Origin: Acidobacteriota bacterium
GTDB lineage: Bacteria; Acidobacteriota; Terriglobia; Terriglobales; Acidobacteriaceae
Assembly: GCA_003225215.1 (NCBI GenBank)
Contig: QIBC01000022.1
Location: forward strand, 1 to 40,191
Direction of reading: 5' to 3'
Length of the DNA stretch: 40,191 nucleotides
The position numbers were made by a program, and so were the translations under genes. Under the pieces are notes generated by a model. That model saw nothing but the letters and a program-made list of their open reading frames with translations, was not told where the DNA came from and ran no database searches. Position 1 is the stretch's first letter, and each line of letters starts with the position of its first letter. Below are positions 1 through 40,191 of this stretch, in pieces.

Positions 1-116
1 TGATTTGAACTAACGAGAACATGCCGCCGCAAGGCAATTCACTTGGCTGACTTCGTCCTCCGTCATCATGCCTGAAGATTCCTTCTGCTCCGCAACTGCG
101 GTGCAGGAGGAGACGT

Positions 117-1097
117 ATGCAACATGGCTGTATGGAGAGACTCAATCGCAAGCGAGGTCCCGAAGTCTGGCAGTTTCGCTGGTCAGTAACCAACCCTGAC
201 GGCAAGCGTGGTTACCATAAAAAGATCGTAGGCACAGTTGAGCGATACCTGGATGAGACTGCCGCGCGCCGCTCCGTTGCGGGGCTGGTCCTTGAAATCA
301 CACTGATGGCGGAACAACGGATTCCGGCCCACTGACTGTTGCTCAACTCTGCGATCATTTCGAGCAACGCGAACTCGCGAAGGAAAACACCTGGCGTAGT
401 CATGCTACCAAGAAAGTCTACAAAGCATACTTGAGCCGCTGGATTCGTCCCCATTGGCAGAAACACGAGCTTGCAGAGGTTCGAACCATACAAGTTGAAT
501 CATGGCTTCGCGGACTGCCGTTAGCAACAAGCAGCTGCGCCAAAATTCGAAACCTGATGTCCGTTCTGTTCAATCATGCCTGCCGATATGAGTTGTTCGA
601 CCGCAATCCGATTTACCTAGTTCGCCAGAGTGCAAAGCGCCGTAAGCCGCCAACCGTCCTCGCACTCAGTGAGGCGTTGGTGGACCACTTAGACATGCGA
701 GAACGGATGCTGGTTCTGCTTGCAGCCTCGACCGGGCTGCGACAGAGCGAGATGTTCGGCTTGAAGTGGAGTGACATCGATTTTGCGCAAAGAAATATGT
801 TCGTCACCCGCTCCGTCGTATATGGAGTAGTCGGTCCGTGCAAAACCGAGTCTTCGCAACGGCCCGTGCCCATTCATCCGATTCTCGCGGAAGCCCTGCT
901 GGCCTGGAAGAGAGGCGCTCACTACACTCAGCCAGACTTCAACTTTGCGCTCAACCTTGGACGTATACACACAGGCGGTCACTCCTGCGAAACATGCGGC
1001 GCAAGCAGCAGTAGTGTCACTGGTGTTTTTTGAAGGCGCGGGCGGAGGATCGGTCATCGCTGAGGGAGCGACTGCTTCTTTGTCACGGCAGGAATGA
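117..1097 (+). pseudogene. Tyrosine recombinase (phage-type integrase), broken
   Basis: Remnant of a site-specific tyrosine recombinase. The first frame (117-335) has the N-terminal part, with motifs such as NRKRGPEVWQFRW and GYHKKIVGTVE. Near 298-301 one base seems lost, because the reading continues in another frame through TVAQLCDHFEQRELAKENTW (core-binding domain) and then through the catalytic-domain start with the first Arg box (STGLRQSEMFGLKWSDID), up to about 945. After PDFNFA the reading moves abruptly, in a third frame, to STLDVYTQAVTPAKHAAQ, which is the C-terminal segment with the likely catalytic Tyr, ending at the TGA at 1095-1097. Roughly 80 residues including the HxxR box are gone, so the protein should be inactive. 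It lies beside the 3' end of tRNA-Asp, the usual place for an integrase of an integrated element. Family assignment is firm; exact lesion positions are inferred from remembered homologues. Confidence 0.85.
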
Positions 1098-1103
1098 GGG
1101 CAC

Positions 1104-1130
1104 AAAAAGGGCGAGGAATGCGCCCTTTTT
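1104..1130 (+). terminator. Rho-independent terminator after the integrase remnant
   Basis: A perfect 10-bp stem (AAAAAGGGCG at 1104-1113 and CGCCCTTTTT at 1121-1130) with a 7-base loop lies just after the integrase stop. The A and T runs on each side allow it to work in both directions, so it may also end tRNA-Asp transcription from the other strand. Confidence 0.75.
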
Positions 1131-1179
1131 CGCGCCCTCGATGGTTTCAAAGGAATTCGATTAACTCTTTTGGAATGAA

Positions 1180-1256
1180 TGGCGGGGACGACGGGACTCG
1201 AACCCGCGGCCTCTGCCGTGACAGGGCAGCGTTCTAACCAACTGAACTACGTCCCC
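1180..1256 (-). tRNA. tRNA-Asp (GTC)
   Basis: On the minus strand this folds as a complete cloverleaf. The acceptor stem is GGGGACG/CGTCCCC, the anticodon stem CTGCC/GGCAG has the loop CTGTCAC giving anticodon GTC, the T arm contains GGTTCGAGTCC, and the 3' CCA is encoded at 1180-1182. The integrase remnant abuts its 3' side. A second copy of its 5' half occurs at 5155-5189. Confidence 0.95.
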
Positions 1257-1504
1257 CGCTTGTTTTCATCGGGTTAGTGGGAAACCCTTGATTTTTCCTG
1301 TCTTCTGACGTCAACAGAGTCGCCTGCGTCAACCGTTTCTACCCCATAACCGAGTTCCGCGGTTTGTCGACAGGAAACCGTAAGGAAATGAACCTTGCCG
1401 ATCCCCAAAGCGAACCCTACGACCCGGAGCATCTGTCCATGCCCCGCTTGTAATTGTAGCAAAACTTTTAGTGCCCGCTTAATCGTGAGCTAACAGCTTG
1501 CCCG

Positions 1505-2104
1505 ACGCTGCATGACCGCGCCGTTGCCCTGTTCATTAACGTCAACTCCGATGAGCCGCACCCAGCGGTTCTCCGTCGATGAACATGCGAAATCACACTT
1601 GATGCTGCTGACCTGCTGCTCCCATCACCGGATGAAGATCGCGCGAATGAAGTTGATAGGCGATTCGCCCATTAGTAGCGTTCAGGACAATTGCTTCTCT
1701 CCCATCGTCCAATCGCCCGAGAGAGCCCAATGATTCAGTTTGAGTCGCGCGGGCGCAGCATAGTCATGATGCTTGTCCATCTTTGCGCCCACCTGGAGAC
1801 GCGAGGTTCTCCGTGCGCTCATATCCGACATAGTTTTCCCATCACCGCAGATCGCTCCAATCAGCTGCAGCTTCAGCGCCGACGGGATCGCTCGAAACCA
1901 ATGCCTCGCTCGACCCACTATGACCGGCTTTCACGAGCAATTGTCGAAGAGAAATTTCGGACTCTCAGTATTCCCCTTTCCGAATTGGTGATGCGTCCTT
2001 TTGCGTCCACGAAGTAGAGCCGCAGACCAGTACGCGTTATCGAAAGTGCGCCATATTGCGTGTTCGTTATCGATCACGATTGAATAGTCGACGCGCATGT
2101 ACAT
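1505..2104 (-). pseudogene. Remnant of a DipZ-like thioredoxin-family protein, C-terminal part
   Basis: No single frame is open, but joining frames on the minus strand gives a clear series of matches to the C-terminal half of large DipZ/thiol-disulfide-isomerase-like proteins. In order these are RVDYSIVIDNEHAIWRTFDN, LYFVDAKGRIT, HHQFGKG, EALVSSDPVGAEAAADWSDL, YVGYERTE, YAAPARLKLNHWALSGDW, GRIAYQLHSRDLHPVMG, FRMFIDGEPLGAAH and GVDVNEQGNGAVMQR. At least five frame changes and several stops separate these blocks, and the N-terminal membrane/CcdA and thioredoxin CxxC parts are missing. An old pseudogene next to the broken ohr. The family name is from memory of homologues; the presence of a decayed coding region is well supported. 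Confidence 0.7.
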
Positions 2105-2140
2105 TGTTGCCTCCCATAATAGGAAGCAGGATCGCGACGA

Positions 2141-2592
2141 TCAAGCTACGTGCGTGGCGGCTGCGGTGTCGATCACGTTTGTCACAACATTGATGTTGCC
2201 ATGTGTGGCCTTGGAGTACGGACACTCCGTGTGAGCGGCATCCACGATCTTCTGTGCGGTTTCGCGGTCTACACCCGGCAGGCTCACATTGAGGCGAGCT
2301 TGAATGAGGTAACCGCCATTGGTTGTGCCCAAGTCGATTTCGGAATCGACGGCGGCGTCAGGCGGCAGCTTGATTTTCATTTTGGCCGCAATGATTTTGA
2401 TCGCCGACAAAAAACATGCGACCAACCCACAGCGAACAATTGCTCCGGATTGGTGCCGGTCCCATGCGTTCCGGGAACCGAAAGCTTAACGTCGAGATGA
2501 CCGTCAGAAGTTCGCGACGCTCCTCCTTCGCGTCCGCCCGTCGTATGCGCCTTCGCGGTGTAGAGAAGTTTGTCAATTGGGGTAATGCTCAT
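2141..2592 (-). pseudogene. ohr: Organic hydroperoxide resistance protein Ohr (OsmC family), frameshifted
   Basis: Ohr reduces organic hydroperoxides in the cytoplasm with two redox cysteines. The N-terminal frame starts at the ATG at 2590-2592 behind GGAGAG and reads MSITPIDKLLYTAKAHTTGG through GTGTNPEQLFAVGWS. One base, probably a G in the expected TCGGCATG, is then missing near 2416, and the frame changes to CFLSAIKIIAAKMKIKLP through to ECPYSKATHGNINVV. Both catalytic cysteines (in CFLSA and ECPYS) survive, so this is either a very recent frameshift or a sequence error. Joined length (about 150 codons) matches the family's usual 140-150 residues. It lies back to back with the DipZ-like remnant, on the same strand. 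Confidence 0.88.
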
Positions 2593-3022
2593 GGTGTGTC
2601 TCTCCTTAAACGAAGAATGGCCCGTTTTGAAAGTTCCGATCTGTTCGGATTCGAATGCGCAAATGATTAGACCAGAAGCACGGAAGTCAATCTATTGGAC
2701 GAACGTATTGGCGATACCTTGGTATCAGCTGGAGGAGGATGTTGGGGCGTAACTGCTGATGAGCGTTCTAGAAAGCGCTTCGAAGTCGCCCTGCGGCCTT
2801 CATCTTCTATGTAAGTGTTTTTCTTGCAGAATCCTCAAAACGAGCGCTTGCCAGCATGTGTACAATCATTGTCAGAAAAATCTGTGCTTACGCGAGCGTG
2901 CGCTGAAAAATCCTTGAGCTATCGTTTTGCTAATTACGATTTGACTACGCGATTGCCAAAGAGGAGTTTGTCTCTCGTCTTGCCAATGACTTCTTGGTAC
3001 CGCTTGCTGGGTTTCGTGACGG
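2593..3022. other. Intergenic region without recognisable genes
   Basis: About 430 bases between the start of the ohr remnant (minus strand) and the start of the lipoprotein gene (plus strand). It should hold the two divergent promoters, but I could not identify convincing -35/-10 pairs. The open frames crossing it have no recognisable motifs. Confidence 0.4.
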
Positions 3023-3562
3023 ATGTCGATGAGATTATGCCGGACAATTGTCGCGAGAGGCAAAAGCCTATCCGTGCTGGCTGCTGTCTGTCTTGTGCTG
3101 GGCGCTTGCCACTCTCAGCCGACAACTTCCACTCCGGCACTCGCATTTAGCAAGGTTCCTCAATCTGATCCTGAAGCTCGAAACAAGAATGCTACGGTTG
3201 AAGGTCGCGCTACAGGCTTTCGACCTGGTCAACGAATCGTCCTCTACATCAAAAGCGATGGCCGATGGGGTCTACAACGATCCTTCGGACAGCCTTTCAC
3301 GAAGATTGCAAACAATGGGCGGTGGAGCAGTTCGTCGGATCTCGGAACCGAGTATGCCGCTCTGTTAGTCGATTCAAACTACAATCCGCCTGAATTAACT
3401 GAAGCACTTCCGATAGTGGGATCTGGCGTAGCGGCAGTGGCGATGGTTAAGGGAGCAGGGCCTGAGCCGGAACTCCCATCGCCTAAGAAGCTGAGTTTCA
3501 GCGGCTACGAGCGCAGTGTTGCTTCGGACCACGCGGCAAGACGTACTACAGGCACAGTCTAG
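3023..3562 (+). CDS. Lipoprotein with conserved acidobacterial periplasmic domain, probably C-terminally truncated
   Basis: Begins with a basic n-region and a hydrophobic stretch ending in the lipobox LGAC (Cys29), so it should be lipid-anchored outside the inner membrane. The body (NATVEGRATGFRPGQRIVLY, GTEYAALLVDSNYNPP, AVAMVKGAGP, LSFSGYE) matches a conserved beta-rich domain seen in Acidobacteriota and Proteobacteria ahead of glucanase-like or sensor-kinase regions; its function is not known to me. After FSGYE the expected continuation (W.VR..ASDRGG..YY) appears only partly: SVASDHAARR in this frame, then GKTYYRHSL in the next frame. The ORF stops shortly after. I infer that a longer protein has been cut short. 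The start at 3023 is chosen for its signal peptide. Confidence 0.6.
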   Translation: MSMRLCRTIVARGKSLSVLAAVCLVLGACHSQPTTSTPALAFSKVPQSDPEARNKNATVEGRATGFRPGQRIVLYIKSDGRWGLQRSFGQPFTKIANNGRWSSSSDLGTEYAALLVDSNYNPPELTEALPIVGSGVAAVAMVKGAGPEPELPSPKKLSFSGYERSVASDHAARRTTGTV

Positions 3563-3566
3563 AGCT

Positions 3567-4034
3567 ATGGTAGCCATCGCCTTAGCGGGATTCGTTATCG
3601 CCTTCGGGCTACTTGGGGGAAAGCGGCTTGAAGGATGGACGAAATTCTTCCTCACCACTACGGTGCTAACCAGCGCCACGGGATTTCTCTTCTTCCCATT
3701 TCCCAAACTTTTGCCGTCGCACATCATCGGCGGCATCTCGCTCGTGGTGCTGGCAATTGCGATCTTCGCGCGGTATGTCCGTCACTTGTCTGGCGCCTGG
3801 CGCTCGACTTATGTGTTGAGTGCTATTTTGGCGCTCTACTTCAATGTATTCGTGTTGGTCGTGCAGTCATTCATGAAGGTTCCTGCGCTCAAAGCTCTGG
3901 CTCCAACGCAGTCCGAACCGCCCTTCGTAATCACGCAAGGCATCGTTCTGTTGCTCTTCGTCGTGCTTGGCTTTAGCGGAGTAAAGAGATTCCGCATCAA
4001 CTCGCTCTCCGTCTCCGCTGCGACATCGAGATAA
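3567..4034 (+). CDS. Small integral membrane protein of unknown function
   Basis: About 155 residues with four hydrophobic segments: [49 protein letters not shown] with [19 protein letters not shown]; and [15 protein letters not shown]. Between the last two is the motif [17 protein letters not shown], which I recall from conserved hypothetical membrane proteins in soil bacteria. An in-frame GTG at 3516 would extend it by 17 residues into the wreck of the lipoprotein gene; I prefer ATG 3567, although neither start has a strong ribosome-binding site. The beginning may therefore be a junction made when the upstream gene was truncated. No function can be assigned. Confidence 0.6.
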
Positions 4035-4107
4035 CCGCAACTCACAAATCGCCCAACTTCTGAACGTAGACAACGCAATTGGGAAAACAGCTACAGGAGA
4101 AGAAGCT

Positions 4108-4947
4108 ATGCCGACGATTACAACGAAGGACGGTACACAGATCTACTACAAGGATTGGGGAAAGGGACAGCCAATCGTCTTCAGCCATGGCTGGCCGCTC
4201 ACAGCGGATGACTGGGACGGACAAATGCTGTATTTCGGCCAGCACGGCCACCGAGTCATAGCGCACGACAGGCGTGGGCACGGCCGCTCCACTCAGACAT
4301 GGGATGGTAATGAGATGGACACCTACGCCGATGATCTGGCGACCCTCAGCGAAAAACTTGATTTGAAAAACGCTATCCACGTGGGCCACTCCACCGGTGG
4401 CGGAGAAGTCGCTCGCTACATCGGACGGCATGGCACAAAACGTGTCGCTATGGCTGTGCTCATCAGCGCAGTGCCGCCACTCATGTTAAAGACCGAAAAG
4501 AATCCCGGCGGTCTGCCCCTCTCGGTGTTCGATGGCCTCCGAGCCCAACTCGTGGCAGATCGGGCGCAGTTTTATAAGGACATTACGCTACCCTTCTACG
4601 GCTACAACCGTCCGGGAGCCAAGATTTCGGAAGGCGTCCGCGAGCACTGGTGGTTGCAAGGGATGATGGGCGGGGTTAAAGCGCATTACGACTGTATCAA
4701 GGCGTTCTCTGAGACGGATTTCACAGAAGATTTAAAGAAGATCGACGTTCCCACACTGATTATGCATGGCGATGACGATCAGATTGTTCCAATTGGTGCG
4801 GCGGCTCTGATGTCGTCGAAAATTGTGAAGAACGCGAAGCTAAAGGTATACCAAGGTTTCCCGCACGGAATGCCAACGACGAACGCTGACCAGATTAATT
4901 TCGACCTGTTGATGTTCATTCAGCAGACCAAACAAGCGGCGGCGTGA
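4108..4947 (+). CDS. Alpha/beta hydrolase, cofactor-free haloperoxidase/perhydrolase type
   Basis: 279 residues, the full family length, cytoplasmic with no signal peptide. The catalytic triad of the non-haem chloroperoxidase family is visible: the nucleophile elbow GHSTGG with Ser95, the acid in HGDDDQIVP (probably Asp224) and the His in FPHGMP (His253). The oxyanion-hole region FSHGWPL and the RGHGRS motif near residues 56-61 are also typical. Such enzymes hydrolyse esters and can make peracids from hydrogen peroxide and carboxylic acids; the real substrate cannot be told from sequence. The ATG follows ACAGGAG, a good ribosome-binding site. It is the only clearly intact enzyme gene of the 1.2-5.2 kb accessory stretch, whose other members (Ohr, thioredoxin-like) are also peroxide- or thiol-related. 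Confidence 0.92.
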
Positions 4948-5071
4948 TCCGAACTCAAGCGCCTTCCTCGAAGCAGTAGGGTCCCACAATTTGAGGTGCT
5001 CGAACAGGCAAAACCTTTTTGAGCCACTCGTTGTGCGCAAACGATCTATCACCCAGAGAGGAGATGGTCTA

Positions 5072-5152
5072 ATGGCAAAAAAGCAGAGCGGGACGAAAAC
5101 AACGAGAGATGTCAGCGCACAAACAAACTGCAGAACTCGTACACCTTATTGA
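5072..5152 (+). pseudogene. 26-codon ORF, likely 5' stump of a gene cut at the tRNA fragment
   Basis: An ATG 8 bases after a strong ribosome-binding site (GGAG at 5060-5063) opens a short lysine- and threonine-rich reading frame (MAKKQSGTKTTRDVSAQTN) that stops at 5150-5152. The tRNA-Asp half-copy begins only 3 bases later. A good translation start feeding a very short product directly at a recombination scar suggests that the rest of the gene was replaced. It could also be a genuine small protein; no family recognised. Confidence 0.35.
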
Positions 5153-5154
5153 AA

Positions 5155-5189
5155 GGCAGCGTTCTAACTAACTGAACTACGTCCCCGCT
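5155..5189 (-). repeat. Partial copy of tRNA-Asp gene (5' half), possible attachment-site scar
   Basis: These 35 bases match 1225-1260 with one substitution (CTAAC for CCAAC at the D arm) and one missing C in the CCCCC run. On the minus strand the copy runs from just before the acceptor 5' strand through the D arm to the 5' strand of the anticodon stem (GCTGCC), where similarity stops at the edge of the anticodon loop. It cannot form a tRNA. The break at the anticodon loop is the typical crossover point of tRNA-targeting tyrosine recombinases. Confidence 0.75.
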
Positions 5190-5416
5190 GCTTGACGGCT
5201 GCCTTTGAGGGGAGCTCGCTGGAAGGTGAGCGGAACCTTGCGCCGAAACCTGGCGGCTCCGACGCTTTCGATTTGTAACAGAAAGAATCGCTCCGCAGCC
5301 CGGGCCACAGCTCTTATCGGGCGATTCGCTACCGTCCCTCGTCTCCTCGGAATCCAGTGGCGACGCGTGCATCTCACATACATAAGGAAACAGGTGCGGG
5401 TGTAATCTCAGATTGA

Positions 5417-5989
5417 ATGAGTATCGCGCAATCATCACCATCCCAAAGAGCCCAAGAGACTGCGCTGCATGCGCATAAGACGCACCTTGCCGGTCTGCGC
5501 GCCGTCGCGCTGCTCGAGATGACTAAGGGCGTGCTTGCGGTGGTTGCAGGCTTTGCCCTGTTCACGCTGTTGCACAAAGACATCGGTGACGTTGCGGAAA
5601 AGGTTATCGAGTCTCTTCATCTGAACCCTGCACACCGTTTTGTTCAGGCCTTCCTGAATGCCGCTGATCGGGTCAGTGACAAAAAGATTGTAGCGGTAGC
5701 GTGTGTGGGATTCACTTATGCGCTCATTCGATTTATTGAGGCCTACGGCCTCTGGCATGCCCGGGCATGGGCAGAATGGTTCGCCATTATTTCCGGATCG
5801 GCTTATCTGCCACTGGAGATCATCGGCCTCATCAGGCATCCAAATGCCATGCACTGGACGGTTCTGATCGTGAACGTTCTTGTCGTGCTGTACATGATTT
5901 ACGTGCGGTGGGATGTCATACGACACGACGATGACCGTGTCACAAAACAAAGCCAAGGCAGATATGACTTAACGGCGGGAAAAAAATAG
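5417..5989 (+). CDS. DUF2127 family membrane protein
   Basis: 190 residues. After a polar N-terminus come a hydrophobic helix at about 30-55 (ALLEMTKGVLAVVAGFAL), a soluble stretch with LHLNPAHRFVQAFL, and three more helices (IVAVACVGFTYALIRFIEAY, WFAIISGSAYLPLEIIGLI, WTVLIVNVLVVLYMIYVRW). The GLR..ALLE start, the RFIEAYGLWHARAWAEWFA core and the LPLEI..L..HP motif are those of DUF2127, whose biochemical role is unknown to me. The start codon follows no strong ribosome-binding site. It stands alone between the accessory stretch and the secreted protein on the other strand. Confidence 0.85.
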   Translation: MSIAQSSPSQRAQETALHAHKTHLAGLRAVALLEMTKGVLAVVAGFALFTLLHKDIGDVAEKVIESLHLNPAHRFVQAFLNAADRVSDKKIVAVACVGFTYALIRFIEAYGLWHARAWAEWFAIISGSAYLPLEIIGLIRHPNAMHWTVLIVNVLVVLYMIYVRWDVIRHDDDRVTKQSQGRYDLTAGKK

Positions 5990-6399
5990 TCAGTTTGCGG
6001 ATGGGGATTCTTAGCACCTGATTGTCCACTGCATCACCAGCGAACTATGTTCGCTGCTGCCACACTCACAAGTGGAGGCCACAGGAAGTGTGCAATTTTG
6101 TGGAGATGAAACTCTGCAGTAGGGAGTCCAATTTCGCGGAGGAGGATGGTGATGAGCAACGGATTGTGAAGAACCAATTCGCTGTTAATTCACTGTTATT
6201 CACTGTTCCGGAGCGAACGATGGAATGATGCGTTTCTCGTAAACGATTGCTCGGTAGGTGATTGCGCGAAATTATCCTTCATTCGCAGTCCGCGATTTCA
6301 AAAAATTCACTCTTAATTTCGCTGTTTTGCGTTCCAGGGGCAAGATCCGGCTGATACCGTCGGTCGTCGCTAGGCGAATTCCACACGGTATTGAATTTC
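5990..6399. other. Intergenic region without recognisable genes
   Basis: About 410 bases between the convergent DUF2127 gene and the secreted-protein gene. I see no RNA gene, no convincing terminator and no ORF with recognisable content; one short repeated phrase (AATTCACTGTTATTCACTGTT, around 6186-6206) is probably chance. Confidence 0.4.
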
Positions 6400-7152
6400 T
6401 TAAGGCAAAGGCGTATCCCGATCTACACGCAGGCGCAGTCCGCAATCCGCTGGAAGGTCTACCTGCTTGCCGCTGGTCGAAAGTACATAACCACCGCCAG
6501 ATAGATTGCCGACGGCTACTCCCTTGATCGGCGGACCGAAGGCGCGCGACAGCGCCGTATTTGCTCCGATAGCGGTGCTCGCGGTTTGAGAGGCACCATC
6601 GGGCGAAGCGCGCATGGGTTGAGCCCTATGAACCGAGAGCAGAGTGGCATTGATTGGAATGTCAGCTCCGTTCGCAAGCTGTATGTTGGTAAACCGCAGG
6701 TTCAGGTGTCCCATCCCTTTTATGGCGCTGGCCAACCTTTCGTCGGAAGGCTCAGTAATCTGCCCGTTCACTTTGGAGCCGATGGGAATGATGATATTGC
6801 CCGCAGAATCCTGTATTGGGGCGGTTACAGTTGCGGTAAAGCGATCGCCGATCTTGGAAGTCCTGGTTGATAGTGGCGTGTCCAGGTTTGCCCGGATGGT
6901 GGTCCCGCCGGAAATGTAGTGCGCGGCCGTAGCGCTGGGAGCGGGACTGGTTTGTGATGGTCCGGGCGAAGTCGCCGTCGGGGCCGGAGCCTTCGTGTCA
7001 GGCGGCATCTGGTTCTGAGGCTGTGCAGGATCATGGGCGGCCGGCGTTGCGCCGGGTGCAGCGGTTGTCTCTTGCTGGCCGGCATTTGCCTGGGAGAAAG
7101 TAAACGAACAGGCAAGAAACAATAGCGCAGATGAGAGTAATGCCTTCCGCAT
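6400..7152 (-). CDS. Secreted protein with proline-rich linker and beta-rich C-terminal domain
   Basis: 250 residues: a signal peptide (about 1-24, ending SQANA), a low-complexity Pro/Ala/Thr/Ser/Gln linker to about 78, then a globular domain. That domain contains GTTIRANLDTPLSTRTSKIG, GDRFTATVTAPIQD, IPIGSKVNGQI and ADIPINATLLSV. The alternation of short beta strands and the low-threshold/PIGSKV.G phrase recall the barrel domain of VirB10/TrbI-like proteins and many acidobacterial hypothetical proteins, but there is no conjugation gene nearby. It should act in the periplasm or outer layer. It sits on the same strand just downstream of nuoN with a 134-base gap, so it is probably transcribed separately. 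Confidence 0.75.
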   Translation of the reverse strand: MRKALLSSALLFLACSFTFSQANAGQQETTAAPGATPAAHDPAQPQNQMPPDTKAPAPTATSPGPSQTSPAPSATAAHYISGGTTIRANLDTPLSTRTSKIGDRFTATVTAPIQDSAGNIIIPIGSKVNGQITEPSDERLASAIKGMGHLNLRFTNIQLANGADIPINATLLSVHRAQPMRASPDGASQTASTAIGANTALSRAFGPPIKGVAVGNLSGGGYVLSTSGKQVDLPADCGLRLRVDRDTPLP

Positions 7153-7286
7153 TGAGAATCCTTCTTCTTCAGCAACTTAGAACTCAATGGACGCAATTCA
7201 GGTTGGCTCTTGCGTGAAGAAGGCAGCGAACGAAGATCCCACGTGTACGCCGATTGCGTGCGAGAAAGGATGTTTATGCGAAGCAG

Positions 7287-8819
7287 TTAGCGCGATAAGT
7301 TCGAGCTCTGTTGAAAGCTTGGCAGCAATCTTGAAGCGCCGCGGGTTGCATAGTCGAGGACGCCAGCAGGTCTCACCCCCAGCCAGATCGTGATGATGGC
7401 CGTGATCACGAGGGCGGCCGTGAGTCCAGGAGCAGCCCTCAACTGTAGCTTCTCCTCGCCCGGTTGCGGTTCGTACATGTACATCACGACAATAAGACGC
7501 AGGTAGTAATACGAGGCGATCGCGCTGTTGATAAGCCCAATAACGGTCAACCAGATCAGATCGCTCTTGATGGCGGCATTGAAGACATAGAACTTTGCGA
7601 AGAAGCCTCCCGTCGCCGGAAGTCCCAAAAGCGAAAGAAGGAAGATGGAGAGCGTTGCAGCCAGGATCGGAGATCGTTTTCCCAATCCGGCATAGTCTTC
7701 GAAGTTGACGTAGCGTTCGCCGTGGCGCGCGAAATGCGATACCACAGCAAAAGCGCCTACGTTCATGGCCGCATACGCAGCAGCGTAGAAGATGGCCGCA
7801 GAGATACCTGTGTCGCGAGCGTTGGGAGCGATCACTGCTGCAAATGCAACTAACAGATATCCCGCGTGGGCGATCGAGGAATACGCCAGCATACGTTTCA
7901 CATTGCTCTGCAGAAGCGCTCCCAAATTGCCGAGCGTCATCGAGAGTGCGGCAGAGATCCACACCAGCCAGAACCAAGCTTTGCTTGTATCAATCCCAGC
8001 GCCAAAGAGGATGCGGAGCATAACGGCGAAAGCAGCAGCCTTGGGGCCCGTGGACATGAGAGCTACTACTGGAGCAGGCGCGCCTTCATACACATCCGGA
8101 GTCCAAATGTGGAACGGCGCGGAAGCAACTTTGAAGCCGAGACCAACAAACATCAGTGCGACGGCAACGTAGGCGAGACTATAGCTCACTGGGACAGAGG
8201 AGGCGCCGAGTGTCACTTGTCCAGACTGGAGCGCGCTGGAGATTGTGTAAATGCTCGTAGATCCAGTTGCACCAAACATCAGCGCAACTCCGTAGAGGAA
8301 AAATGCGGTTGCAAATGAGCCGAGGAGGAAATACTTGATGGACGACTCAGCACTCGTCGCCGCTCTGCGTCGATAACCTGCGAGAACATAGGTGGCGATC
8401 GACGAAATTTCGAGAGCTATGAAGATCAGCACCAGTTCGACTGCCGACGACATGAGCACCATGCCGACCGTGCCAAACAGAATCAGCGCGTAGTATTCGC
8501 CGCCGCGAATCTCCTGAGTTTCGAGATACTCGAACGACGCGAGGATCACAACCGCCGAAATCGCGCAGATGAGGACATGAAAGAATACGCTGAATTCATC
8601 CACGCGGATCATGTTGAACCATCCCCATCCGGGATAGTTCGTCTGATACAAAGAGGCTATCAATGCTGCCAGCGTGCCCACGAAAGAGAAGACTCCAAGC
8701 GACTTGTGGCTGCCGCGCTGCGGCAGTAAAGGCTCGACGAACATTACGACGATGCCGCAGATGCTCAAAATGATCTCGGGCAGAATGCGGACGTAGCTCA
8801 GTTCAGGAGTTGCAGTCAT
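7287..8819 (-). CDS. nuoN: NADH-quinone oxidoreductase subunit N
   Basis: 510 residues, one of the three antiporter-like proton-pumping subunits of complex I in the inner membrane. About 14 hydrophobic helices are visible. The family landmarks are FIALEISSIATYVLAGYRRR (conserved Glu), TPDVYEGAPAPVVALMSTGP with the following KAAAF lysine, and LAYSSIAHAGYLLV. Its ATG overlaps the nuoM stop by 4 bases (ATGA), showing translational coupling. It is the last gene of the operon; no clear terminator was seen in the 134 bases after it. Confidence 0.97.
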   Translation of the reverse strand: MTATPELSYVRILPEIILSICGIVVMFVEPLLPQRGSHKSLGVFSFVGTLAALIASLYQTNYPGWGWFNMIRVDEFSVFFHVLICAISAVVILASFEYLETQEIRGGEYYALILFGTVGMVLMSSAVELVLIFIALEISSIATYVLAGYRRRAATSAESSIKYFLLGSFATAFFLYGVALMFGATGSTSIYTISSALQSGQVTLGASSVPVSYSLAYVAVALMFVGLGFKVASAPFHIWTPDVYEGAPAPVVALMSTGPKAAAFAVMLRILFGAGIDTSKAWFWLVWISAALSMTLGNLGALLQSNVKRMLAYSSIAHAGYLLVAFAAVIAPNARDTGISAAIFYAAAYAAMNVGAFAVVSHFARHGERYVNFEDYAGLGKRSPILAATLSIFLLSLLGLPATGGFFAKFYVFNAAIKSDLIWLTVIGLINSAIASYYYLRLIVVMYMYEPQPGEEKLQLRAAPGLTAALVITAIITIWLGVRPAGVLDYATRGASRLLPSFQQSSNLSR

Positions 8820-10363
8820 TTAGCTGGGTTGCCCATCGCAACAATGTGTGGCGCGTTCAAATCTGATCGAGTTGCCGCGGCTGTGCCCACAGAGCTTGGC
8901 CGCAATGAGTGTTCCACCGATGGATCGATCATGCGTATCCACAACGGCGAAGCCACGCCCATGATCAACGCCATGGCTACCATGGGAATCAAGCTCACTC
9001 GCTCACGCCCATCGGCATCTGCCAGTCGAGCGTTCGCCGGCTGCGTGATTTCCCCAAAGAAAGTGCGTTGATAGAGCCAGAGGAGATAGCCAGCGCTCCA
9101 GATGACTCCCGTTGTCCCGATGATTCCATACCACTGCCATGCGGTGAAGGCGCCGCTCAGGATAAGAAACTCGCCAACGAAGCCATTCATCAACGGCAGT
9201 CCCACGGACGAGAGCGTGATCATCAAAAACAGCGTCGAATACACCGGCATGGATGTCGCCAGCCCGCCGTATTCCTTGATTTCGTAAGTGTGGCGCCGTT
9301 CGTACAACATGCCCAACAGCATGAAGAGGGCACCGGTGGAGATACCATGATTGAGCATCTGGTACACGGCACCATTAACTCCAATTTGAGTGAAGGTGAA
9401 GATTCCAAGAACACAGAAGCCAAGGTGGCTGACCGAGGAGTATGCCACCAGCTTCTTCATGTTCGGTTGCACCAACGCTACAAGCGCACCGTACACAATT
9501 CCAATCAGTGCCAGAACATTGATCCAGAGCGCGTGTTCGTGGGCCTGAGCAGGGAAGAGCGTGGCATTGAATCGAAGTAATCCGTAGGTGCCCATCTTCA
9601 GCAGTACGCCGGCGAGGAGTACCGAGCCTGCTGTCGGAGCTTCCACGTGTGCGTCTGGCAACCAGGTGTGAAACGGGAAGAGAGGAACCTTTACGGCGAA
9701 CGCGATAAAGAACCCAAAAAAGAGGAACTCAGCCGCGCGGTTGAATCCAGAGATCGACCCACTTTGGATCGCATTCTGGATCGTCACGTAGTCGAAGCTG
9801 CCGGTGTGGATGTAAAACCAGATGATCGCGCCCAGCATGAATACTGACGCGACCATGGTGTAGAGGAAGAACTTCACTGCCGCGTAGACACGCCGCTCGT
9901 GTCCATACATGCCGATCATCAGCGCCATCGGAATCAGAGTGGCTTCCCAGAAGACGTAGAAGAGGAAGAGATCGAGCGAGACAAAGACGCCGATCATCGC
10001 TGTCTCGAGGATCAGCATCAGAACAAAGAACTCTTTCACCGCACCGTGGATTGATTTCCACGAAATCAACACGCAGAACGGCGTAAGAAACGTGGTGAGC
10101 AGCACGAGCCAGACGGAAATGCCATCAACGCCGAGGTGATAATGAATGTTGGGACTGGAGATCCATGGCGCGTCTATCGCGAACTGAAAACCCGGCGCGC
10201 CATGAGTCCAGTGGGCCGGCAAATGAAGTGAGGACAAGAACGCCAAAATGGAAACAATCAGCGCGGTCCACTTAATGACCCGGTCATTGCGGGGCATGAA
10301 CATCAAGAGGATGGCTCCAGCCAGAGGCACAAACGTGATCAGCGTGAGAATCAGCTTGCTCAT
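8816..10363 (-). CDS. nuoM: NADH-quinone oxidoreductase subunit M
   Basis: 515 residues, antiporter-like proton-pumping subunit. Signatures: YVFWEATLIPMALMIGMYG (essential Glu of helix 5), FAVKVPLFPFHTWLPDAHVE, APTAGSVLLAGVLLKMGTYG (pumping lysine) and LVAYSSVSHLGFCVLG. I place the start at ATG 10361-10363 ([17 protein letters not shown]) because it overlaps the nuoL stop by 4 bases (ATGA); the open frame extends 20 codons further into nuoL without reason. Its own stop overlaps nuoN in the same way. Confidence 0.97.
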   Translation of the reverse strand: MSKLILTLITFVPLAGAILLMFMPRNDRVIKWTALIVSILAFLSSLHLPAHWTHGAPGFQFAIDAPWISSPNIHYHLGVDGISVWLVLLTTFLTPFCVLISWKSIHGAVKEFFVLMLILETAMIGVFVSLDLFLFYVFWEATLIPMALMIGMYGHERRVYAAVKFFLYTMVASVFMLGAIIWFYIHTGSFDYVTIQNAIQSGSISGFNRAAEFLFFGFFIAFAVKVPLFPFHTWLPDAHVEAPTAGSVLLAGVLLKMGTYGLLRFNATLFPAQAHEHALWINVLALIGIVYGALVALVQPNMKKLVAYSSVSHLGFCVLGIFTFTQIGVNGAVYQMLNHGISTGALFMLLGMLYERRHTYEIKEYGGLATSMPVYSTLFLMITLSSVGLPLMNGFVGEFLILSGAFTAWQWYGIIGTTGVIWSAGYLLWLYQRTFFGEITQPANARLADADGRERVSLIPMVAMALIMGVASPLWIRMIDPSVEHSLRPSSVGTAAATRSDLNAPHIVAMGNPAK

Positions 10364-12288
10364 GTGTGTAGACCCATCCAGATCATGAAGCCAACCACGC
10401 AAGCGGCTCCCAGTGCGACCCATCCGGCGTAGGAACGAATACTGCCAGACTGCATGCGTCGAGTTACACCTGACAATTCCTTGGAGACGGTGCCTGTTCC
10501 GTTCACCAGCGCATCGACGATGCCAACGTCTACTCCGCGCCAGAGCACCCTGCGCGAACCATCCACAACTGGATTCACTAAAGTCGAGTAATAGGCTTCA
10601 TCGACCCAGTACTTGTTCAGAAGCGTGCGATAGGCACCTTTCATGCTCGAAGCAATCCGGTCGGGAAGCTCTGGACGACGGACGTAGAAGAGCCAGGCCA
10701 GACCCAAACCCGCAAGCGCTGTTGCCAAGGAAACAGCTGCCAGAGTGCGTTCAAGAACAATCTCATCTTGCGGACTATCGCTCTTCTGCGGCTCTGTCGC
10801 AGAAAAGTTCTCGGCAGATCGGGCCGGTTCCGAACTCGTGTGGAACACAGGCGCGAGGAACTTGTCTATGTGATTTTTACCGCCCAAAGCTTCGGGCCAT
10901 CCAACCCATCCCATTACAGCCGAGCCGATTGCAAGAACGACCAACGGGCCGAGCATGACCCAGGGGCTCTCGTGAACGTGCCCACCATGACCGCTGCGAC
11001 CATGGGCCGCAGCGTGCGCGTGCTGTGTACCAGATTGGTGTCCAACATTTGCTGGCCACAAGATCTCGTCTTTAGAGAAGAAGCCACTCAGTGGAAAGAA
11101 TCCCGCGATGGCAAACGTAGCGATCGTCATCACCCAGAATGTCCACGGGATGAGCTTCCGCAGGCCGCCCATGTGGCGCATGTCCTGTTCGCCGCCGAGC
11201 GCGTGAATCACCGAACCTGCTGCAAGGAAGAGCAATGCCTTAAAGAAGGCGTGAGTCATGAGGTGAAAGATGCCTGCAGAGAACGCTGCCACTCCGCAAG
11301 CCATGAACATGTAGCCCAGCTGCGAAACGGTAGAGTAGGCAAGAACACGTTTGATGTCGTTTTGAACCAGGCCAATACTGGCTGCGAAGATCGCAGTCAA
11401 CGCACCGATGATCGCAACTACGCGCATGGCTATGGGAGCATGCAGAAACAGAATGTTCGAGCGCGCGATCATGTATATACCCGCCGTCACCATGGTCGCG
11501 GCGTGAATCAGCGCCGAAACGGGAGTGGGGCCTTCCATCGCATCGGGTAACCAGACGTAGAGTGGAATCTGCGCCGACTTGCCGGTAGCTCCCACCATCA
11601 TCAGCAGCGCCGTCGCTGTGAGCATGCCAACCCCGGTTTCGACGGGCAGTCCAGAGATTGCGTTGAAAACCTTGTCGTAATCCAATGTCCCAAAGTGCTT
11701 GATCAGCAGGAACATTCCGAGCAGGAAACCGTAGTCTCCGATTCGGTTGGTGATGAATGCTTTTTTCCCTGCCTGGGCTGCTGATTGCTTCAGGAAGAAG
11801 AATCCGATCAGCAGATACGAAGCTAAGCCGACGCCCTCCCATCCGACAAACATCAACAGATAGCTGTGCGCCAGGATGAGCATCAGCATGAAGAACATGA
11901 ATAGATTCAGGTAAGAGAAAAAGCGGTAATAGCCGCCTTCCTCTGCCATGTACCCCACGGAATAGATATGGATTAGGAAGCCGACACCGGTCACGATCAG
12001 CAACATCGTCACCGAAAGCTGGTCGAGGTAAAATCCATAGTCAACTCGGAATCCCCCGGCTTCGATCCAGGAAAAAAGACGCTCGATGTGCGGGATCTGC
12101 GCTTGCGATAGGCCGGCAAACTGGCTTACGACCCAGACTGCATATGCGAACGCTGCTCCGGGGAAGAACAATGCCACCGTCGCTACCAGATTGCGAGGGA
12201 AGCGCTTGCCGAAAATGCCGTTGATGGCCGAGCCAATCAGCGGCAGGATCGGGATCACCCACAAATTGAAATTGGGACCTGAATTCAT
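10360..12288 (-). CDS. nuoL: NADH-quinone oxidoreductase subunit L
   Basis: 642 residues, the distal antiporter-like proton-pumping subunit with the long lateral helix. Landmarks are [19 protein letters not shown] (essential Glu), [38 protein letters not shown] and [18 protein letters not shown] histidine-rich loop ([20 protein letters not shown] and following) near residues 415-440 is unusual and could bind metal, though such loops vary in this family. Start overlaps nuoK by 4 bases. Confidence 0.97.
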
Positions 12289-12587
12289 AGTTTGAGGAGG
12301 TTTACCTGATCCACATTCAAGGTCTCGCGGGTACGGAACACAGCCAGAACGATCGCCAGCCCCACAGCTGCTTCTGCTGCAGCTACGACCATTACAAAGA
12401 AGACGAACACCTGTCCGCTTACCTGGTGCCAGTGGTTGGCGAAGGCTACGAACGTCAAGTTCACTGCGTTGAGCATTAGCTCAATCGACATAAAAATGGT
12501 GATGATGCTCCGCTTGATTAGAAACGAAGCCACGCCGATGGCAAACAGAATCGCGCTAAGAATCAGATACCAGGACAGTGGAATCAT
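12285..12587 (-). CDS. nuoK: NADH-quinone oxidoreductase subunit K
   Basis: 100 residues, three transmembrane helices, standard length. The two conserved intramembrane glutamates that take part in proton transfer are present: Glu36 in [17 protein letters not shown] and Glu72 in [16 protein letters not shown]. It overlaps nuoJ and nuoL by 4 bases each, so its translation is coupled to both. Confidence 0.97.
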
Positions 12588-13084
12588 GGGCGCTCCTTCC
12601 GAGCCAGCACCACTGCTCCCATGATGGCAATCAGCACCAGCACAGACGTGATCTCAAAGGGCAGGAGGAATTCCCGGAAGAGAGCGATGCCGAGCTCCTG
12701 CGTGGGAACGTAATAGCCGCCGATCTGCACTTGTCCAAGTTGGAAGCGCGAGGCTGAAAGCGTCCAGCACAACAATCCAAAAAGCGCGATCAGACCGGGC
12801 ACGCCCAGGAAGAGAGCAACGCGGCTGCCGCGCGTCCTCTCCTCTTCGCCGGCATTCAGCAGCATGATGACGAAGACGAAGAGCACCATCACGGCGCCCG
12901 CGTAGACGATTATCTGAACGGCAGCTACGAACTCTGCACCCAATAGCAGAAACAGGAGCGCGAGCGATCCCATCACAACGATCAGCGATAAGGCGCTGTT
13001 CACAGGATGGCGTTGGAGCAGGAAATTAAGAGCTCCCGCCACACAGATTCCCGCGAAGATGAGAAACAAAATCGTGTGGAGCAT
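12584..13084 (-). CDS. nuoJ: NADH-quinone oxidoreductase subunit J
   Basis: 166 residues with five hydrophobic helices. The characteristic helix-3 region [20 protein letters not shown] and the following IMLLN are intact. It begins 15 bases after the nuoH stop. In most bacteria nuoI lies between nuoH and nuoJ; here there is no room for it. Confidence 0.96.
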
Positions 13085-13099
13085 TTCTGTTCCGAAAAC

Positions 13100-14170
13100 T
13101 TAGGACCGCAATGCCAGCACCAGGCTGGTGACCACAATGTTTGCAATCGATAGAGGCAGCAGGAACTTCCAGCCAAACGACATCAGTTGATCGTAGCGGA
13201 AGCGCGGAAGCGTCCCGCGAATCCAGATGTACACAAAGATAAAGAAAAACACTTTGACGAAGAACCAGAACAGCGGTGAAATGATTAGCCAGATCGGCGG
13301 CACAGGAAGATGAAGCCCCTCAAGCGGGCTGTGCCAACCGCCGAAGAAGAGCAACGTCGCCAGACAGGCAACGGTCACCATGTTGCAGTACTCGGCCATA
13401 AAGAACATGGCAAATTTCATGGCGCTGTACTCAGTGTGGTAGCCGGCAACCAGCTCAGTCTCCGCTTCTGGGAGGTCGAATGGGATACGGTTTGTCTCGG
13501 CGTATGCCGCCATAATGTAAATAAAGAAAGCGACGAACTGTAGCCCGCCGAAGAAGTGCCAGTGCAGCAGCGACCCGGCTTGGGAATCAACGATCTGACG
13601 CAGGCTTAGGCTTCCGGCAAGAAGCAGCACGCCGACCAACGAGAGACCGAGCGCCAACTCATAGCTGATGAGCTGCGCGCTCGCCCTCAGGGATCCGAGC
13701 AGGGAATACTTTGAATTGGAGGACCATCCTGAGAGGGCAACGCCGTAAACGCCTAGCGAAGTGATACCGAGAATTATCAGCAGGCCGATGTTGATGTCTT
13801 GAATCCCGCTGCCGGTCCAGAAGGCGGCCGTTTGCAAGGGAATATGATAGCCCGCGACATACCAGTCGCCACCAAATGGAATAATCGAAATCGAGATCAG
13901 TGAAAGAATCAGGGCGATCATCGGGGCAGCGATATACAGGGGCTTATAGACGCTGTCCGGAATAATGTCTTCTTTCAGAATGAACTTGATGCCGTCAGCC
14001 AGCGGCTGAAGCAAGCCGAAGGGTCCAACGCGATTGGGGCCCCAGCGGTTCTGCATGCGAGCGATAACCTTGCGCTCCATCAGCACAATGTAGGCCACCG
14101 CGGTTAGCAGGATGAAGAGCAAGAGAGCGATCTTAATGACCGCAAAAGCGATGTATTGAATTAATTCCAA
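13100..14170 (-). CDS. nuoH: NADH-quinone oxidoreductase subunit H
   Basis: 356 residues, eight hydrophobic helices. This membrane subunit links the quinone chamber to the proton channels. Signatures include MERKVIARMQNRWGPNRVGP, LQPLADGIKFILKEDIIP, PFDLPEAETELVAGYHTEYS and FAMFFMAEY. The start is TTG at 14168-14170 (read as MELIQYIAF): an in-frame stop lies shortly upstream and the next ATG would delete the first helix. No clear ribosome-binding site. A 119-base gap separates it from nuoG, the largest gap in the operon. Confidence 0.95.
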   Translation of the reverse strand: MELIQYIAFAVIKIALLLFILLTAVAYIVLMERKVIARMQNRWGPNRVGPFGLLQPLADGIKFILKEDIIPDSVYKPLYIAAPMIALILSLISISIIPFGGDWYVAGYHIPLQTAAFWTGSGIQDINIGLLIILGITSLGVYGVALSGWSSNSKYSLLGSLRASAQLISYELALGLSLVGVLLLAGSLSLRQIVDSQAGSLLHWHFFGGLQFVAFFIYIMAAYAETNRIPFDLPEAETELVAGYHTEYSAMKFAMFFMAEYCNMVTVACLATLLFFGGWHSPLEGLHLPVPPIWLIISPLFWFFVKVFFFIFVYIWIRGTLPRFRYDQLMSFGWKFLLPLSIANIVVTSLVLALRS

Positions 14171-14289
14171 TTTGTAATCAGTTCTGAACCGCTATGCAGA
14201 TCTGGTTGAGCTCAACCGGATCTGGTAAGCGGGCAGTCATGCCCGCGATCAACTGCAGACCTCTAAATAAACCAGGTGGAACCGAACAG

Positions 14290-16659
14290 CTAATCGGCCG
14301 GAATCTCTGCTTCGACCGGAGTGGCTCGCCGGTTCTCGATCACCGAATTCAAGGTGTGCGAGTACCGCCCGAGCGTGCCGGAGGTGAACAGCGTGTCGTT
14401 GGCCGGAACGATGCTTTCCGGCGATGGAGTTTGTGAGATAGAGCTGAACTCCGGCGCGTGTGTGTGAACATCACCGCCGGCAAACAGATTCAGCCGTGAG
14501 AAATCGTATCCAGGCACAAGCCGTTGGATCTCGTCGAGCAACGCTTCCGGATCGAACGGGCTCAGTTTGGGTTCGAGGTTACGCGCAGTTAGCCATACTG
14601 CGTGTTGGTCCGCTTCTCCAGACTGCGCTCCACGACTCTGTCCCATATCGGCACGAAGCCCTTTGCCGAAGGGAATTAGTTTGTGCACGTCAACTCCCAT
14701 GCGATCGGCAATGCGCACGATCAACTCGAAGTCAGTGCGAACACCCGCCAAGTCGCCTGCCTTCCTCAAAAGCTGAAGATCACCGTAGGTATTGGTATAG
14801 CTGCCCGCTTTCTCGTAGGCATTCGCAGCCGGAAGAATAACTTCGGCGGTGGTTGCAGTCTCAGTCATGAACATGTCCTGCACGACAACGAAAGTGTTCT
14901 TCAGCGCGAATGGATCGATGTTGTAACGAGCTACTGGATTTGCTCCGACTACATACAGGGCACCCAGTTTGCCCGACTTTGCAGCGCTGAACATGCCTTC
15001 AATGTCGAGCCCAGCCTGTCGTGGCATCGAGGAACCGTACTCTTCCGTGAATGGCGAATTGCTTGAGAGCGACGTGAATCCGGGGAGCAGATCGGGATAT
15101 AGACCCATATCAGCCGCGCCGCGGGAATTCGAGTAGTCACCAAGACAAATGAACTTGGCACCCTGCGCGGAGCTCCAATTCACCAGCGTGACAATGTCGT
15201 CGCCACGGACCTCGGAGCCAAAAATGACGATCAGTTCTTTCTCACTCTTGAGCTTGTCGCGGAAATCGCGCAGTGCCTCGCGCGTAAGGTTTTCAGACAG
15301 GAGCTGGCTGCTGGCAGAGTCATTGCCCGCGAGGTATTGAACCATCGAGCTCTCGCCACCATCCACCGGAACTTGCGCGTAGGCGCGAGCCTGCCGACGC
15401 AGCTTGATGTCGCCCGAATTGACGATGTAGATCCGGCAATTGTGGATGCGAAGATTGGTGCGCAGATTCCACGCCAATAGTGGATGCTGTTCCGTGGGAT
15501 CGTTGCCGATCAGGAGTATGGCCGGCGCAGTCATCGTCTCACGCAGGGTGGCCGTTATCTTCTGCTTGCCGGCAACTGCTTTTGCAAACGCTGGGTAGTC
15601 GGTCGTCCGATGATGGTCGATGTTATTCGTACTCAAAACGGACCGCGCAAACTTTTGTAGAAGGTAATTCTCTTCGTTCGTCGTACGGTTGGAACCAATC
15701 ACGCCGATGGCGCTGCCGCCTTGCGAATCACGGACCTGCTTGAAGCGATCTGCAATATGATCGATGGCCTGCTCCCATGAGGTTGGAACCAGCTTGCCAT
15801 CACGCCGCACCAGCGGATGCGTTATACGGTCATCGGAATTCGCGAAATCGAAAGCGTAGCGGCCCTTGATGCAAAGGAAGTCGCCATTAATGCCGCTCTT
15901 GTCCCTGTTGTCGCCGCGAACGATCTCCATTCCGCCTTTGGAACGACGCACGCCGAGGGTGGTCTTACATCCATCGCCGCAATGCGTGCAGATCGTGCCG
16001 ACGTGGTTCATCTCCCAGGGACGGGTCTTATAACGGTACGCCCCAGAGGTAAGCGCGCCTACAGGGCAGATGTCGATACACATGCCGCATTCTTCGCACT
16101 CGAGATGATCCTGCTGGTTGGGAGCGATGAGCGAGGTGACGCCGCGATTCTGCACGCCGAGCGCCCACACGTCCATGCCTTCACCGCAAACGCGCACGCA
16201 ACGATAGCAAAGAATGCAACGAGGACGATCGAAGAACACGACCGGCGACCACTGCTGTTCCTCTTTGTGCTGCTTTGCCTCCATGTACTGAGACTCGGCA
16301 GCGCCGTATGCGAAGGTCATATCCTGCAATTCGCATTCGCCACCGGCGTCGCATACAGGACAATCGAGAGGATGATTTCCCAACAAAATTTCGACGGTGG
16401 CCTTACGGGCTTGGTGAACTTCTGGAGTATCCGTTGTCACAGCCATGCCGTCGGTGATCGGCACGGTGCACGCGGTCTGAAGTTTGGGCATCTTCTCGAT
16501 GCGCACCAGACACATACGGCAGGCTCCCTGGACTGAGAGCCCAGGGTAGTAGCAGAAGGCAGGTACTTCGATACCAGCGCTCTTGCACGCTTCAATCAGA
16601 AGCGTGCCCGCGGGTGCGGTGACTTTCTTGCCGTCGACGGTAATCGTTACGTCAGCCAT
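14290..16659 (-). CDS. nuoG: NADH-quinone oxidoreductase subunit G
   Basis: 789 residues, peripheral-arm subunit of the NADH-oxidising part. Ligands are visible for [2Fe-2S] N1b (Cys36, 47, 50, 64), for N5 (His96, Cys100, 103, 109), for N3/N4-type ferredoxin motifs (CILCYRC at 148-154 with Cys158; CEECGMC at 188-194 with Cys198) and for the extra N7 cluster (Cys224, 227, 231, 263). A degenerate molybdopterin-oxidoreductase-like region fills the rest (IGSNRTTNEENYLLQKF, VQDMFMTETATTAEVILPAA). The ATG at 16657-16659 (MADVTITVDG) is chosen over an upstream extension into nuoF. The N7 motif suggests a form found in only some bacterial complexes I. Confidence 0.96.
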   Translation of the reverse strand: MADVTITVDGKKVTAPAGTLLIEACKSAGIEVPAFCYYPGLSVQGACRMCLVRIEKMPKLQTACTVPITDGMAVTTDTPEVHQARKATVEILLGNHPLDCPVCDAGGECELQDMTFAYGAAESQYMEAKQHKEEQQWSPVVFFDRPRCILCYRCVRVCGEGMDVWALGVQNRGVTSLIAPNQQDHLECEECGMCIDICPVGALTSGAYRYKTRPWEMNHVGTICTHCGDGCKTTLGVRRSKGGMEIVRGDNRDKSGINGDFLCIKGRYAFDFANSDDRITHPLVRRDGKLVPTSWEQAIDHIADRFKQVRDSQGGSAIGVIGSNRTTNEENYLLQKFARSVLSTNNIDHHRTTDYPAFAKAVAGKQKITATLRETMTAPAILLIGNDPTEQHPLLAWNLRTNLRIHNCRIYIVNSGDIKLRRQARAYAQVPVDGGESSMVQYLAGNDSASSQLLSENLTREALRDFRDKLKSEKELIVIFGSEVRGDDIVTLVNWSSAQGAKFICLGDYSNSRGAADMGLYPDLLPGFTSLSSNSPFTEEYGSSMPRQAGLDIEGMFSAAKSGKLGALYVVGANPVARYNIDPFALKNTFVVVQDMFMTETATTAEVILPAANAYEKAGSYTNTYGDLQLLRKAGDLAGVRTDFELIVRIADRMGVDVHKLIPFGKGLRADMGQSRGAQSGEADQHAVWLTARNLEPKLSPFDPEALLDEIQRLVPGYDFSRLNLFAGGDVHTHAPEFSSISQTPSPESIVPANDTLFTSGTLGRYSHTLNSVIENRRATPVEAEIPAD

Positions 16660-16681
16660 TTGCGAGATCTTTATGATTTCC

Positions 16682-18016
16682 TTAAGCGATGGCCATCTCT
16701 CTCGATGCTGCCTCAAATGGACACTGCCTGCCATCGAGATGGTCCTCGAACTCGTGGCGCCATTTCTTCACAATCGAGATTGTGGGGAACGCAGCCGCAT
16801 CTCCCAAAGCGCAAAAAGTTCGTCCAGCCATGTTGTTCGCGAGATATAAGATCTGATCGATGTCTTTATGCACGCCGCCACCGTCATGGAAACGTGCGAG
16901 CGTTTTTTCCAACCAGTCGGTACCTTCGCGGCACGGGATACACCAACCGCAACTTTCGTGCCGGTAAAACTTCATGATGCGGAGAGCTACCCTGACCATG
17001 CAGGTCTGGTCATCGATGGCAACGACTCCACCAGAACCGAGAAACTCGCCGCGCTTGGCGAACCAGTCGTAATCCATGGTGGCAGACTCAGCTTCTTCCT
17101 GTGTGAGGAGAAAAGTTGAAGACCCGCCAGGAACGAAAGCTTTCAGCTTGCGTCCGTTGGGGATGCCGCCGCCCACGTCATAAATCATTTTCTTCGCCGG
17201 ATACCCAAGCGGCAATTCGTAGACACCCGGTTTATTGAAGTGACCCGTCAGACAGGTGAGGCGTGTGCCTCCATTTTTCTCATTCGGGCCGAAGCTTGCA
17301 TACCACTTGCCGCCGTTCAGGATGATTGGAGGCACGGTGGCGATGGTCTCAACATTATTAATGACTGTCGGACCGCCATAAAGGCCCTTAATAGCAGGGA
17401 AGGGCGGCTTGAGACGCGGCAATCCGCGTTTGCCTTCGAGTGACTCCATCAACGCGGATTCTTCACCGACTTCGTAGGCGCCAGCTCCGGTGTGAGTCAG
17501 AATGTTGAACTCACAGCCGCTGCCGAAAATGTTCTTGCCAAGAAAGCCCTTCGCATAGGCGTCGGCTACGGCCTTCTCCATGATCTCGAGTAGATATCGA
17601 TACTCACCGCGCAGATAAATGAAGCCAAGCTTAGCGCCCACTGCCAGACCGGCAATGAGCGTGCCCTCGATGATTGCGTGCGGATCGTATTCAGCAAGCA
17701 AGCGGTCCTTACAGGTAGCAGGCTCGCTCTCATCGCCGTTGATGAGAATGTACTTCGGAGCCTCTGATTGCTTGGGGATGAAAGACCATTTCATTCCAGT
17801 CGCGAATCCAGCGCCCCCTCGACCACGCAAGCCAGACGCCTTCACTTCATTGATGATGTCGTCAGGCTGCATCTCCAGAGCTTTGCGCGCTGCCTTGTAT
17901 CCGTCGAGCGCAATGTAGCGATCGATATCCTGCGCGCCTTGCCCGAAGCGCCTAGAGATGATGCGTACTTCGTCCGGGTGCGTGACCAACGGCGTCGGGC
18001 TATAAAGGGTCTTCAC
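16682..18016 (-). CDS. nuoF: NADH-quinone oxidoreductase subunit F (NADH-binding)
   Basis: 444 residues. Holds the FMN, the NADH site and the N3 [4Fe-4S] cluster. Visible motifs: SGLRGRGGAGFATGMKWSF (NADH/FMN glycine-rich loop, about 61-79), INGDESEPATCKDR, GAGAYEVGEESALMESLEG (FMN), and the cluster ligands SCGWCIPCREGT plus FCALGD near the C-terminus. The start is GTG at 18014-18016, overlapping by 4 bases (GTGA) the stop of the nuoE tail, which shows that nuoE once ended here normally. NuoF depends on NuoE for its place in the complex, so the broken nuoE matters for it. Confidence 0.96.
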   Translation of the reverse strand: MKTLYSPTPLVTHPDEVRIISRRFGQGAQDIDRYIALDGYKAARKALEMQPDDIINEVKASGLRGRGGAGFATGMKWSFIPKQSEAPKYILINGDESEPATCKDRLLAEYDPHAIIEGTLIAGLAVGAKLGFIYLRGEYRYLLEIMEKAVADAYAKGFLGKNIFGSGCEFNILTHTGAGAYEVGEESALMESLEGKRGLPRLKPPFPAIKGLYGGPTVINNVETIATVPPIILNGGKWYASFGPNEKNGGTRLTCLTGHFNKPGVYELPLGYPAKKMIYDVGGGIPNGRKLKAFVPGGSSTFLLTQEEAESATMDYDWFAKRGEFLGSGGVVAIDDQTCMVRVALRIMKFYRHESCGWCIPCREGTDWLEKTLARFHDGGGVHKDIDQILYLANNMAGRTFCALGDAAAFPTISIVKKWRHEFEDHLDGRQCPFEAASREMAIA

Positions 18017-18295
18017 TGTTGCGTCTTCTTCTGGTAGATATCGAGGATCCTGTCCATCTTCTCCGGCGTTACCTCCAAGTGAAAGTCATCGTAGCAACGA
18101 GTAGTAGCTGATCACGTTGCGAACTTCGAGTTCAGTCAGATCAACCCGCTTGGCAATGTCGGAAATCACGTCATCGGACAAATATCCGACCTCGTCCTGT
18201 GCATAGAGCAGAAGAGGAATAAGAGCAGAGCGCTTCCACGGATACTGCATCACGAGCTTCTGAAACCGCTGTTCCAATTCGGGCGAATATCGCAT
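18013..18295 (-). pseudogene. nuoE: NADH-quinone oxidoreductase subunit E with internal deletion
   Basis: NuoE (24 kDa subunit) carries the [2Fe-2S] cluster N1a in a thioredoxin-like domain. The start is intact: ATG at 18293-18295 overlaps the nuoD stop by one base (TGATG) and the first 69 codons give the helical N-terminal domain up to NVISYYSLLR. A TGA at 18086-18088 follows at once. In another frame, 18090-18013, the normal C-terminal end is present: DDFHLEVTPEKMDRILDIYQ and a few more residues, with its stop overlapping nuoF. Compared with E. coli NuoE (166 residues), about 70 central residues with all four cluster cysteines are missing, and the join is out of frame. Either a real deletion or an assembly error. 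Confidence 0.9.
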
Positions 18296-19500
18296 CAGCG
18301 ATCTATCTCTCCAAGCACAATGTCGATGCTGCCGATAGCAGCCACGACGTCTGCCAATAAACGACCTATGCAAAGCTTCTCGAGCGCCTGAAGGTTGGCA
18401 AGACAAGCCGATCTCATATGGACGCGATACGGTTTTGCAGTGCCATCGCTGCGAACGTAATAGCCCATCTCTCCGCGCGGCGACTCTACTCCCTGGTACA
18501 CCTCGCCGGCCGCGACTGCAAAGCCCTCGGTCACAATCTTAAAGTGATAGATGAGGGCTTCCATCTGCGTCTTCATCTTCTCGCGATCGGGCAATATCAC
18601 TTTGGGAGAGTCGGCCTTAAACGGGCCCTCGGGCATGCCTTCTAACGCCTGGCGTGCGATTTTGTTTGATTCGCGCAATTCCTGCACCCGCAGAAGATAG
18701 CGTGCATAAACGTCGCCATCTTTCGAGACCGGTACTTTGAATTTGAACTTTTCGTAGCCCGAGTAAGGCATATCACGGCGGAGGTCCCAATCGATTCCAC
18801 TGCCGCGCGCAGTCGGCCCGGTCACGCCCAGTGAAATACAATCTTCCGCCGTGAGGTAAGCCACGCCACGGGTTCGCTCGATCCAGATGGGATTGCTTGT
18901 CAGCAAACCTTCATATTCATCAATGCGATCCGAGAATTTGTCGATGAAATCCTTTACCTTGGCCCAAAAGTCCAAAGGTGGATCGAGCGAGACGCCTCCT
19001 ATGCGGAAGTAAGAGGTCATCATGCGCTGGCCAGCGACATTCTCAAAAATCTTGAGCAGTTGCTCGCGCTCGCGGAAGCAGTACAGGAACACTGTCATCG
19101 CTCCGATGTCGAGCGCGTGGGTGCCGAGCCACACCAGATGAGAATTGATACGAGTAAGCTCGTTGAGCAAAACACGCAAGTATTGCGCGCGAGGCGGGAT
19201 TTCAAGCTGAAGCAGCTTCTCGACGGCCAAGCAATACGTGAGATTGTTGGTCATCGGACACAGGTAGTCGATGCGGTCCGTTAGGGGAACCACCTGCTGG
19301 TAAAACTTTGCCTCACAAGTCTTCTCAATTCCCGTGTGGAGATATCCGATATCGGGAATGCACTTGACGACGGTCTCACCGTCAATCTCCAGCAAGAGTC
19401 GCAACACTCCGTGTGTCGATGGATGTTGCGGGCCCATGTTCAGGATCATGGTGCGATCCTGCGCCGGTTCGAGCACCGGTGTGGGATTCAGATGCGCCAT
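18295..19500 (-). CDS. nuoD: NADH-quinone oxidoreductase subunit D (49 kDa homologue)
   Basis: 401 residues, forms the quinone site together with NuoB. Family landmarks: NMGPQHPSTHGVLRLLLEID near the N-terminus, IGYLHTGIEKTCEAKFYQQ, DRIDYLCPMTNN, the LGTHALDIGAMTVFLYCFRE region and the C-terminal GSIDIVLGEIDR. Ends as normal for the family. It follows nuoC without a gap and is separate from it, not fused as in some gammaproteobacteria. Its partner NuoB is not encoded here. Confidence 0.97.
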   Translation of the reverse strand: MAHLNPTPVLEPAQDRTMILNMGPQHPSTHGVLRLLLEIDGETVVKCIPDIGYLHTGIEKTCEAKFYQQVVPLTDRIDYLCPMTNNLTYCLAVEKLLQLEIPPRAQYLRVLLNELTRINSHLVWLGTHALDIGAMTVFLYCFREREQLLKIFENVAGQRMMTSYFRIGGVSLDPPLDFWAKVKDFIDKFSDRIDEYEGLLTSNPIWIERTRGVAYLTAEDCISLGVTGPTARGSGIDWDLRRDMPYSGYEKFKFKVPVSKDGDVYARYLLRVQELRESNKIARQALEGMPEGPFKADSPKVILPDREKMKTQMEALIYHFKIVTEGFAVAAGEVYQGVESPRGEMGYYVRSDGTAKPYRVHMRSACLANLQALEKLCIGRLLADVVAAIGSIDIVLGEIDR

Positions 19501-19992
19501 TTAGCGATATCCCTCCACCGGATAATCCTTGCGTAATGGATGGCCTTCCCAATCCTCAGGCATCATGATGCGCCGCAGGTTCGGATGGCCAACAAAGCGG
19601 ACCCCGAAGAGGTCGAAGACTTCGCGCTCGAAGAAGTTTGCCGAGGGCCACAATCCCATGAGCGACTCGATTGACGGATCCCCGCCCGGCACCTTCGCGA
19701 TCAAACGCAGTCGCTCTTTTCGGGAATGTGAAAGCAGATTGTAGATGACCTCAAATCGGGGTTCTGAAGGGAAGACGTCTACGCAAGTGATGTCAGCAAG
19801 AAAATTGTATTTAGTCGCGGGATTCTCGCGGAGAATCTCGCAAGCCCCTCTGATATCAGCCCGGTTGACAAAGATAGTCAGTTCATCGCGATCAAATTTC
19901 GCCGATTCCACCAGGGAAGCGGCCTGAAGCGCCGCTACCGCTGGCCTGTCTTTGAGTTGATCAATTTCCGTGATTGGGGGCTGTGGCGCCAT
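19501..19992 (-). CDS. nuoC: NADH-quinone oxidoreductase subunit C (30 kDa homologue)
   Basis: 163 residues, peripheral-arm subunit. The family signature is complete: FFEREVFDLFGVRFVGHPNL followed by RRIMMPEDWEGHPLRKDYP at the C-terminus. The ATG at 19990-19992 directly follows the TAG of nuoA, so no nuoB lies between them. Confidence 0.97.
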   Translation of the reverse strand: MAPQPPITEIDQLKDRPAVAALQAASLVESAKFDRDELTIFVNRADIRGACEILRENPATKYNFLADITCVDVFPSEPRFEVIYNLLSHSRKERLRLIAKVPGGDPSIESLMGLWPSANFFEREVFDLFGVRFVGHPNLRRIMMPEDWEGHPLRKDYPVEGYR

Positions 19993-20445
19993 CTAGAAAT
20001 CCGTCTTCTCCGTAGTCGCGTTCCAGTCGAGTGCGCCCTTCTTCCAGATATAGAAGAAGCCGACGAGGACAATGCCGATATAGACGAGCATCTCCCAGAA
20101 GCCGAACATGCGCGCGCTGAAGTCCCTAGGACCCGCACCCAGTGCCGGTGCGATAGCAGCCGGCAGTTTGCGGTAGATCACAGCCCAGGGAATAAGGAAG
20201 ATCGCCTCAACATCGAAGAGGATGAACAGCATGGCGACCATGTAGAACTTAACGGAGAATCGTTGACGGGCGTCGCCGGTACCAACCATTCCGCATTCAT
20301 ACGCCTGCATTTTGGTGCGGCTATAACGGTGCTTTCCCAGGAGTGCAGAGAGAGCGACCATGCCTCCTGCAACCAGGCAAGCCACTACAATCTGCAAGAG
20401 AACCGGCAGGTAATTGACGTAATAAGGTAGAGGCTGGTTCGGCAT
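19993..20445 (-). CDS. nuoA: NADH-quinone oxidoreductase subunit A
   Basis: 150 residues, three transmembrane helices. Signatures: YECGMVGTGDARQRFSVKFY in the loop and FILFDVEAIFLIPWAV in helix 2, with the conserved acidic residues of the E-channel. First gene of the operon, about 45 bases downstream of a sigma70-type promoter. The ATG has no strong Shine-Dalgarno sequence in front of it. Confidence 0.97.
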   Translation of the reverse strand: MPNQPLPYYVNYLPVLLQIVVACLVAGGMVALSALLGKHRYSRTKMQAYECGMVGTGDARQRFSVKFYMVAMLFILFDVEAIFLIPWAVIYRKLPAAIAPALGAGPRDFSARMFGFWEMLVYIGIVLVGFFYIWKKGALDWNATTEKTDF

Positions 20446-20491
20446 AGAGGCCGTTATATAATGCGCGCCAACACTGACGTTGAAACATTTG

Positions 20492-20521
20492 ACTATAAGT
20501 TTCGCTGCGACGGAGTGTCAA
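20492..20521 (-). promoter_or_regulatory. Sigma70-type promoter of the nuo operon
   Basis: On the minus strand TTGACA (20521-20516) and TATAGT (20497-20492) are separated by 18 bases, a near-consensus promoter. Transcription would start near 20485 and leave a 5' leader of about 40 bases before nuoA. It lies in the 171-base region shared with the divergent gene at 20617. Confidence 0.7.
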
Positions 20522-20616
20522 GCGCAGGACACCAAATGAAGACTCTTGCAAAACATGATCTCTACGCGAGCGACAACCAGAATTGAATTTCGCAGGCGGC
20601 GCTATCACGGGACCCA

Positions 20617-21219
20617 ATGATTTTTGGCTTCAACACTGACGTAAAGCACGATCAGACCGTCTACCACGTCCAGAGCGAAGCGCGAAAAGCGGACCTGCTG
20701 TTGCAGACGATGGTATTTGTGAAGGGGCATTGCATTGGCAAATATGCGTCTTCCTATGCAGAGCAGGTTGGTAATCCCGGATTCTCTGAGGAGCACATTC
20801 ACGATCTCTTGAAGAAACAGCACCGAGAAGTGCTCGACGTAGTTAAGGCTGGTTCGATTGATCAATTCTTCCGCGGTCAGACAGAGATTCGCGATGCGGA
20901 AGGCGAGAGCCTCTCGGTTACATGGCTCAATTCTGATGAACCTGTTACCAGCAATAAGTTAACAATGCGCCTGCTCGTAAGCGATTCCGGCGTTGCTGTC
21001 GAGGGTGCGCTAGTCACGTCGCGATTACAGTATCCAGCCGGAGTTCCAATTCACTCGCAAGCGGTTAGCGAGCCGGACGGCCGCGTCGCGATCGAGTTGG
21101 ACTTGGAAGCAATGGACGGAAATGTACGCGACCCAGTCGTGTTCGTTCGGGCAACGCATGGGGAGCGGTCAGTCACTCGCAAGTACCGTCTCAAAGCCGA
21201 AAATAACGTTCTCAGCTGA
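20617..21219 (+). CDS. Conserved hypothetical protein
   Basis: 200 residues, no signal peptide and no membrane segment. The N-terminal part (IFGFNTDVKHDQTVYHVQSE, RKADLLLQTMVFVKGHCIGK, YAEQVGNPGFSEEHIHDLLK) is a pattern I recall from acidobacterial hypothetical proteins. The C-terminal part from about 105 looks like an immunoglobulin-like beta sandwich (LTMRLLVSDSGVAVEGALVT, PDGRVAIELDLEA, VRATHGERSVTRKYRLK). It is transcribed divergently from the nuo operon, but a functional link is not shown. Function unknown. Confidence 0.8.
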   Translation: MIFGFNTDVKHDQTVYHVQSEARKADLLLQTMVFVKGHCIGKYASSYAEQVGNPGFSEEHIHDLLKKQHREVLDVVKAGSIDQFFRGQTEIRDAEGESLSVTWLNSDEPVTSNKLTMRLLVSDSGVAVEGALVTSRLQYPAGVPIHSQAVSEPDGRVAIELDLEAMDGNVRDPVVFVRATHGERSVTRKYRLKAENNVLS

Positions 21220-21293
21220 ATCCTGCTGGCAATCAAACTACGCGGTATTCCGCTCAGATAGCCTCTCAGGACGACCAGTAACGCCGACCAACC

Positions 21294-21323
21294 GCAGAGG
21301 AAGCACCACGGTGCTTCCTCTGC
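21294..21323. terminator. Strong hairpin, possible bidirectional terminator
   Basis: A perfect 13-bp inverted repeat (GCAGAGGAAGCAC at 21294-21306, GTGCTTCCTCTGC at 21311-21323) with a 4-base loop, 75 bases after the stop of the hypothetical gene. No T run follows on either strand, so it is not a classical rho-independent terminator; it could stabilise mRNA ends or be a member of a palindromic repeat family. Confidence 0.5.
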
Positions 21324-21412
21324 AATGGCCCACACTCAAGAAAGTAGTGGAAAATCGTGCTGGTTGAGAATTCTGGGAAAGGCTTAGTTCAACGAAGTTG
21401 CCGAAGGTGAAA

Positions 21413-21523
21413 CTATCGAATCTCGAGAAGAAGGCAGCATGCGGCTATCCAACTCCAGAATGCGATAGTGTGCACGCCCATTCGAAACCAAAGATTATCG
21501 AGTAGCTTGTTGTTCTCAAACAT
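21413..21523 (-). CDS. Possible 36-residue membrane protein
   Basis: ATG at 21521-21523 lies 10 bases after GGAG and opens MFENNKLLDNLWFRMGV, then a hydrophobic stretch HTIAFWSWIAACCLLLEI, then Arg and a stop. The polar start followed by one membrane-length helix looks protein-like for a small single-pass protein. There is no recognised family; it could be chance. Confidence 0.3.
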   Translation of the reverse strand: MFENNKLLDNLWFRMGVHTIAFWSWIAACCLLLEIR

Positions 21524-21726
21524 CTAAGATGTGCTCCAAAATGTAGGGGTCTACTACGGCGGCGAGCTTCTGCTGCCTCAATAATTAAGCTTGAAAAGCG
21601 GCAAGATCGGAACGGGTAAACCTAGCTGAAGAGTCACTTTGGTAACAGGAACCGTCGCTAGTCTGTTCCAAATCGAGACTGGCGCGATCCACGTTTCCTG
21701 GGACCATGTACTGTTGGGCCGCTTAC

Positions 21727-22929
21727 CTACTGTTTTTGCGTGCTGTTTAGCTGCTCGAGTTGTTTGAGCTTTTCCCGAATGCTCGGTGAATTCGGGGCGT
21801 TGGGCGCCATGGTCAGATAAGCTCTCGCCTGTTCTACTGCTCCGGCAAAATCCTGCTTTCGCGCAAGAATGTCTCCGAGATAGAGAACCGCCATAGGTCT
21901 TCGGTGCTCGGTGTCAAGCGAGAGGAACCTGCGAAGGTTGCGCTCTGCATCGTCCATATTGCCCAGATTGAAACTTGCCACGCCGCTGAAGAAATAGGCT
22001 TCAGGGTAGGCGAGCGGAGCAAGTCTGTTCACCTGTTCACTTAAACGAACCGTATCCTTCCAGTTTTGCTGGTTCGCGGCAATTACGGCCAGCCCGAAGT
22101 AGGGCTTCGCATACTGAGGATCGGAGGCAATGGCCTGCTCGTAATCTTTGCCTGCTTGGTCTAGTTGCTTGGAACTCTGGTGAATCATGCCCAGCAGCGC
22201 CCATGCAGCTGCGAATTTGGGAAACTCCTGCACTGCTTTGTCGAGTTCCTTTTCGGCGTCCTTGAGATTCTCTTTAGAGATATCTTTCTGCGCCCTCTCG
22301 TAAGCCTTGCGAGCGTTGCTCGGCGCCTGCATGGTAGTGAGACTGATGGTTGTGCCACTGCCTCCGCCGAGACGCTGAAGAGTGATCGTATCCATGCGTA
22401 TCTCGCCGAAGCTGCCCTCGACGCGAATCATTACATTGCTGGATTGAAAGCCAGGCAGCATTGCCCGAAGCTCACACCCGATCAGGTCGCGCGGGTTAAC
22501 GCCACCCAGCCCTCCGCCCGGCGCCCCCATTCCGGAGCGACTTCCCGTGCCAAATCCACCCGAACCGCCGCTCTCTGACACATCTTGCAGCTCAAAGTTC
22601 TGGCCTAGCTGAATTTGGTAGTGTCCCTTGGAATCCGTATAACCCTCTTTGTGGGATGAGCCCCCGCACACTTTCTCGATCGCGACAGGCTCGGGAGGCG
22701 GTGTTCCATCCTGAAGAACGACGCTTCCGGAGATGTAGAGGATCTGACGCTCGGTTTGCGTATTGGGAAATCCAGTACCCGGCTGAGGAAGAGTAGGGGT
22801 GCTCGGCGTACTGGGTCTGGTTCCACTAGAAGGGCTCCCGCCGGAGCCGGCAGGTCGCTGGGCAGCGGTTGGTAAGCAGAGCAGGAAACCCGAAATGATT
22901 GCGACTGTAATGCGGATGGAGCTTGTCAT
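21727..22929 (-). CDS. Secreted TPR protein with carboxypeptidase-regulatory-like domain
   Basis: 400 residues. A signal peptide (about 1-23) is followed by a Ser/Pro/Gly-rich linker and a beta-sandwich domain at about 62-185 (LYISGSVVLQDGTPPPEPVA, TDSKGHYQIQLGQ, RAMLPGFQS), interrupted by a Gly-rich insert. From about 205 there are at least four tetratricopeptide-type repeats (ARKAYERAQKDISKENLKDA, AAAWALLGMIHQSSKQLDQA, AKPYFGLAVIAANQQNWKDT, AYFFSGVASFNLGNMDDAER). The plan is common in Acidobacteriota; it should act outside the inner membrane as a scaffold. No specific partner can be named. Confidence 0.88.
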   Translation of the reverse strand: MTSSIRITVAIISGFLLCLPTAAQRPAGSGGSPSSGTRPSTPSTPTLPQPGTGFPNTQTERQILYISGSVVLQDGTPPPEPVAIEKVCGGSSHKEGYTDSKGHYQIQLGQNFELQDVSESGGSGGFGTGSRSGMGAPGGGLGGVNPRDLIGCELRAMLPGFQSSNVMIRVEGSFGEIRMDTITLQRLGGGSGTTISLTTMQAPSNARKAYERAQKDISKENLKDAEKELDKAVQEFPKFAAAWALLGMIHQSSKQLDQAGKDYEQAIASDPQYAKPYFGLAVIAANQQNWKDTVRLSEQVNRLAPLAYPEAYFFSGVASFNLGNMDDAERNLRRFLSLDTEHRRPMAVLYLGDILARKQDFAGAVEQARAYLTMAPNAPNSPSIREKLKQLEQLNSTQKQ

Positions 22930-23135
22930 GAGCGCGCCCCTCTTTCCGGTTCCCGAAACGCTGGCCCGATTGCGCCTATGTTACGCCGATTCAGACGAAT
23001 TGCGGGAGAAAGTGGCTCGCATCCTTCGGGATAAGGCGGCGTTGTGACACAAGAACCAGATCGGCTTGCCCGCTTAAATCTCGGCTGGCGCGCCTGAGTT
23101 CCCGAAAGATTTCAGGATGCGAGGCCGCGAGTGAA

Positions 23136-23212
23136 TGGCGCGCCCTGAGAGATTCGAACTCCCGACCTTCTGATTCGTAGTCAGACGCTCTATCCAACTG
23201 AGCTAAGGGCGC
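23136..23212 (-). tRNA. tRNA-Arg (ACG)
   Basis: Complete cloverleaf on the minus strand: acceptor GCGCCCT/AGGGCGC, D arm AGCTCAGTTGGATAGAGC, anticodon stem TCTGA/TCAGA with loop CTACGAA (anticodon ACG, read as ICG after editing), T arm GGGAGTTCGAATCTCTC, and encoded CCA at 23136-23138. Confidence 0.95.
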
Positions 23213-23637
23213 GGTTTGCGCAATGAGAAGCGTAGAAGGAGAACTTTCGGAGACGAAAAAAATTATAACAGAGCGAACCCTAAGACCTGTCGATGCCTGC
23301 TAAATCCTTGTGAGCAAAGCAGAATTCGTTGAAGTAGCGGGAGGGACAGAGCCTCGAGTCTAGGGCTGCCCGTTTCCGGTGCAACGTCCGAGCAAAACCT
23401 ACACTCCGCACCAGCGAGTTCCAGAAAAGTTTACCGAGTGCGCCGCCGCGGATATCAGCTAAGTCCTGCATTTTGAGTACGTACCCAGTTGGCATTGGGG
23501 ATGCTTTCTCCCAGGACAGACGAAGTGGCGCGCAACGGGACGCTCTTGAGACTTACTCGGCCAGAGGATCTCTTGAGCGTCTCTTTGCTTTTGGGCAACT
23601 CTAGTTTCTTGTTCAATAGCGCGCTTCCGCTGCTTGG
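23213..23637. other. Intergenic region without recognisable genes
   Basis: About 425 bases between tRNA-Arg and the small ferredoxin-fold protein. A 71-codon open frame on the minus strand (23280-23495) has no recognisable motif or ribosome-binding site. The tRNA promoter should be near 23220-23270, but no clear consensus was seen. Confidence 0.35.
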
Positions 23638-23865
23638 CTAGACGAGTTCAATCTTCTCTCGAAGGTCCATGCCGGCCCGGCGCAGGATCGCAGCGACGGT
23701 TTTCTCACTCAGGCGCGACGCATCGTATTCGACGCGCACCATCTGCTGCGCTTCATTGAATTCAATTCTTCTCACGCCATAAACATCTCGCACGTAAGTT
23801 AAGGCACGTAATTCGTTCTCTCCGGGCGGTGTGCCGTAACGGAAAGCTACGTCAAGTTGTGTCAT
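23638..23865 (-). CDS. Small protein with heavy-metal-associated-like (ferredoxin) fold, no CxxC
   Basis: 75 residues with a beta-alpha-beta-beta-alpha-beta pattern: LDVAFRYG, NELRALTYVRDVYGVRRIEF, QQMVRVEYDASRLSEKTVAA, ILRRAGMD. This matches the layout of HMA metal-binding domains, where the AL..V..VYGVRRIEFN and VRVEYD..R pieces are typical, but the metal-binding GMTCxxC is replaced by RYGTPPGEN, so it probably does not bind copper in the usual way. It is transcribed away from the EVE/copper-ATPase pair; a link to metal handling is only suggested by position. Confidence 0.75.
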   Translation of the reverse strand: MTQLDVAFRYGTPPGENELRALTYVRDVYGVRRIEFNEAQQMVRVEYDASRLSEKTVAAILRRAGMDLREKIELV

Positions 23866-24016
23866 TCAAGTGTATTCCTCCAGAGACTCACTCCAAATTA
23901 GGGGGAGAAGACAACCAAGCGAGCTACGCCACCTTTAACAGACGATTCGTAATTTGGGCGATTTTGTGGCGCCGGTATATCGTTACTCAGAAACTTCAAG
24001 CCGAGAGGCTCCGAAA

Positions 24017-24397
24017 ATGAACTATCTGCTAAAAACCGAAGCTTCCGCCTACGCGTTCGCTGACCTTCAGCACGAACAGACTACCATTTGGGATGGCGTA
24101 ACGAATCCCGTCGCCCTCCGCAACCTTCGGACTATGAAGAGCGGCGACAACTTAGTGATTTATCACACCGGTGATGAGAAACGCGCCGTAGGAACCGCCT
24201 CGGTCGTCTCGGTAGATTCTTCGGACGCAAAAAATCCCAGAGTGAAAATCAAAGCCGGTAAGCCTATTTCGCAACCTTTAAGCCTGGCAGACATCAAGCA
24301 GAAGAAAGCATTTGCGGACTCGCCATTGGTGCGTCAAGGCCGACTAAGCGTAGTGCCGCTCACCGATGAGCAATACAAACTCCTCATTGGTTCCTAG
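24017..24397 (+). CDS. EVE domain protein (PUA-like)
   Basis: 126 residues. EVE domains have a PUA-like fold and are thought to bind modified bases in RNA or DNA. Visible motifs: NYLLKTEASAYAFADL (YWL-KTEP type start), TIWDGVTNPVALRNLRTMKS, GDNLVIYHTGDEKRAVGTA, VSVDSSDAKNP and PLSLADIKQ. The ATG at 24017 is preferred because it starts right at the domain; an upstream in-frame ATG adds 21 poorly conserved residues. It ends 9 bases before the P-type ATPase and is probably co-transcribed with it. Confidence 0.9.
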   Translation: MNYLLKTEASAYAFADLQHEQTTIWDGVTNPVALRNLRTMKSGDNLVIYHTGDEKRAVGTASVVSVDSSDAKNPRVKIKAGKPISQPLSLADIKQKKAFADSPLVRQGRLSVVPLTDEQYKLLIGS

Positions 24398-24406
24398 ATC
24401 ATAGAA

Positions 24407-26911
24407 ATGAAGACGGAACTTACGCCGGCCCCAGGATCGGTCGTGGATCCTGTATGCGGGATGCAGGTTGATCCTGCGCGAGCCCGAGCCAGCCGCGAGC
24501 ACGAAGGCAGACAATACTTTTTTTGTTGCACCGCATGTGCGGAAAGATTCACCTCTGATCCGGAGAAATACCTCACCAACCACAAAGAGCAACCGCCGGC
24601 TGCACTAGTGCATTTAGGCAAGCCTTTCCCTTCGGCACTAATCCAACAGACTGCTGCGCCGCAGCAAGCTTCAACGAAATATTTCTGTCCAATGGATCCG
24701 GAGGTGGTCTCGCTCAAGCCCGGTGCTTGTCCCAAATGCGGAATGTCCCTGGAGCCGGAGTTGGTCCGCACCAAAACGACTGAATACGTCTGCCCGATGC
24801 ATCCTGAAGTCGTTTCCGATAAACCAGGATCATGTCCGATTTGTGGTATGGCACTTGAGCCGCGTGTTGCTGCAGAGAGCCCGTCGGAAGAAGACGATGG
24901 CGAACTTGGTAGTATGCGCCGCCGTTTTTGGGTTGGCCTTGCCCTGACCGTCCCTCTGGTGGCCATCAGTATGGGAGGCATGCTTACTTCAGGGTTGCTG
25001 CATGACTTTGGCATGACACGAGCCTCGGCATGGCTGCAACTCGCGCTGGCTGCTCCGGTTGTGCTTTGGGGAGGCGCGCCCTTCTTCGCACGCGGATGGA
25101 ACTCCTTACGCACTCGCAACCTCAACATGTTCACTCTGATTGCGATGGGCACTGGCGTCGCTTTCTTGTATAGCCTGCTCGTGACAGTTCTCCCGGAGGG
25201 CCTGCTGCCCGCAATCGCTCAAGGGATGGGACATCCGGAGGTTTACTTCGAAGTCAGCGCATCGATTACCGTTCTGGTTCTTCTTGGGCAAGTTATGGAG
25301 CTGCGGGCACGCAAGCAGACTAGCGGCGCCATCCGCGCACTCATGGATTTGGCACCAAAAATGGCGCACACAGTCGAAACCGGCGGCAGAGAAATGGACG
25401 TTCCCCTGGAACAGATCGCAGTTGGTGACCGCTTACGTGTCCGTCCAGGCGAAAAAATTCCGGTGGACGGTCGTGTCCAGGAAGGGAAGAGCAGTGTCGA
25501 CGAATCGATGCTGACCGGCGAGTCCATTCCAATGCTTAAGCAACCGGGAGACCGGCTAATAGCCGGCACTCTGAACGGCACTGGATCGATGCGGATGGTT
25601 GCCGAGCGCGTTGGCAGCGAGACCTTGCTGGCGCAGATCGTCGCGATGGTCGCGTCGGCGCAACGCAGCCGCGCGCCGATTCAGCGTCTTGCCGATCGAG
25701 TGGCTGCCGTCTTTGTTCCCGCAGTAATCGCGTGCGCGATTGCCGCTTTTGCAGGTTGGTTCTTGTTCGGCCCAGAGCCGCGCTTCGCTCACGCCTTGGT
25801 TAGCGCCGTGGCCGTGCTGATTATTGCCTGCCCTTGCGCGCTGGGATTGGCAACACCAATGGCAATCATGGTTGGGACAGGGCAGGGAGCTCGCAATGGC
25901 GTGCTCGTGCGCGATGCCCGCGCGCTCGAGTCGATGGAGAAGATCGACACATTGGTTGTCGACAAGACTGGCACCCTAACTCACGGAAGGCCGGAAGTTA
26001 CCGACATCAAGGTGGTCGGAGCGTTCTCCGAAGACGACATCCTGCAGGCGGTCGCGAGCGCGGAATCGCACAGTGAACATCCCCTTGCGGGCGCGATTCT
26101 CCGAGCCGCGCAGTCTCGGGGACTGAAGCTGTTACCGGTGTCGGACTTCGAATCACAGACAGGTACCGGCATCAGCGCAACGCTGGATACCCCGCAGGGC
26201 CGCACGCGGGTGATCGTTGGAAGCGTGGAACAAATGCGAAAGGCAGGCATCACCACTAATGGCGCTGGAGCGATAGCGCATCACCTGCGCGCGCAAGCTA
26301 AGACAGTCTTGTTCAGTTCCATAAATGGCGAACTCTCGGCGGTGGTTGCGGTCGCCGATCCAATCCGCGAGTCGGCGCCTGAGGTACTAAAAGAGCTGCA
26401 AGCAGAAAGAATCCACATCGTTATGGCCACCGGCGACAATCGCGCAACCGCCGAAGCCATAGCACGGCAGCTAGGTATCGAGGACGTCCAGGCCGAAGTG
26501 CTGCCTCAGCGAAAGGCTGAGCTTGTACGCGATCTCCAATTGCGCGGTAAAAGAGTGGCAATGGCGGGAGACGGCATCAACGATGCTCCCGCGCTGGTTC
26601 AGGCCGACGTCGGGATCGCAATGGGAACCGGCACCGATGTAGCTCTCGAGAGCGCCGACATAGCCCTGGTCAAAGGCGATCTGCGTGGCATCCTGCGGGC
26701 GCGACGGCTCAGCAACGCCGTCATGCGCAGCGTCCGCCAGAATTTGTTTTTTGCGTTTATTTACAACGCGGCCGGAATCCCGCTAGCTGCGGGGCTGTTA
26801 TATCCGTTTTTTCACATGATGCTGAATCCCATCTTTGCAGCGGCGGCTATGAGCTTAAGTTCTGTTTCAGTCATCATGAACTCCCTGAGACTAAGGGCAG
26901 CGCGACTCTAA
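24407..26911 (+). CDS. Copper-type P1B ATPase with YHS and two metal-binding domains
   Basis: 834 residues, inner-membrane exporter. N-terminus: a YHS domain (about 13-56; [19 protein letters not shown]) and two zinc-ribbon-like heavy-metal-binding repeats at 91-118 ([19 protein letters not shown]) and 126-153 ([19 protein letters not shown]) instead of classical HMA domains. The P-type core follows: TGES, the membrane CPC motif in [11 protein letters not shown] (475-477), the phosphorylated Asp519 in DKTGTLTHG, the [10 protein letters not shown] nucleotide-binding His-Pro, and [13 protein letters not shown] and the N-terminal layout indicate Cu(I)/Ag(I) export, like CopA/SilP-type pumps. No copper regulator gene (CueR, CopY or CsoR type) is nearby. 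The substrate is inferred from the family. Confidence 0.95.
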
Positions 26912-26937
26912 GAACCACCGAAACTCCGCCGGTCAAA

Positions 26938-27137
26938 CAAAAACAGGGAAAATAACAGGCAGTTTTTCGAATTTGACCTCGAAATCGTCAAATTCCGGCC
27001 AAAACATGGAAATTTTGCTCGAAGGCAGGGAAATAACAGGGAATCCTGTGGATTTCTTCGCAACCCGCTATCAACGAAGCACTTACTAATATCCGGCGCG
27101 GGATTCAAAAAAATAACAGGGAACTATCAGGGAATTT
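26938..27137. repeat. Patch of degenerate ACAGGGAA-type repeats
   Basis: A short unit close to AATAACAGGGAA recurs several times: around 26943, 26951, 27025-27043 (GGCAGGGAAATAACAGGGAA) and 27110-27134 (AATAACAGGGAACTATCAGG and on). The sequence is A-rich compared with its surroundings and lies between convergent genes. I recall similar AACAGGGAA-rich tracts from acidobacterial and other soil bacterial genomes, but their nature is unknown to me. Confidence 0.6.
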
Positions 27138-27163
27138 CTGTTCCGAATTGGAACGACCGTCTT

Positions 27164-27682
27164 TTAGGATTCAGTCCGCAGCGCTTCCAGATACGAAACG
27201 ATCGCAGGATTGGTCCATTGCACGGGCCCGATAAACTTGCGTCGGACAATGCCTTTGCGGTCGATGATATACGTCTCCGGCCAGCCAGATGTGCCGTACG
27301 TGTCGCTGCTCTTCTGAGCAGGATCATTGACGGTAATGAGGTCTACATTGTGATCGCGGACGAACTTCCTGTAGGTATCCGGATCGTGGTCCGTAGCCAC
27401 GGCCAGCACGGTTACACGGTCGCGCATATCATGCTGCATCTGGATCAGCGAGGGCATCTCTTCGATACAGGGTGCACACCAGCTTGCCCAAAAGTTCAAG
27501 ACGACTACTTGGCCTTTGTAGTCATGCAGTGAGATCGTCCGCTGCGAGTCCGAAACGGTAAAATCCGGCGCTGAACGACCAACCAGCTCCGGCCGCACAC
27601 CTCGGTCGCACCCAGACAACGCAAGAAAAGCTGCAACGGATACGAGCCTGAGAACTCTGATAGATAGGGGAGCAAAGCTCAC
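27164..27682 (-). CDS. TlpA/ResA-like thioredoxin-fold lipoprotein
   Basis: 172 residues. The signal peptide ends in the lipobox LSGC (Cys25), so it should be membrane-anchored and face the periplasm. The thioredoxin domain has the redox motif WASWCAPC (Cys69, Cys72), VVLNFWAS before it, the cis-Pro loop GWPETYIIDRKG and FIGPVQW. Such proteins reduce disulfides, for example in cytochrome c maturation. The start is GTG at 27680-27682; no other start keeps the signal peptide. A -10-like TTATAC lies only about 5 bases upstream, so the message could be nearly leaderless. Confidence 0.92.
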   Translation of the reverse strand: MSFAPLSIRVLRLVSVAAFLALSGCDRGVRPELVGRSAPDFTVSDSQRTISLHDYKGQVVVLNFWASWCAPCIEEMPSLIQMQHDMRDRVTVLAVATDHDPDTYRKFVRDHNVDLITVNDPAQKSSDTYGTSGWPETYIIDRKGIVRRKFIGPVQWTNPAIVSYLEALRTES

Positions 27683-27688
27683 GCTACG

Positions 27689-27694
27689 TATAAT
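27689..27694 (+). promoter_or_regulatory. Possible -10 element for the first PTPS gene
   Basis: A perfect TATAAT lies 32 bases ahead of the ATG at 27727. No clear -35 was found at the right distance. The gap between the divergent tlpA-like and PTPS genes is only 44 bases, so promoters for both directions overlap here. Confidence 0.4.
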
Positions 27695-27726
27695 AAATCC
27701 AAGGGAAACGAACTCAAGGCATAAGC

Positions 27727-28137
27727 ATGGTCTACCTCACGCGGAAGGCTGAGTTTTCCGCCTCGCACTTCTATCACAACCCCAAATTGTCACCCGAAGA
27801 GAACCAGCGCATCTTCGGGAAGTGTAACAATCCGCATGGGCACGGCCACAATTACACGCTGGAAGTCACCGTGGCAGGAGAGGTTGACGAGCGCTCCGGC
27901 TTTGTCATCGACCTCAAGAAGCTGAAAGACCTCATGAACAGCGAAGTGATCGATGGTCTCGATCATCGGCATTTGAACAAGGAAGTGCCGGAGTTTCGCG
28001 ACAGGATTCCGACCACTGAGAACGTTGCCATTGCAATCTGGAACCGGTTGTCGGGAAAGCTGAATGGAGCGAAGCTCCATCGCGTGCGTCTGTATGAGAC
28101 TGATGATTTGTTCGTGGATGTCTACGGAGAAGTGTGA
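27727..28137 (+). CDS. 6-pyruvoyltetrahydropterin synthase/QueD family, copy 1
   Basis: 136 residues, full length for the family. Zinc ligands His14 (SASH) and His39/His41 (HGHGHNY), and the catalytic Cys33 in FGKCNNPHGHG are present, as are LDHRHLN and IPTTENVAIAIWNRL. The TTEN.A..IW phrase and the C-terminal VRLYETDDLFVDVYGE are closer to true PTPS (biopterin route) than to typical QueD, but the family also includes 6-carboxytetrahydropterin synthase and folate-route variants. PTPS turns dihydroneopterin triphosphate, the FolE product, into 6-pyruvoyltetrahydropterin. It heads the pterin gene set. Confidence 0.93.
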   Translation: MVYLTRKAEFSASHFYHNPKLSPEENQRIFGKCNNPHGHGHNYTLEVTVAGEVDERSGFVIDLKKLKDLMNSEVIDGLDHRHLNKEVPEFRDRIPTTENVAIAIWNRLSGKLNGAKLHRVRLYETDDLFVDVYGEV

Positions 28138-28179
28138 AAGCCAGATTTGCCCATATCGGTGCGGAAAAATCGTCTTTGA

Positions 28180-28349
28180 AAGGGCACGGCTTCAGCGAAG
28201 CGCAGCCGTGCCGTTTTGGTCTAGCCCTGAAACTCGCTTCAACCTCCGAGGAGAGACTTCCCAATTTGGAGAGAGTTCCTCAGCGGCGGAAGCCGGGTTT
28301 AAAACTGGCCCAGTCGGCACGGCTGCGCTCCGCTAAAGCCTTGCCCCTT
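28180..28349. repeat. Inverted pair of a palindromic intergenic repeat
   Basis: The 35-base unit around 28179-28213 reappears as its reverse complement around 28315-28349 with about four differences (shared core CGGCACGGCTGCGCT and TGCCC). Each unit is itself partly palindromic. The arrangement resembles a REP/BIME-type doublet between two pterin genes. Confidence 0.6.
28183..28217 (+). terminator. Hairpin followed by TTTT after PTPS copy 1
   Basis: The arms GGCACGGCT (28183-28191) and AGCCGTGCC (28204-28212) form a 9-bp stem with a 12-base loop, followed by GTTTT. It may partly separate the first PTPS gene from the next three. The same sequence occurs inverted at 28316-28347, so it is also part of a repeat pair. 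Confidence 0.55.
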
Positions 28350-28381
28350 CAAGCTGTTCAGGCTGAGAAAGCAAGGACAGC

Positions 28382-28828
28382 ATGAAGGCTCATCTCACAA
28401 GGCGGTACAAGTTCTCGGCCTCCCACCGGCTGCATTCGCCTCACTTCAGCGATGCGGAAAATCGCGAGATGTACGGAAAGTGCAACAACCCCTATGGGCA
28501 TGGACACAACTACAAGGTTGAAGTCACCGTTAGCGGACACCCTGATCCGGAAACAGGGATGGTCTGCAACCTCGTCGATCTGGATGGCTTTGTGGATCGG
28601 GTCGTGATGCCGAGATTCGAGTTCAGCAATCTCAACGAATTGGATACGTTTCGCAATCTGGTACCCACAACTGAGAATCTTTCGCGGGAGCTGTTTCATC
28701 TCTTCCGTGATCAGTTCGGCCTGGCCAAAGTGGAAAAGGTTCGGATTGAAGAGACCATGATGAATTCCTTTGAGTACGCCGGCGGCCTGGAACTTGGTCC
28801 CGCCGTTCCGAAACGGGCACTGGGATGA
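28382..28828 (+). CDS. 6-pyruvoyltetrahydropterin synthase/QueD family, copy 2
   Basis: 148 residues. Same active-site plan as copy 1: His15 in FSASH, Cys34 in [14 protein letters not shown], His40 and His42, and [15 protein letters not shown], but its sequence differs a lot from copy 1 (for example [22 protein letters not shown]), so this is an old duplication or a separate acquisition. The stop overlaps the start of folE by 4 bases (ATGA), so the two are translationally coupled, which ties this copy to the GTP-derived pterin route. Confidence 0.92.
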
Positions 28829-29478
28829 AGGGGAACCGAGTGAAGAGTGGAGCAGCAGAGCGCGTAATGACGATGCCGAAGACGACACTGCAAGAGCAAA
28901 GCCAAGCGGAAGCAGCTCTGGAGAAGGCTTATCTCGAGATTCTCGAGAACATCGGTGAAGATCCTGAGCGCGACGGCCTAAAGCGATCGCCTGAGCGCAT
29001 GGCCAAAGCCATTCGATTTCTCACGCGCGGATATCAGGAAGATCCTGGGCAATTGCTGCGCGCGGCCCTCTTCCAGGTCGATTACGACGAGATGGTCATC
29101 GTCAAAGACATCGAAATGTTCAGCCTCTGCGAGCATCACATGCTGCCATTCTTCGGCAAAGTGCATGTTGCTTATTTGCCCAAGGGAAAGGTGATCGGGC
29201 TTAGCAAGATTCCGCGACTGGTAGATGTTTTCGCGCGCCGCCTGCAGGTGCAGGAGCGGCTTACTAAGCAGATTGCAGAAGCCATTCAGGATGCCGTCGA
29301 TCCCATCGGAGTCGGAGTCGTCATTGAGGCGCGCCATCTCTGCATGATGATGCGCGGAGTCGAGAAACAGCATTCGGCCACTGTGACTTCATCGATGTTG
29401 GGCGCCTTCCGTAACGAGCAGGAGACACGCGAGGAGTTCCTCTCGCTGATTCGTTCAGGCAAGCCTAACGGGTTCTGA
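28825..29478 (+). CDS. folE: GTP cyclohydrolase I
   Basis: 217 residues. Converts GTP to 7,8-dihydroneopterin triphosphate, the first step for folate and biopterin. Motifs: [40 protein letters not shown] (zinc Cys and His), [18 protein letters not shown] and the zinc ligand in [13 protein letters not shown]. The ATG coupled to the upstream PTPS (28825) is chosen; an internal ATG at 28867 is also possible and would remove an unconserved basic N-terminus. This is the classical FolE type. Confidence 0.96.
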
Positions 29479-29481
29479 GCA

Positions 29482-29656
29482 ATCGGGTGATCGGGCCATC
29501 GGGTGATCGGGTGAAATAAGAATGGCTAATCTCGCGACTTGGTGACTTTGTAATTTTAAAATCGCAAAATCACAAAATCGCGAAATAGGCGAGCCTGGGT
29601 TCTTACTTCACCCGATCACCCGATGGCCCGATCACCCGATGGCCCGATCACCCGAT
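29482..29656. repeat. Large near-perfect inverted repeat with tandem sub-units
   Basis: The left arm 29482-29522 and right arm 29600-29640 are reverse complements over 41 bases with one mismatch; the first 34 bases match perfectly. The arms are built from the unit CGGGTGATCGGG/CCATCGGGTGATC. A further half unit continues at 29641-29656. The 77-base centre is AT-rich (TTTTAAAATCGCAAAATC). Transcribed RNA would form a long hairpin between folE and the dehydrogenase gene. Confidence 0.9.
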
Positions 29657-29740
29657 TATTTAGGGATTCACCGTCATAAACCGGCGGTTCGGAATGACAA
29701 CATTAAGAGACTGTCCCGTGGTGAAATACTTGTCCCTACC

Positions 29741-30460
29741 ATGAACGGCAATCTCACGGGAAAAACGGCAGTCGTTACGGGCGGAAGCCGTGGTATCGGT
29801 TTGGGAATTGCCCATGAACTTGCGTCTAGCGGTTGTCGAGTGGCGATCGCAGGGCGCGATTCCCGAGCGCTCGAAGCGGCTATCGCGCAATTCAAGAATG
29901 AAGACCTGTCGCTCTCTGCGAAGCGCTGTGATGTTTCCAATCCCGATCAGGTAAATGAGCTGTTTCAGGCGGTCCGCGAGCGCTTTAAGTCTCTTGACTT
30001 CCTGATAAATAACGCCGGAGCCGCCCATGCCCTCGCGAATGTTGACCGGCTTACCCCCGATGAATTTAGGCGAGTCATCGATACCAATCTCGTCGGCACA
30101 TTTCTTTGCTGCCGAGCCGCAATTCCGCTCATGAGCGCAGGCTCCGTGATCGTGAACAATCTCTCCGTCGCAGCGCATCAAACATTCGCAGGTATGTCAG
30201 GATATAACGCTTCGAAAGCGGGAGCGCTGGCGTTCACCAACACGCTGCGCGAGGAGTTGCGTACACAGGGAATTCGCGTGATGGCGCTTATTCCCGGCGC
30301 CGTTGATACGGATATCTGGCAGCAGTTCTGGCCCGATGCTCCTCGGGAAAAGATGGTTTCAACTCAGGACGTTGCCCGCGCCGTGGTACTCACGCTCACC
30401 ATGCCGCCAAATACTTCGATAGACGAGATCCGGATCGGGCCTGCCAGCGGGACATTATGA
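29741..30460 (+). CDS. Short-chain dehydrogenase/reductase
   Basis: 239 residues, classical SDR of about the usual length. NAD(P)-binding GGSRGIG (14-20), NNAG (90-93), and the catalytic Ser142, Tyr155 and Lys159 (YNASK) are visible. AGRD after the second strand suits NADP(H) binding. I start it at ATG 29741 (MNGNLTGKTAVVTGG); the open frame reaches upstream into the inverted repeat. Directly after PTPS-PTPS-folE, a role like sepiapterin reductase (last step to tetrahydrobiopterin) is attractive, but SDR substrate cannot be read from sequence and 3-oxoacyl-ACP-reductase-like roles are equally possible. Confidence 0.9.
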   Translation: MNGNLTGKTAVVTGGSRGIGLGIAHELASSGCRVAIAGRDSRALEAAIAQFKNEDLSLSAKRCDVSNPDQVNELFQAVRERFKSLDFLINNAGAAHALANVDRLTPDEFRRVIDTNLVGTFLCCRAAIPLMSAGSVIVNNLSVAAHQTFAGMSGYNASKAGALAFTNTLREELRTQGIRVMALIPGAVDTDIWQQFWPDAPREKMVSTQDVARAVVLTLTMPPNTSIDEIRIGPASGTL

Positions 30461-30536
30461 TGTCATTCCGAACCGCAAGGTGTTTGCGGTGAGTAATCCC
30501 TGGTGCGCTCAAATACTCGTCCTCCTTACTTAGACG

Positions 30537-30570
30537 GAGCGCCGGGCGAGGGCGCCCGGCGCTCTGTTTT
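30537..30570. terminator. GC-rich terminator hairpin between convergent genes
   Basis: A 12-bp perfect stem (GAGCGCCGGGCG at 30537-30548, CGCCCGGCGCTC at 30553-30564) with a 4-base loop is followed by TGTTTT. It should end the SDR transcript. The 14-base start CGGAGCGCCGGGCG recurs at 38164-38177, so it belongs to a dispersed palindromic family. Confidence 0.7.
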
Positions 30571-30628
30571 CTAAAGCGACACTCCAGGAAATAGAGGCGC
30601 CGCGCTACGCTCGGCATGAAGCAGCGTG

Positions 30629-33121
30629 CTACTCATACCTGAGCGCCACCATCGGATCCACAGATGACGCTCGCCGTGCCGGCAGCAAGGCTGAAACCAG
30701 AGCCACGGCAGCGATACCACACAACGCAAGCAAGAACGTCAGCGGATCCGACGGAGTCAGACCAAACAGCATTGACTTGAGCAGTCGCGCCCCGGCGAAC
30801 GCTAGCGGAAGTCCCACACCTATTCCGACGACCGCCGTGATCAGGCTCTCGCGCAAAACCATCCAGAGCACTTGCTTTCTTTGTGCACCCAACGCCATGC
30901 GGACGCCGATTTCTGCTGTCCGCCGGCTCACGCGATATGCGAGCGTTCCATAAAGCCCGGTCGCTACTAGAAAAGCCGCGAGTGCCCCGAAAAAGACGGC
31001 GAGGCGGGAAAACAGTTGCTCACTGGAATACGACTCCTGCAACTGCTCCGTCTGGGTCATCGGTTCCAAAAGTGGAATATCCGAGCCAAACTCTCGCACG
31101 ATTCTGCGAGCGTCATCCAGCAGGGAAGCCGGATTTTCCTTTGCTCGCAATTCCACTTGCAGGGTCGAAGCGCCAGGAACTTGGGTGTAAGGCACCCAAG
31201 CCATGGGCCGAGCCTTCTCCCGCACTGCGGTGTATTTGATATCGGGAACCACGCCGACGATCGAATAGGGCTCGCCAAACTTGTCGCCATAGGTCTCAAG
31301 GGCGATCTGATGCCCGAGCGGGCTGCGGCCGGCGAGATATCGATCCACAAACGTCTGGTTCACGATGGCAACTCGCGGCGAAGTAGCAGTGTCAGCCAGG
31401 CTGAGGTCGCGGCCTAGATGTAACTGCGCCCCGAGGACCCGAAAGTAGTCTGGCCCTATAGGGTTCCATCTCACCGGAGGAAACTTTCCCGGCGTCGGAT
31501 TGGCTCCATCCACGTGCACGCCGGTGTTATTGCTCCAGCCTGCGCCAATGCGATTGCCCATGACGGTCGCGGACTCTACTGCCGGAATCGTCTTCAGCCG
31601 CTCCAGCAGGCTGGTATAGAACTGCGCGACCTGCTGATCTCCTCTAATGCTAGCCGGAGGATCGATCCCAAAGACCAGCAAGCCCGAAGCGCGGAATCCC
31701 AAATTGGCATGCGCGAGGTTTTGCAGAGTGCGCAAGAGCAACCCGGCTCCGACGAGGAGCACGAGACAAAGGGACATCTGCAGAGCAACCACGAATTTTC
31801 CGCTGCGGACCTTTGCTTTATCCTGCTGTGAGCTCAGCGCTGAGTTCTTAAGCGCAAGCGCGACCGGGGTACCGGTGGCGCTTCGCAGGGGCGCGAGTCC
31901 GAATAGCAAAGCTGCAGCAGCCGACATAGCCACAGTGAACAGCAGAACTCTGCCATCAGGAGCAAGGCTGGCTTGCAGCTCCGACCAGTTTGCAAGCGCA
32001 TCCGTTGCCCACCGCGCAAATAGCCAGCCTAGCAGCGCTCCCGCAGACACAAGCACTACGCTTTCTGTGAGCAGCTGGCGCAAGATTTGTCCGCGACTGC
32101 CGCCCAATGCGATTCGCACACTGAACTCGCGGCTGCGGGAAGTATTGCGCGCAATCAGTAGCATCGCCACATTGCCGCAAGCGATCACCAGGATCAGTGC
32201 CACCATGCCCATAAGCATGGACAGCGGCTCCTTATACTCGCTGTTGAGACCTTCAATGCCGCGCGCGGGAGTGAAGTAAAGCCCGATCTTATTTTCGACC
32301 TTTGTCTGTTTCCCTAATGTCTGCTCGATGAGGTTTCGATACTCAGGATTGATTTGGGCAAGCGCCTGGGGCTCGGTGATTCCCGGATTCAAACGTCCGA
32401 TCATCATCAGAAAGAACCAATCGGGGCTGCCATACATGGATGTCGGTTCCTGAGGTGAAGCTCCCCAGGGCTTCAGGTCGGGACGGTTCTGAAATGGGAC
32501 CCAGACATCGACCGCTGTCTTGCGCTCCAGGCCGGTGAAGCCTGGGGCAGCGACTCCAACAATGGTGAAGGGAACTGCTTTGACATACAGCGTCTGCCCA
32601 ATCACCTGGGTATCGCGATTGAAGCGCGTACTCCAGTACGCATAGCTCAGGACTGCGATTTGCGTGTGGTTCTTCTCGTCATCCGCGATGAAAGTTCGGC
32701 CGAGCGCCGGACGAACGCCGAGCCCGGAGAAGAAGTTTCCGCTCACCATATCTCCTCGGCCCTGCTGAAGATCCTCTCCGAATCGGATTCCAATCTTGCC
32801 TGCCGACAATGGAACAAAAGCCATAAGATCGCTGAAGACGCGGTGATCCTGGCGCAGCTGCTCGAACACCGGCTGCGATATGGAAGCGTCGTCGTAACCG
32901 GTTTGCGAGGTACGCTCAGGCTGATCCTGATAGTGGAGATAGACGAGGCGATCAGGATTCGATCCCGGTAAGGCGCGCAAGAGGACCGCGTTCATCACGC
33001 TGAAGATCGCAGTGTTGGCGCCAATACCCAGAGCCAGAGTCAAAATAGCGACCGCGGCGAAAGCAGGAGTGCGGCGCAGTTGCCGGAATGCAAAGCGAAG
33101 GTCCTGAATCACGGTATCCAT
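30629..33121 (-). CDS. FtsX/MacB-type permease, acidobacterial duplicated orphan permease (ADOP)
   Basis: 830 residues. It begins with the ADOP signature DLRFAFRQLRRTPAFAAVAI and TLALGIGANTAIFSVMNAVL, followed by a large periplasmic MacB-like core, an FtsX domain near 300-410 (RNTSRSREFSVRIALGGSRG), a second periplasmic core and a second FtsX domain at the end (RRTAEIGVRMALGAQRKQV). Eight membrane helices are expected. Normally such permeases work with an ABC ATPase, but no ATPase gene is next to it; ADOP proteins typically stand alone in these genomes. Substrate unknown. It is followed on the minus strand by the hairpin at 30537-30564. Confidence 0.92.
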   Translation of the reverse strand: MDTVIQDLRFAFRQLRRTPAFAAVAILTLALGIGANTAIFSVMNAVLLRALPGSNPDRLVYLHYQDQPERTSQTGYDDASISQPVFEQLRQDHRVFSDLMAFVPLSAGKIGIRFGEDLQQGRGDMVSGNFFSGLGVRPALGRTFIADDEKNHTQIAVLSYAYWSTRFNRDTQVIGQTLYVKAVPFTIVGVAAPGFTGLERKTAVDVWVPFQNRPDLKPWGASPQEPTSMYGSPDWFFLMMIGRLNPGITEPQALAQINPEYRNLIEQTLGKQTKVENKIGLYFTPARGIEGLNSEYKEPLSMLMGMVALILVIACGNVAMLLIARNTSRSREFSVRIALGGSRGQILRQLLTESVVLVSAGALLGWLFARWATDALANWSELQASLAPDGRVLLFTVAMSAAAALLFGLAPLRSATGTPVALALKNSALSSQQDKAKVRSGKFVVALQMSLCLVLLVGAGLLLRTLQNLAHANLGFRASGLLVFGIDPPASIRGDQQVAQFYTSLLERLKTIPAVESATVMGNRIGAGWSNNTGVHVDGANPTPGKFPPVRWNPIGPDYFRVLGAQLHLGRDLSLADTATSPRVAIVNQTFVDRYLAGRSPLGHQIALETYGDKFGEPYSIVGVVPDIKYTAVREKARPMAWVPYTQVPGASTLQVELRAKENPASLLDDARRIVREFGSDIPLLEPMTQTEQLQESYSSEQLFSRLAVFFGALAAFLVATGLYGTLAYRVSRRTAEIGVRMALGAQRKQVLWMVLRESLITAVVGIGVGLPLAFAGARLLKSMLFGLTPSDPLTFLLALCGIAAVALVSALLPARRASSVDPMVALRYE

Positions 33122-33347
33122 TAAAGCTCCTGAGGATTGCTCAGTGTTGGCAAACGCAGGTTAAGTGCACGTCTTTCGCCGGAGACTGCCTGAGGAAAGC
33201 TTTGGAATATCAGGAGCTTACAAGGTATCCACCGCCCTGGAGCAATGCCGCCGTGCGCAGCCATGAAATCTGCTGTGCGATAGCGGACAGGCTGACGCCG
33301 CGGAAATTACTGGTCGAAGGACCGCCGCGGTGCCCCGTGCCGTATCC

Positions 33348-33370
33348 AAAAACCCGCGCGAGGGCGCGCG
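33348..33370 (-). terminator. Terminator of the glycosyltransferase operon
   Basis: On the minus strand, CGCGCG (33370-33365) and CGCGCG (33360-33355) form a short GC stem with a 4-base loop, followed by GGGTTTTT (33354-33348 region). It is 24 bases after the stop of the glycosyltransferase gene. Related in sequence to the other GC-rich palindromes here. Confidence 0.55.
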
Positions 33371-33393
33371 CCGGTCCTTTTGCGGGTGCTGCT

Positions 33394-34695
33394 TCACAGG
33401 GTTTGCCTCATAGTGAGTTCCGCGTCAGCGCAATCGTGGCATCCTGTTGGTTGGAATTCTCGCGTCCCGCGAGAATTATTGAGGACTTCCTCGTAAAAAC
33501 GTTCGGCATTCTCCATAACTTTTCGATACTCCGCACGAGTTCTGACCAGACTGCGGTTCTTAGCATTCGCCCGGCTCCGCAGGTCAGAATCCCCTAGGGC
33601 ACGAACGATGCGGGCGGCAATGGCTTCTGGGTCACGAGGATCGCACATCAGTCCGTTCTCACCATCAACTATCCATTCACGCAGAGAATCGATATTTCCC
33701 ACGACCGGAAGGCAGCCGGCAGCCATCGCTTCCAGCAAAGTATTTGGAGTTCCATCATGGGAACTCAGTGAGACGGATACTCGCGCAGTAGCGAATAGGG
33801 AAGCGAGTTGCTCCCGGCTGACCGTTGGAAGCAAACGCACCGAGGCGGCAATGTTCGTGCGGCGAATCCAGCGCTCAGCCGTAGGATGTCCGAGCATTCC
33901 GGTCGCGAGAAAGACCGCTCCTGGAATTCTTCTTAGAACTAGAGGGATGGCTCTAAAGAAGGATTCATTGTGCACATAGCTTCGAAATCCGCGAGGGTTG
34001 ATAACCAACGGCGCGTCATTGGGAATGCGAAATTGGCGTAACAACTCGGCATCAGGTCCGGCATGAAAAAAGAAACTGTGAATGCCTCCATTACCGGGAA
34101 GAACGCGCCAGGGCTTGGTTGGTCGAAACCCTCGAATAAGAGCAAGGTTCAAGTCACGATTGCAATCACAGTGCAAGCCGTCGGCGCGTTGGAGCGCCGA
34201 TTGGGTAAGGGCGGCCAGCCTGCGACTCCGGTTCGCGAAGAGAGTGAAGTCATTTCCCCAGACCGACAGTAGCAATGGGAAATTCTTCACGGAGGCTGCG
34301 GCTATGAATCCTTCAAACGGCAAACGCATAGCATGGACAACGTCTGGTCTCAGATCGTCGATCACGGCAGAGAGCGCTCTTGTCTTTCGACGAATATCTA
34401 TGGGGGCGATCCATGTTCGGAGTTGTTGAGAGGCGGCCAGCAGCTTCCCGCCGCGAAGCTCAGAGAGAATCCTGTTTCGAAAGCGAGCGTCGGCCTGAGA
34501 ACTGCTGGGGTTAGGTCTCAGGGCGCAGAGGGAACTGAGGGCGATAGGGAATTGGATAATCCGAGCGCCCGGTATTTCGTCGAGCGCGCACGGATAAGAG
34601 CTTATAACCGTGACTTGGTGATTGCGAGTGACCAAGTAAGAAATCCAGTTCTTGGCTATCGGACTGCGTGCGTCGGCGACGTAGCAGATGTGCAT
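33394..34695 (-). CDS. Glycosyltransferase family 4 (GT-B fold)
   Basis: 433 residues. The N-terminal half begins MHICYVADARSPIAKNW with NHQVTVISSYP, as in nucleotide-sugar GT-B enzymes. The C-terminal half has the GT4 donor-binding motif SHDGTPNTLLEAMAAGCLPV (E-x7-E type, with the second Glu after VGNIDSLREWI) and GENGLMCDPRDPEAIAARI. It would transfer a sugar to a lipid-linked or cell-surface glycan; donor and acceptor are unknown. It follows the NeuD-like gene with 75 bases between and belongs to the same unit. Confidence 0.9.
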   Translation of the reverse strand: MHICYVADARSPIAKNWISYLVTRNHQVTVISSYPCALDEIPGARIIQFPIALSSLCALRPNPSSSQADARFRNRILSELRGGKLLAASQQLRTWIAPIDIRRKTRALSAVIDDLRPDVVHAMRLPFEGFIAAASVKNFPLLLSVWGNDFTLFANRSRRLAALTQSALQRADGLHCDCNRDLNLALIRGFRPTKPWRVLPGNGGIHSFFFHAGPDAELLRQFRIPNDAPLVINPRGFRSYVHNESFFRAIPLVLRRIPGAVFLATGMLGHPTAERWIRRTNIAASVRLLPTVSREQLASLFATARVSVSLSSHDGTPNTLLEAMAAGCLPVVGNIDSLREWIVDGENGLMCDPRDPEAIAARIVRALGDSDLRSRANAKNRSLVRTRAEYRKVMENAERFYEEVLNNSRGTREFQPTGCHDCADAELTMRQTL

Positions 34696-34770
34696 GGGTT
34701 CCGGCCAAAGTCCATTTCAGGAAGAGCCAGAGATACTAGCGGGGGAGCGTTGGGATGGCAACGCAAATCT

Positions 34771-35409
34771 TCAGACGCATTCCTTGGCTGTCGGCGTTAC
34801 TTTGGCCGGAATGCCGTAGGCGATCTCGCCCTCGGGAATATCGGAGACCACAACGGCCCCGGCCCCAATTACGCTGCGCGCACCTACTCTCTGCAGCGGA
34901 AGAACAGATGCTCCCATGCCGATATGGGCATAGGAGCCGATCTGCGCTCCTCCACCCGTGGCGGAGTTGGGTGAGAGGTGGGCAAAGCGGCCGATTCGCA
35001 CATCGTGCTCGACGATTGCGCCGGTATTAATGATGGCCCCCTCACCAATCTCGCAATCCGGGTTCAGCACGGCTACAGGCATAATGGCTGCTCCCTCGTC
35101 GATCCTGGCGCTGCGGGCCACAACTGCACTGGGATGTACTACGGTAAGCAGCGCACAGCCGTTCTGCTTTATGCGGTTCGCTGCTCGCTCCCGCGCCACG
35201 TTGTCACCGATTCCCAGCGCCACTTGCGCGCCGGAATGAGAACGCAGCCATTCGGCGGCGGCAAAGACCGGCAAATCAAAAACCTTGGAGCCGGCCAGGG
35301 AAACTTTGTCATCGATAAAACCTTCGATTTTCTGGCCGCATGCCGCCAGGACCTCCGCCACTACCTTGCCGTGTCCGCCGGCCCCATACACGACGATCAA
35401 TCCTGTCAT
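34771..35409 (-). CDS. NeuD/PglD-family sugar O- or N-acyltransferase
   Basis: 212 residues. The N-terminal Rossmann-like part starts MTGLIVVYGAGGHGKVVAEV and the C-terminal part is a left-handed beta-helix of hexapeptide repeats (PVAVLNPDCEIGEGAIINTG, AHIGMGASVLPLQRVGARSV). The likely catalytic base is His135 in IVEHDVRIG. Relatives such as PglD acetylate UDP-amino sugars. The ATG at 35407-35409 is chosen because the domain begins there. It lies between two glycosyltransferases, pointing to synthesis of an acylated surface sugar. Confidence 0.93.
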   Translation of the reverse strand: MTGLIVVYGAGGHGKVVAEVLAACGQKIEGFIDDKVSLAGSKVFDLPVFAAAEWLRSHSGAQVALGIGDNVARERAANRIKQNGCALLTVVHPSAVVARSARIDEGAAIMPVAVLNPDCEIGEGAIINTGAIVEHDVRIGRFAHLSPNSATGGGAQIGSYAHIGMGASVLPLQRVGARSVIGAGAVVVSDIPEGEIAYGIPAKVTPTAKECV

Positions 35410-35455
35410 GCAAAAGTCTCCTGAGAGTCGATGGTTGCGTTCACGATCAAGGAAG

Positions 35456-36649
35456 TCACCTTGAGGCCGTCGTGGACTCCAGTTGGCTTTCCGGCCTGCT
35501 CGCCGATCCCTGAAGCACGTCATCTAGAAAATTCGAGACCACCGTGTCGGGATCGAACTCGCTACGGGCAATTTGCAGGGACTTCTCGCCAAAGGAATTC
35601 AATGCCGCCGGACTGAGGGCCAGCCAGCGGGAAATCGCATTCGCAATGGATTCAGGATCACGGGAATCAAACAGGAAGCCGTTCCTTCCGTGATCCAGGC
35701 ACTCGGGATAATTCCCGACTCTCGAGGAGAGCAGCAACGGTAAACCTGCCCACATCGCCTCAATTACCGAAATGGGATTAGGATCTGAGAGCGATGGGAG
35801 GCAAAACCCATCGGCCTGCGCGTACAACTCCGCCAATTCCGATGCCGTTTTCTGGCCGATTAAACGCACGTCGACGCTCTGTCGGGCAATCGAATGCTCC
35901 AGCGGCTTCCTGAGACGCCCGGAGCCCGCGATACGCACCGCCAGTTTTGATTGATTTTGCCGGCTGAGCTTTCCGATTCCTTCCAGGAAGGGGAGTAGAC
36001 CCTTTTCCTCCACCAAACGTGCCACGATCAACAGTACTTTACGGTTGTCATACTTGCCCCGAGTGGAACCAAAGGTCGTACTGCGCTTATACATCCTTAC
36101 ATTGCCCTCGAACACGGTAGGATCTACAAGGTTAGGCAGGTAGTAAATCTGGGCTCCGGGCGAATGATGTTCGACATACCCCCTTGCCAGCGTGCCCGGA
36201 ACTGCAAACTCCGAGAACCGCGACAACATGCATCGCCGTGCTGCTGCGGTGACGAAGCCCCGATATCGGATCGAGCCAAGGTGAGATTCGGACCAGAAGA
36301 TTTTTCGTTTCGGGTGAGACGAAGCAGTTGCAAGCAGAGTTGTAGGGTGAATCCAGGCGCCGGAGATCAGCAGAATATCGGGACGGGTGTCGCGGAGGAC
36401 TCTCCTGATTTCATGGTTCCAATACAGCGTATTCGAGCCGATTCGGAAGCGCGCTCGGCCAAGAAAGCGGTAAGGAAACTGAAAGTCTGAGTTCGCGAAG
36501 GTCCAATGGCGATCCGATTCGGAACTGCCCATGAACCACGCTTCGAATTCCCATCCGCGCTCGCGTAGTCTCTCGCGCATCCGGCGAAACAGAAAGAGCC
36601 GATAGGGAGTAGGAATGTTGGTTAAGCAAACTAGCCGGGGTGCGGTCAC
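35456..36649 (-). CDS. Glycosyltransferase family 4 (GT-B fold)
   Basis: 397 residues. N-terminal domain: LVCLTNIPTPYRLFLFRRMR. C-terminal donor domain: KVLLIVARLVEEKGLLPFLE, VRLIGQKTASELAELYAQAD, FCLPSLSDPNPISVIEAMWA (GT4 E-x7-E region) and GRNGFLFDSRDPESIANAI. The start is GTG (36647-36649). First gene of the minus-strand three-gene unit, divergent from miaB. Membrane-associated transfer of a sugar is expected; substrate unknown. Confidence 0.9.
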   Translation of the reverse strand: MTAPRLVCLTNIPTPYRLFLFRRMRERLRERGWEFEAWFMGSSESDRHWTFANSDFQFPYRFLGRARFRIGSNTLYWNHEIRRVLRDTRPDILLISGAWIHPTTLLATASSHPKRKIFWSESHLGSIRYRGFVTAAARRCMLSRFSEFAVPGTLARGYVEHHSPGAQIYYLPNLVDPTVFEGNVRMYKRSTTFGSTRGKYDNRKVLLIVARLVEEKGLLPFLEGIGKLSRQNQSKLAVRIAGSGRLRKPLEHSIARQSVDVRLIGQKTASELAELYAQADGFCLPSLSDPNPISVIEAMWAGLPLLLSSRVGNYPECLDHGRNGFLFDSRDPESIANAISRWLALSPAALNSFGEKSLQIARSEFDPDTVVSNFLDDVLQGSASRPESQLESTTASR

Positions 36650-36700
36650 GGAGCATACAACCTATCACGCGGGAAAGCGTCCAGAAACCAAAAACCTGGG

Positions 36701-36773
36701 AAACCACAAGGACACGAAGAGGCACGAAGGATATGCCGGCTTTTCCTTCGTGACCTTCGTGTCCTTGTGGTTT
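36701..36773. repeat. Inverted repeat between glycosyltransferase and miaB
   Basis: AAACCACAAGGACACGAAG (36701-36719) and CTTCGTGTCCTTGTGGTTT (36755-36773) pair perfectly over 19 bp, and the arms continue with related GGCACGAAGG and CCTTCGTGA inside. The sequence belongs to a CACAAGGACACGAAG repeat type that I recall from many soil-bacterial genomes. It lies 39 bases ahead of the miaB start. Confidence 0.8.
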
Positions 36774-36812
36774 CACCCGCGTTTCTGGCGGCGAAACGCT
36801 ATACTAAGCGTG

Positions 36813-38141
36813 ATGTCCACCACGCAGAAAACGTTTTACCTGGAAACCTTCGGCTGCCAGATGAATGTGCATGACTCAGAAAAAGTCATCGGCACGCTGG
36901 TGCAGCAGGGCTACGCTCAGGTGGACACCGTCGAGTCGGCCGATCTCATCCTCTATAACACCTGTTCAATCCGCGACAAAGCCGAGCAGAAAGTTTTCCA
37001 TCGTCTCAATGATTTCAAGAAGCTTCAGGCCCAGGGCAAGAAGTTTGGTGTGCTTGGTTGCGTCGCTCAGCAGGAAGGCGAAAAGATCTTCGAGCGTGCG
37101 CCGCACGTCTCGCTCGTGGCCGGATCAGCGTCGTACCGCAATCTGGCGCAGATGCTGGTACAGATCGAAGCAGGGGAGCAGCGTGTAACCGGACTCGACG
37201 ATCGCCAAACCGACCAGACCTTCGATACCCCTTTCACCGTCCGAACGAATCCATACCGAGGCTACATCACCATCATCGAAGGCTGCGACAAGTTCTGCGC
37301 CTACTGTGTGGTTCCGTATACGCGCGGCAAAGAGCGCAGCCGCACTTCTGAGTCGGTTCTCGAGGAGGCTCGTCGTCTTGCCGATAGCGGATACACCGAG
37401 ATTCAGCTCCTCGGGCAAAACGTGAACTCTTACCGAGATACTACTGGTGAGAAGACATTTGCGGAACTGCTTGTTGCGCTCGCCGAGGTACCAGGAATCC
37501 GTCGCGTGCGCTTCACAACATCGCACCCGCGCGACTTTACGAGAGATATTGTCGAGGCCATCGAAGGCACGCCCACCCTCTGCGATCACGTTCATCTGCC
37601 GGTACAGAGCGGCTCCAGTCGCGTACTAAAAGCTATGCTTCGCGAATATACCCGTGAAGATTATCTTGAGCGCATCTCGTGGATGAAGTCCGCCAAGCGA
37701 CCGATCAGCTTAACTACCGACATCATCGTCGGCTTTCCGGGCGAAACCGAGCAGGAGTTTGAGGAGACGATTACGTTGCTGGAAGAAGTAGGCTACGATG
37801 GGGTCTTCTCGTTCAAGTACTCGCCACGTCCAAACACTCCCGCCATTCGTATGTCAGATAGCATCCCAGACGAGCAGAAATCGAAACGCCTGAGCATTCT
37901 TCAAGAGCGACAAAGAGAGATTCAGCGGGTTAACTACGAGAGGCATATCGGGGAAGTCGTGGAAGTAATGGTTGAAGGGCGAAACGAGGCCCGTGGGCAG
38001 ATGATCGGACGCAGCACGCAAAATAAGACCGTGAATTTCACCACCAGCTCACCCATACTTCCGTCGACCGGAAGCTACGCCCGTGTGCTGGTAACGAAGA
38101 GCTTCCCAAACAGTCTGGTAGGCGAGCTGGTGATGAACTAG
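36813..38141 (+). CDS. miaB: tRNA-2-methylthio-N6-dimethylallyladenosine synthase
   Basis: 442 residues. Radical-SAM methylthiotransferase that adds a methylthio group to i6A37 of tRNAs reading UNN codons. N-terminal UPF0004 domain ligands Cys15 (ETFGCQMN), Cys51 (NTCSIRDKA) and Cys83 (LGCVAQ); radical-SAM Cys158, 162 and 165 (GCDKFCAYCVVPYTRG); C-terminal TRAM domain (VMVEGRNE, MIGRSTQNKTVNF). The NTCSIRDKAEQK form distinguishes MiaB from MtaB and RimO. The ATG at 36813 is chosen; a longer open frame runs back through the inverted repeat. TATACT at 36800-36805 is so close that the message may be nearly leaderless. Confidence 0.96.
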   Translation: MSTTQKTFYLETFGCQMNVHDSEKVIGTLVQQGYAQVDTVESADLILYNTCSIRDKAEQKVFHRLNDFKKLQAQGKKFGVLGCVAQQEGEKIFERAPHVSLVAGSASYRNLAQMLVQIEAGEQRVTGLDDRQTDQTFDTPFTVRTNPYRGYITIIEGCDKFCAYCVVPYTRGKERSRTSESVLEEARRLADSGYTEIQLLGQNVNSYRDTTGEKTFAELLVALAEVPGIRRVRFTTSHPRDFTRDIVEAIEGTPTLCDHVHLPVQSGSSRVLKAMLREYTREDYLERISWMKSAKRPISLTTDIIVGFPGETEQEFEETITLLEEVGYDGVFSFKYSPRPNTPAIRMSDSIPDEQKSKRLSILQERQREIQRVNYERHIGEVVEVMVEGRNEARGQMIGRSTQNKTVNFTTSSPILPSTGSYARVLVTKSFPNSLVGELVMN

Positions 38142-38211
38142 CAGAGCGCCGGTATTGAATTAACGGAGCGCCGGGCGCCCTCGCGCGGCGGAGGCACGAC
38201 GGAGGTCACGA

Positions 38212-38697
38212 ATGGAAGTCGAGATGAAGATTCGCGGGTTGATGATGGACCCCGTCACCAACATGCCGATCGTCGTGCTTAAAGATCCTTCGAGCGATGC
38301 CGTCCTGCCGATCTGGGTAGGGATTTACGAAGCCAATGCCATCGCTCTTGAGATCGAGAAGGTCGCCACGCCGCGCCCAATGACTCACGATCTGATTAAG
38401 AACGTCCTCACCGGCCTCGAGTCCAAGGTCGCCAAAGTGGTTGTAACCGAGCTTCGCGACGATACCTTCTTCGCCGTGATCTGGATCGAGCGCGAAGGGC
38501 GGTTCATCAGCATCGATTCACGACCGTCGGATGCGCTGGCCATCGCGATGCGACTCGACTGCCCAATCTTCGTCGAGGACGAGGTGCTGAAATCCTCCAA
38601 GCTGGCCGCTACGGTGTCCGATCGAGTCTCCAACGAAGAGCTGCGAAAGTTGCTCGAGAATATGAACGACGAGGACTTCGGCCGCTACAAGATGTGA
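38212..38697 (+). CDS. Bifunctional nuclease family protein (BFN, DUF151)
   Basis: 161 residues, full family length. The conserved blocks are MKIRGLMMDPVTNMPIVVLK, LPIWVGIYEANAIALEIEKV, RPMTHDLIKNVL, FFAVIWIEREGRFISIDSRP and SDALAIAMRLDCPIFVEDEV. Plant members were reported to have RNase and DNase activity; the bacterial role is unclear. It follows miaB with a 70-base gap that contains a GC-rich palindrome fragment. Start ATG with GGAGG upstream. Confidence 0.93.
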   Translation: MEVEMKIRGLMMDPVTNMPIVVLKDPSSDAVLPIWVGIYEANAIALEIEKVATPRPMTHDLIKNVLTGLESKVAKVVVTELRDDTFFAVIWIEREGRFISIDSRPSDALAIAMRLDCPIFVEDEVLKSSKLAATVSDRVSNEELRKLLENMNDEDFGRYKM

Positions 38698-38699
38698 AA

Positions 38700-38792
38700 G
38701 AGCTTCTGGCTGCTTGCTGCTGGCTTCTGGCACGGCAAGAGAGATGTTGTTCTTGCCTTTGGCTAGCAGCCAGAGGCTAGGAGCCAGAAGCT
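38700..38792. repeat. Imperfect inverted repeat after the BFN gene
   Basis: AGCTTCTGGCTGCTTGCTGC (38701-38720) pairs imperfectly with the region 38762-38792 that ends GGAGCCAGAAGCT; the outer 11 bases match fully. The GCTGCTGGC/GCCAGCAGC style unit repeats within each arm. It may act as transcript terminator or be a mobile palindromic repeat. Confidence 0.6.
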
Positions 38793-38955
38793 AAGTGGGA
38801 GCGGATTGACGGCTCTTACATTCAATGTCCGATAACAGATATTCTGTTAACTACACGCCAGATACGAGTGATTTCCGCAACCGGTTCGGTTCTTCCCTCC
38901 CTCATCAGGAACTTCCACAGTTTCTCTGCCGTACTTCCGCCTAGGAGATCTAGCC

Positions 38956-39165
38956 TTGCTGATATTCGTCCTGTGGTGCATCTTGCTGGTGCTTTGCTGG
39001 CCGGTCGCTCTGCTGGCACTTTTGCTTTATCCGCTGGTTTGGCTGTTGTTGCTGCCATTTCGAATCGTTGGAATCGCGGTTGACGGCGTCCTGAAACTTC
39101 TTTGGGCAATCGTGACTCTGCCGATTCGCTTGGCGAGTTCTCCCCGCGTGAAGCGTGCAGCGTAG
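38956..39165 (+). CDS. Small hydrophobic membrane protein
   Basis: 69 residues, mostly hydrophobic: LIFVLWCILLVLCWPVALLA, LLLYPLVWLLLLPFRIVGI and VDGVLKLLWAIVTLPIRL, ending in a basic tail SSPRVKRAA. Two or three membrane helices. Start is TTG with AGGAG at 38943-38947, 8 bases ahead; without this start the first helix is lost. No known function. Confidence 0.7.
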   Translation: MLIFVLWCILLVLCWPVALLALLLYPLVWLLLLPFRIVGIAVDGVLKLLWAIVTLPIRLASSPRVKRAA

Positions 39166-39431
39166 CCAGCTGCATATCCGACCAGATATCAAGGCCCGAG
39201 GGGCCGCAACAAACAGAGCCGAGCCGCGTGAGCCCTAGGTTGGCGAGTTACCGTCTCATTTCGAATTTGGAAGTCCCGGAGAGACGTACCTACCTCAATC
39301 GCCCGTGCAGATCGCAGAATGAATATCGTCCCTCTTGGGCTCGGGGCCGTCGTCGTTCTCAACATTGTCCCAGGGTTTACGCCGCTAGACTCTGCCTTCT
39401 TGTGGAAGGGGTCGAAATCACTCCGGTCGGA

Positions 39432-40191
39432 TTAGGCCGCCCTGAGAACTACTTTCGGTTGAAATAAAGTTCCCGCGATGCGGCTCGCAATGGCGATCAG
39501 CTTTTCCTGGCCCAGGAATACCTTCACTTGGCGGGCTGCCGAGAAGTCCGGAAGGTTCACGGCGCGGCCGTTCGCTATAAGGCCAGCTGTCTCGTCGTTC
39601 ACCGTCACCGATGGAATCTGTGGCAGTATTTGCCTAGGGTGCAACGAGACTTGGGAGACCGAGTCCACAAGCTCCCTGTCGCCAGACAAGCCATTTTTCC
39701 TGATCTCTGCTAACTCGTCGAGGGTTATTGCTTGAGCCAGCGTGAACTCCCCCGAACGGGTCCGGCGCAGCTCTGCTAAATGCGCTCCGACTCCCACTTT
39801 CTGCCCGAGCTCATGCGCGAGCGACCGTACATAGGTTCCGGCACTTACTTCCGCTGTGAACGGTACAAGATCAGCCTCCAGACCGTGAATTTCAAACCGA
39901 TGAACATGCACACGCACTTTCTTCAGCTCCACTTCACGATCTTTGCGTGCGAGTTTGTAGGCCGGAACTCCAGCGATCTTCTTGGCGGAAAACTTGGGTG
40001 GCTGTTGCTCAATGTCGCCGGTGAGTTCCTCAGCCCCTTCTCGTAATTCTTCAAGTGAAACTTTAATTAACTGTGATGGCCCGAGAGGCCCTCCTTCGGC
40101 ATCCCAGGTATCGGTAGCGAAGCCCAGACGGATTACTCCTTCGTAGGTCTTGTCTGCCGCCGTATAGAACTGTGCCAGACGGGTGAAGCGT
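39432..40191 (-). CDS. truB: tRNA pseudouridine(55) synthase, partial (3' end in window)
   Basis: C-terminal about 252 residues; the start and the catalytic Asp motif lie beyond the window edge. Visible: YEGVIRLGFATDTWDAEG, QQPPKFSAKKIAGVPAYKLA, VHRFEIHGL, the family motif VSAGTYVRSLAHELGQKVG and AHLAELRRTRSGEFTLAQAI, then a C-terminal PUA-like domain (GLIANGRAVNLPDF, VKVFLGQEKLIAIA). It makes pseudouridine 55 in the T loop of tRNAs. The reading frame is open to the window edge; an internal ATG at 39932 is not the start. Confidence 0.95.
   Translation of the reverse strand, partial: RFTRLAQFYTAADKTYEGVIRLGFATDTWDAEGGPLGPSQLIKVSLEELREGAEELTGDIEQQPPKFSAKKIAGVPAYKLARKDREVELKKVRVHVHRFEIHGLEADLVPFTAEVSAGTYVRSLAHELGQKVGVGAHLAELRRTRSGEFTLAQAITLDELAEIRKNGLSGDRELVDSVSQVSLHPRQILPQIPSVTVNDETAGLIANGRAVNLPDFSAARQVKVFLGQEKLIAIASRIAGTLFQPKVVLRAA

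Follow-up and report, generated by a model that had tools for sequence, protein, structure and literature searches.

A dispersed family of octamer-armed inverted repeats at gene 3' ends in an acidobacterial lineage

The inverted repeat that lies between the GTP cyclohydrolase I (folE) and short-chain dehydrogenase (SDR) genes of the window, the whole 40,191-nucleotide stretch of Acidobacteriota contig QIBC01000022.1 that was analysed, is, judged by its copies in the genome sequences, a member of a real dispersed family and not a one-off. The family is probably a dispersed, non-autonomous inverted-doublet repeat of an acidobacterial lineage with REPIN/BIME-like behaviour, whose copies act as hairpins at the 3' ends of mRNAs. 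The copies, their doublet form, the persistence of their arms, their placement 0–7 nt past stop codons and the lack of a target duplication or Y1 transposase neighbour are all shown at the level of sequence, as set out below.

Structure of the element in the window

The left arm of the element begins 3 nt past the folE stop codon (Table 1). The arms pair over 44 nt with 95% complementarity (29479–29522 with 29600–29643) around a 77-nt centre, and a pairing shifted by two units joins 29481–29511 to 29627–29657 in a perfect stem of 31 nt. The near-perfect inverted repeat of about 41 bp described here by the first-pass annotation is thus confirmed, its coordinates being correct within a base or two, while two details of that description change. 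The repeat unit, given there as CGGGTGATCGGG, is an octamer, ATCGGGTG, alternating with ATCGGGCC in some units, with a periodicity of 8 that on the right arm is also 16. The supposed extra half unit is an excess of two whole units on the right arm, since the left arm has four and the right arm six.

Table 1. Features of the folE-SDR region of the window
Feature	Coordinates	Strand	Remarks
GTP cyclohydrolase I (folE), upstream gene	28825..29478	+	Message predicted to have the hairpin at its 3' end
Left arm	29482..29522	+	Octamers ATCGGGTG-ATCGGGCC-ATCGGGTG-ATCGGGTG, then AAATAAGAA; family consensus AAGTAARAA
Centre, 77 nt	29523..29599	.	Imperfect palindrome of AAAATCGC/AAAATCAC octamers at 29529–29586
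Right arm	29600..29656	-	TTCTTACTT, then six reverse-oriented octamers; left arm has two fewer
Remnant (right arm) of an older palindrome (TAGGGATTC...GGCGGTTCGGAATGACA)	29661..29699	.	Left arm missing; full palindrome preserved after folE in G001 and G003
Short-chain dehydrogenase (SDR), downstream gene	29741..30460	+	Likely true start 84 nt past the element

The inverted repeat is genuine and well outside what chance would give. The 14-mer ATCGGGTGATCGGG, allowing at most two mismatches, occurs eight times in the window, always inside the element, where shuffled sequences lead to an expectation of 0.33. The folding energy is -110.6 kcal/mol on the plus strand (z -12.3) and -124.4 kcal/mol on the minus strand (z -17.2), and none of 200 shuffles is equally stable. 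A single arm alone folds weakly, at -8.2 and -3.6 kcal/mol. No Rfam 15 model matches at its gathering score, the only hits being sub-threshold microRNA-like matches on the centre.

Other inverted repeats were observed in the window. A hairpin of tandem GGCTTCT/GGCTGCT heptamers at 38701–38792 begins 3 nt past the stop codon of an ORF with a bifunctional-nuclease domain (38212–38697). A 38-bp inverted repeat (GGCACGGCTTCAGC...GCCGTGCC) with 89% complementarity occupies 28176–28352, between two 6-pyruvoyl-tetrahydropterin-synthase genes, and at 36700–36774 CACAAGGACACGAAG words form a perfect inverted repeat of 20 bp, within sequence whose fold scores z -8.2.

The open frame of the SDR gene runs from 29639 to 30460, and the first-pass annotation made the element part of an apparent N-terminal extension of that frame. 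With the ATG at 29741 as start, the protein has a Pfam adh_short match that begins nearly at its N-terminus (residues 8–198), and an equivalent ATG is found 3' of folE in two other genus members, G001 and G004, with unrelated sequence ahead of it. Both observations point to 29741 as the most likely start of the gene, so the N-terminal extension is most likely only apparent and the frame from 29639 fortuitous. Annotators should be warned that the element would give this gene a false N-terminal extension.

Copies of the element and anatomy of the family

With the 190-bp element as query, BLAST returns 129 matches in the window genome (G000, a draft assembly with 421 contigs and 4.94 Mb), where hits on both strands at a single site count as two. 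Matches occur in 12 of the 41 genomes searched, including all six members of the genus, with 44 to 70 matches each. An exact 22-mer is present in seven of 250 genomes drawn class-wide, at 55 sites in G000 and at one to seven in each of the other six. In a named genome collection the 22-mer has at least 80 loci; among the matches listed, 57 of 80 belong to Acidobacteriota, judged by their titles, and the remaining loci are scattered across other phyla. The first-pass annotation had suggested a non-autonomous fold-back element, to be abandoned in favour of a local duplication if no relative had further copies and transcription was unaffected. Many paired copies were found in G000 and its relatives, in support of the fold-back element, and a local duplication is ruled out by the 129 matches in the same genome together with those in 12 of 41 genomes.

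Paired arms were extracted from stretches fetched around the matches, yielding 68 distinct elements from six genomes (G000, 24; G001, 20; G002, 2; G003, 9; G004, 8; G005, 5). A consensus built on their 136 arms reads approximately GAATCGGGTGATCGGG.CATCGGGTGATCGGGTGAAGTAAAA, with no GTAG or CGTC tag. A typical arm of about 41 bp consists of four ATCGGGNN octamers and a GAAGTAA end, and two such arms in inverted orientation form a doublet around a centre of 28–260 bp (median 109 in the 68 elements). The motif TTCTTC often follows the outer ends, and single arms are found besides doublets. One such octamer arm lies in frame within dnaG on contig C39 of G003 (locus L045, about 1501–1545), at a fast-changing linker where relatives differ in residues and only slightly in length. 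Searches of the open literature returned no description of such octamer-arm doublets for this bacterial group.

The octamer count differs among arms, reaching 18 in one arm (L095), and it could be argued that the arms began as octamer microsatellites, which expand and came to face each other when replication switched templates, with no mobility involved. The missing target duplication agrees with such an origin, as do the replacement-like junctions seen in dnaG and at the slot behind folE. Yet dozens of unrelated loci carry one and the same ordered arm, GAAGTAA end included, as seen in the 136 arms; slippage alone is insufficient for this, and such an origin is very improbable indeed.

The two arms of one element agree at 48%, against 37% between elements (p 0.005). 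Among the inner flanks, an element's own partner is top-ranked in two of 43 elements (43 of 65 were used, centres under 50 nt being left out). This agreement is only weak, and strong concerted evolution within elements is rejected. Spread, selection for pairing or recombination between copies may maintain the likeness of arms.

Contents of the centres

The centres are far from uniform. By motif, 28 of the 68 show the mark of a further repeat family (GTCATYCY palindromes, GGC heptamers, GATTT octamers or GTAGAGACGC), and 18 of the 61 centres of at least 40 nt fold on their own better than z -3. GATTT-octamer centres resembling that of the window are found in five of the 68 genus elements; this link is one of motif and not of alignment, since the window centre has only one weak further BLAST match in G000. 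The idea that the window centre is a dispersed family in its own right was therefore rejected. One of the families met in the centres, a palindrome some 165 bp long (TGTCATCCTGAGC...GCTCAGGATGACA; e.g., contig C117 of G000, 13039–13244), is itself dispersed, with 85 matches in G000 when both strands are counted. Most lie away from the octamer element, and copies are found inside or adjoining octamer arms on contigs C117 and C285. On contig C320 of G000 (locus L101, 1452–1939), octamer arms surround a gene for a four-helix 23S_rRNA_IVP protein that itself lies between two other genes; this arm pair is too widely spaced for the pairing rule. From these other families and the 23S_rRNA_IVP gene it follows that the arms enclose changing content.

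Position relative to genes and possible role in the transcript

Gene calls were made with a simple hexamer model trained on the fetched loci, so individual position cases may be wrong. Among 234 distinct arms, counted where at least 400 nt separate the arm from the end of the stretch, 99 have a called gene that reads toward the arm and ends at most 300 nt upstream. The distance from stop codon to arm is 0–7 nt for 56 of these, 8–15 nt for five, 16–50 nt for eight and 51–300 nt for eight; it is below zero for 22, mostly where a TGA inside the arm acts as the stop codon. Across the six genomes of the genus, an arm lies 0–7 nt away for 36 of the 57 stop sides and for only 4 of the 71 start sides. 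The 68 elements comprise 41 between co-directional genes, 13 between divergent genes, seven between convergent genes, six with one gene called and one inside a called gene. Placement between the two genes departs from uniform in the 30 co-directional elements tested (KS p 9e-8), 12 of 42 having been left out for a gene call that overlaps the arm or lies more than 500 nt away. Between convergent genes the element can fill the entire gap, with ends, for example, 6 and 3 or 6 and 5 nt from the two stop codons.

This placement makes a role in the transcript plausible. In the window the folE message would end in the element, whose very long stem just past the stop codon could block 3' exonucleases and limit read-through into SDR. 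Copies may remain mainly at 3' ends because of selection against damage to genes and 5' regions. Counter to a 3'-end role are the 13 divergent copies, which lie where no 3' end exists.

The two strands of the copies offer a further comparison. Of the 41 co-directional copies, 30 have the more stable fold on the strand that matches the upstream message (sign p 0.004, with copies at orthologous sites not being independent), and G-U pairs in these copies number 224 against 171. The asymmetry fits selection on the transcript, but C-to-T change on the sense strand of transcribed genes would predict an identical sign. The suggestion in the first-pass annotation of a regulatory structure between the two genes is accordingly plausible: the family abuts stop codons and favours the sense strand, while the window copy behaves in the opposite way, its antisense strand being the more stable (-122.2 vs -108.4 kcal/mol).

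A bidirectional transcription terminator, kept as a family because each copy ends transcripts, would also begin right past stop codons, abut stops at both ends in convergent pairs and perhaps be followed by TTCTTC beyond its outer ends, as is often seen here. Against it, no T tract and no terminator-like call are present between 28900 and 30200 of the window, the stem is much longer than those of ordinary intrinsic terminators, and convergent pairs are few (7 of 68) where divergent ones are frequent (13 of 68). Termination as the reason for the family is highly improbable.

Orthologous sites and turnover of hairpins

A strong hairpin occupies the folE-SDR slot in four of the five genus members examined, built from three unrelated sequences. 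An intact GTCATTCCGAACC palindrome follows folE in two sister species, G001 (z -8.3) and G003 (z -8.8), a third, unrelated palindrome follows it in G004 (z -4.1), and in G002 a strong hairpin is absent (z +1.7). In G000 the remnant at 29661–29699 adjoins the octamer element and the left arm of the older palindrome is missing. The octamer element therefore either replaced half of the older palindrome or was inserted before that half was lost, since only the right arm survives. A left-arm-like piece of the GTCATTCCGAACC palindrome is also located just 3' of SDR (30463–30498) and by eye belongs to the same family as the remnant.

Four further slots were compared. Slot C contains the octamer element in G000, G001, G003 and G004. 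Slot B contains it in G000 and G001, and G003 and G004 have different DNA there with no significant fold; another hairpin seen by eye in slot B of G003 was dismissed, as its fold does not stand out from shuffles (z -1.3 and -0.6). Slot D carries the element in G000, a reduced form in G004 and the right arm alone in G001, with unrelated hairpins in G003 (z -6.8) and G005 (z -5.7) and none in G002, giving three unrelated palindromes in total. At slot A just a decayed trace of the element is present in G001. Counting against a 3'-end role, a hairpin is evidently dispensable, because the element has decayed at slot A of G001 and no strong hairpin is found at slot B of G004 or the folE slot of G002. 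In 11 orthologous or partly orthologous element pairs the arms are recognisable throughout, while the alignment of most centres barely rises above that of random pairs (mean 0.40); L104/L131, at 0.80, departs from this most clearly.

Under the favoured account of a 3'-end hairpin repeat, the same slot can presumably be taken over by other palindrome families. A bolder proposal is that gene 3' ends in this lineage are slots at which unrelated palindrome families are exchanged as cassettes, through an agent acting on hairpins near stop codons, so that a new hairpin takes over the spacer as far as the stop codon instead of being added next to it, with no target duplication, and hairpins become nested. 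The folE-SDR slot and slot D would then be snapshots of this exchange. Resting on five slots, the proposal is a doubtful one. Sister species with different hairpins at one gene end make the question of selfish versus host-serving repeats testable through orthologous slots.

Mobility

No target-site duplication is present at the ends of 38 elements, which was the check proposed for a fold-back element, and direct repeats at the ends are within chance for 22 tests. No arm occurs near any of the 51 Y1-transposase matches of the six genomes (48 stretches, 127 kb, with flanks of about 1.2 kb as far as the contigs reached), and since the assemblies are drafts this survey may miss a contig. The result is one of no association and not of avoidance, because the density of the family predicts only about two arms by chance. 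Mobilisation by an adjacent RAYT or TIRYT was rejected on the same 51 matches, and no arm pair enclosing a transposase gene was seen in the fetched stretches. At three loci of G000 (L287, L288 and L291), Y1-transposase genes are flanked by other palindromes (GGAGCGAGGCTT...; GGACCGCCGCGCGCCC...) and look like genuine REP-transposase pairs.

These results bear on the possibility that the repeat is a selfish, MITE-type element bounded by terminal inverted repeats, which a classical transposase moves in trans and which does nothing for its host; its 3'-end placement would be the residue of purifying selection. Its inverted arms, variable centre and many copies are as expected of such an element, and the copy pair around the 23S_rRNA_IVP gene and the single in-frame arm in dnaG of G003 also suit it. 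The 38 elements with no target-site duplication do not, nor do the fetched stretches and Y1 surroundings, with neither an arm pair around a transposase nor a nearby arm. Convergent gaps filled from stop to stop are likewise not what clean insertion into an existing spacer would lead one to expect. A MITE-type element is an unlikely explanation that still merits attention.

Comparison with known systems

REPINs, or REP doublets, are portrayed in the extracts of Bertels and Rainey 2011 (PMC3116915) as predicted hairpins with inverted conserved ends and a less conserved spacer, in extragenic positions. The octamer family resembles them, as far as those extracts go, in being extragenic and present as many-copy inverted doublets, with singlets too. 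It has in common with REPINs the inverted doublet around a less conserved spacer and the extragenic position close to gene 3' ends, and with MITEs the terminal inverted repeats. Unlike REPINs, it has no RAYT neighbour, its centres may hold other repeat families, and its tandem-octamer arms form no stable palindrome of their own and carry no GTAG tag. The family is not filed as a REPIN because RAYT linkage and tagged palindromic units both fail.

According to the extracts of Di Nocera et al. 2013 (PMC3733652), most GTAG/CGTC-tagged REPs lie less than 20 bp from the 3' ends of ORFs, are found on both sides in convergent pairs and can supply stop codons, and some lie within genes, including DNA synthesis genes. 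The octamer family similarly hugs 3' ends, sometimes supplies the stop codon and has one arm in dnaG. The same extracts report the TIR families of TIRYT transposases in Acidobacteria as well. The octamer family differs from both groups in its lack of tags and of any arm-flanked Y1 gene in the six genomes, the TIRs being compared by their description there.

REPs of E. coli located at most 15 nt from stop codons are reported in the extracts of PMC12306157 to stall ribosomes and lower translation. The octamer family lies at the same distance from stop codons as the REPs of that account, with a far longer stem and another sequence, and by analogy ribosome stalling is a possible second effect of the window element on folE. 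Intergenic TAACTGA heptamer repeats of Beggiatoaceae (PMC4679880) are also short tandem words dispersed between genes. As described for that group they are direct repeats, whereas the octamer family consists of inverted pairs forming long hairpins. The octamer family would thus extend the REP-like hairpins of gene 3' ends to an acidobacterial group.
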